Of a stretch of 46,525 nt of DNA, positions 1 to 46,525 are shown piece by piece. The notes below the pieces were generated by a model. It was not told where the DNA came from. It did not search any database and saw only the letters and a list, made by a program, of their open reading frames with translations. The stretch is from positions 1 through 46,525 of the forward strand of contig PAQM01000001.1 in assembly GCA_002709305.1 (NCBI GenBank), given 5' to 3'. How positions within the stretch are numbered: the stretch's first letter is position 1; every line of letters begins with the position of its first letter. A program made the translations under genes and the position numbers. Origin of the DNA: Crocinitomicaceae bacterium (GTDB taxonomy: Bacteria; Bacteroidota; Bacteroidia; Flavobacteriales_D; Crocinitomicaceae).

Positions 1-272
1 ATTATCTAAATATTAGTGAAACTACTTATGATAATCTCTCTATTTTCCCAAATCCAACAAATGGTTCTATTTTTATAAAAAATGGTGATTACAAAGAGTC
101 TTTCAACGTGCAATTAATGGATATAAATGGTAAAATAATTATAAGTAAAAATAATTTAATTAAAGGAACTGAGACTACTGAAGTTAATTTAAAAACACTA
201 GAATCAGGAGTATACTTAGTTAAAGTATATAACGAGAATTCAAGTAAGATTTTTAGAATAATTAAAGAATAA
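1..272 (+). CDS. C-terminal end of a secreted protein with a type A T9SS sorting domain (partial)
   Basis: The 5' part lies outside the window; the reading frame is open from base 3 to the TAA at 270-272. The visible 89 residues carry the hallmarks of the type A Por/T9SS C-terminal sorting domain: an 'IFPNPTNGSIFI' strand, an 'VQLMDINGKII' strand, a 'LESGVYLVKVYN' strand and a basic-hydrophobic end 'SSKIFRIIKE'. Such domains direct proteins through the type IX secretion system to the cell surface, where the domain is removed or replaced by a lipid-linked anchor. The function of the passenger part cannot be known from this window. The frame is seen directly; the T9SS assignment follows from the family pattern. 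Confidence 0.82.
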   Translation, partial: YLNISETTYDNLSIFPNPTNGSIFIKNGDYKESFNVQLMDINGKIIISKNNLIKGTETTEVNLKTLESGVYLVKVYNENSSKIFRIIKE

Positions 273-308
273 TTATATTCTACCTCTTTAAAATTAAACT
301 ATAACTAT

Positions 309-830
309 ATGTTAGCACCTTTCAACTTACAAAAATGGATTGATGAAAATAGAGATTTATTAAAGCCTCCTGTTGGTAATAAAAATCTTTATGTAGAGTC
401 AGAAGATTATATAGTAATGATAGTTGCTGGTCCAAACGCTAGAAAAGACTATCATTATAATGAATCTGAAGAGCTTTTTTATCAAATTGAAGGAGATATA
501 GTTGTTAAAACTCAACAAAATGGTAAAAAAGTAGAGATTACTATTAAAGAAGGAGAAATGTTCCTCTTACCGCCTAAAGTGCCTCACTCTCCTGTTAGGC
601 CTGCCGGATCAATAGGGTTGGTTATAGAAAGAAAAAGAAGTAAAGAAGACAAAGACGGGCTTATGTGGTTTTCTGAAACTGCTAATGAATTGTTGTATGA
701 AGAATATTTTAACTTAACCAATGTTGAAAAGGATTTTTTGCCTGTTTTTAAAAGGTTTTATTCTAATGAGAAGTTAAGAACATGTCCAAAAACAGGTGAA
801 ATTATGGAAGTTGATGAACGTTTTATATAG
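309..830 (+). CDS. nbaC: 3-hydroxyanthranilate 3,4-dioxygenase, rubredoxin-site cysteines mostly lost
   Basis: Cupin-fold extradiol dioxygenase of the kynurenine branch of tryptophan breakdown. It opens 3-hydroxyanthranilate to 2-amino-3-carboxymuconate semialdehyde, the precursor of quinolinate and NAD. At 173 aa it has the usual bacterial length. Visible landmarks: the N-terminal 'NLQKWIDENRDLLKPPVGN', a substrate Arg at R45 and the iron ligands H49, E55 and H93 ('PPKVPHSP'). Bacterial members normally add a C-terminal rubredoxin-like iron site built from two CxxC pairs. Here the first pair is replaced by S122 and A125 ('WFSETAN'), and of the second only C159 remains, with T162 in the other place. 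The catalytic iron site looks intact, so activity is expected. The ATG at 309 follows the previous stop by 36 bases. No other kynurenine-pathway gene is in the window. Confidence 0.9.
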   Translation: MLAPFNLQKWIDENRDLLKPPVGNKNLYVESEDYIVMIVAGPNARKDYHYNESEELFYQIEGDIVVKTQQNGKKVEITIKEGEMFLLPPKVPHSPVRPAGSIGLVIERKRSKEDKDGLMWFSETANELLYEEYFNLTNVEKDFLPVFKRFYSNEKLRTCPKTGEIMEVDERFI

Positions 831-842
831 AATAATGAAATG

Positions 843-3800
843 TTATCTCACTAGATTAATGTGACCTACATAATTATATTCTTTGCCGTTAAAATCTGTC
901 AAATTAATTTTCCAAACATATGTGCCATCCTGACAATTTTGCCCTTTATAAGTGCCGTCCCAACCTATATTAATGTCTAGACTTTCAAAAACAAGTTCTC
1001 CCCATCTATCAAAAACTAACATCTCAAATGTATTTATATTTCCACCAATAGATAGAAATAAACTGTTAAATTCATCACTATCAGGAGTGAAAGTATTTGG
1101 AACATAAATAACTGGATTATAATAAATATATACACTATCTGAAGCTGAACAACCATTTTCATCAGTATATGAAACAACATAGAAAAAATTCTGTTCTGGA
1201 TTTGCAATTGGATTGTCACAAACAACACAACTTAAATATTCACTAGGACTCCAAATATAATCTCCTGAAGTTGCACTTGTCGCATATAATTGAATATCAT
1301 CACCATAAAAAGCTTGAACATCAGGATTTGTTTGAATAAATGGAACTGGAAATAAATCAACAAAAACAGAGTCATAACTAGTACATCCAAATTGATCAGT
1401 GCCAATAACGAAATACATTGTAGGGCTAGATGGAGATGCCAAAACCTGAGGTAAATAAGAAGAATTCAATGAGGTTGAAGGAGACCATAAATAACTCTCT
1501 GCTCCAGTAGCAGATAAATTTGCTGTTTCTCCTAGACAAATAATAGTATCATTCCATGCTGTGATTGATGGCTCTACTACAATAATTAAAATACTGTCTC
1601 GAACAGTTCCACAAGAATTAGTGAAATCACAATAATAATAAATATCATTAATTGGACTTATTACAACATTAGGACCATAAATTGTATCAATATTTATATT
1701 AGGAGACCACGAATAACTCTCTGCTCCAGACACTTCAATCTCAATAGTATCGCCAATACAAACACTAACAGAATCATCTATTATTGGTATAGGGGGTGTA
1801 TCATTAACTTCAACTAAAACACTATCTTCTAAAAAACATCCATTTAGTGTCTCAATTTCAACATTATATAGTGTAGTAACTAAAGGAGTTACTGAAGGAG
1901 TAGATGTATTTTGATTAATCATCGATGTAATTGGAGACCAAGAATAACTTATACCTCCTGTAGCAAATAAATCAACACTATTTCCTATACAAATAGATGT
2001 ATCATTAGATATAGTATTAGAATCTATATAAACTTCTAATGTAACTAAAACCGTATCAATACCACAAGTGTCTGATATTATAACCATAAAGTCTGTCGTC
2101 TGATCTATGATAGCGAGTGGATTGTATATCGTAGAATCACTTAAAAAAATTGAAGGTGACCAATCATAAAAAGCACCACCATACGCTTCAAACTCAAATG
2201 TATCACCAGGACATATAGGACTTGGAGGGGTTACAACACCTCCAATAAAATCACCAATAATTACTTCAAAGAAAACTGTATCGGAGACATAACAATTATT
2301 TGTATCAGCTGCAATCATTGTTACGTTATATTGTCCTGGACCAGGATAAAGATGTGAAGGACTCATCTCTGTTGATAATGTATTATCACCAAAATCCCAT
2401 AAGAAAGCATTTCCATTAACACTATTATTATTAAAATAAACTGAATCTGGTAAACATATAACAGGGTTTGGATCTGCAACTGCAGCTTGAATCGTACCTA
2501 ATTCAAATTTAAATGCAGCTAAATTACAATTATTGCTTGGTGCTATGTTAGACCATGCTCCAGGTGTTGTAGGAAATCCATTAGTCATAGCACCACAACT
2601 AGCACAAACAGCATGATAAATTGTGCCATCCTTATCAAATCTACTAGTGCCTCCATCAACATGATTAGCTGGTCCCGAAACACCTCCCATGTATGTTCCA
2701 TACTTTAAATAATTAGCATCTGGAGCGAGCACAGCAATATAAAAATTACTTCCATTTGTTGTAGGTTGGTATGCATCAATCGTAACAGGAAAACCATTAC
2801 TAGTCGAATTAATTGCCTGACCTCCAGTACTATTTGTTGTTCCTCCCCAACCAGATAGGTAGATATCATAACAGTCTGAAACCAAAAAGGCAGTTGGCGA
2901 AATCTCAACATGACCTGAGCCTGCTCCAATCATTGTTGTCCATTCAATTGAATTTAAATTAGAAGATAACTTTTGTATAAATTGGCCAGAATTTGCCACC
3001 CCATATAAACCTGGTGTAATTTGCCAATTAGATTCTGTTTGTCCTAATACATATACTTTATCATCTAAATCTAATTGAACGCAATAAGATTGATCATATT
3101 CATTAAGACCTAAAAAAGTTCCTGATAAGATAGCCCCAGTATTACCGTTTAGTCTTGTAATATATCCATCTGAAATTCCACCATTAAAAGATAAATCAAA
3201 CCCGGAAGAATAAGAAAGTGATGATGAATTAGTACCACCAACAAAATAAATATCTCCATTAATACTACTCTGTATAGAGTTTCCAGATTCTACACCTAAA
3301 CCACCAAAATATCCTGACCAAATTAATGATGATAAACTAGGGTTTAACTTAAAAACAACCGCATCTTGCGCACCAGACAAACTATTTTGAGGTCCTTGAA
3401 TAACAGGAAAGTCAGATGATTTTGTCGTAGAAGTAACTAAAATGTTTTCATTTTGATCAAGGATTACTTCACCGCGAAATTGATCTCCATAATTGAAGTT
3501 TAAAATACTTGAATTTAATCCATCATTACCAGACCCTCCCATAAAAGTAGAGCTTAATAAAGATGAACCATCAGCAGATAATCTAGCAACAAATAAATCA
3601 GAAGCTGGAAATGTTAATCCATTTTGAACTTCTAAACTTCCTCCTCCAAATGTGTTATCATACGCTCCAACCATAGGGAAATTAGAAGATGCTGTAACAC
3701 CTAAAATATATAATTCATTATTAGAATTACAAATCATGCTCTCAGGTAGCTCATTTGAACTCCCTCCAATAAATGTAGAATAAATTAATGCCGACCCATC

Positions 3801-4721
3801 AGCAGTAAATTTTGTAATAGAAATATCAAATCCTGGTAAACCTGTTGAACTCGCAGTGCCACCATTAAAGGATGCATCATAAGCTCCAACTGTCGTTGGA
3901 TATCCTATTCCAAAACTAATGCCACCTCCAAACAAATTACCATTAGAATCAGGGGTTGCTGTCATGCCCCAATTGTCAGAAGTAGCACCGGTGAAAGTCG
4001 AAAAAGTTAGTGTAGGGTCAATAATTAATTTCTGAGATGTATCATATCCATCAGGGAAAACAAAAGTTAATTCATCACCTACAAGTTTAAATTGAACATT
4101 TACTGATTTTTTAACCCCTAATTCTGTTTCTGTCCATGCAGCTAGATTAGATTCAATAATCTCACCAAAACGATTACATATATGCAAATTACCATCATCA
4201 TCCAAATATAAATTAGACTGACCTTTATAATCTAATCGAATTTGATTAACATTAGTAAAAGGATTAATAATAAAAGAATACTTAAAACCATCATCCCCAT
4301 TAATAAGCATATCTATACCATCATAATAATTGTATAGTCTAACTGTTTTATAACCATGTATATGACCAAACCAATTTTCAGGATTATTACCTAATATATA
4401 GTTATTATAAAATGATGACGAATCTGAAACATAACTACTTCCATCCCAGGATGAACCTAAAAATTTGGTTTTAATTACATGCCCCATAAATGATTCATTA
4501 TTATCTTCTAAATGGCTTTCATGTCCTTCTATATGTTTACCACCATTACTTAAAGAATAAGTAAAGCCATCTTCTTCAATAAAAAAATCACCTTGTAATA
4601 AATCAATTTTAAAAAAAACATTCTTCACCCATTGCCCTCTATTAGGATATAACCAAGCATCTTGCCCTAAGACATTACTATAAATAGAAATAAATAAAAA
4701 TATTTTAAGAAAAACTCTCAT
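843..4721 (-). CDS. large secreted SBBP-repeat/PKD protein with type B T9SS sorting domain
   Basis: A 1292-aa surface or secreted protein. It starts with a signal peptide ('MRVFLKIFLFISIYSNVLGQ'), then a DUF7948-like domain ('YPNRGQWVKNVFFK', about residues 25-235). Next come propeller-type SBBP repeats (about 240-740) with recurring 'YSTFIGGSSNE'-like blade motifs. One PKD domain follows ('FLWDFGDNTLSTEMSP', near 780), then about five degenerate Ig/PKD-like repeats with a 'YSWSP' core, each opened by a CxGD/CxGE-type cysteine. The end 'VPNTFTPDSDEFN...FDRWGELVFES...WDGTYKGQNCQDGTYVWKI' is the CHU_C/gliding-motility-associated type B sorting domain. T9SS export is therefore expected; the ligand or substrate is unknown. 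The gene converges on the dioxygenase gene with a 12-base gap and stands alone on its strand. ATG at 4719-4721. Confidence 0.88.
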   Translation of the reverse strand: MRVFLKIFLFISIYSNVLGQDAWLYPNRGQWVKNVFFKIDLLQGDFFIEEDGFTYSLSNGGKHIEGHESHLEDNNESFMGHVIKTKFLGSSWDGSSYVSDSSSFYNNYILGNNPENWFGHIHGYKTVRLYNYYDGIDMLINGDDGFKYSFIINPFTNVNQIRLDYKGQSNLYLDDDGNLHICNRFGEIIESNLAAWTETELGVKKSVNVQFKLVGDELTFVFPDGYDTSQKLIIDPTLTFSTFTGATSDNWGMTATPDSNGNLFGGGISFGIGYPTTVGAYDASFNGGTASSTGLPGFDISITKFTADGSALIYSTFIGGSSNELPESMICNSNNELYILGVTASSNFPMVGAYDNTFGGGSLEVQNGLTFPASDLFVARLSADGSSLLSSTFMGGSGNDGLNSSILNFNYGDQFRGEVILDQNENILVTSTTKSSDFPVIQGPQNSLSGAQDAVVFKLNPSLSSLIWSGYFGGLGVESGNSIQSSINGDIYFVGGTNSSSLSYSSGFDLSFNGGISDGYITRLNGNTGAILSGTFLGLNEYDQSYCVQLDLDDKVYVLGQTESNWQITPGLYGVANSGQFIQKLSSNLNSIEWTTMIGAGSGHVEISPTAFLVSDCYDIYLSGWGGTTNSTGGQAINSTSNGFPVTIDAYQPTTNGSNFYIAVLAPDANYLKYGTYMGGVSGPANHVDGGTSRFDKDGTIYHAVCASCGAMTNGFPTTPGAWSNIAPSNNCNLAAFKFELGTIQAAVADPNPVICLPDSVYFNNNSVNGNAFLWDFGDNTLSTEMSPSHLYPGPGQYNVTMIAADTNNCYVSDTVFFEVIIGDFIGGVVTPPSPICPGDTFEFEAYGGAFYDWSPSIFLSDSTIYNPLAIIDQTTDFMVIISDTCGIDTVLVTLEVYIDSNTISNDTSICIGNSVDLFATGGISYSWSPITSMINQNTSTPSVTPLVTTLYNVEIETLNGCFLEDSVLVEVNDTPPIPIIDDSVSVCIGDTIEIEVSGAESYSWSPNINIDTIYGPNVVISPINDIYYYCDFTNSCGTVRDSILIIVVEPSITAWNDTIICLGETANLSATGAESYLWSPSTSLNSSYLPQVLASPSSPTMYFVIGTDQFGCTSYDSVFVDLFPVPFIQTNPDVQAFYGDDIQLYATSATSGDYIWSPSEYLSCVVCDNPIANPEQNFFYVVSYTDENGCSASDSVYIYYNPVIYVPNTFTPDSDEFNSLFLSIGGNINTFEMLVFDRWGELVFESLDINIGWDGTYKGQNCQDGTYVWKINLTDFNGKEYNYVGHINLVR

Positions 4722-4871
4722 TTATGTTGAAATTACAATAAAAAAAAAACTCTTCTAAGCAATAAACAGAAATACATATATATTTGAATGTATATTATAC
4801 AAATAAGTCGCAGAAAGGACTTATAAGGTTGCCTTTTAATAGAGACAATAAATTAAGGTGTAATCTTAACA

Positions 4872-4901
4872 TTGATGGTCGATTTATTATATTTAAATTT
4901 G
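4872..4901 (+). promoter_or_regulatory. putative promoter of the PurF-like/histidine kinase/gpmI operon
   Basis: TTG at 4872-4874 and TAAATTTG at 4894-4901 are separated by 19 bases, matching the Bacteroidetes -33/-7 pattern. The -7 element ends 26 bases before the ATG at 4928. A second TATATTTG lies at 4779-4786, so there may be two starts. This is a pattern match only. Confidence 0.4.
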
Positions 4902-4927
4902 TATAAAAATATATAGAGAATCAAATA

Positions 4928-6829
4928 ATGAGTGATGCAATAAAACACGAATGTGGTATAGCACTTTTGAGATTAAAAAAACCATTAGAGTATTATTTTA
5001 ATAAGTACCAAACACCATTTTATGGGCTAAATAAGTTACACTTACTAATGGAAAAGCAGCACAACCGAGGTCAAGATGGTGCTGGTGTGGCAAACATAAA
5101 ATTGGACATGTCTCCTGGTGAACGATACATCTCTAGATACCGCTCTATTGATAATAAACCAATTGAAGATATATTTGATTATATAAACAGTAAGTTCATA
5201 GAAGTCAGTAAATATAATCCTAAATTACTTACAGATGTAAATTACTTAAAAAAGAACTTTGGCTTTACCGGTGAATTATTTTTAGGTCATTTAAGATATG
5301 GAACATTTGGTAAGAATTCTATTGAAAATTGCCATCCATTTTTAAGACAAAATAATTGGATTACTAGAAATTTAGTTGTTGCAGGAAATTTTAATCTAAC
5401 AAATGTGGATGAATTATTTGATGTACTGTTAAACATAGGACAACACCCTAAAGAAAAATCAGATACTGTAACTGTGTTAGAAAAAATTGGCCATTTTTTA
5501 GATAATGAAAACAGTGAGTTATATAATAAATTAAAACCTCAAGGATATTCAAATTGTGAAATTTATAAAAAAATAGCTTCGGAATTAGAAATTGATAAAA
5601 TACTAAAACGTGCTTCTGAAGATTGGGATGGAGGATATGCTATGGCAGGGTTGTTTGGACATGGTGATGCTTTTGTATTAAGAGATCCTTCTGGTATTCG
5701 CCCTGCATATTTTTATGACGATGATGAGGTTTGTGTAGTAACATCAGAACGCCCTGTAATTCAAACAGCTTTTAATGTCAAATCAAATAAAATTAAGGAG
5801 TTAAAACCTGGACATGCTTTAATAATAAAGAAAAATAGTTCGGTAGAAGAAACTTTAATAAACAAACCAAAAGAACATTTAAAATGTTCTTTTGAACGCA
5901 TATATTTTTCAAGAGGTAGTGACAGTGATATATATAAAGAAAGGAAACAACTTGGAAAAAACATTGTACCTCAAGTAATAAAATCGATTAATAATGATTT
6001 CGAAAATACTGTTTTCTCTTTTATTCCAAACACAGCAGAAGTTTCATTTTATGGTCTAATAAAAGGACTAGAAAATCATTTAAATGAAGAAAAAATAAAA
6101 CAAATTAATTCATTAGGAGCTAATCCTAACTCTGAAAAAGTTCGTGAAATTATTATGCAAAGAGCACGTATTGAAAAAATTGCAATTAAGGATGCTAAAC
6201 TCAGAACTTTTATTACTGAAGATGACTCAAGAGATGACCTTGTGACTCATATTTATGATATCACCTATGGATCTATCAAGCCTCACACTGATAATCTTGT
6301 TATTATTGATGATAGTATTGTTCGTGGTACAACATTAAAACAATCAATTCTTAGAATGTTGGATCGCTTAGAACCGAAAAAAATAATTATTGTATCTTCA
6401 GCACCTCAAATTCGTTATCCAGATTGTTATGGAATTGATATGGCTAAGTTAGGAGACTTTATTGCGTTTGAAGCTGCAATAGCGCTCCTTAAAGAACGAA
6501 ATAAGGGCCATATAATTGAAGAGGTATATGAACAGTGTAAAGAAGAAGAAAATAATTCTACAACTGAAGTTAAAAATCACGTCCAAAAAATTTATAGTTC
6601 ATTCACAAATGATGAAATTTCTTTAAAGATTAGTGAATTACTTACTCCTGAATGTATCTCTAGTGAAGTCAATATTATCTATCAAACAGTTGAGAACCTT
6701 CACATAGCTTGCCCTAATAACAAAGGAGACTGGTATTTTACAGGTAACTATCCGACAATTGGAGGGAACAAAGTTGTAAACAAAGCATTCATTAATTGGA
6801 AGGAGAATAAAAACGAACGTGCCTATTAA
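4928..6829 (+). CDS. long PurF-type amidophosphoribosyltransferase (class II glutamine amidotransferase + PRTase)
   Basis: The architecture is that of the enzyme that makes 5-phosphoribosylamine from PRPP and glutamine in purine synthesis. An N-terminal Ntn glutaminase half is seen in 'HECGIAL', 'QHNRGQDGAGVA', 'HLRYGTFG' and 'RDPSGIRPAYFY'. A phosphoribosyltransferase half carries the PRPP loop 'VIIDDSIVRGTT' (about residues 458-469). The candidate nucleophile is C9, so removal of an eight-residue propeptide would be needed, as known for some PurF enzymes. At 633 aa it is well above the classical 470-510, with inserts and a C-terminal extension ending in 'GNYPTIGGNKVVNKAFINW'. The usual NGNLTN motif reads 'GNFNLTN'. 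I know this as a Bacteroidetes-type PurF-like protein; whether it is the main PurF or a paralogue cannot be decided here. It leads an operon, 8 bases before the kinase gene. Confidence 0.85.
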   Translation: MSDAIKHECGIALLRLKKPLEYYFNKYQTPFYGLNKLHLLMEKQHNRGQDGAGVANIKLDMSPGERYISRYRSIDNKPIEDIFDYINSKFIEVSKYNPKLLTDVNYLKKNFGFTGELFLGHLRYGTFGKNSIENCHPFLRQNNWITRNLVVAGNFNLTNVDELFDVLLNIGQHPKEKSDTVTVLEKIGHFLDNENSELYNKLKPQGYSNCEIYKKIASELEIDKILKRASEDWDGGYAMAGLFGHGDAFVLRDPSGIRPAYFYDDDEVCVVTSERPVIQTAFNVKSNKIKELKPGHALIIKKNSSVEETLINKPKEHLKCSFERIYFSRGSDSDIYKERKQLGKNIVPQVIKSINNDFENTVFSFIPNTAEVSFYGLIKGLENHLNEEKIKQINSLGANPNSEKVREIIMQRARIEKIAIKDAKLRTFITEDDSRDDLVTHIYDITYGSIKPHTDNLVIIDDSIVRGTTLKQSILRMLDRLEPKKIIIVSSAPQIRYPDCYGIDMAKLGDFIAFEAAIALLKERNKGHIIEEVYEQCKEEENNSTTEVKNHVQKIYSSFTNDEISLKISELLTPECISSEVNIIYQTVENLHIACPNNKGDWYFTGNYPTIGGNKVVNKAFINWKENKNERAY

Positions 6830-6837
6830 AGACAAAA

Positions 6838-7734
6838 ATGAATAAGCGCACAGCAATCATATTTTATATTCTAAGTATATACGTTATTATTCAATTTATT
6901 TGGTGGGGATATCATTTAATAGAACTAACTCAAGAACTAGTACAGAAAGATGAACTAATTTCAAAGCGTGTGACGATGATTATGGGAGAAGGCACTGTCT
7001 TCTTAGTAATTTTATTCCTTGGTATATGGCAGATTAGACGTTCTATCTATAGAGAATTAAGGTTATCTGAACGTCAAAACAATTTTCTTTTATCTGTGAC
7101 ACACGAACTGAAAACACCACTAGCTGCTAATAAACTTTATATCCAGACTATAAACAAAAGAGAACTATCAAAAGATCAACAAAATGATCTATTAAGAAAA
7201 GCAATAGATGAAAATAGAAGATTAGAAAATATGATTGATAATATTCTAAATGCATCCCGTTTAGAAAATAATGCACTAAGTATCGAAAAAGAAAAATTTA
7301 ACTTAAATACACTCATCAAAGAAATTATTACCCGTTTTAACACATTTAATAATAAAAAAATTATTGAAGCAATATTAACAGAAAATATTGATTGTTTTGG
7401 GGATAAATTTATGATTGAAACTATATTAAATAACTTAATCGAGAATGCATTAAAATATGCAGGTGTAGAACATAAAATTACAGTTTATGCAACAGTCAAA
7501 AAAAAGATGATTTGCTTTGGTGTAAAAGATCTTGGGCCTGGTATAAGAAAGGATTTAAGGTCTCGTATTTTTGAAAAGTTTTATCGTATCGGAAGTGAAG
7601 AAATACGAAGTCAAAAAGGATCTGGACTCGGATTGTTTATTGTTTCTGAATTAGTTAAAATGCATAAAGGAGAATTACTTTGCCTTGAAAATATTCCTAA
7701 TGGTAGTAATTTTGAAATAAATATTCCAAAATGA
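6838..7734 (+). CDS. sensor histidine kinase, membrane-bound
   Basis: 298 aa. Two membrane segments (about residues 6-26 and 50-66) flank a very short periplasmic loop of some 25 residues, so it is unlikely to hold a folded sensor domain. The HisKA H-box is 'SVTHELKTPLAANK' with phospho-acceptor H89. The HATPase domain shows the N-box 'NNLIENALKYAG', G1 'DLGPGIRKD', F-box 'RIFEKFYRIG' and G2 'GSGLGLFIVSEL'. All motifs for autophosphorylation are present. No response regulator is adjacent; the only one in the window is 38 kb away on the other strand and is of LuxR type. The gene is 8 bases after the PurF-like gene, and its stop overlaps the gpmI start by four bases (ATGA), so the three are probably co-transcribed and translationally coupled. 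Confidence 0.93.
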   Translation: MNKRTAIIFYILSIYVIIQFIWWGYHLIELTQELVQKDELISKRVTMIMGEGTVFLVILFLGIWQIRRSIYRELRLSERQNNFLLSVTHELKTPLAANKLYIQTINKRELSKDQQNDLLRKAIDENRRLENMIDNILNASRLENNALSIEKEKFNLNTLIKEIITRFNTFNNKKIIEAILTENIDCFGDKFMIETILNNLIENALKYAGVEHKITVYATVKKKMICFGVKDLGPGIRKDLRSRIFEKFYRIGSEEIRSQKGSGLGLFIVSELVKMHKGELLCLENIPNGSNFEINIPK

Positions 7735-9236
7735 CAAATAATATAGGATTAATAATTTTAGATGGATGGGGTATCGGAGATAAGTCTAGGTCAGATGCTA
7801 TATATAATTCAAAAACCCCATTTATGGATAGCTTAATGACAAACTATCCGAATGCAACTCTATTAACTAGCGGGAAATATGTTGGATTGCCTGAAAATCA
7901 AATGGGAAATTCAGAAGTAGGTCATTTAAACATTGGAGCTGGTCGAATTGTATACCAAGAGTTAACAAGAATTAATAAATCCATTGTAGATAAAACTTTT
8001 TTCAAAAATAAACTGTTAGTCAATGCTTTTCAGAAAGCAAAAAAAGAAAATGTATCAATTCATTTTATAGGACTTGTATCAAGAGGAGGTGTTCATAGTT
8101 CACAAGAGCATTTATATGCGCTAACTGAAATGGCGAATGATTATAATATAAAAAAATCTTATATCCATGCTTTCACTGATGGGAGAGACTGTGACCCAAA
8201 AAGTGGATTACGATTCATTAAAGAATTAGAAAAAAAAATCAGCAAATCAAATACAGAAATAGCTTCTGTCATTGGAAGATATTTTGCTATGGATAGAGAC
8301 AATCGCTGGGAGAGAATAAAAAAAGCATATGATCTAATGGTTTATGGTAAGGGCGAATCTTATAACACCGCATCTGAAGCTATTCAACTATCTTATGCTA
8401 AAAATATAACCGATGAATTTATTGAACCAACCATAATTAATTCAAAAGGTACAATAAAGCCTAAAGATATTGTTGTATGCTTTAATTTTAGAACTGACAG
8501 ACCAAGACAAATATCTATAGCCCTAACACAAAAAAACTTTGAAAATTACGAAATGAAAAAATTGGACATTGATTATTATACTATGACCAATTATGATAAA
8601 AGATTTAAAAATATTAATGTAATCTTCGAAAAAGAGAACATATCTCAAACATTAGGTGAGGTTCTTTCAAAGAGTAATAAAACACAAACACGTATTGCTG
8701 AAACAGAAAAATATCCTCATGTTACTTTTTTCTTTAATGGAGGAAGAGAGATTGAATTTAAAGGTGAAAAAAGAATCTTAATAAATTCTCCAAAAGTAGA
8801 CACATACGATTTACAACCAGAAATGAGTGCTAATGAAGTAACGGAGAAAATTATAAAAGATATAAAATTAAATAAACCAAATTTTATCTGCCTAAACTTT
8901 GCAAACCCAGACATGGTAGGTCATACAGGCGTTTACAAGGCGATTATTAAAGCAGTCGAAACAGTTGACAAATGTCTTAAAAAAATCGTAGAAATCGGTA
9001 TTAAAAATAATTATGAATTTTTAATTATTGCGGATCATGGAAATGCTGACTTTGCTATTAATATTGATGAGACTCCTAATACTTCACATTCATTAAACCC
9101 TGTACCTATTATCCATGTTACTAAAGAAAAAGATACTTCTATTAAAAATGGGATTTTAGCAGATATTGCGCCGACAATTTTATCAAGATTTAGTATAGAG
9201 CAACCAATCGAAATGACAGGTAAGATTTTAATTTAA
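7731..9236 (+). CDS. gpmI: 2,3-bisphosphoglycerate-independent phosphoglycerate mutase
   Basis: Interconverts 3- and 2-phosphoglycerate in glycolysis and gluconeogenesis through a phosphoserine intermediate, using two Mn ions. 501 aa, near the usual 510. Metal and catalytic landmarks of the alkaline-phosphatase superfamily: D11 in 'LILDGWGIGD', the phosphorylated serine S61 in 'MGNSEVGHLNIGAGR', 'HAFTDGRDCDP', 'GRYFAMDRDNRWERI', 'NFRTDRPRQIS', 'NFANPDMVGHTG', 'IIADHGNAD' and 'TSHSLNPVP'. The start overlaps the kinase stop (ATGA at 7731-7734). It ends one base before the converging heptose-adenylyltransferase gene, leaving no room for a separate terminator. Confidence 0.97.
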   Translation: MTNNIGLIILDGWGIGDKSRSDAIYNSKTPFMDSLMTNYPNATLLTSGKYVGLPENQMGNSEVGHLNIGAGRIVYQELTRINKSIVDKTFFKNKLLVNAFQKAKKENVSIHFIGLVSRGGVHSSQEHLYALTEMANDYNIKKSYIHAFTDGRDCDPKSGLRFIKELEKKISKSNTEIASVIGRYFAMDRDNRWERIKKAYDLMVYGKGESYNTASEAIQLSYAKNITDEFIEPTIINSKGTIKPKDIVVCFNFRTDRPRQISIALTQKNFENYEMKKLDIDYYTMTNYDKRFKNINVIFEKENISQTLGEVLSKSNKTQTRIAETEKYPHVTFFFNGGREIEFKGEKRILINSPKVDTYDLQPEMSANEVTEKIIKDIKLNKPNFICLNFANPDMVGHTGVYKAIIKAVETVDKCLKKIVEIGIKNNYEFLIIADHGNADFAINIDETPNTSHSLNPVPIIHVTKEKDTSIKNGILADIAPTILSRFSIEQPIEMTGKILI

Positions 9237-9237
9237 A

Positions 9238-9756
9238 TTAACTCTTGATTTTTTCAATAATACTAGTCGTGGAGTAACCCTTTAGCAACGGTATTGTAAT
9301 TATTTCTCCACCTAAAGAACGAACTTCCTTTGATCCAACAATATAAGTCTTAGCATGCTCATTTTTTTCATTAGCATCATAGTCTGAACCCTTAACAAGT
9401 ATATCTGGTTGTATGTAATTAATTATTTCAATTGGTGTGTCTTCATTAAATAAGACAACTAGATCGACATAAGCTATACTAGCTAAAACCATAGCACGTG
9501 CTTCTTCATTATTTACAGGCCTATCTTGTCCTTTTCCCTGACGTTTTATGGAATCGTCAGTATTCAAAGCAACTATCAATCGATTACCAAGATCAGCTGA
9601 CATAGATAAGTAAGAGACATGTCCTGCATGAAGAATATCGAAACAACCATTCGTGAAGACAACTTTATCAGATTCCTTCCTCCAAACTTTGATCCTTTCT
9701 AAGGCTGTATTATAATCTACTATCTTCTGCTGAATATAATCTAATCTTGTATTCAT
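9238..9756 (-). CDS. rfaE2: D-glycero-beta-D-manno-heptose 1-phosphate adenylyltransferase
   Basis: Stand-alone version of the C-terminal HldE domain (172 aa). It transfers AMP from ATP to D-glycero-beta-D-manno-heptose 1-phosphate, making ADP-heptose for the lipopolysaccharide core. The nucleotidyltransferase signature is clear: 'FTNGCFDILHAGHVSYL' with the HxGH motif, 'VALNTDDSIKRQGKGQDRP', 'RAMVLASIAYVDLVVLF', and the ISSTK-like end 'GYSTTSIIEKIKS'. The kinase half (RfaE domain I) is not nearby. The gene is third in a minus-strand set behind panC and a flippase-like gene, three bases after the latter. It faces gpmI tail to tail with a one-base gap. The ATG at 9754-9756 is the only sensible start. 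Confidence 0.93.
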   Translation of the reverse strand: MNTRLDYIQQKIVDYNTALERIKVWRKESDKVVFTNGCFDILHAGHVSYLSMSADLGNRLIVALNTDDSIKRQGKGQDRPVNNEEARAMVLASIAYVDLVVLFNEDTPIEIINYIQPDILVKGSDYDANEKNEHAKTYIVGSKEVRSLGGEIITIPLLKGYSTTSIIEKIKS

Positions 9757-9759
9757 TAT

Positions 9760-10743
9760 TTATATTTTTTGTTCGTCTTTAATCAGCTTCGTCTTACGTT
9801 GAATAAGAAACAATGACAAAAGACCAAGAGTAACTGTCATGATTGTTTGCACTACCCAGATAAATATTCCAAAACCTGCATAATTTATGCCATACAAAAT
9901 TAAAACCGCATTAACCCATGAAGGATATGCTCCAATACCACCCGGCAATAAAGCTATAGCTGCTGCACCAACAACAAAAACACCAAACACAGCACCTATA
10001 GTTATACCTGAAGTTTCAGTGAAAGCTTGGGCAAATATCCAAATTGAACCAATATAACAAGCCCAAATAAATATAGTATGAGCTAAAAATGACCATCTTT
10101 TTTTCATCAAAAAAATAGACTTTAAGCCTTCATAAAAACCAACTATTTTATCTATAATAAATTTCTTGAATCGTTGATTTCTAAAAAAAGCGATGAGCCC
10201 TATTAATCCAATAACAGAAATACCTATAATTAAATATATTAACCAACCTTTATTATTCGTATAATCTTCTGTGTTGGTGATCTGATTTAAATCATCAGAA
10301 TTTACTTGTAAAAATCCTGTTATAAAAATAACTAAACCTAGCATAATTACATCAACCACCCTTTCAATTACAATGGTTGCAAAAGACTTCTCAAAGGGAA
10401 TTTTTTCATAGCTCATTAATAATCCTGCTCTCGCAAATTCTCCCGATCTTGGAACAGTATAATTTATAACATAACAAGCCATAACAGCATGATAAGCATT
10501 AACAAAATTAGGTTTATATTCTAAAGATTCTAACAAAAAAAGCCAACGATAACTTCGACTTACATGACTTAATAACATGACAAAGAGACCTAAAAAAACC
10601 CAAAAATAATTTGCTTCAAAAAAAGATTCTTTTGTTTGATTTAACTGTTGGTCATCAAGACCACTAAAAAAATACCAGGTAAGATATATACCTATCCCAA
10701 TTGGGATTATAATTTTCAATATCTTAAGAATAAGATTTTTCAC
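9760..10743 (-). CDS. lysylphosphatidylglycerol synthase TM-region/UPF0104 family flippase-like membrane protein
   Basis: 327-aa polytopic inner-membrane protein with about eight hydrophobic segments. Two conserved stretches of the UPF0104 family are present: 'YTVPRSGEFARAG' (about residues 94-106) and 'ALLPGGIGAYPSW' near residue 265. The soluble transferase domain of MprF is missing, as is usual for this family, so it is better read as a lipid-transport or envelope membrane protein of unknown substrate than as a lysyl-PG synthase. The start is GTG at 10741-10743, directly preceded by an in-frame TAG; no ATG lies near the N-terminus, so the GTG must be used. It sits 42 bases after panC and 3 bases before rfaE2, which fits an envelope role beside the heptose gene. 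Confidence 0.85.
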   Translation of the reverse strand: MKNLILKILKIIIPIGIGIYLTWYFFSGLDDQQLNQTKESFFEANYFWVFLGLFVMLLSHVSRSYRWLFLLESLEYKPNFVNAYHAVMACYVINYTVPRSGEFARAGLLMSYEKIPFEKSFATIVIERVVDVIMLGLVIFITGFLQVNSDDLNQITNTEDYTNNKGWLIYLIIGISVIGLIGLIAFFRNQRFKKFIIDKIVGFYEGLKSIFLMKKRWSFLAHTIFIWACYIGSIWIFAQAFTETSGITIGAVFGVFVVGAAAIALLPGGIGAYPSWVNAVLILYGINYAGFGIFIWVVQTIMTVTLGLLSLFLIQRKTKLIKDEQKI

Positions 10744-10785
10744 CTATACTATTAAAAATAATACTTTACAAAAAATAAAGTTAAA

Positions 10786-11655
10786 CTATTTTTCAGATAT
10801 TCTATCTAATGATATCAACTCCATATTATCAATTAATCTGACTTCACCACAATACGCAGCGATACAAGATCTTGCTCCAGGAACCCAATCATCTATTTCC
10901 TCTAGTGTATCCGGATCTATTATACACAAGTACTCTAACTTTAAAGAGCTCCTATTAAAAAATTGCTGTGCGATTCTACTTGCTTGAATAGGATTAAATC
11001 TTTTCGACAAAATTTGCAAAAGAATCATAGTCTCATTTATAACTAAAGCATCCTCTTTTTCTTTATTTGATAACTTTCTGTTTCTAGAACTCAATGCTAG
11101 ACCTGAATTCTCTCTGTATGTATTACATGTTATTATCTCAGTATTAAGATTATAATAATTAACCATAAACTTAATTACAGCTATTTGTTGATAATCCTTT
11201 AATCCAAAAACAGAAAATTTTGGTTTAACGATATCTAATAACCTTTTAACTACATTAACTACTCCTTGAAAATGTCCTGGTCTATACTTACCTTCCATTA
11301 CGGCACCTAGATGACCTAAATCTAAATTGATTTGATTATAATTATCGGGATAAATTTCAGAATAGTTTGGAGCAAAAACTACTATATTACTCCCTAACTT
11401 TTTTAAAACAGAAATATCATTATCAAGTGTCCTTGGATAATTTTCGAAATCTTCTTTTTTATTAAACTGAATGGGATTAACAAAAATACTTACAACTACT
11501 ACACCAGCTAATGAAACAGCTTTTTTTACAAGCTCTAAATGACCATCATGTAAAGCTCCCATTGTAGGAACTAGCGCAACTGATGACTTTTTATCATTTT
11601 GCCTAAGCCTTTGGTTTAATAATTCTGTTGTATTTAAAACAATTAAATCATCCAT
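10786..11655 (-). CDS. panC: pantothenate synthetase (pantoate-beta-alanine ligase)
   Basis: ATP-dependent joining of pantoate and beta-alanine to pantothenate, the last step before coenzyme A synthesis. 289 aa, the usual length. It has the nucleotidyltransferase motif 'VPTMGALHDGHLELV' with the HxGH signature, 'SIFVNPIQFNKKEDFENYPR', 'VVKRLLDIVKPKFSVFGLKDYQQ' and the KMSKS-equivalent 'LALSSRNRKLSNKE'. It is the first gene of the minus-strand set. It lies head to head with the GT5-domain gene, 103 bases separating the two starts. panC next to this glycogen-synthase-like gene is an arrangement I associate with Bacteroidetes, from memory. Confidence 0.96.
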   Translation of the reverse strand: MDDLIVLNTTELLNQRLRQNDKKSSVALVPTMGALHDGHLELVKKAVSLAGVVVVSIFVNPIQFNKKEDFENYPRTLDNDISVLKKLGSNIVVFAPNYSEIYPDNYNQINLDLGHLGAVMEGKYRPGHFQGVVNVVKRLLDIVKPKFSVFGLKDYQQIAVIKFMVNYYNLNTEIITCNTYRENSGLALSSRNRKLSNKEKEDALVINETMILLQILSKRFNPIQASRIAQQFFNRSSLKLEYLCIIDPDTLEEIDDWVPGARSCIAAYCGEVRLIDNMELISLDRISEK

Positions 11656-11677
11656 TTAGATAGCCTATTTAGAGAAA

Positions 11678-11685
11678 CAAATCTA
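11678..11685 (-). promoter_or_regulatory. putative -7 element of the panC promoter
   Basis: On the minus strand these bases read TAGATTTG, an exact match to TAnnTTTG, ending 22 bases before the panC ATG. The expected -33 box about 20 bases further upstream reads only AGTG (11705-11708), a weak match. It lies immediately beside the oppositely directed promoter at 11696-11726, so the two transcription units share one control region. Confidence 0.4.
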
Positions 11686-11695
11686 TTGGTTTTTG

Positions 11696-11726
11696 TTGAA
11701 ATTTCACTTTTTTTTGTATATTTTTG
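11696..11726 (+). promoter_or_regulatory. putative promoter of the GT5-domain/DUF4270/glmS operon
   Basis: TTG at 11696-11698 and TATTTTTG at 11719-11726, spaced 20 bases apart, fit the Bacteroidetes -33/-7 consensus. Transcription would start near 11733, leaving about 26 bases before the ATG at 11759. This argues against the longer reading frame that opens at 11693, which would begin inside the promoter. Confidence 0.5.
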
Positions 11727-11758
11727 TATACGCTAACTTTATTATCAATATCGGTTTC

Positions 11759-12580
11759 ATGGAGAAGAAGAAAATACTTTTTATATCACAAGAGATATCA
11801 CCATTTTTGCCAAAATCAGAAATCTCTTTAACTGCAAGAAATCTATCACAAGGGATACAAGAAGCAGGGAAAGAAATTAGGGCATTCATGCCACGTTTTG
11901 GTGTGATAAATGAAAGAAGACATCAACTACATGAAGTAATTCGTTTATCTGGGATGAATTTAATTATAGATGATACTGATCATCCCTTAATTATTAAAGT
12001 TGCTTCTATTTCGGCAGCTAGAATGCAAGTTTACTTTATAGATAATGAAGAATATTTCAGAAGAAAAAATGTGCTTGTAGACGAAAAAGATATTGAATTC
12101 AAAGATAATGACGAACGTTCGATGTTCTTTTGTAGAGGCGTACTTGAAACAGTCAAAAAATTAGGTTGGCAGCCAGATGTTATTCACTGTAATGGTTGGA
12201 TGACTGCATTAATGCCTCTTTACATAAAGAAAATATATAATGATGATCCACATTTTCAAAATACTAAAGTTGTATATAATATTTACAATAAAGGCTTTAA
12301 GAATAATTGGGATAAACGAATAAATAAAAAACTGAAATTTGATGGGTTCGATGATAATGTCGCTAAAGACTTTGATAAACCATCCTTTGTAAACTTAACT
12401 AAAGCTGCCGTTAAACATTCAGATGGTATAACTGTGAGCAGTGAGGAATTAACTCCTGAATTAAAAGAAATATTCGATGCAGCTGAATGTCAAAAATTAG
12501 ACTTTGTAGCTGAAGAAAATCAAATTAAAGAATTTTCAGATTTTTTTGACAAAATAATTGACACAGAAGTTCTTGTATAA
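11759..12580 (+). CDS. glycogen/starch synthase N-terminal (GT5) domain protein
   Basis: 273 aa starting 'MEKKKILFISQEISPF', which matches the first beta-strand and loop of glycogen synthases. The conserved 'DVIHCNGWMTALMPLYIKK' (about residue 140) corresponds to their 'D-x-I-H-x-H-D-W-x-T' segment. The second Rossmann domain, which holds most of the sugar-nucleotide site, is absent, and the glycine-rich KxGG loop expected near residue 18 is replaced by 'LPKSEISLTARN'. Such a protein is unlikely to make glycogen alone; a binding or regulatory role, or partnership with another subunit, is inference. The frame is open from 11693, but the ATG at 11759 is chosen because the earlier start lies in the promoter and adds a tail foreign to the family. 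Its stop is one base before the next gene's ATG. Confidence 0.8.
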   Translation: MEKKKILFISQEISPFLPKSEISLTARNLSQGIQEAGKEIRAFMPRFGVINERRHQLHEVIRLSGMNLIIDDTDHPLIIKVASISAARMQVYFIDNEEYFRRKNVLVDEKDIEFKDNDERSMFFCRGVLETVKKLGWQPDVIHCNGWMTALMPLYIKKIYNDDPHFQNTKVVYNIYNKGFKNNWDKRINKKLKFDGFDDNVAKDFDKPSFVNLTKAAVKHSDGITVSSEELTPELKEIFDAAECQKLDFVAEENQIKEFSDFFDKIIDTEVLV

Positions 12581-12581
12581 A

Positions 12582-13901
12582 ATGAATTACATTCAAAATT
12601 TTAGTTGGCGGAAAGTATTTATTCTTTCCGCTACTTTTTTACTCTATTTTTTTTTATTTGTTGGTTGTAAAAAAAAAGAAAATACAATTGGTCAAAATAG
12701 TATCGATCAAAACGAACTTTTAAACTCTGCTACGACTGACACATTTGATATTATATCTTTTTCTTACTTAAATGATTCTATTATATCGGATAACCCTCCG
12801 TTTGGAATTTTGGGGTCTTATAATGATCCCAAATTTGGACTATTTAACTCAGAAATATATACACAATTCCGTTTAAGCGGTTTGTCTCCACAATTTGGTG
12901 ATATTAGCAGTATTGTTGTAGATTCATTTGTTCTTGCTTTAGAATATGTTGGAGGCACTTCATTCTATGGTGATGTTGGAAACCAAATATTTGAGGTATA
13001 TGAAATTAATGAAGATCTATTTATAGACTCTACATATTACTCCTCAGACACAAAAACACATTTGGGTGGAAACCTAGTAGTCCCTGGAATGGAGACACTA
13101 AATATGGACCCAAACAATATTACAGTTGTTGATAATGATACCATTGATACACAATTAAGAATCCACTTAGATAAGACTAAAGCAGAAGACTTTTTTACTG
13201 AATATAGCTTATCAACGGGAACATTTGATGATAATAATTCTTTTTTAACCTATTTTAAAGGTCTAAATATTAAAACCAATAACTTTGGTCAAAGTAGTGA
13301 TCAAGGTGGAGTATTTTACTTTAATCTATCTGACCCTGCTTCTAAGCTAACAATATATTACACTCAAGATGGAGATCAAAAAACATATGATTTTCTTATA
13401 AATTCTAGCTGTGCTGATTTTAATCATGTTGACATAGACAATAGTATGCATAATGTGTCTAATGTTATAAATGATACTATATCAGGACAACTAGAATACT
13501 ATGCTCAATCTTTTGGTGCTAGAGCTGTAATTCGAATACCAGGATTAGACGATATACCTTCTAATGCAATCGTTCATTCAGCAACATTAATACTACCTGT
13601 ACAATACCAAACAGGGTCAAAATATATGCCCTCTAGTAATGTATCAATTGCTATCACAGAAGTTGAGGGAGATTCACAACTTTTTGGAATTGGGTCAGCA
13701 CAGTACAATGACTATAAAAAAAATTATGAAATTGATATAAGAGCTTATATACAATCCATAGTAACAAATACCACTGGCAACTATGGTATTATAATATCTC
13801 CTATTCTCTACAATACATCAGCTGAAAGAATTATATTTAATGGTCCGAACACAAATAATAAAGAAAAACCAAGACTTAAAATAATATACACTGAATTTTA
13901 A
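12582..13901 (+). CDS. DUF4270 family lipoprotein
   Basis: 439 aa with a lipoprotein signal: a hydrophobic stretch ends in 'LFVGCKKKENTIG', giving a lipobox Cys near residue 30. The mature part has the DUF4270 features: an early 'GSYNDPKFGLFNSEIYTQFR' block, a 'DSFVLALEY' strand and a C-terminal 'NKEKPRLKIIYTEF' close to those of carbohydrate-binding-type beta-sandwich domains. The family is essentially restricted to Bacteroidota and has no proven function. An earlier ATG at 12558 is in frame but overlaps the upstream gene by 23 bases. The ATG at 12582, one base after the upstream TAA, is preferred. The gene lies 5 bases before glmS, which suggests an envelope connection. Confidence 0.85.
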   Translation: MNYIQNFSWRKVFILSATFLLYFFLFVGCKKKENTIGQNSIDQNELLNSATTDTFDIISFSYLNDSIISDNPPFGILGSYNDPKFGLFNSEIYTQFRLSGLSPQFGDISSIVVDSFVLALEYVGGTSFYGDVGNQIFEVYEINEDLFIDSTYYSSDTKTHLGGNLVVPGMETLNMDPNNITVVDNDTIDTQLRIHLDKTKAEDFFTEYSLSTGTFDDNNSFLTYFKGLNIKTNNFGQSSDQGGVFYFNLSDPASKLTIYYTQDGDQKTYDFLINSSCADFNHVDIDNSMHNVSNVINDTISGQLEYYAQSFGARAVIRIPGLDDIPSNAIVHSATLILPVQYQTGSKYMPSSNVSIAITEVEGDSQLFGIGSAQYNDYKKNYEIDIRAYIQSIVTNTTGNYGIIISPILYNTSAERIIFNGPNTNNKEKPRLKIIYTEF

Positions 13902-13906
13902 ATAAA

Positions 13907-15751
13907 ATGTGTGGAATCGTTGCTTATATTGGAAAAAAAGAAGCCTATCCTATTATTGTTAAAGGTTTAAAAAGACTTGAATATAGAGGTTATGATAGTG
14001 CTGGAATAGCATTATTAAACAATAATGGATTAAACATATATAAAAAGCAAGGTAAAGTATCTAACCTTGAAGATTTCACACATGATAAAGATAAAATGGG
14101 ATATGCAGGTATTGGTCATACACGTTGGGCAACTCATGGGCCTCCGAATGATGTTAATTCCCACCCACATTCATCTGAAGATGGGGATATTGCCCTAATT
14201 CATAATGGTATAATTGAGAATTATGACGCTATTAAACAGCGTTTAACAAATAATGGATATAAGTTCAAAAGTGATACTGATACGGAAGTTTTAACATACC
14301 TTATCGATGATATTAAGAAAAATTCATCTGTTTCTGTTGCTGAAGCTGTTCGTCTAGCACTCCAACAAGTAGTAGGGGCATACGCAATTGTTGTTATCTC
14401 TAAAAGTAATCCTAATCAGCTTGTTGCTGCAAGAAAAAGTAGTCCCTTAGTACTAGGTATAGGTAAAGAAAATGATTTTTATTTAGCTTCTGATGCAACA
14501 CCTATTGTTGAATATACTAAGAAAGTAGTTTACATGGAGGACGAAGAGATTGCTATTGTAGACTTAGACGAAGGGTTGAAATTATATAGCATTGATGATG
14601 TCGAAAAAACTCCATATGTTCAGGAATTAGAACTTCAACTTGAAGCTCTTGAGAAAGGTGGATACGAACACTTTATGTTAAAAGAAATTCATGAACAACC
14701 GAGATCAATTAAAGACTGTTTTAGAGGTAGGCTTAATGCTGAAAAAGGATGGGTTTCTTTAGGAGGAATTAAAGATTATGAGGATAAAATGACCAAAGCA
14801 AATCGTATTATTATGATTGCATGTGGTACCTCATGGCACGCTGGATTGGTGGGAGAATATCTATTTGAAGATTTAGCAAGAATTAACGTAGAGGTAGAAT
14901 ATGCTAGTGAGTTTAGATATAGAAACCCCATTATTAATGAGAATGACATTGTAATCGCTATTTCTCAGAGTGGCGAAACCGCTGATACTTTAGCAGCTTT
15001 AGAATTAGCAAAATCTAAAGGTGCTACAATCTTAGGTATATGTAATGTAGTTGGATCTTCTATTTCTAGAATAACTGATGCGGGTTCATATACACATGCA
15101 GGTCCTGAAATTGGTGTTGCTTCAACTAAAGCATTTACTGCACAAGTAACAGTATTAACTTTAATGGCATTATCTCTAGCTAAAATTAAGGGTACTATCA
15201 ATGAGACTAAATTCAGGACAATGCTTTCAGAGTTAGAAGCAATTCCACAAAAAGTTCAACAGATTTTAGATAAAAATGAAGATATTAAAATAATATCTGA
15301 AAAATATCAAGGTGCCTCAAACGCATTATATCTTGGTAGAGGAAGCTCCTTCCCAGTTGCTTTAGAGGGTGCTTTAAAACTAAAAGAAATTTCATATATA
15401 CACGCTGAGGGATATCCTGCTGCTGAAATGAAACATGGACCAATTGCTTTAATTGATGAAGCGATGCCTGTTTTTGTCATTGCAACAAGTGGACCATCCT
15501 ATGAAAAATTAGTTAGTAACATTCAAGAAGTTAAAGCAAGAAAAGGTAAATTAATTGCAATAGTGACTGAAGGTGATGAGCAAGTTCATGAAATAGCTGA
15601 TCATACAATAGATATTCCTGATACGGATGAACACTTAGTTCCTCTACTCGCTACTATTCCTCTTCAATTATTATCATACCATATTGCAGTAATGAGAAAT
15701 TGTAATGTTGATCAACCTAGAAATCTAGCTAAATCGGTAACGGTGGAATGA
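13907..15751 (+). CDS. glmS: glutamine-fructose-6-phosphate transaminase (isomerizing)
   Basis: Makes glucosamine 6-phosphate from fructose 6-phosphate and glutamine, the entry step to peptidoglycan and lipopolysaccharide amino sugars. 614 aa. The N-terminal glutaminase domain starts with the nucleophile C2 ('MCGIVAYIG') and shows 'RLEYRGYDSAG', 'GHTRWATHGPPND' and 'LIHNGIIENYDAIK'. Two SIS sugar-isomerase domains follow: 'MIACGTSWHAGLVGEY', 'ISQSGETADTLAAL', 'STKAFTAQ', 'YLGRGSSFPVALEGALK', 'HAEGYPAAEMKHGP'. It ends with the typical 'DQPRNLAKSVTVE'. Third gene of the plus-strand operon. No glmS ribozyme-like leader is evident in the 5-base gap before it. Confidence 0.98.
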   Translation: MCGIVAYIGKKEAYPIIVKGLKRLEYRGYDSAGIALLNNNGLNIYKKQGKVSNLEDFTHDKDKMGYAGIGHTRWATHGPPNDVNSHPHSSEDGDIALIHNGIIENYDAIKQRLTNNGYKFKSDTDTEVLTYLIDDIKKNSSVSVAEAVRLALQQVVGAYAIVVISKSNPNQLVAARKSSPLVLGIGKENDFYLASDATPIVEYTKKVVYMEDEEIAIVDLDEGLKLYSIDDVEKTPYVQELELQLEALEKGGYEHFMLKEIHEQPRSIKDCFRGRLNAEKGWVSLGGIKDYEDKMTKANRIIMIACGTSWHAGLVGEYLFEDLARINVEVEYASEFRYRNPIINENDIVIAISQSGETADTLAALELAKSKGATILGICNVVGSSISRITDAGSYTHAGPEIGVASTKAFTAQVTVLTLMALSLAKIKGTINETKFRTMLSELEAIPQKVQQILDKNEDIKIISEKYQGASNALYLGRGSSFPVALEGALKLKEISYIHAEGYPAAEMKHGPIALIDEAMPVFVIATSGPSYEKLVSNIQEVKARKGKLIAIVTEGDEQVHEIADHTIDIPDTDEHLVPLLATIPLQLLSYHIAVMRNCNVDQPRNLAKSVTVE

Positions 15752-15771
15752 AAACCAATTATGGTATTTGA

Positions 15772-15972
15772 TTATATTTTTTTTAGAAACCTTCTATAAA
15801 AGTAGACACATAAAGGAATAAATGTTCCAAAAAATATAATACCCACAACATATTCATCTTCACTACAACAATCACCAATATTAAAAATGAAGTCACAGGA
15901 ATATATTATGAACCAAATAAATGACATAGAAATCAGAGATAGTAGTAGATAAAATTTAGTATTTTCTTTCAT
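15772..15972 (-). CDS. small two-span membrane protein of unknown function
   Basis: 66 aa. Two hydrophobic segments (about residues 8-28 and 42-59) flank a short loop 'IGDCCSEDEYVVG' with a vicinal cysteine pair, and the C-terminus is basic ('YRRFLKKI'). I recognise no family. It converges on glmS with a 20-base gap and is the last gene of the nine-gene minus-strand run, 43 bases after the YwqK-like gene. A coding call is supported by the ATG, the membrane-protein composition and co-directionality, but at this length in AT-rich DNA a chance ORF cannot be excluded. Confidence 0.5.
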   Translation of the reverse strand: MKENTKFYLLLSLISMSFIWFIIYSCDFIFNIGDCCSEDEYVVGIIFFGTFIPLCVYFYRRFLKKI

Positions 15973-16015
15973 AATTTTTTGTTTCTTTTAACTTCATATT
16001 TTACCATTTACGATT

Positions 16016-16465
16016 TCAATATCTAATTTCATCTCCATCTTTATATTTGGTTGTCCGTTTTAACTTACCATTACTTTTCCAATAGTATTTCCAAATTCCA
16101 TCTCGTTTTCCATCAATATAATTTCCTTCAACTAACAAAATACCATTGTAATCATATTCTCTATAAATTCCTTCTTTCCAACCCATATTTTCTAATTCAT
16201 CAATCCAATTTATCTCTTTAAATAATTTACCATTATCAAAATAAATTTTCCATAATCCAATTTTTATACCATCTCGATATTTACCTTTTGAATATAATTG
16301 TCCATTTTCGTAATAGGATTTATAAATTCCCTCTTTCCAACCATCAACTAAAGTAAATTCTTCATTTAATTGACCATTTTCATAATACGTTTTAATTTCT
16401 TCAGTTTGTGAGAAACTTAAAATTGATATAAATACAAATAATAGTAGTGTGTATATTTTAGTCAT
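16016..16465 (-). CDS. YwqK/MORN-variant repeat protein (copy 1 of 4)
   Basis: 149-aa exported protein. The signal peptide 'MTKIYTLLLFVFISILSFSQ' is followed by about five repeats of roughly 23 residues with the core 'YYENGQLxxEG...G.KxGxWKxYY', the MORN_2/YwqK pattern. Databases often call this family 'toxin-antitoxin system YwqK antitoxin', but no toxin gene is visible, and the role of these repeat proteins in Bacteroidota is unknown. The frame is open to 16492; the ATG at 16465 is preferred because it begins a clean signal peptide identical, apart from one residue, to that of the copy at 16731-17219. The first 71 bases of the two genes are 70/71 identical. Confidence 0.78.
   Translation of the reverse strand: MTKIYTLLLFVFISILSFSQTEEIKTYYENGQLNEEFTLVDGWKEGIYKSYYENGQLYSKGKYRDGIKIGLWKIYFDNGKLFKEINWIDELENMGWKEGIYREYDYNGILLVEGNYIDGKRDGIWKYYWKSNGKLKRTTKYKDGDEIRY
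16395..16465 (-). repeat. 71-bp direct duplication, copy A
   Basis: Identical to 17149-17219 except at 16456 (T here, C at 17210 on the plus strand). It covers the start codon and signal peptide of the YwqK-like gene. It marks a recent duplication or gene conversion, because downstream repeats of the two genes have diverged while this part has not. Confidence 0.93.
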
Positions 16466-16482
16466 AATTTTTTTATTAATTT

Positions 16483-16716
16483 TTAATGACACTCCAAAAC
16501 AGTTCTTACATAGGAGATGTTTCCATTAGAATCTAGAAATGTACTAGAAACTGGATCTTGAGAACATTCATTTGAAGGTTCCCTAATACTTTCTACCCAT
16601 TCATAACTTGTTTCAAATGTACTTTCATATACAACAGACTCACACAAACATTTTTTTTCACAAGAATATAGTGTGATAACAATGGTTAGTAAGGTAAATA
16701 ATAAATTAGTTTTCAT
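16483..16716 (-). CDS. small lipoprotein of unknown function
   Basis: 77 aa. The lipoprotein signal 'MKTNLLFTLLTIVITLYSC' puts the lipid-modified Cys at 19, followed by a cysteine-rich start 'CEKKCLCESVVYES'. The short mature part has further cysteines at 'SNECSQDP' and at 'VLECH', the very C-terminus. Several disulfides in an envelope-anchored mini-domain are plausible. No family recognised. It lies between two YwqK-like genes (17 and 14 bases away), within the minus-strand run, and is probably co-transcribed with them. Confidence 0.65.
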   Translation of the reverse strand: MKTNLLFTLLTIVITLYSCEKKCLCESVVYESTFETSYEWVESIREPSNECSQDPVSSTFLDSNGNISYVRTVLECH

Positions 16717-16730
16717 ATTATAAATTAATC

Positions 16731-17219
16731 TTAATCTTTTGTTTCTTCTAACTTACCATTACTTTCCGATAGAATTTTTTCTATATACCTCAGGTAATCT
16801 TCTTCAATCTCTCCTTCTTCTTCAATATGTCTTAACTTACCTTTTTTGTCATAATATTTCCATGTGCCAATTGCGGCTCCAAAAACATAATTACCTTTTA
16901 ATTTTAATTGACCGTTTTCATGATAGCATGTCAAAAGTCCACTTTTTAGTCCATCTTTCCAATTCATTACTGTTTCTAATTTACCACTTTCGTAATATTC
17001 TTTCCAGAGTCCATTTGGTTTGCCATATTTCCAATTCACTTCTTTTTGTAATTTGCCATTTTCAAAATACTGTTTTATTAATCCATCTTTTTTTCCATCA
17101 ACCAAAGTGTATTCTTCTTTTAACTGACCATTCTCATAGTATAATTTGATTTCTTCAGTTTGTGAGAAACTTAAAATTGATATAAATACAAATAATAGTA
17201 GTGTGTATACTTTAGTCAT
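16731..17219 (-). CDS. YwqK/MORN-variant repeat protein (copy 2 of 4)
   Basis: 162 aa. The signal peptide 'MTKVYTLLLFVFISILSFSQ' is followed by about five 23-residue repeats ('YYENGQLKEEYTLVDGKKDG', 'YFENGKLQKEVNWKYGKPNG', 'YYESGKLETVMNWKDGLKSG', 'YHENGQLKLKGNYVFGAAIG', 'YYDKKGKLRHIEEEG'). A charged C-terminal tail without repeats follows. It is the closest paralogue of the gene at 16016-16465: signal sequences are nearly identical in DNA, repeats are not. Its start is three bases from the stop of the lipoprotein gene at 17223. Periplasmic or surface location is inferred from the signal peptide; the partner is unknown. Confidence 0.8.
   Translation of the reverse strand: MTKVYTLLLFVFISILSFSQTEEIKLYYENGQLKEEYTLVDGKKDGLIKQYFENGKLQKEVNWKYGKPNGLWKEYYESGKLETVMNWKDGLKSGLLTCYHENGQLKLKGNYVFGAAIGTWKYYDKKGKLRHIEEEGEIEEDYLRYIEKILSESNGKLEETKD
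17149..17219 (-). repeat. 71-bp direct duplication, copy B
   Basis: Partner of 16395-16465 (70 of 71 bases identical, offset 754). It covers the start codon and signal peptide of the second YwqK-like gene. Confidence 0.93.
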
Positions 17220-17222
17220 AGT

Positions 17223-17645
17223 CTAATTGTCTTTTGATTTAAAAGGATTTAAAAAATTAGAATATTCACTTGAACCCATTGTCATATTTGAAATTAAATT
17301 AAGGCATTCATTTGTGATATCAATTGGTGAACTGTTATTATTAAAATTGTATTGTCTACCATCATAAGATGTTAAACTATTCTCATTTGAATTAAAACAT
17401 ATATTACAAAAAAAATAATCTATCAATAATTCAGAGCAACTTATCCCAAATTTTTCATAATCAATATTGAAGTCAGATTTTGAAAATATTGTTTTTAACT
17501 CCCTTCTATTTTCATAATAGTTTTCTGGATTAATATCGCTTTTTGACATGTAGTTGTTATTTGAACAGATAAAAGAAGATTTATTAGAACATCCTAAAAA
17601 TAAAAATATGGTTGAAATAAAAATTATATTATTAAAAGATCTCAT
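17223..17645 (-). CDS. hypothetical lipoprotein
   Basis: 140 aa. A hydrophobic N-terminus ends in the lipobox 'IFLFLGC' (Cys19). The mature part is rich in Asn, Ser and Tyr and contains 'FFCNICFN' plus scattered cysteines. No family recognised and no repeats. It sits 15 bases after the CobW-like GTPase gene and 3 bases before a YwqK-like gene on the same strand, which makes co-transcription likely. An anchored envelope protein is all that can be said. Confidence 0.62.
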   Translation of the reverse strand: MRSFNNIIFISTIFLFLGCSNKSSFICSNNNYMSKSDINPENYYENRRELKTIFSKSDFNIDYEKFGISCSELLIDYFFCNICFNSNENSLTSYDGRQYNFNNNSSPIDITNECLNLISNMTMGSSEYSNFLNPFKSKDN

Positions 17646-17660
17646 TATAATGCTTTAGTA

Positions 17661-18866
17661 TTAATCATTTATTTCTAGAATATTTTTTGGCCAAGGGTCC
17701 TTAAATTTATGACTATTTTCCCAGAGATCTATTTCCTGTTCTGTTAAAAAACAAGATTTTAATTTCTCTGTAAATACATCTACATGTTCTTTGTCTCCAA
17801 TTACTGTAAGATCACAATGTCTATCACCAAAACGACCAGATTTTTTAGCTAATTTTTCTTTAAGAAATTCTATTTCTATTTCTAAAAGACCATTGTTTTC
17901 ATCTTCTAGAATTGCTGATCTCCAAGTCCCAATTAATTCAAGATTTATACCTCCTGCAGCTTGGTTCCATAAAAGTGATTGTTTATCTCGGCTGGGAAGC
18001 CAAAAAAAACCTTTACTCCTATAAATTCTTTTATCGAGGTATTGATGACATACATTCCAAAGTCTTTCAGGGTGAAATGGACGATCATCTCTTATAACAC
18101 GAGTCGCAATATCATATGGCCTATCAGAATTTTCTTCAGAGTCTAAAACAGGACGTAACTCATTGATTAATGAAGCAACATTAGAATAATTGTATCCTTC
18201 AAGTTCAAATAAAGATTCAATGGTAAGTCTGCCGAAAATTACAGAATGAGTTGATGCTGTAGGATTAATTTGCTGAACATAAGTGGAAATATCTTGAAGC
18301 TTATCCTCTTCAATTCTGTCAGATTTAGTAAGGATTAAATGACTGCAAAATAAAATCTGTTCAACTAATAAATTAATGGTGTCTCTCTTACCTTGAACCA
18401 TATTTTGCTGCATCATAGGTATTAACTTTTTACCATATTCAAAGTCATGGGCCATCATTAAGCTATCAATAAGGACAAAGACTCCAAGTAACTTTAATTT
18501 CGTTTGATCCTTGAAATATTGAACGAGAGGCATAGGGTGACAACTTCCAGAAGTCTCTATAATAATTATCTCTAAGTCTTTATTGGAAATTAATCTATTA
18601 ATTGCAAGGTCTAATTTCTCAATTCCTTGTTTGCTACTAAGAACACACGAAGAAATAGATTCTAAGATACTAAAGTCTTCCTCTACAGCAGATGTATCTC
18701 CAAGTAATTCACCATCAACATCAAGCTCACTCATGTCATTAACAATAGCTGAAAGAGATATGTTCTTCTTTTTTGATTGAGATAATAGATTTCTAAAAAG
18801 TGTAGTTTTACCTGAACCAAGAAACCCATTTAAAATTACAACTGGTATTTTTTTTATCTCGTTCAT
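17661..18866 (-). CDS. CobW/COG0523-like GTPase (putative metallochaperone) with altered metal motif
   Basis: 401 aa. The G3E-family P-loop is 'LNGFLGSGKTTLFRNLL' (GxxGxGKT at residues 14-21), followed by 'VNDMSELDVDGELL', 'IIIETSGSCHP', the guanine-specificity motif 'TKSD', and a C-terminal CobW_C domain with 'GFFWLPSRDKQSLLWNQAAGG'. These GTPases deliver zinc or other metals to client enzymes. The family's hallmark CxCC at the end of switch I is degenerate here: 'SISSCVLSSKQG' keeps only C74. C-terminal 'GDRHCDLTVIGD' adds a possible ligand. The gene is 14 bases after a PqqB-like metallo-hydrolase on the same strand. A chaperone-client relationship is a reasonable inference but unproven; zinc-responsive control cannot be seen in the sequence. 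Confidence 0.82.
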   Translation of the reverse strand: MNEIKKIPVVILNGFLGSGKTTLFRNLLSQSKKKNISLSAIVNDMSELDVDGELLGDTSAVEEDFSILESISSCVLSSKQGIEKLDLAINRLISNKDLEIIIIETSGSCHPMPLVQYFKDQTKLKLLGVFVLIDSLMMAHDFEYGKKLIPMMQQNMVQGKRDTINLLVEQILFCSHLILTKSDRIEEDKLQDISTYVQQINPTASTHSVIFGRLTIESLFELEGYNYSNVASLINELRPVLDSEENSDRPYDIATRVIRDDRPFHPERLWNVCHQYLDKRIYRSKGFFWLPSRDKQSLLWNQAAGGINLELIGTWRSAILEDENNGLLEIEIEFLKEKLAKKSGRFGDRHCDLTVIGDKEHVDVFTEKLKSCFLTEQEIDLWENSHKFKDPWPKNILEIND

Positions 18867-18880
18867 TATTCACGTATAGA

Positions 18881-19798
18881 CTAAAATGATATTACTGCTC
18901 CTTCTTTTGCAAAATTAAACCCTTTAGATAAAACTTCTTTTTGGGCTAAACTTCCCTCTATTAATAATGGATTTGTGTGATTAAAATGTATAAAATTGAC
19001 TTTCCTTTTATCTTTCATTGAAAGAGTAGATAATAAACCCATACTTTCCTCTATGAATGGATGTGGGATTTCGCTCATGTCTCTATTTAATTCACCATTT
19101 TTATAAAAAGTACCATCTAAAAAGGCATAATCAACCTCTTCAATCAAATCGATAATGTCTATTTCCCATTTTTCCCATTTATCAATATCAGGGATAAATA
19201 AAAGACTCTTTTTGTTTATATAGATTTTGTATCCTATTGTTTCAGAGAACTCATCTCTATGAGGAACTAAAATAGGGGTAATCTTAACATTTCTGTTAAG
19301 ATTAAAAATTGAATCCGATTTTAATTTAGATAAAGTGATGTTTTCTAATTCAACCAGTTGACTCCATGGTCCATTTTTCTCCAAAAAAGATTTCATTCTT
19401 GGCATTACAAATACAGGTGTTTTTTTTGATCCCATGACTTCTCTGCCAAAATGTATCAAACCAGTATAGTGACCAATATGTGCATGTGTTAATAAAACAC
19501 CGTCTATTTGATCCATTCCTGTTTTACTTTTTAATAATTGCAATTGATTTTTTATATCAGGAGTGGCATCTATAATCCACTGTTGTCTTTTAATAGGATC
19601 GACAATTGCTATACAAGAAGTCATTTTGTGGAAATTGATATTTTTCCAAGCAGATTCACAACATTTTTTTTTGCAATTTATTTGAGGATAACCTGCATCT
19701 TGAGCTACACCTAAAATCATAACATAAGGATTCTCCTTAGAAATTTCATTTTTAGAGATACATGAAATGAATATTAGAAAAAATAAAAATCTATACAT
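18881..19798 (-). CDS. PqqB-like MBL-fold metallo-hydrolase, putative lipoprotein
   Basis: 305 aa. A short hydrophobic N-terminus with a possible lipobox ('LIFISC', Cys13) suggests an envelope location. 'MILGVAQDAGYPQINCKKKCC' matches the start of PqqB-type metallo-beta-lactamase-fold proteins, including the cysteine cluster that can bind a structural zinc (C42, C46, C47). The metal motif is 'LLTHAHIGHYTGL': H105, H107 and H110 are present, but the usual Asp of HxHxDH is G109. Other likely ligands are the His in 'VPHRDEFSE', the Asp in 'FLDGTFYKNG' and the His pair in 'FIHFNHTNP'. No other pqq gene is present, so PQQ synthesis is unlikely. It lies between a YwqK-like gene (18 bases) and the CobW-like GTPase (14 bases). 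The substrate is unknown. Confidence 0.8.
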   Translation of the reverse strand: MYRFLFFLIFISCISKNEISKENPYVMILGVAQDAGYPQINCKKKCCESAWKNINFHKMTSCIAIVDPIKRQQWIIDATPDIKNQLQLLKSKTGMDQIDGVLLTHAHIGHYTGLIHFGREVMGSKKTPVFVMPRMKSFLEKNGPWSQLVELENITLSKLKSDSIFNLNRNVKITPILVPHRDEFSETIGYKIYINKKSLLFIPDIDKWEKWEIDIIDLIEEVDYAFLDGTFYKNGELNRDMSEIPHPFIEESMGLLSTLSMKDKRKVNFIHFNHTNPLLIEGSLAQKEVLSKGFNFAKEGAVISF

Positions 19799-19816
19799 AA
19801 CTAATTTGAAAAATAA

Positions 19817-20290
19817 TTACTCACATTGTATTTCATTACCAGATTTATCAAAACAAATAATATTAATAAGTGTTCCTTTATTATATCTTGTCTTTTTAGA
19901 TAATTCTCCTTCTATGAAATATTCTTCCCATTCCCCATCTTTTATTCCGTTAATAAAAGCACCTTTAAATCTCATTTCGCCATTCTCATAATACCATTCC
20001 CAAACACCATTTTTTTGACCTTCAAACATGTCTCCTTGAGCCTTCAGTTGACCATTTTCATAATAAATACTCCATGTACCATTTCTTTTGCCATTGAGAT
20101 AATTTCCTCGTGTTTTCAGCTGCCCATTTTCATAATAATGTTTACAATCTCCCGCTAAATTAATCCCTATAAACCCTATTTCACTTTTCAAATTACCATT
20201 TTCATAATAATATGTATGTCTTTTCTCCTGTGTATAACAAATTATTGATTGAAAAAAAATAAAAAATATTAAATACAATTTTAGCTTCAT
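19817..20290 (-). CDS. YwqK/MORN-variant repeat protein (copy 3 of 4)
   Basis: 157 aa. The signal peptide 'MKLKLYLIFFIFFQSIICYTQ' is followed by about five repeats: 'YYYENGNLKSEIGF', 'YYENGQLKTRGNYLNGKRNG', 'YYENGQLKAQGDMFEGQKNG', 'YYENGEMRFKGAFINGIKDG' and a last one with 'YFIEGELSKKTRYNKG'. The C-terminus 'INIICFDKSGNEIQCE' closely resembles 'VKISCWDKDGNKQKCTK' of the neighbouring larger copy, so the two share a cysteine-containing cap. The frame opens at 20299, but the ATG at 20288-20290 gives a four-base ATGA overlap with the stop of the upstream gene and is chosen for that reason. Translational coupling to that gene is likely. Confidence 0.82.
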   Translation of the reverse strand: MKLKLYLIFFIFFQSIICYTQEKRHTYYYENGNLKSEIGFIGINLAGDCKHYYENGQLKTRGNYLNGKRNGTWSIYYENGQLKAQGDMFEGQKNGVWEWYYENGEMRFKGAFINGIKDGEWEEYFIEGELSKKTRYNKGTLINIICFDKSGNEIQCE

Positions 20291-21333
20291 TTTGTACACT
20301 TTTGTTTATTACCATCCTTATCCCAACAGGAAATTTTAACAAGGTTACCTTCTTTATATATCCTTTCTATCCATATATCGCCATTTTCATGATAAAATCT
20401 TTCTACTCCATGTGGCTTATCACTCTTTACTATTCCTTCTGCTGACAACTGACCTTTAGAAGTATATTCTTTCCAAGTACCATTTTCCTGACCATTTTCC
20501 CAAATTTCTTCACTTTTAATTTTCCCATTGCGATAATATTCTTTCCAAACACCATCTTTTTTATCATCAATATAACTTCCTTGACTACTTAAAATTCCAT
20601 CTTCATAATATCTATTCCAAACACCGTTTATTTTTCCTTGCTTAAAACTTGCTTCTTCTTTTAATTGACCATCCATATAATACCAGTTCCAAGTTCCCTC
20701 TTTTTGTTTCCTAGGCCTCCAGGCCCCACACTCTTTTAATTGACCATTATCATAATATAACTTGTACATACCATCTTCAAGATTTTCTTTAAATGTTACC
20801 TCTTCTATTAAATTACCCTTTTCATTATAAGATTTAGATAAACCCTCTGCTTGATTATCTATAAAGAGATCTTCTTTTCTTAATACTTGATTTTTATAAT
20901 ATTTCCATGAACCATGTTTTAAATCTTCTTTAAAATTACCTTCTGTTATTAACTGGCCATTTTGGTAGTACTTCCAAAGCCCTGTTTTCATAAAATTATC
21001 GTAAAGTCCTTCTTCTCTTAATTGACCATCTTTATTATACTCTTTATAAACTCCAGAACGTTGTCCATTAATCCAAGATTCTTCAATTTTCAGTTGACCA
21101 TCTTCATAATAATATCTATCTACACCATCTCGTTTACCTTTATTCCAAGATTCTTTAGTTTTTATTTGACCATTTCTAAAATAATATGTCCAAATACCGT
21201 TCTTCTTTCCATCAACTATAATACCTTTTAATTTTAATTCTCCAGTTTCATAATAATCTATTTTATTTTCAGCTTGTGAATAAGATTGGTTTATAAAAAG
21301 AAAAAAAATAATTAATATAAAATATTGATTCAT
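20287..21333 (-). CDS. YwqK/MORN-variant repeat protein, large (copy 4 of 4)
   Basis: 348 aa. The signal peptide 'MNQYFILIIFFLFINQSYSQ' is followed by about thirteen 23-residue repeats with the core 'YYxNGQLKxEGxxxxGKxxGxWKxYY'. Repeats are continuous from about residue 27 to 325 and vary in the 'xNGQLK' and 'GKKNGVW' positions. The protein ends in the cap 'CWDKDGNKQKCTK'. It should form an elongated beta-strand repeat stack outside the cytoplasm. It is the first gene of the nine-gene minus-strand run and overlaps the next one by ATGA. Its start is 71 bases from the divergently read knot-like gene. Function unknown; nothing supports an antitoxin role. Confidence 0.85.
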   Translation of the reverse strand: MNQYFILIIFFLFINQSYSQAENKIDYYETGELKLKGIIVDGKKNGIWTYYFRNGQIKTKESWNKGKRDGVDRYYYEDGQLKIEESWINGQRSGVYKEYNKDGQLREEGLYDNFMKTGLWKYYQNGQLITEGNFKEDLKHGSWKYYKNQVLRKEDLFIDNQAEGLSKSYNEKGNLIEEVTFKENLEDGMYKLYYDNGQLKECGAWRPRKQKEGTWNWYYMDGQLKEEASFKQGKINGVWNRYYEDGILSSQGSYIDDKKDGVWKEYYRNGKIKSEEIWENGQENGTWKEYTSKGQLSAEGIVKSDKPHGVERFYHENGDIWIERIYKEGNLVKISCWDKDGNKQKCTK

Positions 21334-21404
21334 AATATTGATTGTAAATAATTACTCCATTTTTTATTTAAAAAAAACTTAACTTCAGTGAAAAATAATA
21401 AATT

Positions 21405-21689
21405 ATGAAAAAACTTTGTCTATTAATCTGTTTTATTCCATTTTTTGGAATGAGTCAGGATTATTGTAATATCTACGGAAAAATTAAAATTGTTGACTCT
21501 TTTGAAGATTATAAAGTTAAAATTGTGGATTCTTTTGAAGATATCAAAATACTAAAAGTGGATTCTTTTTCAGATCAAGAAGGAAGATGGGAAATTGTGG
21601 ATTCTTTTGAAGATTTCAAAATTAAATTTGTAGATTCTTTTGAAGACTTTACAATTAAGTTTGTAGACTCTTTTGAAGGATGTGATTGA
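21405..21689 (+). CDS. small secreted VDSF-repeat protein, probable 7(1) septoil-knot (DUF6150-like) family
   Basis: 94 aa. A signal peptide ends at 'FFGMSQ'. The mature part begins 'DYCNIYGKIKIVDSFED' and consists of six repeats with 'VDSF' at residues 30, 41, 52, 65, 76 and 87, that is steps of 11, 11, 13, 11 and 11. A short insert 'DQEGRW' in the middle breaks the period. C21 and C93 flank the whole array and could close it by a disulfide. The YGKIKIVD opening, the repeat and the C-terminal 'EGC' fit small Bacteroidetes proteins annotated as 7(1) septoil knot domain proteins, as I remember them. Knotting is a structural prediction for that family, not visible here. The gene is alone on its strand between the YwqK run and the protease. 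Its function is unknown. Confidence 0.75.
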   Translation: MKKLCLLICFIPFFGMSQDYCNIYGKIKIVDSFEDYKVKIVDSFEDIKILKVDSFSDQEGRWEIVDSFEDFKIKFVDSFEDFTIKFVDSFEGCD

Positions 21690-21796
21690 TTATTTAAGCA
21701 TCATTAATGCTCATAATAAAATTAGATAGAAAAGGTAGATAAAGATCAATTAAAAGTTAAGAATTGAAGAATTATAATTTAAGTTTTATTGAATTA

Positions 21797-21830
21797 TTTT
21801 TTTTGCATTTCTCATGTTTTTTTTGCATTT
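21797..21830 (+). repeat. two 14-bp direct repeats upstream of the secreted protease gene
   Basis: TTTTTTTTGCATTT occurs at 21797-21810 and again at 21817-21830, exactly 20 bases apart (two helical turns), and ends 36 bases before the ATG at 21866. A TATACTTTAG stretch follows at 21832-21841. The position suits an operator or upstream promoter element, but AT-rich homopolymer runs make chance similarity possible. Confidence 0.4.
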
Positions 21831-21865
21831 TTATACTTTAGTCAAACTCTCTCAAATCAATTAAA

Positions 21866-24800
21866 ATGAAACTTACATTACTCGCTTTATTATTCACTTT
21901 AGGAATAACTAATCTTTATGCTCAGACAGTAAATCGTTGGTATCAAGACGGAAAAATCATTTTTGAATTATCAAATAAAATTGAAAAATTTAAAACAATT
22001 AATGGTTTTGTGCCAATCCAAAATTCACCATTTGGTAATATCCTTTTGTCTGATTATAAGATTAAATCTATTAAACCACTCCATCCTAAAATCAATGATC
22101 AAAAATTATCTAGAACATACGAGATTGAATTTGAAGAATTTTCTTTAGTTGAAAATTTAATTGATTGGATAAAACAAAATATAAATATCGTTTATGTGGA
22201 GAAAAAAGAACTTCATGAATCTTTTTTGACTCCAAATGACACCTATTTTTCGAGTTCATTTAGCAATGGTCAATGGGGGCTTTATCAAATAAATGCTCCT
22301 CAAGCTTGGGACATATCAACAGGTGACGCAAATGTTGTGGTGGCAGTTACAGATAATGCTATACAAATTAATCACCCTGATCTCGTTAACAAAGTTGTTG
22401 CAGGAAGAGATGTAGTCGATAATGACAATGATCCTTCTCCTTGTGGAGGAAACAGTGGTTTTCATGGGTCTCATGTTTCCGGTATTGTGGGTGCTGAGAC
22501 AAATAACAACCAAGGAATTGCATCCATAGGATACAACGTAAGTATTATGCCTATAAAAATTGGTAACTGCTCGACAGGAGCGTTAACTGGAGGATATGAT
22601 GGTATTATTTGGGCTGTAGATAATGGTGCTGATGCAGTAAATATGTCCTGGGGTGGTGGTGGAGTTTCTACTTATGGACAAAATGTTTGTGATTATGCAT
22701 GGAATAATGGTGTAATCTTAGTTGCAGCAGCAGGTAATGATGGAACAAGTCAGCAATTTTATCCTGCAGCTTATAACAATGTTATTAGTGTTGCATCAAC
22801 TACTAGCGGAGATTCTAAGTCTAGTTTTTCCCAATATGGAAGTTGGATTGATGTTGCTGCACCTGGATCACAAATTTTAAGTTGTAACGAAGGAACTTCA
22901 TATCAATTTACTCAAGGAACTTCAATGGCATCGCCAATGGTAGCAGGTCTTGTTGGACTTATGATTTCTCATGCCCCATCAGCAACACCTCAAGACATTA
23001 TTAATTGCTTATTATCATCTGCAGACAATATTGATGGAGCTAATCCAAGCTATTCTGGTCTATTAGGTGCTGGAAGAATCAACGCTGAAAGTGCACTAAT
23101 TTGTCTTAATTCTTTTACATATAGTCTAGATGCGGGAATAACACAAATCTTTTCTCCGGATGGTCAAGTTTGTTCAGCCAATGTTACACCTCAATTTGAG
23201 TTAAAAAATTATGGAAGTCAAACATTAACATCAGCAACTATATCATATCAATACGATAATGGAGCAACTCAAACAATTAATTGGAATGGATCTCTAACTC
23301 AAGGATCTTTTGAAACTGTATCACTTCCATCACAAACTTTAGGAACAGGTAATCATTCTTTAAATATAACATGTACTAGTACAAATGGATCTAGCGACCA
23401 AAACAACACTAATGATTTACAATCAACAAACTTTGAAATTATCCCAAATGGTCAATCTGTTACAGTAGAAATAACTACGGACTGTTTTGGTTCTGAAGTT
23501 CAATGGAACATTTCAGATCAAACTAACAACAATATTATTACCTCGGGAGGACCGTATCCTGATATTAGTGGTGGTGACACATATCAGAGTAATGTGTGTC
23601 TAGCATCTGGGTGCTATAACTTTACAATTACAGATGATTACGGCGATGGTATGTATGGAAGCCAATGGAATAGCTGTAGTGTAGACGGGTCTTATTCTAT
23701 ATATGAAAATAATGGAAATGTTTTAGCTTCTATTCAAGCTACAAACTCTGATTATGGGAATCAAGAAATAAATAATTTCTGTATCACATCTAACTTATCT
23801 TATGACGTAGGTATAAGTCAGATAATTTCGCCTTCTTCTACTATATGTAGTGGGTCAGTTCAAGCTGAGGTAGAACTTTTCAACTACGGTTCCCAAACAA
23901 TATCATCAGTTGACCTAACATACAATTATGGAGGGGGGAATTCATCCACTTCATATAATGGTAATATTCAACCTGGATCCTCCGTTATTATTACCCTTCC
24001 AACTTACAATGGTTCAACAGGCCCAGAGACATTTAGTATAACAACCTCAAACCCTAATGGAAACCAAGATCAAAACACTTTAAATGATAACATGACTAGT
24101 AACTATTACCTTTATGATTCATATGTAAGTCTTCCATTTACAGAAAATTTCGAATCTAATAGTTTTAACTCTAACAATTGGTACACAACTAATGCTGATA
24201 ATGATATCACTTGGGAAATTGTAACAGTTGTTGGTACATCACCAGGAAATAAAGCAACGAAAATTGACTTTTTTAATTATTCAGATGGAGATGAAAGAGA
24301 TGGGTTCCAAACACCACCATTAGATTTTGGGCCATACAGTAACATACAATTAACATTCGAACATGCTTTTAGAAGATATAATCAAGAATCTCGAGATTCC
24401 CTAGCCATTCTTATATCTACTGATTGTGGTTCATCTTTTCAATACCTTGGAAGTTATGCTGAAGACGGAACAGGAACACTTGCTACTGCCTATACTTCTA
24501 CTGTTGAATTTGTTCCTACAGCAGCTGATTGGTGCACTGGTACTGTAGGAGCGGATTGTTTTACTATTGACCTAAACGCTTTTTCTGGAATCAGTGGAGT
24601 TATTATAAAATTTGAATCTGTCAATAATGGAATTGCAGGAAATAATCTTTTTATAGATAATATAAATATTTCAGGAGTAAATATAGGGGCTCCAAATGCC
24701 TCTTTTAGTGCTCAAAATAGTATTTGTATTGGAGAGAGTATTCAATTTACTGACAATTCTTCTGGGACAATAAATTCATGGAATTGGGATTTTGGAGATG

Positions 24801-25411
24801 GTAATTTTAGCTCTAACCCTAATCCATCATACCAATATTCTTCACCTGGAATATATACTGTTCAACTTACTGTCTCAAATGTAAATGGTACAGATACTGA
24901 ATTTCAAACCATTACTGTAAATGACTTACCAAATGTATCTTTAACAAGCCCTATTCTTCAAGTATGTAATACAGACAATGCCTTTAATATTACTGGTTCG
25001 CCTGCTGGTGGAAATTATTCAGGGCCGGGAGTCAATGGGTCTAGCTTTAATCCATCAATCGCAGCTATAGGAGCAAATACTATTACTTATGACTATACAG
25101 ATAATAATGGCTGTTCTGGATCTAGTCAAATTACTATTATTGTTGACGATTGTGCTAACATCAAAGAAAACCAGCTTAATTCTGTTGCCTTATATCCAAA
25201 TCCAAGTAAAGGTACCTTTACTTTCTCAAAAATTACTGATGGATCTAGAGTTGAAGTATACAGCATAGATGGAAAATGTATTTATAATAAATTAATTTCA
25301 AATCAAGATAGTTGGATTAGCATTAATGATGCAGAAAGCGGAATATATAATGTAAAACTTAAACTAAGTAACTCTGAAAAGAACTTTAAGTTGATAATTA
25401 GTACATATTAG
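21866..25411 (+). CDS. T9SS-secreted S8 subtilisin-like protease with PKD and type A sorting domain
   Basis: 1181 aa. After the signal peptide 'MKLTLLALLFTLGITNLYAQ' comes a propeptide-like region (to about 125) and then a peptidase S8 domain. The catalytic triad is D163 ('VAVTDNAIQINHPDL'), H200 ('GFHGSHVSGIVGA') and S353 ('GTSMASPMVAGLVG'), with the oxyanion Asn in 'VAAAGNDG'. The usual DTG around the first Asp reads TDNA. Two adhesion-type modules with 'YGSQT' follow, then a jelly-roll-like region opened by 'LPFTENFESNSF', a PKD domain ('WNWDFGDGNFSSNPNP') and a cysteine-bearing module. The end 'ALYPNPSKGTFTF...VEVYSIDGKCIY...ESGIYNVKLK' is the type A T9SS sorting signal. All triad residues are present, so an active secreted protease for protein degradation is expected. 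It is followed 11 bases later by the alkyltransferase-like gene. Confidence 0.94.
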   Translation: MKLTLLALLFTLGITNLYAQTVNRWYQDGKIIFELSNKIEKFKTINGFVPIQNSPFGNILLSDYKIKSIKPLHPKINDQKLSRTYEIEFEEFSLVENLIDWIKQNINIVYVEKKELHESFLTPNDTYFSSSFSNGQWGLYQINAPQAWDISTGDANVVVAVTDNAIQINHPDLVNKVVAGRDVVDNDNDPSPCGGNSGFHGSHVSGIVGAETNNNQGIASIGYNVSIMPIKIGNCSTGALTGGYDGIIWAVDNGADAVNMSWGGGGVSTYGQNVCDYAWNNGVILVAAAGNDGTSQQFYPAAYNNVISVASTTSGDSKSSFSQYGSWIDVAAPGSQILSCNEGTSYQFTQGTSMASPMVAGLVGLMISHAPSATPQDIINCLLSSADNIDGANPSYSGLLGAGRINAESALICLNSFTYSLDAGITQIFSPDGQVCSANVTPQFELKNYGSQTLTSATISYQYDNGATQTINWNGSLTQGSFETVSLPSQTLGTGNHSLNITCTSTNGSSDQNNTNDLQSTNFEIIPNGQSVTVEITTDCFGSEVQWNISDQTNNNIITSGGPYPDISGGDTYQSNVCLASGCYNFTITDDYGDGMYGSQWNSCSVDGSYSIYENNGNVLASIQATNSDYGNQEINNFCITSNLSYDVGISQIISPSSTICSGSVQAEVELFNYGSQTISSVDLTYNYGGGNSSTSYNGNIQPGSSVIITLPTYNGSTGPETFSITTSNPNGNQDQNTLNDNMTSNYYLYDSYVSLPFTENFESNSFNSNNWYTTNADNDITWEIVTVVGTSPGNKATKIDFFNYSDGDERDGFQTPPLDFGPYSNIQLTFEHAFRRYNQESRDSLAILISTDCGSSFQYLGSYAEDGTGTLATAYTSTVEFVPTAADWCTGTVGADCFTIDLNAFSGISGVIIKFESVNNGIAGNNLFIDNINISGVNIGAPNASFSAQNSICIGESIQFTDNSSGTINSWNWDFGDGNFSSNPNPSYQYSSPGIYTVQLTVSNVNGTDTEFQTITVNDLPNVSLTSPILQVCNTDNAFNITGSPAGGNYSGPGVNGSSFNPSIAAIGANTITYDYTDNNGCSGSSQITIIVDDCANIKENQLNSVALYPNPSKGTFTFSKITDGSRVEVYSIDGKCIYNKLISNQDSWISINDAESGIYNVKLKLSNSEKNFKLIISTY

Positions 25412-25422
25412 AAGGAAAATAA

Positions 25423-25773
25423 ATGACTATTCCAATCGATCAAGAACAAAAAGACTTCTTTGTTAATGTTTATGATGTTGTTAAATGTATACCTGTAGGA
25501 AGAGTAACATCATATGGAGCTATTGCTAAATATCTTTGCGCACCAAGCGCTAGTAGGACGGTAGGATGGGCGATGAATTCTTCACATAAATTCTCTGAAA
25601 TACCCGCTCATCGTGTAGTTAATAGAAACGGCATGCTAACAGGAAAAATGCATTTTAAAACTCCAAAATCAATGCAAAAAAAACTAGAAAAAGAGGGAGT
25701 AATGATTATAAACGATAAAGTTCACAACTTTAAAGACATATATTGGGATCCTAATATTGAGCTAAAACTCTAA
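25423..25773 (+). CDS. alkyltransferase-like (ATL) MGMT-family protein
   Basis: 116 aa, with only the DNA-binding domain of O6-alkylguanine-DNA alkyltransferase. 'IPVGRVTSYGAIAKYLC' and 'SRTVGWAMNSS' are the helix-turn-helix and the arginine-finger region. The active-site PCHRV reads 'PAHRVVNRNG', with A62 in place of the acceptor cysteine. Proteins of this kind bind alkylated guanine without repairing it and flag it for nucleotide-excision repair. The downstream part 'LTGKMHFKTPKSMQKKLEKEGV' matches the family. It has its own ATG 11 bases after the protease stop, preceded by an AAGGA stretch. It lies 22 bases before the epimerase gene, so it may be read from the protease promoter. Confidence 0.92.
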   Translation: MTIPIDQEQKDFFVNVYDVVKCIPVGRVTSYGAIAKYLCAPSASRTVGWAMNSSHKFSEIPAHRVVNRNGMLTGKMHFKTPKSMQKKLEKEGVMIINDKVHNFKDIYWDPNIELKL

Positions 25774-25795
25774 CAATTAAACTATAAATTAACAT

Positions 25796-26797
25796 ATGAT
25801 ATTTGTTACTGGTGGGACAGGTTTATTGGGATCACATTTACTAGTTGAATTAGCTCAAAATAATCAAGATATTCGGGCAATATATAGATGCGAAAAAAAA
25901 AAAGAATCTGTTCGGTCATTATTCAAATACTACATAGCTAAAGACTATAATCTTTTTTTCGATCGAATTGAATGGATCAAGTCTGATATACTAGATATAA
26001 TAGACTTAAGAGATGCAATGGAAGGTGCTAAGCAAATATATCATTGTGCAGGATTAGTGTCTTTTCATAAAAGAGACTTTAATAAATTATTAAAAATTAA
26101 TTACGAAGGAACATCCAACATAGTAAACTTAGCATTAGAAATTAAAAATTGTAAGTTGTGTTATGTTAGTTCAACTGCTGCAATTGGTGGAGAAAAAAAC
26201 GAATATATAAATGAAAAGTCTAAATGGAAAAACACACCTAAGACGAGTGGGTATAGTGTTTCCAAGTACTCAGCGGAGAGAGAAGTCTGGCGAGCAATTC
26301 AAGAAGGTTTAAATGCCGTAATAGTTAATCCTTGTGTAATTATTGGCGCTGGTAATTGGAAATTAAGTTCATTAAAAATCTTTGATACATTAAAAAAAGG
26401 GAGTTGGTTTTATCCTCCAGGATCAAATGCAATTGTTGATGCAAGAGATGTTTCTGAAATTATGATTAAACTAATGAATTCTGATATTAAATCAGAGCGT
26501 TTCTTATGTATTGGTAGTAACCAATCCTTTAAAAAATTGATGTTTGAAATAGCTCAAAAATTAGGTGTTAATCCTCCTAAAAAAGCTGTAAGTAGATATA
26601 TAGTAGAAGTGACGAGAGTAATTATAGAGCTATTTTCAATGTTAACAGGAAAAAAAAATCCTATGACATCTGACACCATTAATAGTCTTTTTGATCACAA
26701 AAGCTACGATGCGTCAAAAATTAAGAATTTATTAAATTACAAGTTTAGAGATTTAAGCGAAGCTATAGAAAACAGTATAAGAGGACAACAACACTAA
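25796..26797 (+). CDS. NAD-dependent epimerase/dehydratase family protein (extended SDR)
   Basis: 333 aa. The N-terminal dinucleotide site is 'MIFVTGGTGLLGSHLLVELA' (GxxGxxG), followed by an 'IYHCAGLVSFH' strand. The active-site serine lies in 'CYVSSTAAIGG' and the catalytic YxxxK is 'SGYSVSKYSAE'. 'VNPCVIIGAGNW' is the conserved strand after the catalytic site. This is the atypical/extended short-chain dehydrogenase fold of sugar epimerases, dihydroflavonol-reductase-like and hydroxysteroid-dehydrogenase-like enzymes. The C-terminal substrate domain is not specific enough to name a substrate. Its 3' end overlaps the converging YD-repeat-like gene by four bases. Confidence 0.9.
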   Translation: MIFVTGGTGLLGSHLLVELAQNNQDIRAIYRCEKKKESVRSLFKYYIAKDYNLFFDRIEWIKSDILDIIDLRDAMEGAKQIYHCAGLVSFHKRDFNKLLKINYEGTSNIVNLALEIKNCKLCYVSSTAAIGGEKNEYINEKSKWKNTPKTSGYSVSKYSAEREVWRAIQEGLNAVIVNPCVIIGAGNWKLSSLKIFDTLKKGSWFYPPGSNAIVDARDVSEIMIKLMNSDIKSERFLCIGSNQSFKKLMFEIAQKLGVNPPKKAVSRYIVEVTRVIIELFSMLTGKKNPMTSDTINSLFDHKSYDASKIKNLLNYKFRDLSEAIENSIRGQQH

Positions 26798-27690
26798 TCA
26801 TAAAATTCATAATCCTTAAATCTTATAATCATCATAAAACCTGTGCTTACCTGCCTAGTTATAACTGAAGCTAATAATTTACTTTTACTATTATAAAGAA
26901 TTTGAATATCAGTAATGAAGACACCATTTTTATATATCTGTTTTTCTATTAAATTACCTAATTCATCATATTTAAATAGTAACTCCTCTAAATACCCTTC
27001 TTTTTGATTACTTTTTTTTCTGATTGCAGAAAGATAACCCTGTTCATTATAGTCATATATATCAGTATAAATAGTAGAAGTCATTTTTATCTTTTCAAGA
27101 TGCTCAATTAAATACCCATCTTCATTATATTTCCAAGATTCATCAAGATATGGTAGTCCATAATTATTATATCTAGTACTATTCGTTTGTAAGTGTGATT
27201 CATTATATTTTATTGTCTCTTGATTAAATTTTAAGGTTCTTATTATTTGATTATTTGAATCAATCTCACGCATATAATTTTCCTGAATAACCCTACCTTT
27301 ATTATCATAAATATATTCAATGGTATTATATCCCTCTCCATTTTTTTTCCTATGAAGAGTCATATCATTTTGTTCATTGTAATTGTATATATTCCTAATT
27401 TCATTTATAGTGCCATTATCAGATCGTCTTTCAAATGATGAAATTAAATGTCCTTGCCTATCAAATTCATAAACATATTTGAACTTAGTAGGCTTCATAC
27501 TTTCTCCCTTCTTTTTGTAGATAAAATAACCATTTAAACTTTTTAAATTATTCTCTTTTATGAATTTCTCATTAAAAAATGGTCGATCTGTAAATGCCTC
27601 TCCCTTTCTATTATCTAGAACTTGACTTATAGAAATGTGACTTATAAACAAAAGTGCCACTAGTATTTTTAGATAACTATTAACAAACAT
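26794..27690 (-). CDS. secreted YD/RHS-like repeat protein of unknown function
   Basis: 298 aa. An N-terminal signal peptide ('MFVNSYLKILVALLFISHIS') is followed by about 10 imperfect repeats of roughly 20 residues with cores such as 'YVYEFDRQGHLISSFE', 'YIYDNKGRVIQENYM' and 'FKYDELGNLIEKQIY'. This YD-type pattern is distinct from the YwqK repeats elsewhere in the window. No toxin domain follows, so it is not a polymorphic toxin. The frame opens with TTG at 27696; the ATG at 27690 is preferred as the start of the signal peptide. It overlaps the 3' end of the DUF255 gene by 11 bases, implying coupled translation with it. Confidence 0.75.
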   Translation of the reverse strand: MFVNSYLKILVALLFISHISISQVLDNRKGEAFTDRPFFNEKFIKENNLKSLNGYFIYKKKGESMKPTKFKYVYEFDRQGHLISSFERRSDNGTINEIRNIYNYNEQNDMTLHRKKNGEGYNTIEYIYDNKGRVIQENYMREIDSNNQIIRTLKFNQETIKYNESHLQTNSTRYNNYGLPYLDESWKYNEDGYLIEHLEKIKMTSTIYTDIYDYNEQGYLSAIRKKSNQKEGYLEELLFKYDELGNLIEKQIYKNGVFITDIQILYNSKSKLLASVITRQVSTGFMMIIRFKDYEFYD

Positions 27691-29680
27691 CCTCAACTTT
27701 TTTAGTTGAAATAAGACAACTATTATTCTTACACAAATAAATTAATGCTTCCTCTTGTAACGACTTATTGTCAAATATAGGGAGCTTTGATTTTGATATT
27801 GAACACGCAAATAATGAAATGGCATTTTTTCTGCTTTTTATTTCATTGTATTTTTCTTCTGCATTTTTGCCAATGATTACAAATTCATTCAACCCATATA
27901 TGAAGTGATTTAACAATATAGCCCAATTTGAATAAACAGATCCTTTCATCTCTATACCATTATATATATTAGATAACATCTGCTTTGAAATTTTTTCATA
28001 ATAACAATTATTGTAATATTTGGAAATATAATAAAGATTCCTTGCCATTACAGAATTACTTGACGGAATTACATTGTCAGTAACTTCCATTTTACGAGCG
28101 ATCAAAGGAGTATCATCTTGAGTAAAAAAGAACATTCCTGATTTCTCATCATAAAAATGTTTAATCACATATTTAATAAGATTATTAGACCTATCAAGCC
28201 ATTCTTCATTTAATGTTGATTCATACAAAGAAATAAAAGCTGAAATAACATGAGCATAGTCTTCTAAAAACCCTTGAATATTAGATCTCCCATTTTTATA
28301 ATTTCTCCAAAGTCCTCCATCAACTCTTAACTGTTTTTTTATAATCCAATTAGCATTATCTAAAGCTAAACTGAGAAAACGGTCTTCTTTAAAAATAGTA
28401 TAAGCATCACACAAGCCTTTAAGTGCTATGGCATTCCAGGAAGTCAAACACTTATCATCTATACTTGGACTAATCCTCTTGTTTCTATATAAAAGTAATT
28501 TTTTATTAATTCGTTTCATATTTGTCTCTAATTTTTCTAAAGACCATCCCATTTTATTCATGAATTCAGAATCAGATTCTTTTCTAAAAAGAATATTATT
28601 TCCCTCTTCCCAGTTACCATCTTTACTAATCTGATAAAAATCGGAAAACCAAGAAAAATCATCTTTCAAAATAGACTTAAGCTCAGATTCCCTCCAAACA
28701 TAAAATTTACCTTCTACACCTTCACTGTCTGCATCTATAGCGCAATAAAACGAACCATTTTCATTTAACATTTCACGTTCTATCCATTCTACTGTTTGAT
28801 AAATTATACGTTTATATAAGGGTGTTTTAAAACATTTATATCCTTGAGAATAAAGACTCAATAGTTGTCCATTATCATATAACATTTTCTCAAAATGAGG
28901 AACTTTCCAATAAATATCTACTGAATAACGACTAAATCCACCTCCAATCTGATCATAAATACCTCCATACACTATTTTATCGAGTGTCAATTGAACATAA
29001 GACATAATTTTCTGATTCTCTGAATTAATCGCGTAATCTAATAAAAAAGAAAAATTTGATGGTAACATAAATTTTGGAGCCTTTGTTTCTCCTCCATGAA
29101 TAAAATCAAAGCTTGTTGACCAATTATCAACTAATTTGTCTAGGTGAGAACATTTAAACTTAGAAGACTTCGCTTTTACACTAATCAACTCACTATCAAC
29201 AACTTCTTGGCATAAACCTTCTGCATAATTAACTACTTTATCATAATCATTATCATAAATATTCTTCAAAGATTTTAAGATATATATCCATTGATCCTTT
29301 GGGAAATAAGTGCCTCCATAAATTGGTTTACCATCTGGTAATGTAAAACAATTTAAAGGCCACCCCCCTCTGTGTGTCATTAGCTGAACTGCTGTCATAT
29401 ATACTTGATCAATATCCGGACGTTCTTCACGGTCAACTTTAACATTTATAAAAAATTTATTCATTAATTCAGCAACCTCTTCATCTTGAAAACATTCTTT
29501 TTCCATTACATGGCACCAGTGACAAGCAGAATAACCAATACTAAATAAAACTAATTTATTCTCTCTAGTCGCAATATCAAAAATATCTTTAGACCAAGGA
29601 ATCCAATTAACTGGATTTTCAGCATGTTGGAGCAAATAAGGAGACGTCTCATTTATTAAATCATTAGTGTAATTTTTCAT
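27680..29680 (-). CDS. DUF255/YyaL-type thioredoxin-domain protein
   Basis: 666 aa. The N-terminal thioredoxin-like domain begins 'NETSPYLLQHAENPVNWIPW' and has the conserved 'SACHWCHVMEKECF' with a CxxC pair, then 'VKVDREERPDIDQVYM' and 'GGWPLNCFTLPDGKPIYGG'. An (alpha/alpha)6-barrel, glycosidase-like region follows, with 'GGIYDQIGGGFSRYSVD', 'VPHFEKMLYDNGQLL', 'DADSEGVEGKFYVW' and 'LTSWNAIALKGLCDAY'. This is the family of bacterial YyaL and animal spermatogenesis-associated protein 20. The biochemical role is unknown; a redox or sugar-processing role is only guessed from the folds. The frame starts with TTG at 29701; the ATG at 29680 is chosen because the family homology begins there. Confidence 0.93.
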   Translation of the reverse strand: MKNYTNDLINETSPYLLQHAENPVNWIPWSKDIFDIATRENKLVLFSIGYSACHWCHVMEKECFQDEEVAELMNKFFINVKVDREERPDIDQVYMTAVQLMTHRGGWPLNCFTLPDGKPIYGGTYFPKDQWIYILKSLKNIYDNDYDKVVNYAEGLCQEVVDSELISVKAKSSKFKCSHLDKLVDNWSTSFDFIHGGETKAPKFMLPSNFSFLLDYAINSENQKIMSYVQLTLDKIVYGGIYDQIGGGFSRYSVDIYWKVPHFEKMLYDNGQLLSLYSQGYKCFKTPLYKRIIYQTVEWIEREMLNENGSFYCAIDADSEGVEGKFYVWRESELKSILKDDFSWFSDFYQISKDGNWEEGNNILFRKESDSEFMNKMGWSLEKLETNMKRINKKLLLYRNKRISPSIDDKCLTSWNAIALKGLCDAYTIFKEDRFLSLALDNANWIIKKQLRVDGGLWRNYKNGRSNIQGFLEDYAHVISAFISLYESTLNEEWLDRSNNLIKYVIKHFYDEKSGMFFFTQDDTPLIARKMEVTDNVIPSSNSVMARNLYYISKYYNNCYYEKISKQMLSNIYNGIEMKGSVYSNWAILLNHFIYGLNEFVIIGKNAEEKYNEIKSRKNAISLFACSISKSKLPIFDNKSLQEEALIYLCKNNSCLISTKKVEDVC

Positions 29681-29821
29681 ATTATAAAAATAGAGAATCA
29701 ATTATATATCTTAATCAATAGCATCAATAATCTTAATGTGATATATATATAAATAGAAAAAAAAAATACTTTTTATAAAATAAAATAACCACTCTGATTA
29801 TTTTTACATAAACAAGAAGTA

Positions 29822-31309
29822 TTGAAAGAAATAAAAACATATAAAATAACTTTATTTATAATAGGAGTTATTTTACTATTATCTCCTATAGTATACTTAA
29901 TACCTGAAGATGGTTGGAATATAAAAATTGCGACATTAAAATTTCTTTCAAAAGAGAATTTTCTCAACCCCAAAAAACAAGAAAAAGCAGATATCTCTAA
30001 TTTAATTTCAGATGTTGACACAAATCTCTTATTAATTGAACCAATAGATTCAACATTAATAAAAAAAGAAATTGATAGTTCAGAAATAATACTACCCCCT
30101 ATAAAAAAAATAAATATATCAGAAATCCCTGTTGTTAAAATTCAAATAAATAATAGTGGAAAAGAATTAATGCGAAATTTCTTTGAAAGATTAAATGGAT
30201 TAAGAATAAGCAAAGAAAAAATCTCAATTCTTCACTACGGTGATTCTCAAATTGAAGGAGACAGAATGACTAGTTATATCCGTCAACGTATTCAAGATCA
30301 ATTTGGAGGTAATGGACCAGGATTAATTCCTGCTAATGATGTGTATAACTCATTCTCCTTTAATCAAGATTATTCAGATAATTTTATTAGATATACTGCT
30401 TTTGGTGGTAAAAAATTAAGAGAAATGCATTATGGTGTTATGGGCTCTGTAGCAAGGTTTACGCCAGAGTATAAACTAGATAGTACATTTACAATAGACT
30501 CATTAATAGAACAAACAGCTTGGATAGAATTTGGACCATCAAATGTTGCTTATCCTCGAGCTAAATCATACAATAATGTTACAATGCATTACAATCAATG
30601 TGTTTATCCTACAAAAGTTATTGTTACACAAAATAATAATACAATACATGAAGAAGAATTAAAATCAGATAGTGCTTATCACATTCTAAAGTTATCACTC
30701 CCATCTAATTTAGGCAAAATCCGTTATACATTTACAGGTAAAATTAGTCCAAATATTTGTGGTTTTTCTCTAGATGGTAGTTCCGGTGTTCAAGTTTCAA
30801 ACATTGCAATGCGCGGTTCTAGTGGGACTATTTTTAGAAGATTAAAAAGAAATACATTAATCCCAATGTATAGAACACTAAATACTAAAATGGTTATTAT
30901 GCAATATGGAGGTAATTCAATCCCATTCTTTAAAGATAGTAGTGGCGTTGAAAATTTTGCGAATTATTTTAAAAGTCAAATTAATTCTATTAAACGAATG
31001 AATCCTAATCTGTTTGTTATTGTAATAGGCCCAAGTGATATGTCAAAGTTAAAAGACGGTATTTATAACACTTATAAATTACTGCCTTATTGTGTAGAAA
31101 AAATGAAAGAAGCCACTATTGCATCCGGGTCTGGATATTGGGACTTATACAGTGCGATGGGAGGAGAGAACTCTATGCCGGCTTGGGTTGAAAAAGGTTT
31201 GGCTGGCAATGATCATATTCATTTTAGTAGCAAAGGAGCAAAAATTGCTTCTCAAATGTTTTATGATGCTTTAATTTCAGAATATGTAAAATGGAATAAC
31301 AATAACTAA
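29822..31309 (+). CDS. membrane-anchored SGNH-hydrolase-like protein, probable TTG start
   Basis: 495 aa. The N-terminal segment 'ITLFIIGVILLLSPIVYLI' is a membrane anchor or uncleaved signal. A low-complexity stalk follows to about 120, then an SGNH/GDSL-type domain. Block I is 'SILHYGDSQIEGDRM' (S142), a mid block is 'FVIVIGPSDMSKL', and the Asp-His pair is 'NDHIHFSSKGAK' (D464, H467). Such proteins beside MBOAT acyltransferases are acetyl transfer or esterase partners, as in alginate AlgX/AlgJ or DltD systems. There is no in-frame ATG before about residue 115, and an in-frame stop lies at 29795, so the TTG at 29822 must be the start to keep the membrane segment. The stop is immediately followed by the next gene. 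Confidence 0.78.
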   Translation: MKEIKTYKITLFIIGVILLLSPIVYLIPEDGWNIKIATLKFLSKENFLNPKKQEKADISNLISDVDTNLLLIEPIDSTLIKKEIDSSEIILPPIKKINISEIPVVKIQINNSGKELMRNFFERLNGLRISKEKISILHYGDSQIEGDRMTSYIRQRIQDQFGGNGPGLIPANDVYNSFSFNQDYSDNFIRYTAFGGKKLREMHYGVMGSVARFTPEYKLDSTFTIDSLIEQTAWIEFGPSNVAYPRAKSYNNVTMHYNQCVYPTKVIVTQNNNTIHEEELKSDSAYHILKLSLPSNLGKIRYTFTGKISPNICGFSLDGSSGVQVSNIAMRGSSGTIFRRLKRNTLIPMYRTLNTKMVIMQYGGNSIPFFKDSSGVENFANYFKSQINSIKRMNPNLFVIVIGPSDMSKLKDGIYNTYKLLPYCVEKMKEATIASGSGYWDLYSAMGGENSMPAWVEKGLAGNDHIHFSSKGAKIASQMFYDALISEYVKWNNNN

Positions 31310-32620
31310 TTGAAGTTTTATAAATTAATATTACTCTTAATTTCAGCACATATATCATTGAGTCAATTATCATTAGACTCTTTGAGCAAGTATAATTTTG
31401 AAAGTTTTCGGGATATGGATTCATCAATTAAAACGATTTACCCTTTTGTAGATTTTTCAAAAAACAATTTTAAGTTCTACTCAAAAGAAAGTGAAAATTT
31501 TGAGCTATTTCATAATAAAATGCGAAAGATTATTAGTCAAAAGAGAGGAAAGCTAAACTTATATCATATTGGGGGGTCACATTTACAAGCAGACATTTAT
31601 ACACATGATATTCGAACTTATCTCCAAACTCGTTGGGAAGGTGTGACTGGAGAAAGAGGTTGGGTCTTTCCTTTTGACTTAGCAAAAACAAATAACCCAG
31701 GGAATTATGAATTTTCTTCGCCTAATACTTGGGTTCCTTATAGAAGCGTGGTTCAAAAACCAGGTAAAGTAAATGTCGATTACGGAATTCTAGGCTATCT
31801 TGTTACATGTTCAGATTCTGCTATTATAATCAAATTTAAACACGATCGAACAACAATTAAACCACAAATTAAACACCTTAGAATTTATCATAATATAGGA
31901 GAATTTCCATATTGGATTCACTTGGGAGAGAATGAAATATTAAAAGAGCGTATAACAAATAATCTAGAAGAAGGATTCTCGGACATTTATTTTACAGATC
32001 CTATAAACGACTTAAATATTCAGTTTTGTAGAATCTATGAATCAGCTCCAGAATTAGAAATTTATGGGTTTTTAATGATGAATGATGAACCGGGGTTTTC
32101 ATACACATCAATTGGGATTAATGGTGCTGGTTTATATACTTATATAGATAATATTCGTTTTGAAGAACAACTCAAATCATACCCGCCAGATTTTTTTGCT
32201 TATTCCGTTGGAACAAATGACGGTAATGTCCCTTATAATGAATTCAAGCCTGAAATATATAAGTCAAATCTTGAAAAGATGATGCAAATGGCGTTACGCG
32301 CAAATCCAAATTGTGCTTTACTTCTAACAGTTCCTAACGACTCTTATTATAAAAGAAGATACCTTAACAAAAATATTGAAAGAGAACGAACTATGATTAT
32401 TGAATTAGCCAGAGAATATAACATGGCTGTTTGGGATCTATATGGTGTCATGGGTGGATTAGGTTCAAGTAAAACATGGGAATCAAATGGTTTGATGCGA
32501 GGTGATTTAATTCATTTTACACACTCAGGATATCATTTTAAAGCAGAATTGTATATTGATAGTCTATTAAAGTTTATAGATCAAATGGAAAAAATAAAAA
32601 CTACTAATAATAAACTATAA
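31310..32620 (+). CDS. secreted SGNH-hydrolase-like protein with GGS in place of GDS, TTG start
   Basis: 436 aa. It opens with TTG directly after the TAA of the preceding gene and encodes a signal peptide ('KFYKLILLLISAHISLSQ'). The SGNH landmarks are altered in block I, 'LYHIGGSHLQADIYT': S90 is kept but the preceding Asp is Gly. Block III is 'FAYSVGTNDGNVPYN', and the Asp-His pair is 'RGDLIHFTHSGYH' (D399, H402). This is a diverged paralogue or partner of the preceding gene, likely acting in the periplasm on a polysaccharide or cell-wall substrate. Its stop is 3 bases before the MBOAT gene, so the three genes form a tight unit. Confidence 0.78.
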   Translation: MKFYKLILLLISAHISLSQLSLDSLSKYNFESFRDMDSSIKTIYPFVDFSKNNFKFYSKESENFELFHNKMRKIISQKRGKLNLYHIGGSHLQADIYTHDIRTYLQTRWEGVTGERGWVFPFDLAKTNNPGNYEFSSPNTWVPYRSVVQKPGKVNVDYGILGYLVTCSDSAIIIKFKHDRTTIKPQIKHLRIYHNIGEFPYWIHLGENEILKERITNNLEEGFSDIYFTDPINDLNIQFCRIYESAPELEIYGFLMMNDEPGFSYTSIGINGAGLYTYIDNIRFEEQLKSYPPDFFAYSVGTNDGNVPYNEFKPEIYKSNLEKMMQMALRANPNCALLLTVPNDSYYKRRYLNKNIERERTMIIELAREYNMAVWDLYGVMGGLGSSKTWESNGLMRGDLIHFTHSGYHFKAELYIDSLLKFIDQMEKIKTTNNKL

Positions 32621-32623
32621 ATT

Positions 32624-34348
32624 ATGGAGCGATTATTTTCAATTTTTTCTTCAGAAATTGGTGATGGAAGTTCACTTGTCTTTACAAAATTAGACTTTTG
32701 GTTATTTTTCTTATTAGTAATGATCGTATTGTCTTTTCTAAATAAAAAGACGATAGTTCGAAGTATATTCCTTACAATCGTAAGCTTATTTTTCTTCTAT
32801 AAAACTTCGGGGTTATATATGCTCCTATTAATTATCAGTGTCACATTTAATTACTTCTTAGGTAGAAGGATATTCATCTCCAAAAACGAAATCAATAGAA
32901 AATTTATAATTATTATTTCAGCAATATTTAACCTTTTCATTTTAGGTTATTTTAAATATGCCTATTTCTTTACAGCATCTTTTAATGACATGTTTCATTC
33001 AAATTATGAAATAATAAACCAATTTGCAAAATTTGGAAATAGCTTTTTTGATAATACACCATTTGTAGAAAAAATTCTTCTTCCTGTTGGAGTATCTTTC
33101 TTTACATTTCAAAATATAAGCTATGTAGTAGACATATACCGTAAAGAGATTAATCCTGTAAAAAACTTTTTTCATTATTCATTCTTTGTAACATTCTTTC
33201 CACAATTAGTTATGGGACCTATTGTAAGAGCACGTGACTTTATGCCTCAACTAGCTCAGCAATCTATTTTAACTAAAGTAGATTTTAGCTGGTCCATTAT
33301 ACAAATAGTAAAAGGTCTCATAAAAAAAATAGTGATAGCCGACTTCTTAATTGTTTATTTCATTGACAAATTACTTTTTACTGAAACATTTACATTCGAA
33401 GAACCTGGATTTGTTTATGTAATTGTAATGTGGGCATACTCGATTCATATCTATGCTGATTTCTCTGGATATACAGATATCGCAATTGGATTATCTAGAT
33501 TAATGGGATTCAAATTAAAACCAAACTTTAACTCACCATATAAAGCAGTCAATGTTGCTGATTTCTGGAGAAGATGGCATATTTCGCTTGGATCATGGTT
33601 AAAAGATTATCTATATATTCCTCTCGGAGGTAACAGAACTGGTGGCATTGGATCGTATATTGCCATAGCATTAATTTTCACTTTTCTTATTTTCATAACA
33701 CAATGGTGGGAACTTCTATGGATATATGGAGGATTAACTATCATATACCTATTAGGAATTATTTTTATTACAGACTTTAAGCGATTTGTTCATAGAGATT
33801 TAAATCTTATTATAACAATGGTATTAGGTGGTCTATGGCATGGCCCTAGTGAAAATTTTGTTATCTGGGGTGCAATGAATGGATGCGCACTATTAGTTTA
33901 CAAATATTGGAAAAGAATTAGTTTCTATGAAAACTCTCAAAGAATTATTGCTCACTTTTGGAAAATATTTATCACATTTAATTTTATAACATTTACGCGT
34001 ATATGGTTCAAATTAGATGAAGCTAGAATAGGACCATTTAAAGAAAGTGGTTTGACAGATTATAAAGCAGATAAGCTTCCTATGGAATTACTAAATCAAA
34101 TTACATTCCACTTTAATTTTTCAATAGACTATTTTATAAAATTCATTGATACATATCATATACCATTAATAATTATGTTAGCAGGATTCATAGTACATTG
34201 GCTTCCAAATAAAGTAAAAACCTTTTACGAAAAAACTTTTACCTCTTTACCTATGTGGCTGCAAATAATTTCTGTCTCTATAATTATTCTACTAGTATAT
34301 CAAGCTATTGGCTTAGAACAACCGCCATTTGTATATCTACAATTTTAG
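32624..34348 (+). CDS. MBOAT family O-acyltransferase (AlgI/DltB-like)
   Basis: 574 aa with about eleven membrane segments. The MBOAT core is clear: 'PVGVSFFTFQNISYVVDIYR', 'FFPQLVMGPIVRARDFMPQL', 'YADFSGYTDIAIGLSRLMG', 'NVADFWRRWHISLGSWLKDY' (H319), 'YIPLGGNRTGG', and the catalytic-type 'GGLWHGPSENFVIWG' (H406). The family moves acyl groups across or at the membrane; the AlgI/DltB branch transfers acetyl or D-alanyl groups to extracytoplasmic polymers with help from SGNH proteins. The two preceding genes are such proteins, separated by 0 and 3 bases. The acceptor polymer is not identified. It converges on paaZ with an 11-base gap. Confidence 0.93.
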   Translation: MERLFSIFSSEIGDGSSLVFTKLDFWLFFLLVMIVLSFLNKKTIVRSIFLTIVSLFFFYKTSGLYMLLLIISVTFNYFLGRRIFISKNEINRKFIIIISAIFNLFILGYFKYAYFFTASFNDMFHSNYEIINQFAKFGNSFFDNTPFVEKILLPVGVSFFTFQNISYVVDIYRKEINPVKNFFHYSFFVTFFPQLVMGPIVRARDFMPQLAQQSILTKVDFSWSIIQIVKGLIKKIVIADFLIVYFIDKLLFTETFTFEEPGFVYVIVMWAYSIHIYADFSGYTDIAIGLSRLMGFKLKPNFNSPYKAVNVADFWRRWHISLGSWLKDYLYIPLGGNRTGGIGSYIAIALIFTFLIFITQWWELLWIYGGLTIIYLLGIIFITDFKRFVHRDLNLIITMVLGGLWHGPSENFVIWGAMNGCALLVYKYWKRISFYENSQRIIAHFWKIFITFNFITFTRIWFKLDEARIGPFKESGLTDYKADKLPMELLNQITFHFNFSIDYFIKFIDTYHIPLIIMLAGFIVHWLPNKVKTFYEKTFTSLPMWLQIISVSIIILLVYQAIGLEQPPFVYLQF

Positions 34349-34359
34349 ATGAAAAAATA

Positions 34360-36411
34360 TTATTTTGATTGATCGATTTTCTTAACCATTGTTAAAATTG
34401 TAGCCAAAGCAACTGTGTCACCTGTTTCATCATACATGTCGACTAAAAACTTAACTATTCCTTTAGCAATATCATTTTCATCTCTCTTCTCCTGATCAAT
34501 TTTCTCTTTCACAGTGAAACGAACACCTACAGTCGCTCCAGGGTATACCGGTTTTGTAAATCTTGCTTCATCAATTCCATAATTTAAAAGCACAGGACCT
34601 TTTTTTGGATCAACAAATAATCCCGCAGCTTTTGATAAAAGAAAATAACCATGTGCAACTCGTTTTTCAAAAATTGTACCCTCTAAAGATGTCTCATCCA
34701 TATGGGCATAAAAATTATCTCCTGAAACATTTGCAAAATTTGTTATATCACCAACTGTAACGGTATGTTTATGAGTAAACACTGTGTCTCCTACTTCTAG
34801 CTCTTCAAAGTGTTGTCTAAAAACATGAGGATTTGCTTCTGGCATTTTAGCTCCTACTTGAAATTGTTCTGTGATTTTTGTGATAGTTGTTGGATGACCC
34901 TGAATAGAAGTACGTTGCATATAATGCATTATCCCTCTTTTACCTCCCATTTCTTCGCCTCCTCCAGCACGACCAGGACCACCATGAGTAAGTAATGGCA
35001 TAGGTGAACCATGTCCTGTACTTTCCTTAGCTGAATCATTATTCAAAACTAATATTCTTCCATGAAGACTTGCCGCACCTAAAACAAATTCTTTTCCCTC
35101 CTGATCATTAGGAGTAACTATAGATGATACCAAAGATCCTTTCCCCATTCGAGAAAGTTCAATAGCATCATCAATATTTTTATACGGTATTATGGTTGAT
35201 ACAGGGCCAAATGCTTCGATATTATGAACATCTGTACTTTTAAAAGGATTATCATTTCTGAATAATATTGGGGGGAAAAATGCACCTTTTTCTTTACTAG
35301 CTCCTTTGACTTTGAAGTTGTCTATATCACCAAAAACAATTTTTTGAGATTGAGACAACTGCTCTACACTTTTACGAACACGTTCCACTTGAATTTTTGT
35401 TGCAAGAGCCCCCATTCTTACATCATCTTCAATTGGATTGCCAATTATAATTCTATCTAACTTATTTATTATTTCCTTTTGTACTTCATCAATATACTTT
35501 TCAGGAACAATAATCCTTCTTATTGCAGTACATTTTTGACCAGCTTTTATTGTGATTTCTTTAACAGTTTCTTTAATGAACAAATCAAACTCATTAGTCC
35601 CTGGTATAGCATGTCTACCCAATACACTTGCATTTAAAGAATCTGCTTCTAAGTTAAATGGAATACTTTCTTCTATTATACGAGGTGAAGCCTTTAATAA
35701 TTTACCTGTTGTCGATGAACCTGTAAATGTAATAACATCCTCTGATATGGCATAATCAATAAGGCCTCGACCCAAACCACAAATAAGTTGCAAAGAACCT
35801 TCTGGTAAAATCTTAGAATCAATAATGTCTCTAACCATAACTTGAGTTAAAAAACATGTATATTCAGAGGGTTTGACTACCGCAGGTACTCCAGCCATAA
35901 AGTTGGTCGCTATTTTCTCAAGCATACCCCAAATAGGAAAATTAAAAGCGTTTATATGAATTGCTATCCCTCTTTTGGGCACCTGAATGTGATGGCCAAT
36001 AAATGATCCTTGTTTCGAAAGGTTAGCAGCAACACCATCAACATTATAAGGCAAATCAGGAAACTGTCTTCTTAATGATGCATTAGCAAATAGATTACCT
36101 ATACCTCCTTCAATATCAATCCATGAATCAACCTTTGTGGCACCAGTTAAAGCACTTACTTGATAATATCTTTCTTTTTTCTCTAATAAATGGAACGCTA
36201 GAGCTTTAAGCATACGGCCTCGCTCTTGAAATGTCATTTTACGGAGTTTCTCACCTCCTATTTTTCGACCATAAGAAAGTATCGATTCATAATCAAATCC
36301 TACGCTAGATACTTCTCCTATTTGGTCTCCTGTAATTGAATTATATAACTCTGTTTCAACTCCTTCTCCATCTATCCATTTACCTTGAACATAACTCTGA
36401 TATCGTTGCAT
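34360..36411 (-). CDS. paaZ: bifunctional oxepin-CoA hydrolase / semialdehyde dehydrogenase
   Basis: 683 aa, the usual PaaZ size. The N-terminal aldehyde dehydrogenase domain shows 'HINAFNFPIWGMLEKIA', 'VVKPSEYTCFLTQ', 'FTGSSTTGKLL', the Glu of 'NLEADSLNAS' (E255) and the catalytic Cys of 'AGQKCTAIRRI' (C294). The C-terminal MaoC-like hydratase (from about residue 535) shows 'HKHTVTVGDITNFANVSGD' and a 'NFYAHMDETSLEGTIF' hydratase motif. It opens the oxepin ring formed from phenylacetyl-CoA and oxidises the product aldehyde. No other paa gene is in the window. The frame opens with TTG at 36435; the ATG at 36411 ('MQRYQSYVQGKW') matches the family start. Alone on its strand, 69 bases downstream of dusB. 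Confidence 0.95.
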   Translation of the reverse strand: MQRYQSYVQGKWIDGEGVETELYNSITGDQIGEVSSVGFDYESILSYGRKIGGEKLRKMTFQERGRMLKALAFHLLEKKERYYQVSALTGATKVDSWIDIEGGIGNLFANASLRRQFPDLPYNVDGVAANLSKQGSFIGHHIQVPKRGIAIHINAFNFPIWGMLEKIATNFMAGVPAVVKPSEYTCFLTQVMVRDIIDSKILPEGSLQLICGLGRGLIDYAISEDVITFTGSSTTGKLLKASPRIIEESIPFNLEADSLNASVLGRHAIPGTNEFDLFIKETVKEITIKAGQKCTAIRRIIVPEKYIDEVQKEIINKLDRIIIGNPIEDDVRMGALATKIQVERVRKSVEQLSQSQKIVFGDIDNFKVKGASKEKGAFFPPILFRNDNPFKSTDVHNIEAFGPVSTIIPYKNIDDAIELSRMGKGSLVSSIVTPNDQEGKEFVLGAASLHGRILVLNNDSAKESTGHGSPMPLLTHGGPGRAGGGEEMGGKRGIMHYMQRTSIQGHPTTITKITEQFQVGAKMPEANPHVFRQHFEELEVGDTVFTHKHTVTVGDITNFANVSGDNFYAHMDETSLEGTIFEKRVAHGYFLLSKAAGLFVDPKKGPVLLNYGIDEARFTKPVYPGATVGVRFTVKEKIDQEKRDENDIAKGIVKFLVDMYDETGDTVALATILTMVKKIDQSK

Positions 36412-36480
36412 GTTTTTTATTGCTAAGATAACCAATTATATATCACAGGTAAAAGAAAAAATAAAGCTTGTTAATTTATA

Positions 36481-37476
36481 TTAATTAACAAAGGTTAAAT
36501 TATCTGCATTCTCACGAATCCAAAATAATGTTTCACGTATTTCATTTAAATCAAAAGAAGTAACTAGCTTCATTCGATGTTCCTTAAAATGAGAAATTCC
36601 TTTAAAATAATTTGTATAGTGTCTTTTCATTTCAGCAATTCCAAGAACTTCTCCCTTCCATTTAATACTCATTTCTAAATGCTTCAGACATGCATCTACT
36701 CGATTATGAATAGTTGGTTTTTCAAGATGCTCACCTGTATTTATAAAATGTTTAATCTCATTAAAAATCCATGGATAACCAATACTTGCTCTTCCAATCA
36801 TGATTCCATCAACGTTGTAACGTTTTTTATATTCAACTGCCATCTCTGGAGTATTAATGTCTCCATTTCCAAATACAGGTATTTTAATACGAGGATTATT
36901 TTTAACATCAGCAATCAAACTCCAATCTGCTTGCCCCTTATACATTTGTTTTCTTGTACGACCATGTATAGAAATTGCTTCAATCCCAACGTCCTGTAAA
37001 CGCTCAGCAACTTCTACTATGTACTTGGAATTTTCATCCCACCCTAATCGAGTCTTAACTGTAACAGGAAGTTTTGTTGATTTTACTATTTCTCGAGTCA
37101 TCTCTATCATTTTAGGAATATCTTGAAGAATACCTGCTCCAGCTCCCTTACAAGTAACTTTCTTAACAGGACAACCATAATTAATATCAATGATATCTGG
37201 ATTTGTTTTCTCTATAATTTTGGTAGCCTTTTTCATATTCTCAATATCATATCCAAATATTTGGATACCTATTGGACGCTCATACTCAAAAATATCTAAC
37301 TTCTGAGTACTTTTCAATGCATCTCTAATCAAACCCTCCGAAGAAATAAACTCAGTATACATTAAGTCCGCACCATGCCTTTTACATAATACTCGAAAAG
37401 GTGGATCACTTACATCTTCCATAGGAGCTAATAATAATGGGAATTCTCCTAATTCTATATTGCGAATCTTAACCAT
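36481..37476 (-). CDS. dusB: tRNA-dihydrouridine synthase
   Basis: 331 aa, a flavin enzyme reducing uridines in tRNA D-loops. It has the FMN-binding TIM barrel start 'PLLLAPMEDVSDPPFRVLC' and the catalytic Cys C102 in 'INYGCPVKKVTCKGAGAG'. 'VKTRLGWDENS', 'ISIHGRTRKQMYKGQADW', 'VFGNGDINTPEMA' and 'DGIMIGRASIGYPW' complete the barrel. The C-terminal helical domain is present. The DusB assignment within the Dus family is by general likeness ('GAGAGILQD') and is less certain than the family. It reads away from the cold-shock gene, 120 bases separating the two starts. Confidence 0.92.
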   Translation of the reverse strand: MVKIRNIELGEFPLLLAPMEDVSDPPFRVLCKRHGADLMYTEFISSEGLIRDALKSTQKLDIFEYERPIGIQIFGYDIENMKKATKIIEKTNPDIIDINYGCPVKKVTCKGAGAGILQDIPKMIEMTREIVKSTKLPVTVKTRLGWDENSKYIVEVAERLQDVGIEAISIHGRTRKQMYKGQADWSLIADVKNNPRIKIPVFGNGDINTPEMAVEYKKRYNVDGIMIGRASIGYPWIFNEIKHFINTGEHLEKPTIHNRVDACLKHLEMSIKWKGEVLGIAEMKRHYTNYFKGISHFKEHRMKLVTSFDLNEIRETLFWIRENADNLTFVN

Positions 37477-37559
37477 ATTTAAGTTAAAGATAGGGGGAAT
37501 AGTTAAACTAAATTATAAATAAGATTGATTATTAATTATGATATTTCATTTTACTAACT

Positions 37560-37567
37560 TATATTCG
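37560..37567 (+). promoter_or_regulatory. possible -7 element of the cold-shock gene
   Basis: TATATTCG differs from TAnnTTTG at one base and ends 29 bases before the ATG at 37597. No good -33 box is seen 19-21 bases upstream, so this is weak. Confidence 0.22.
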
Positions 37568-37596
37568 TGCAATTAAAATTCAATAAAATTATTATT

Positions 37597-37791
37597 ATGG
37601 CTAAAGGTACAGTAAAGTTCTTCAATGAAACAAAAGGATTTGGTTTTATCACTGAAGATGATTCAGAAAATGAACACTTTGTTCATGTTTCCGGATTAAT
37701 AGATAAAATCCAAGAAGGTGACATCGTAGAATTTGAACTTACAGAAGGTAGAAAAGGAATGAACGCGGTAGACGTGAAAATAATACAGTAG
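37597..37791 (+). CDS. cold-shock-domain protein
   Basis: 64 aa, one five-stranded OB-fold. 'KGTVKFFNETKGFGFITED' holds the RNP1 motif and 'EHFVHVSGL' the RNP2-type motif; 'GDIVEFELTEGRKGMNAVDV' completes the fold. The family binds single-stranded RNA or DNA and acts as an RNA chaperone. The frame is open from a GTG at 37567, but the extra ten residues are not part of the family and overlap the promoter region, so the ATG at 37597 is used. Unlike the classic version, the usual 'IF/VH' segment reads 'HFVHVS', still normal for the family. The gene is monocistronic and is followed by a strong terminator. Confidence 0.95.
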   Translation: MAKGTVKFFNETKGFGFITEDDSENEHFVHVSGLIDKIQEGDIVEFELTEGRKGMNAVDVKIIQ

Positions 37792-37817
37792 TATTTAATA
37801 TTTATTTTTCTTTATTT

Positions 37818-37852
37818 AAAGGGTTTATCTAATGATAAGCCCTTTTTCTTTT
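37818..37852 (+). terminator. intrinsic terminator after the cold-shock gene
   Basis: AAAGGGTTTATC (37818-37829), loop TAAT, then GATAAGCCCTTT (37834-37845) form a 12-bp stem with a single G-T pair, followed by TTCTTTT. It starts 26 bases after the cold-shock stop. Because the stem is flanked by A-runs and T-runs it could also serve the minus-strand side, though no gene ends there from that direction. Confidence 0.85.
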
Positions 37853-37866
37853 AGATTAAATACTCT

Positions 37867-40539
37867 TTAATTGTCTATTATAAAATCTTCTTTTTCAGAT
37901 TTAATTTCTGATTCTTCCTTCCACTTATCTAAAATTTTAAAAATTTTCTTATTCTTTTTTTGTTTTGGTTCCTCTTTAATAGAGTCGAGTTCGTTTATAG
38001 GATCAAATTCTATTATTAATTCTTCTTTTGTGGAATTATTTTCTATATAAGGCTTAACTGTTGTATCATTCTTATATAAACCAAATTCAGTCTTTAGAAT
38101 AGACTTAATATCTTTCTTTTCAGCTTCACGCTTTTCCTTAGACATTTTTTTACGAGACTCTCTATCCCATTCAATTATTGGTTTTTCAATTTCACCATAC
38201 ATTCTCATAAACAAACGTATACCAGAACCATCATCAATTATCTCTCCAAACTCGCTATAATCATTTTGCTTTAAATCACGTAATCTAAAACCAAATCGAT
38301 AATCAACTTTATTTTCAAATGTATGCTGCCCTGATAATTCTATATCAAGAGCTGAAGAAGACACAGACATAGATGGGATATTTATAATACCATCTTTGAT
38401 AATTAAGGTGTTCTTTAATTGATTAAATTTCAAATATTTTAACTTCTTTTTAAATAATGATATATTTTCCTTGCCTAAAATAATTTTAAAATTACTTGAG
38501 TTTATACTTTGAATAACATCGTCGAAAATCTTCATATTCTTTAACCTCCCTCTATTTATTTCCAAACCAATGCGAGAGTCTATTGCATTCAAAATTATTC
38601 CAGAGCGCAAATCAAAAGGAGCTTCAAAAATAATACTTGCCTTTATTAGCCCCTCTATATTATCACTCTTAACTACATTCTGGTTAAAATTATCCCACTC
38701 TTTAAACAAAGTATTAAAATTTATATTTTGTGAAGATATCTTACTAGATATAGTAAATATTTCTGGAATATTTTCTTGAATCTTTATTGAACCTAAAATA
38801 TTTGCGCCAGAATTTATAAAAGAAATATTAGGAAAATAAATTGTCCTTTTAGAAACGTTAAATTTTCCTTTGAGTCTTTGAAAAACATGTTTCTTATATT
38901 TTAATAGCCCAACATCTATAAATATGTCCCCAAAAATTTTCTCTGGCAAAATAAATGTTCGCTTAGAGTCTGAAAAAGATGGATTAGAAGAATAGAAGTT
39001 ATCTATATTAATTTCATCCCCAAATATTTCAAGGTCTAAATTTAAATTCCCTTCACCACCAAAAAAATCTACAATATTCCTACATACACCATTTAATTTA
39101 ATGTCTGAATCACTAACATTTAAAGAAACATTATCAAAACCAACATCATCATCTCTGAGATATACTCTTCCATTAATTGATTTAAATAACCTTTTATCAT
39201 CAACTAAAGAAAACTGAACATTTTTTATTATTAAATCTCCACGACATTTCTGAATATCGTAATTCATTATTCCTGAGTTAGAAAAACTCCTACGAAAAAT
39301 AAAATCTGTAGATAAATCTAAGTTTCCTTTTAATAATTCTACATTTTTTAATCCTAAAAATTGTCCAATATTGGACAAATCAATCTTCCCATTAATATTA
39401 CCAGTATACAATGGATTTTCAAATTGAGTTATTTTCAAGTTTGCTTTAAATGGCCCACTTTTTGTTATAAACGAAATATTTTTAAGTTCAAGCATCTCTG
39501 TTTTTGATCCACCAAAATTTGTATAGAGCCCCTGCAATTTAAGTTTACTGATTATTAAACCATTATTAGGATTCTTTATTAAACCATTATTAATACCAAA
39601 ATCACAGTGAAAATTAATCGGATGATTTTCATTATTATCTCCAGATATAATTAAATTAAAAAACACAGTTCCCTCTCCTGTATTTTTTTTTAAGCCGTCT
39701 AACTGATTAAGCGTAAGATTATTGACGACATCTTGGATAGGGATTTCCTTACTATGAAGATTAAATTTAAAACCATCATGGCTAACATGTCCAAAAAAAA
39801 CAAATGGTAATTTTGAAATTAAAATTTTTGATGTTGGAAAATTAATTGTATTAGATTCTCTATTAACTTGAACGGCAATTTTTATTCTTGCAGGTTGATT
39901 CTTAACCAATGTCATATTACCAGAGCGAGCAGCAACAATTTGTAGATCACTTTCAGCTGAAACAGTATAAAAAGAGTTGCTAAAATCTCCCTGTAAATTC
40001 ATAAAACTAAGGTCTGTTCTATATTCTTGATTTGTAGAAGAATTTATATAATCAAACCTGAAATCTTGAAATTCAACCATCTCTAGGCTAAGTTGAAAAG
40101 TATTATTATGAACCTGTGTTGTATCTTCTTTAAAAATATCATAATTGTTTTGTCCATCTAGATTGACTTTCATTTTCATTACACCTTCAGATATTTCAAG
40201 TGATTTTACAATATAATTTTCTCGATAAACATCTATTGGATTCAATTTTAAACTAATTCTTTGTGAATACAACAATGTATCATATACTCTAGAATTTTGA
40301 TAAGAATCTTGAATAAATACATCATTAAAATCAACCGATAAATTTGGAAAGGAACCCCAGAAAGATAGGTCTACTGATGATACTGAAACTCTTGATTTAA
40401 GTTTTTGATTTATTTCATCGATAACTATACCACAAATATCATCTTTGAATAAAAAAACACCAATTGTAATTAACATTATGAAACCTAGAAGGATTCCATT
40501 AAACCAAATTAAAAACTTAAAGAAGAACTTTCTAGACAT
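37867..40539 (-). CDS. AsmA-like envelope protein
   Basis: 890 aa. One N-terminal membrane segment ('FNGILLGFIMLITIGVFLF') precedes a long periplasmic beta-rich region. The N-terminal 'SVSSVDLSFWGSFPNLSVDF' is the AsmA-family signature, and a C-terminal 'DSRIGLEINRGRLKNMKIF' plus 'GIINIPSMSVSSSALDIELSG' matches the AsmA_2 end. The final 130 residues are highly charged ('KKMSKEKREAEKKDIKSI') with a Lys/Glu tail. These proteins are thought to bridge the envelope and move phospholipids; that role is from the family, not from this sequence. The frame opens with TTG at 40548; the ATG at 40539 ('MSRKFFFKF') is chosen. It is monocistronic, with 208 bases to the divergent kinase gene. Confidence 0.83.
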   Translation of the reverse strand: MSRKFFFKFLIWFNGILLGFIMLITIGVFLFKDDICGIVIDEINQKLKSRVSVSSVDLSFWGSFPNLSVDFNDVFIQDSYQNSRVYDTLLYSQRISLKLNPIDVYRENYIVKSLEISEGVMKMKVNLDGQNNYDIFKEDTTQVHNNTFQLSLEMVEFQDFRFDYINSSTNQEYRTDLSFMNLQGDFSNSFYTVSAESDLQIVAARSGNMTLVKNQPARIKIAVQVNRESNTINFPTSKILISKLPFVFFGHVSHDGFKFNLHSKEIPIQDVVNNLTLNQLDGLKKNTGEGTVFFNLIISGDNNENHPINFHCDFGINNGLIKNPNNGLIISKLKLQGLYTNFGGSKTEMLELKNISFITKSGPFKANLKITQFENPLYTGNINGKIDLSNIGQFLGLKNVELLKGNLDLSTDFIFRRSFSNSGIMNYDIQKCRGDLIIKNVQFSLVDDKRLFKSINGRVYLRDDDVGFDNVSLNVSDSDIKLNGVCRNIVDFFGGEGNLNLDLEIFGDEINIDNFYSSNPSFSDSKRTFILPEKIFGDIFIDVGLLKYKKHVFQRLKGKFNVSKRTIYFPNISFINSGANILGSIKIQENIPEIFTISSKISSQNINFNTLFKEWDNFNQNVVKSDNIEGLIKASIIFEAPFDLRSGIILNAIDSRIGLEINRGRLKNMKIFDDVIQSINSSNFKIILGKENISLFKKKLKYLKFNQLKNTLIIKDGIINIPSMSVSSSALDIELSGQHTFENKVDYRFGFRLRDLKQNDYSEFGEIIDDGSGIRLFMRMYGEIEKPIIEWDRESRKKMSKEKREAEKKDIKSILKTEFGLYKNDTTVKPYIENNSTKEELIIEFDPINELDSIKEEPKQKKNKKIFKILDKWKEESEIKSEKEDFIIDN

Positions 40540-40691
40540 ACAAAACAAAAATATTGGTTAAGAAATATTAATTCCCATCTTTTAGTCTATACTTATTAAC
40601 GTATATATGTTTGGATTGTTGTTTTTCTGATTCTCTTAACTTTTTTTGAATAATAAAATAATCTATTTCACAAGATACTATCACTATAAGA

Positions 40692-40723
40692 TTTGTTATC
40701 CATTTCACATAGTACTATATTTG
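40692..40723 (+). promoter_or_regulatory. promoter of the PfkB kinase/DUF349 operon
   Basis: TTTG at 40692-40695 and TATATTTG at 40716-40723 are separated by 20 bases: a full match to the Bacteroidetes TTTG-N19/20-TAnnTTTG pattern. It ends 24 bases before the ATG at 40748. It is the best promoter match in the window. The rest of the 208-base gap (40540-40747) shows nothing else I can support. Confidence 0.6.
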
Positions 40724-40747
40724 CTTCTCTTACAATAAATAAATAAA

Positions 40748-41677
40748 ATGAGTTTACTTACAGTAGGATCAATCGCGTTCGATAGAATTGAAACTCCTTT
40801 TGGGAAAACAGAAAAAATAGTTGGTGGAGCAGGAACATATATAGCTTTAGCAGCATCATTATATAACAATAATCAAACTGTTATCTCAATTGTTGGGGAA
40901 GATTTTCCTGAAAAAATGTTAAATGAATTTAGAAACAGAAAAATAAACCTAGATGGACTACAAATCATAAAAGGAGAAAAAACATTTTTTTGGTCAGGCA
41001 AATATAGTAAGGATATGAACTCTAGACAAACTTTAGTTACTGAACTAAACGTATTAGAACATTTTAACCCAATAGTCCCAGAAAATTACCAAGGAATAGA
41101 TTACCTAATGTTAGGAAATTTAAGCCCAGAGGTCCAATTTAAAGTTATTGAACAATTAAAAATTAGACCTAAATTAATTGCAATGGATACGATGAACTTT
41201 TGGATGGATGTTTCGCTAGATCAACTAAAAAAAACTATTTCTATGGTTGATTTAATAATTATAAATGATGAAGAAGCAAGACAACTTTCTAATGAATATT
41301 CATTAATAAGCGCCGCAAAAACAATCAGAAAAATGGGACCAAAATTTGTTATAATAAAAAAAGGGGAACATGGCGCATTATTATTCTATGAAGAAAATAT
41401 TTTTCATGCACCAGCACTCCCGTTAGAACAAGTTTTTGACCCCACTGGAGCTGGAGACACATTTGCGGGAGGATTTATGGGATACATTTCAAGCACTGAT
41501 AATATTTCATTCGAAAATATGAAAAGTGCGATTATTCATGGGTCTGCTCTTGCTTCATATTGTGTTGAAGATTTTGGTATAAAACGCCTACAAAAGATCA
41601 CAAAAAAGGATTTAGAAAATAGGATCTGTCAATTTGTCGAATTAACAAAATTTAATGTAATCGATTCTGTAAAATAA
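40748..41677 (+). CDS. PfkB-family carbohydrate/nucleoside kinase
   Basis: 309 aa. The ribokinase-fold N-terminus is 'VGSIAFDRIETPFGK' with 'GGAGTYIALAASLY' (substrate-side glycines) and 'ISIVGEDFPEKML'. The C-terminal signature with the anion hole and catalytic base is 'DPTGAGDTFAGGFMGYI' (D237). It phosphorylates a sugar, nucleoside or related compound with ATP; the substrate cannot be named by eye, though the short lid and 'TFFWSGKYSKDMNSRQT' are reminiscent of members annotated as sugar or adenosine kinases. First gene of a plus-strand set, 26 bases before the DUF349 gene. Confidence 0.9.
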   Translation: MSLLTVGSIAFDRIETPFGKTEKIVGGAGTYIALAASLYNNNQTVISIVGEDFPEKMLNEFRNRKINLDGLQIIKGEKTFFWSGKYSKDMNSRQTLVTELNVLEHFNPIVPENYQGIDYLMLGNLSPEVQFKVIEQLKIRPKLIAMDTMNFWMDVSLDQLKKTISMVDLIIINDEEARQLSNEYSLISAAKTIRKMGPKFVIIKKGEHGALLFYEENIFHAPALPLEQVFDPTGAGDTFAGGFMGYISSTDNISFENMKSAIIHGSALASYCVEDFGIKRLQKITKKDLENRICQFVELTKFNVIDSVK

Positions 41678-41703
41678 TACTTATATCTTAAGTTATTAAA
41701 ATA

Positions 41704-43431
41704 ATGGAAAAGCTAGATTTCTTAGATAAAATAAAAGAGTTTAAAGATTCAGAAAATCTTTTGGTTGATTTCAGATCCATAAATGACCTTAAACATAAAT
41801 TTGAAGACTATCTTCTAGAAAAAGAAAGAAAAATACAGATCAATCAAATAGAAGCATTAGAAAAAAATAATCACCTAAAATTATCTGAACTTCATGAACA
41901 GTATGAAAATATAATTAAAGAAAAAGATGATTTCTATAACATCTTTAATTGTATAAAAGAAAAGAGAAAAGTTTTAATTGATGAAAAAAATAATTTTGAA
42001 ACAAAAAACTTAAAAGAAAAGAAAATCCTAATCTCAAATTTAAAAGAGATTGTACAAAATGAAGAAAATATAGGTATAGCATTCCATGCTCTAAAAATGA
42101 TACAGGAAAAATGGAAAAACATTGGAGACATTCCTCGAAATAATCGGAATGAAATACAAACAAAATACTCTAAGCTACTTGAAGATTTTTTCTATAACAT
42201 AAACATATATAAGGACCTCAAAAATTATGACTTTCAACGTAACCATCAATTAAAAAAAGAGTTAATCTGTCAGCTACAATCTCTTAAAAAAGAAAAGTCT
42301 ATTAATTCAGTTGAACAAAAACTAAAAAAAATTCAAAATGATTGGAACGATGTTGGACCTGTCAACAATGATGAATGGAATTCTTTAAAAGAATCATATT
42401 GGAAAGAAGTCAGAGCTATTTATAAAAGAATAAATTCTTTTTATGATAATAGACGTAAAATGCTTCAAATTAATCATGAAAAAAAACAAGCCATATTAAC
42501 AAAGACACAAGATATAGTATCAAGAAAAAAAACTTTTCAATCTATCCATCTTTGGAGTTCAAAGACAAAGCAAATAATCAGTTACCAAAAAGAATGGAAA
42601 GAAATTGGCGCCTCTCCAAGAAAAGAAAACGAAAAAATATGGCAAGAATTCAGAGCTGTTTGCAATAATTTCTTCAATGCAAAAAAAGAGTTTTATCAAG
42701 AAATAAAAGAGAAAAATAAAATTTTAATTAAAGAAAAGAAAAAACTCATTGCTAAAGCGAATGAATTAAAAAAATCAACTGATTGGAAAAATACAACTGA
42801 AAAATTTAAAGAAATTCAAAAAGATTGGAAAAACATCGGTTTTACCGGGGCCAATAACGATCAAAAATTATGGAAAGAATTCAGAGATGCATGTGATTTT
42901 TTCTTCAATTGTAAGGAAATTTTTCACAAAAAAAATATAAAAGAAAAAGAAACGAATCTAAATGCAAAAAAAGAAATAATTAAGTCTATACAACAATACA
43001 AATTAGCAAAAGATAATCATAAAGCAATTGATGATTTAAAAAAATTCATCATCGATTTCAATTCTATTGGCGACATTCCAATACAATCTGAAAATGATCT
43101 ATTCAAATCATATAAAGAAAGCTTAGAAAAACAATATGCACAATTAAAAATCAACGGTAAAAAAAAAGATCATATAATATTTCAAAGTAAAATTGATATA
43201 ATAAAAAGTAGCTCGAACTCATCGAAAAAATTAAATGAATTAAAGCTTCGTATAAAAAATCAAATAGAGCATCACATTAAAGAGAAAAATTTATTAGAAA
43301 ATAATTTAGGTTTTTTTACTAACAGTAAAAAACCAAATCCACTTCTAAAGAATGTGGAGAATAAAATTAAAAGTATAGAAGAAAAAATATACTCTCTAAA
43401 AAGACAATTAAAATTAATTGTTAATGAATAG
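41704..43431 (+). CDS. DUF349 repeat protein
   Basis: 575 aa, very Lys-rich and mostly helical. Five DUF349 units of about 75-80 residues can be read from their recurring 'W-x-x-I/V-G' core: 'WKNIGDIPRNNRNEIQTKY', 'WNDVGPVNNDEWNSLKESY', 'WKEIGASPRKENEKIWQEF', 'WKNIGFTGANNDQKLWKEF' and a last, diverged 'FNSIGDIPIQSENDLFKSY'. N- and C-terminal stretches are predicted coiled coils ('ENKIKSIEEKIYSLKRQLK'). The family is widespread in Bacteroidota and has no established function. It is in one unit with the PfkB kinase and overlaps the next gene's start by 8 bases. Confidence 0.93.
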   Translation: MEKLDFLDKIKEFKDSENLLVDFRSINDLKHKFEDYLLEKERKIQINQIEALEKNNHLKLSELHEQYENIIKEKDDFYNIFNCIKEKRKVLIDEKNNFETKNLKEKKILISNLKEIVQNEENIGIAFHALKMIQEKWKNIGDIPRNNRNEIQTKYSKLLEDFFYNINIYKDLKNYDFQRNHQLKKELICQLQSLKKEKSINSVEQKLKKIQNDWNDVGPVNNDEWNSLKESYWKEVRAIYKRINSFYDNRRKMLQINHEKKQAILTKTQDIVSRKKTFQSIHLWSSKTKQIISYQKEWKEIGASPRKENEKIWQEFRAVCNNFFNAKKEFYQEIKEKNKILIKEKKKLIAKANELKKSTDWKNTTEKFKEIQKDWKNIGFTGANNDQKLWKEFRDACDFFFNCKEIFHKKNIKEKETNLNAKKEIIKSIQQYKLAKDNHKAIDDLKKFIIDFNSIGDIPIQSENDLFKSYKESLEKQYAQLKINGKKKDHIIFQSKIDIIKSSSNSSKKLNELKLRIKNQIEHHIKEKNLLENNLGFFTNSKKPNPLLKNVENKIKSIEEKIYSLKRQLKLIVNE

Positions 43432-44092
43432 ATTTATAAATGTTCTCCTATTAATCATATTGCTAAACAGCATGCTAGTAGGAATATATGTCGGTTTTGA
43501 TTTACCTGTTTTTTTTCTTAAGACAAATGGAGCAAATATACCTTATCGAGATATGATTTTTACTTCCCTAGGGATACTTATATTTATAATAAATGCCAGA
43601 AGGAGTATTCATCGTTGGACAGGAATTTATATTACCTCGAAAGAGAAAAAATTCAAATGGAATAAACCTATTAGTTTAAATCGTAAAAACAGAATTAAAT
43701 TATATACAATAATAGAAGTGAGTATTATAATCTTTATTAGCTTTTCATTATTTTTAATTACTTCACAAGCTTGGCTTATATCATTAGCTTATTTAGTAGG
43801 TGCTTTAGATAATCTTATTTTTACTACTAATGGAATAAAAAACAATAAATTTAGAGTTGGTATTTCTTCTAAAGCATTAATAATTGCGGATAGAGAAGTA
43901 ACTATCCTTTATTTTAAAGGTCTTAGGAAGATAAGCATTCAACAAAACAGTATCTACTTTGATTATATAAAAGAATTACAATTATCTTTTCCTTATGACT
44001 GTATTGATATTGAAAACAGAAATGCTTTTTTTAATGCTTTAGAAGAGGAGATTGATTCTGATTCAGTCTTTATTTCAAAAAAGAGAACATAA
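43424..44092 (+). CDS. hypothetical membrane protein
   Basis: 222 aa. Four hydrophobic segments: two in the N-terminal 60 residues ('NVLLLIILLNSMLVGIYVGF', 'MIFTSLGILIFIINA') and two around 100-135 ('TIIEVSIIIFISFSLFLI', 'WLISLAYLVGALDNLIF'). A cytosolic C-terminal domain with strands 'GISSKALIIADREVTILYF' and 'KISIQQNSIYFDYI' resembles a small PH-like fold, which is inference. No family recognised. The ORF opens with TTG at 43418; the ATG at 43424 overlaps the DUF349 stop by 8 bases and is preferred. Close coupling suggests a shared transcript with DUF349. Confidence 0.75.
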   Translation: MNRFINVLLLIILLNSMLVGIYVGFDLPVFFLKTNGANIPYRDMIFTSLGILIFIINARRSIHRWTGIYITSKEKKFKWNKPISLNRKNRIKLYTIIEVSIIIFISFSLFLITSQAWLISLAYLVGALDNLIFTTNGIKNNKFRVGISSKALIIADREVTILYFKGLRKISIQQNSIYFDYIKELQLSFPYDCIDIENRNAFFNALEEEIDSDSVFISKKRT

Positions 44093-44134
44093 CACCGTAT
44101 CTAATTCTTTCAATTATCAATTAATATTCAAAAC

Positions 44135-45157
44135 ATGAATCTTTTTACAAGAAGAAAATTTATCCCAATATTAGGAACAAGCATACTCGGCATTACTTCT
44201 ATCTCTTTAAAAAATAATGAATCAAAAGTAATACCCCCTATTAAACCAAAACATCTAAAAGAAGGAGATACAATTGCAATATGTTCTCCGGCGGGTGCTA
44301 TGGAGAATCGAGACGATATCTATAAATTTAAAACAATCTTAGAGTCTTTAGGTCTTAAAGTTAGAATAGGAGAGAATATTGGTAAAAGATATGGATATTT
44401 CTCAGCATCAGATGAAGAACGTGCGTCAGAATTTATGAATGTTATATCCGATAAAAGAATAAATGGGATTTTTTTTATTAGGGGAGGTTGGGGGTGTGCT
44501 CGAATTCTAGATCTAATTGATTTTGAAATAATCAAAAAAAATCCTAAAGTAATAATGGGTTTTAGTGATATTACTTCACTATTAAATGCAATCACTGCAA
44601 AAACAGGATTAATAACATTTCATGGTCCTGGTGGTAATTCAACATGGAATAAGTATAGTATAGATTATATAGAATCTCTTCTTTTTAAAGGAGAAAAGAT
44701 AAAATACAATAACTTAAAATCTGACCACCCAATTACCTGCTTCTCAAGAGGAACAACAACTGGTATTTTAATAGGAGGAAATCTAAGTGTTCTTTGTAGC
44801 CTAATTGGATCAAAATACTTGCATGATTGGAAAAATAAAATATTATTTCTAGAAGACATTAAAGAAGAACCTTATCGTATTGATAGAATGTTAACACAAC
44901 TAAAATTAAATCGAGTATTCGATAAAATAAATGGCCTTGTTTTAGGTAACTTCAGAGATTGCATTCCTAAAGAGCCAAAAAAATCATTCGAACTTAAAGA
45001 AGTATTTGAGCAACATTTTAAAACATTTAACAAACCTGTTTTCTATGGCTCTCAAATTGGACATGTTAAAAACAAATTTACCATCCCTATTGGTTCTCTC
45101 GTAAAAATAAATTCAACACAAGGTACTATTACATTACTCGAAAACTGTGTAATCTAA
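44135..45157 (+). CDS. LD-carboxypeptidase family protein (peptidase S66)
   Basis: 340 aa. The N-terminal 'TRRKFIPILGTSILGITS' has a twin-arginine-like signal, so export is possible, which is unusual for the cytosolic LdcA. The S66 domain starts 'LKEGDTIAICSPAG', with 'IRGGWGCARILDLID', the serine-nucleophile block 'VIMGFSDITSLLNAI' (S144 likely), 'TFHGPGGNST', 'GILIGGNLSVLCSLIGS' and 'FLEDIKEEPYRIDRMLTQL' (Glu of the charge relay). 'GSQIGHVKNKFTIPIG' holds the probable His. The family removes the terminal D-Ala from the murein tetrapeptide during cell-wall recycling. It has its own ATG 42 bases after the previous gene and converges on the response regulator gene with a 5-base gap. Confidence 0.9.
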   Translation: MNLFTRRKFIPILGTSILGITSISLKNNESKVIPPIKPKHLKEGDTIAICSPAGAMENRDDIYKFKTILESLGLKVRIGENIGKRYGYFSASDEERASEFMNVISDKRINGIFFIRGGWGCARILDLIDFEIIKKNPKVIMGFSDITSLLNAITAKTGLITFHGPGGNSTWNKYSIDYIESLLFKGEKIKYNNLKSDHPITCFSRGTTTGILIGGNLSVLCSLIGSKYLHDWKNKILFLEDIKEEPYRIDRMLTQLKLNRVFDKINGLVLGNFRDCIPKEPKKSFELKEVFEQHFKTFNKPVFYGSQIGHVKNKFTIPIGSLVKINSTQGTITLLENCVI

Positions 45158-45162
45158 TATTA

Positions 45163-45801
45163 TTAATTATTAAGATATCCATTTTGTATAGCCCAAGAAA
45201 TAAGCTTAGCTGAATTAGGTAAACCTAATTTCTTTAATATATTATATCTATGAGTCTCTATAGTTCGTTTTGAGAGAAAAAGTTCTTCTGATATTTCTCT
45301 AGATGTTAAACCTTTTGCAACTTGCTCAACAATCTGAATCTCTTTAACTGTTAATTGTTTTGAGGAATCCCTAATAATCTCTGGACTAAAAATGAATTCT
45401 TGAATCAATTTAGACTTAATCTCTTCACAAATATAAATATCACCTCTATACACTTTGACAATTGCTGTAACTAGCTCGTCTGTTTCAATATTTTTAGTCA
45501 GATATCCTTTCGCCCCTTTTGAAATAATTCGTTTAACAATAGCTATCTTATTATATACTGAAACTGCAATAACTTTTATTTTTGGAGATTCACTTATGAT
45601 TTTTTCACAAAAATCAATTCCAGGAGTATCCTTTAAGTTCAAATCCAATAAGACAATCTCAGGTCTATATAACTTAATCCCATTTAATGCCTCATCACTT
45701 TCCATTGTGACTCCAACAATTTCAATGTTTTCAATGTCAGAAAGCAAATTTTTCCAAGCACCTATAGTTAATTTCCTATCATCAACAATAAAAACACGCA
45801 T
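45163..45801 (-). CDS. LuxR/NarL-type response regulator
   Basis: 212 aa. The receiver domain shows the acidic pair 'VDDRK', the phospho-acceptor D53 in 'IVLLDLNLKDTPG', the switch Ser/Lys positions 'VIAVSVYNK' and 'GAKGYLTKNIE'. A C-terminal GerE helix-turn-helix ('LTVKEIQIVEQVAKGLTSRE', 'LFLSKRTIETHRYNILKKLG') follows. It is a DNA-binding transcription regulator, expected to be controlled by a histidine kinase of the NarX/DesK type. No such kinase is beside it; the HisKA kinase at 6838 is of another class. It is read toward the LD-carboxypeptidase gene and is 68 bases from the hydrolase gene upstream of it. Its targets are unknown. Confidence 0.93.
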   Translation of the reverse strand: MRVFIVDDRKLTIGAWKNLLSDIENIEIVGVTMESDEALNGIKLYRPEIVLLDLNLKDTPGIDFCEKIISESPKIKVIAVSVYNKIAIVKRIISKGAKGYLTKNIETDELVTAIVKVYRGDIYICEEIKSKLIQEFIFSPEIIRDSSKQLTVKEIQIVEQVAKGLTSREISEELFLSKRTIETHRYNILKKLGLPNSAKLISWAIQNGYLNN

Positions 45802-45869
45802 ATTAAGATTTTAATTATAAAAGTAAAAAACATGCTTTTAATATCTAAAATAAACTCTTTCTTATTAAT

Positions 45870-46525
45870 CTATCTCAAACAAAAAGATAGAACACTTTTA
45901 TAGAAATTTTCAGGAGACTCAGCGTGAACCCAATGACCTGATTTATGAATAACTTCTATCTCTGAATCAATAAACAACTCCTCAATTGATTTAATATCAG
46001 AGTCTAAAATATAATCCGATTCCGAACCTCTGATAAATAATGTTGGAACATTTACAATTATATTATCAATAGCAGAAAGTATATTATCCATCTCACGTTC
46101 TAATACTTTTACGTTCATTCTCCATGCTAGTTTGCCTTTTGACTCCCAATACAAATTTTTCAATAAAAATTGCTTTACTGATTCAGATTCCAAATAAGGG
46201 TTCATTATTTCTCCAACCTCTCTTCGATTAGATATCTTGTGAAGATCAATTGAATTTATAGCTGATAAAATATGAGAATGTCTCATGTTATATTTTTTGA
46301 TCCCAATATCAACAATAATTAATTTCTTAATTAATTCTGAGTAATTTTGAGCAAAATTCATCGCAACTTTACCTCCCATAGAATGACCTAATAAAATAAT
46401 TTCATTAAGATTCAAATCTTTACATAATTCAAAAATATCATTAGCCATAATAGTATAAGAAAAATCATCTGACCATGGAGAGCGCCCATGATTTCTTAAA
46501 TCAATTAAAAAGACACGATAATAGT
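45870..46525 (-). CDS. alpha/beta hydrolase, 5' end beyond the window (partial)
   Basis: The frame continues from the in-window ATG at 46448 upstream to the window edge, adding 'YYRVFLIDLRNHGRSPWSDD', which is the classic alpha/beta-hydrolase 'DLRGHGxS' strand and loop. The ATG at 46448 therefore is internal, not the start, and the true start lies beyond 46525. The nucleophile elbow is 'LLGHSMGGKVAMNFA', the acid is in 'FIRGSESDYI' and the His in 'IHKSGHWVHAESPENF'. The combination DLRNHGxSP...GHSMGG is typical of YbfF-like esterases, but the acyl substrate is unknown. It is 68 bases before the response regulator gene. Confidence 0.9.
   Translation of the reverse strand, partial: YYRVFLIDLRNHGRSPWSDDFSYTIMANDIFELCKDLNLNEIILLGHSMGGKVAMNFAQNYSELIKKLIIVDIGIKKYNMRHSHILSAINSIDLHKISNRREVGEIMNPYLESESVKQFLLKNLYWESKGKLAWRMNVKVLEREMDNILSAIDNIIVNVPTLFIRGSESDYILDSDIKSIEELFIDSEIEVIHKSGHWVHAESPENFYKSVLSFCLR

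Follow-up and report, generated by a model that had tools for sequence, protein, structure and literature searches.

Does a small secreted protein built of six near-identical repeats fold into a knot, and could a single disulfide tie that knot shut? The question is raised by an open reading frame (ORF; P0001) at 21405..21689 on the forward strand of a 46,525-nucleotide stretch of DNA from a Crocinitomicaceae bacterium, referred to here as the window. Knots in protein backbones are open-ended, and according to PMC8182377 the knot status of a chain depends on how its ends are joined. A closed seven-crossing torus knot, if true, would be far more complex than the known disulfide-closed trefoils. 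We put the chances at about even that the protein is an exported torus-knot mini-protein, perhaps closed by a disulfide; it might act as a sturdy binding scaffold.

An exported repeat protein and its kin

The ORF encodes 94 amino acids plus a stop codon, and its reverse strand contains four stops in the frame read. The first-pass annotation had listed VDSF motifs at residues 30, 41, 52, 65, 76 and 87, an insert of two extra residues in mid-array, and single cysteines just outside both ends. The translation agrees on each point: the motifs are spaced by 11, 11, 13, 11, and 11 residues, so that the midpoint step is 13 and not 11, and the flanking C21 (21465..21467) and C93 (21681..21683) are the sole cysteines within residues 19–94. 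VDSF occurs six times, compared with at most two in 20,000 shuffles of residues 19–94.

Residues 1–18 (MKKLCLLICFIPFFGMSQ; 21405..21458), which include C5 and C9, form a signal-peptide-like start with a mean hydropathy of 2.65 over residues 4–15. This N-terminus resembles a Sec signal peptide, and cleavage would be expected after SQ, leaving a mature part of about residues 19–94 (9 kDa, pI 4.25). The nearest relative, an orthologue at locus L003, is 82% identical. Between the two genes, dN is 0.06–0.08 and dS is 0.65, 2.2 or 3.7 depending on the method (71 codons), which indicates purifying selection on the protein sequence. A promoter and terminator scan returned 11 promoter sites (5.6 ± 2.4 in shuffles) and no terminator.

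The protein matched PDB entry 8iwa (UU089.1, identical to Q9PR55) with an E-value of 4.6e-9 in a phmmer search. This was the only PDB match at E ≤ 0.001; the next stood at E 1. A relative's protein reached 8iwa at E 4.3e-14, and a profile of the family did so at E 4.2e-12, as its only PDB match at E ≤ 0.1. The NMR entry 8JRM, named by Foldseek, is titled "Solution structure of a 7_1 knotted Q9PR55". The kinship to seven-crossing knot proteins proposed in the first-pass annotation is supported by homology to this protein and by collinear repeats. Q9PR55, a Ureaplasma protein (8IWA, 8IWB, 8IWC, 8JRM, 8W68), is homologous over 63 residue pairs, with 23–26 identities (36.5–41.3%, depending on gap placement) and one 2-residue gap. 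Its repeats, read by eye from the printed 8iwa stretch, start at 30, 41, 54, 67, and 78; the first two positions coincide with those of the window protein, the later ones are shifted by two, and the same 13-residue step separates repeats 3 and 4. Q9PR55 differs in having its own 2-residue insertion between repeats 2 and 3, a length of 89 residues, and one cysteine within stretch 19–85. From Q9PR55, in turn, the window protein is set apart by its signal-peptide-like start, the GxW at its midpoint, and the cysteine pair at its termini.

A second whole-length match was to phrog_6462, a family of unknown function (E 6.9e-22; residues 2–92 aligned to positions 2–101 of 103). Similarity to the phrog_6462/Q9PR55-like family extends over the whole core, and the six repeats are arranged as three plus three around a fixed midpoint insert. 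Judged by sequence, the window protein is a further member of the Q9PR55-like family, with a distinctive cysteine variant.

The first-pass annotation had also pointed to the DUF6150 profile (PF19647). This profile did not match the window protein; its best place in the genome lay elsewhere and scored 13.2 bits, against a curated cut-off of 27 bits. DUF6150 resembles the family in its signal-peptide-like start, its six repeats, and a G-L-W midpoint insert, and differs in its 13-residue repeats and a midpoint step of 16 (in L040). Aligned by hhalign, the trimmed cores of the two gave an E-value of 2.8e-4 and a probability of 41%, which rose to 94% when the signal peptides were kept. A Pfam scan of the window protein returned 0 families, NCBIfam gave two weak matches (E 0.087 and 0.2) far under the cut-off, and a BFVD structure search found nothing at E ≤ 0.001. 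Matches of a relative to Pfam DUF6893 and NCBIfam SelT/W/H were under the cut-off and were set aside. Among the literature matches listed, titles and the starts of abstracts contained nothing on the exported subfamily or its cysteines.

Repeat arrangement and the path of the chain

The core falls into two halves. Repeats 1–3 (residues 25–57; 21477..21575) and repeats 4–6 (residues 60–92; 21582..21680) are separated by the insert Q58-E59, which together with G60-R61-W62 forms the midpoint (21576..21590). Of the 71 parsed relatives, 70 have a distance of 35 residues between the first-repeat glycine and the midpoint residue ([GS]xW), and the remaining one has 37. L132, L133, L134, L092, L039, L004, and L127 were left out of this count and L091 was unparsed; the omitted ORFs include deviants, namely L004, which has one repeat fewer, and L092 and L132–L134, which have irregular cores. 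The repeats had been called unusually uniform, a description that does not single out the window protein: relatives of the VDYGED type, for example L113, are equally uniform.

If the chain follows the Q9PR55 path, it would run twice round a ring, first with repeats 1–3 and then with repeats 4–6, and the insert would join the two laps. Repeats 1 and 4, 2 and 5, and 3 and 6 would then be partners. We compared the repeats across the parsed cores, also omitting L034 (70 cores, merged to 65). The partner pairs had a mean similarity of 3.10 ± 0.61, versus 0.06 ± 0.70 for sequential pairs. Pairs 2–5 and 1–4 ranked within the top four of the 15 repeat pairs; repeats 3 and 6 were dissimilar (−4.09), and the sequential pairs 1–2 and 2–3 were about as similar as 1–4. 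At the loop positions alone there was no difference (0.39 ± 0.64 vs 0.28 ± 0.69). On average, repeat similarity leans toward the Q9PR55 path, and an old duplication could also explain it. Covariation between repeats was all-against-all and does not separate the wirings.

The AlphaFold2 (AF2) model, built from 18 sequences, has block pLDDT values of 92–96 over residues 21–90 and a pTM of 0.70. It places one strand in each repeat (residues 25–29, 36–40, 47–52, 61–64, 71–75, and 82–87). Foldseek returned four matches at E ≤ 0.001, all of them Q9PR55 entries: two chains of 8iwa, 8iwb, and 8jrm. The comparison with Q9PR55 had a probability of 1.0 and an E-value of 3.6e-5, with a TM-score of 0.31 and an rmsd of 10.2 Å over 64 columns; its 38% identity fits the in-register sequence alignment. 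The model therefore fails to superimpose on the solved 7_1 fold, being locally alike while its global path differs. Either the shallow alignment led the model to mis-wire near-identical repeats, or the window protein may be wired differently.

The poor superposition raises the prospect that the protein is unknotted, as a small β-solenoid in which six 11-residue turns would be stacked sequentially, kin to Q9PR55 yet wired differently, with the cysteines capping its ends. The likeness of the neighbouring repeats 1–2 and 2–3 would suit such a stack, and homologues can apparently differ in topology: PMC9278004 gives different predicted knots within the group, 7_1 for Q9PR55 and 5_1 for P73136, which are 48% identical. 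However, none of the Foldseek matches points to a solenoid, since the other four of the eight returned up to E 10 have titles that are not those of solenoids. A fixed insert between repeats 3 and 4 would have no evident reason in a sequential stack, and end-to-end cysteines would presumably sit far apart in a straight one. In addition, PMC10672856 reports that AlphaFold permits chain passage and that its topology is unreliable, so the bad superposition weighs less. We consider the solenoid unlikely.

The Q9PR55 path is favoured because of the homology and the fixed midpoint, and the core probably folds as the seven-crossing torus knot of Q9PR55. The knot in Q9PR55 was confirmed by X-ray crystallography, per a 2026 review (PMC13352647). 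Its knotted core, residues 27–83 according to PMC9278004, maps to residues 27–81 of the window protein.

We abandoned the notion of a repeat number fixed at six, since L004 has five repeats and L132–L134 apparently five (by eye). The L004 ORF (5001–5249) has exactly one 11-residue repeat fewer than the window protein, to which it is 72% identical in the alignment and 61% by tblastn. With exact internal repeats of 16 bp at most, it shows no obvious sign of assembly collapse. The AF2 model of this five-repeat relative had a pLDDT of 46 and a pTM of 0.19, giving no usable fold. By eye, the ORFs at L132 (1486–1749), L133 (1486–1758), and L134 (1441–1758) look intermediate between the family and DUF6150: their end resembles that of DUF6150, and two repeats seem to precede the midpoint and three to follow it.

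Two cysteine pairs and possible closure of the core

A family profile search of the fetched loci identified 79 distinct ORFs, and cysteine positions were counted in 72 of them (L132, L133, L134, L092, L039, L127, and L091 omitted). N-terminal and middle cysteines occurred together in 41 ORFs, N-terminal and C-terminal cysteines in 18, none at these sites in 12, and an unpaired one in 1. Many of the 72 are near-identical and they form 13 clusters at 70% identity; the N-terminal plus middle pair is present in 8 clusters, the N-terminal plus C-terminal pair in 4, and neither in 3, one cluster containing all three states.

The first pair (39 ORFs, plus L009 and L094, which have a C-terminal cysteine as well) consists of a cysteine 8–10 residues before the first-repeat glycine and one just before the midpoint glycine. 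The second pair (18 ORFs, the window protein included) consists of a cysteine 4 residues before the first glycine and one directly after the last repeat. This end-to-end pair, of the C21/C93 type, is thus conserved as a pair across 18 of the 72 relatives counted. It recurs, with the same spacing, in relatives of the VDYGED type (L108–L111, L113–L119, L130) and the SGE type (L126, L128, L129), which belong to other genera of the same family and to other families and have VDYGED or mixed SGED/SGEK units where the window protein has VDSFED. Among the 12 site-free ORFs, L050 and L051 have a lone cysteine elsewhere and L070 has one in its signal-peptide-like start. Extra cysteines outside the pairs were seen in L050, L051, L075, L105, and L004, and in the start region of L001 and L109.

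The existence of two alternative cysteine pairs among the 72 relatives is new here. We infer that they represent alternative disulfides, matching the pattern of co-occurrence. A bridge between the second pair, which lies before repeat 1 and after repeat 6, would close the whole six-repeat core. Under the proposed mechanism, the exported mini-protein, homologous to Q9PR55 and comprising about residues 19–94, would join C21 to C93 after export; the entire core would then lie inside one covalent loop, and the knot could not untie. Six near-identical loops could be displayed round a ring that would resist unfolding and proteases. We see about an even chance that the C21–C93 disulfide forms after export and closes the proposed knot.

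Such an arrangement has precedents of a simpler kind. Knots in closed covalent loops are termed deterministic (PMC6323932, PMC13352647). Natural disulfide-based trefoils exist, for example coagulogen, 1aoc (PMC6323932), and YibK has been closed artificially, by ligation (PMC8182377). In both, as proposed here, a knot lies inside a closed covalent loop, but these are trefoils, whereas here one natural disulfide would close a putative 7_1 knot. In the designed ring-shaped helical repeat proteins of PMC10598012 the termini are juxtaposed, and the designs were extended to torus knots, which makes an end-to-end bridge geometrically plausible.

The chain might also be knotted like Q9PR55 with C21 and C93 reduced, binding a metal, or linking two molecules, so that the ends would stay unclosed within the chain. 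This possibility carries real weight, if short of an even chance. Three families of oxidase, VKOR, Thioredoxin_4, and DSBA, had no member in this genome (controls positive in 3/14, 10/14, and 9/14), as unclosed ends would allow. Signal-peptide-like ORFs with 1–8 cysteines also showed no significant even-cysteine bias: 19 were even and 14 odd, compared with 109 and 106 among the others (17% sample plus the window), a slight lean that is not evidence. Against unclosed ends, 19 ORFs have the C-terminal cysteine and lack the middle site, and 18 of them contain the N-terminal partner, the exception being L112, an ORF cut by the contig start. Moreover, L009 and L094 are the only ORFs that combine the middle with the C-terminal site, and both have a further N-terminal cysteine.

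Closure by the conserved pair is directly testable by mass spectrometry on the 76-residue mature protein, and the two alternative pairs offer a natural comparison on one fold.

Distribution, neighbours and prophage-borne copies

By taxonomic rank, relatives were found in 2 of 34 genomes for the genus, 28 of 399 for the order, 18 of 395 for the class, and 10 of 296 for the phylum; the samples overlap, and the window's genome is counted in all four. The distribution of the family is patchy. For comparison, 69 of 150 genomes sampled from the order contained DUF6150, with no match in the window's genome. Attribution to Bacteroidetes, as originally proposed, proved too narrow, as relatives also occur in Halothiobacillus- and Melainabacteria-labelled records and on Leptospira and Burkholderia replicons.

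In the window, the gene lies between a MORN_2 protein (20287–21333, reverse strand) and an S8 subtilase (21866–25411, forward strand), as described beforehand, and the subtilase carries a Por secretion tail. Four MORN-like EYYENGQLK repeat proteins are encoded on the reverse strand at 16016–16492, 16731–17219, 19817–20299, and 20287–21333, interspersed with a CobW GTPase and a metallo-β-lactamase-fold protein; the MORN_2 assignment by profile covers 20287–21333 only. Neither the MORN_2 gene nor the subtilase regularly accompanies the gene in the relatives compared. MORN-like neighbours were seen at L152, where the protein resembles that of the window, and at L056, by eye. Clustering over 69 loci, including the window (some, for example L003 and L151, being the same contig), revealed no widely shared neighbour; one cluster spans 10 loci, including L058, L059, L060, and L066, and the other non-phage clusters span at most 6. 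In L058, L059, L060, and L066, which come from one family of the phylum, the gene consistently adjoins a serA-like gene, and the L066 copy is partial with a stop in frame. The L003 gene adjoins glmS, which is 5.6 kb off in the window.

An inhibitor or chaperone of the adjacent subtilase could be imagined, as the two genes are adjacent on the same strand and both products have signal-peptide-like starts. However, the 176 bp gap does not show co-transcription, and only one similar neighbour, weak and partial, was found among the loci compared (L055, 26% over 272 aa, E 7e-7). No protease-like ORF was seen by eye in L003 (3 kb) or L004 (7.5 kb). This role is very improbable.

The family is also present on 26 distinct viral contigs, and neighbourhoods were read for 12. 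In L075 two baseplate-hub genes enclose the gene, which is on the opposite strand; in L092 it adjoins one such gene, again on the opposite strand, and in L090 it is located just upstream of one. It adjoins an Rz spanin and an endolysin in L067 and a minor tail gene in L070, and is one ORF from the terminase small subunit in L068. On a Leptospira plasmid, within an annotated tail module, it immediately precedes the baseplate J gene. In L052, L053, L075, L090, and L092, copies on either strand stand beside baseplate genes in the tail modules of unlike prophages. By eye, 24 of the 26 viral copies have signal-peptide-like starts (exceptions L068 and L069), which makes a role as exported accessory genes likelier than one as parts of the virion; the L067 and L074 copies have no ATG at that start.

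These observations would also fit a prophage-derived moron, exported to protect the lysogen, for example by blocking phage adsorption or DNA entry, and since domesticated in the window's genome. The profile match, the signal-peptide-like starts, and the position of the copies beside phage structural or lysis genes on the Leptospira plasmid and in L075, L092, L090, L067, and L070 speak for such an origin. The window copy, however, showed no sign of a prophage among the neighbours examined (no phage-like domain in a Pfam scan of 7), four tblastn queries had no match in 50,697 phage records, and PADLOC anti-phage defence profiles returned 0 families. The reading of the viral loci extends to 12 of the 26, and the L050 and L051 contigs are not phage-like. 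We regard a domesticated moron as improbable.

Returning to the exported, possibly closed knot, the presence of copies in prophages suggests that the trait benefits the host cell or the resident phage. A role as an accessory binding scaffold, either periplasmic or extracellular, is a doubtful assignment for the protein, offered as one candidate function. The occurrence of relatives in both bacteria and prophages provides context for asking what purpose such knots may serve, in the form of export, a patchy accessory gene, and a baseplate neighbourhood. The full combination, an exported 7_1 knot closed by an end-to-end disulfide, in a family with two alternative disulfides that is found in unlike prophages by baseplate genes, is put forward tentatively.

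At L157 (G403:C96), a single contig holds two diverged family members, about 3 kb apart.
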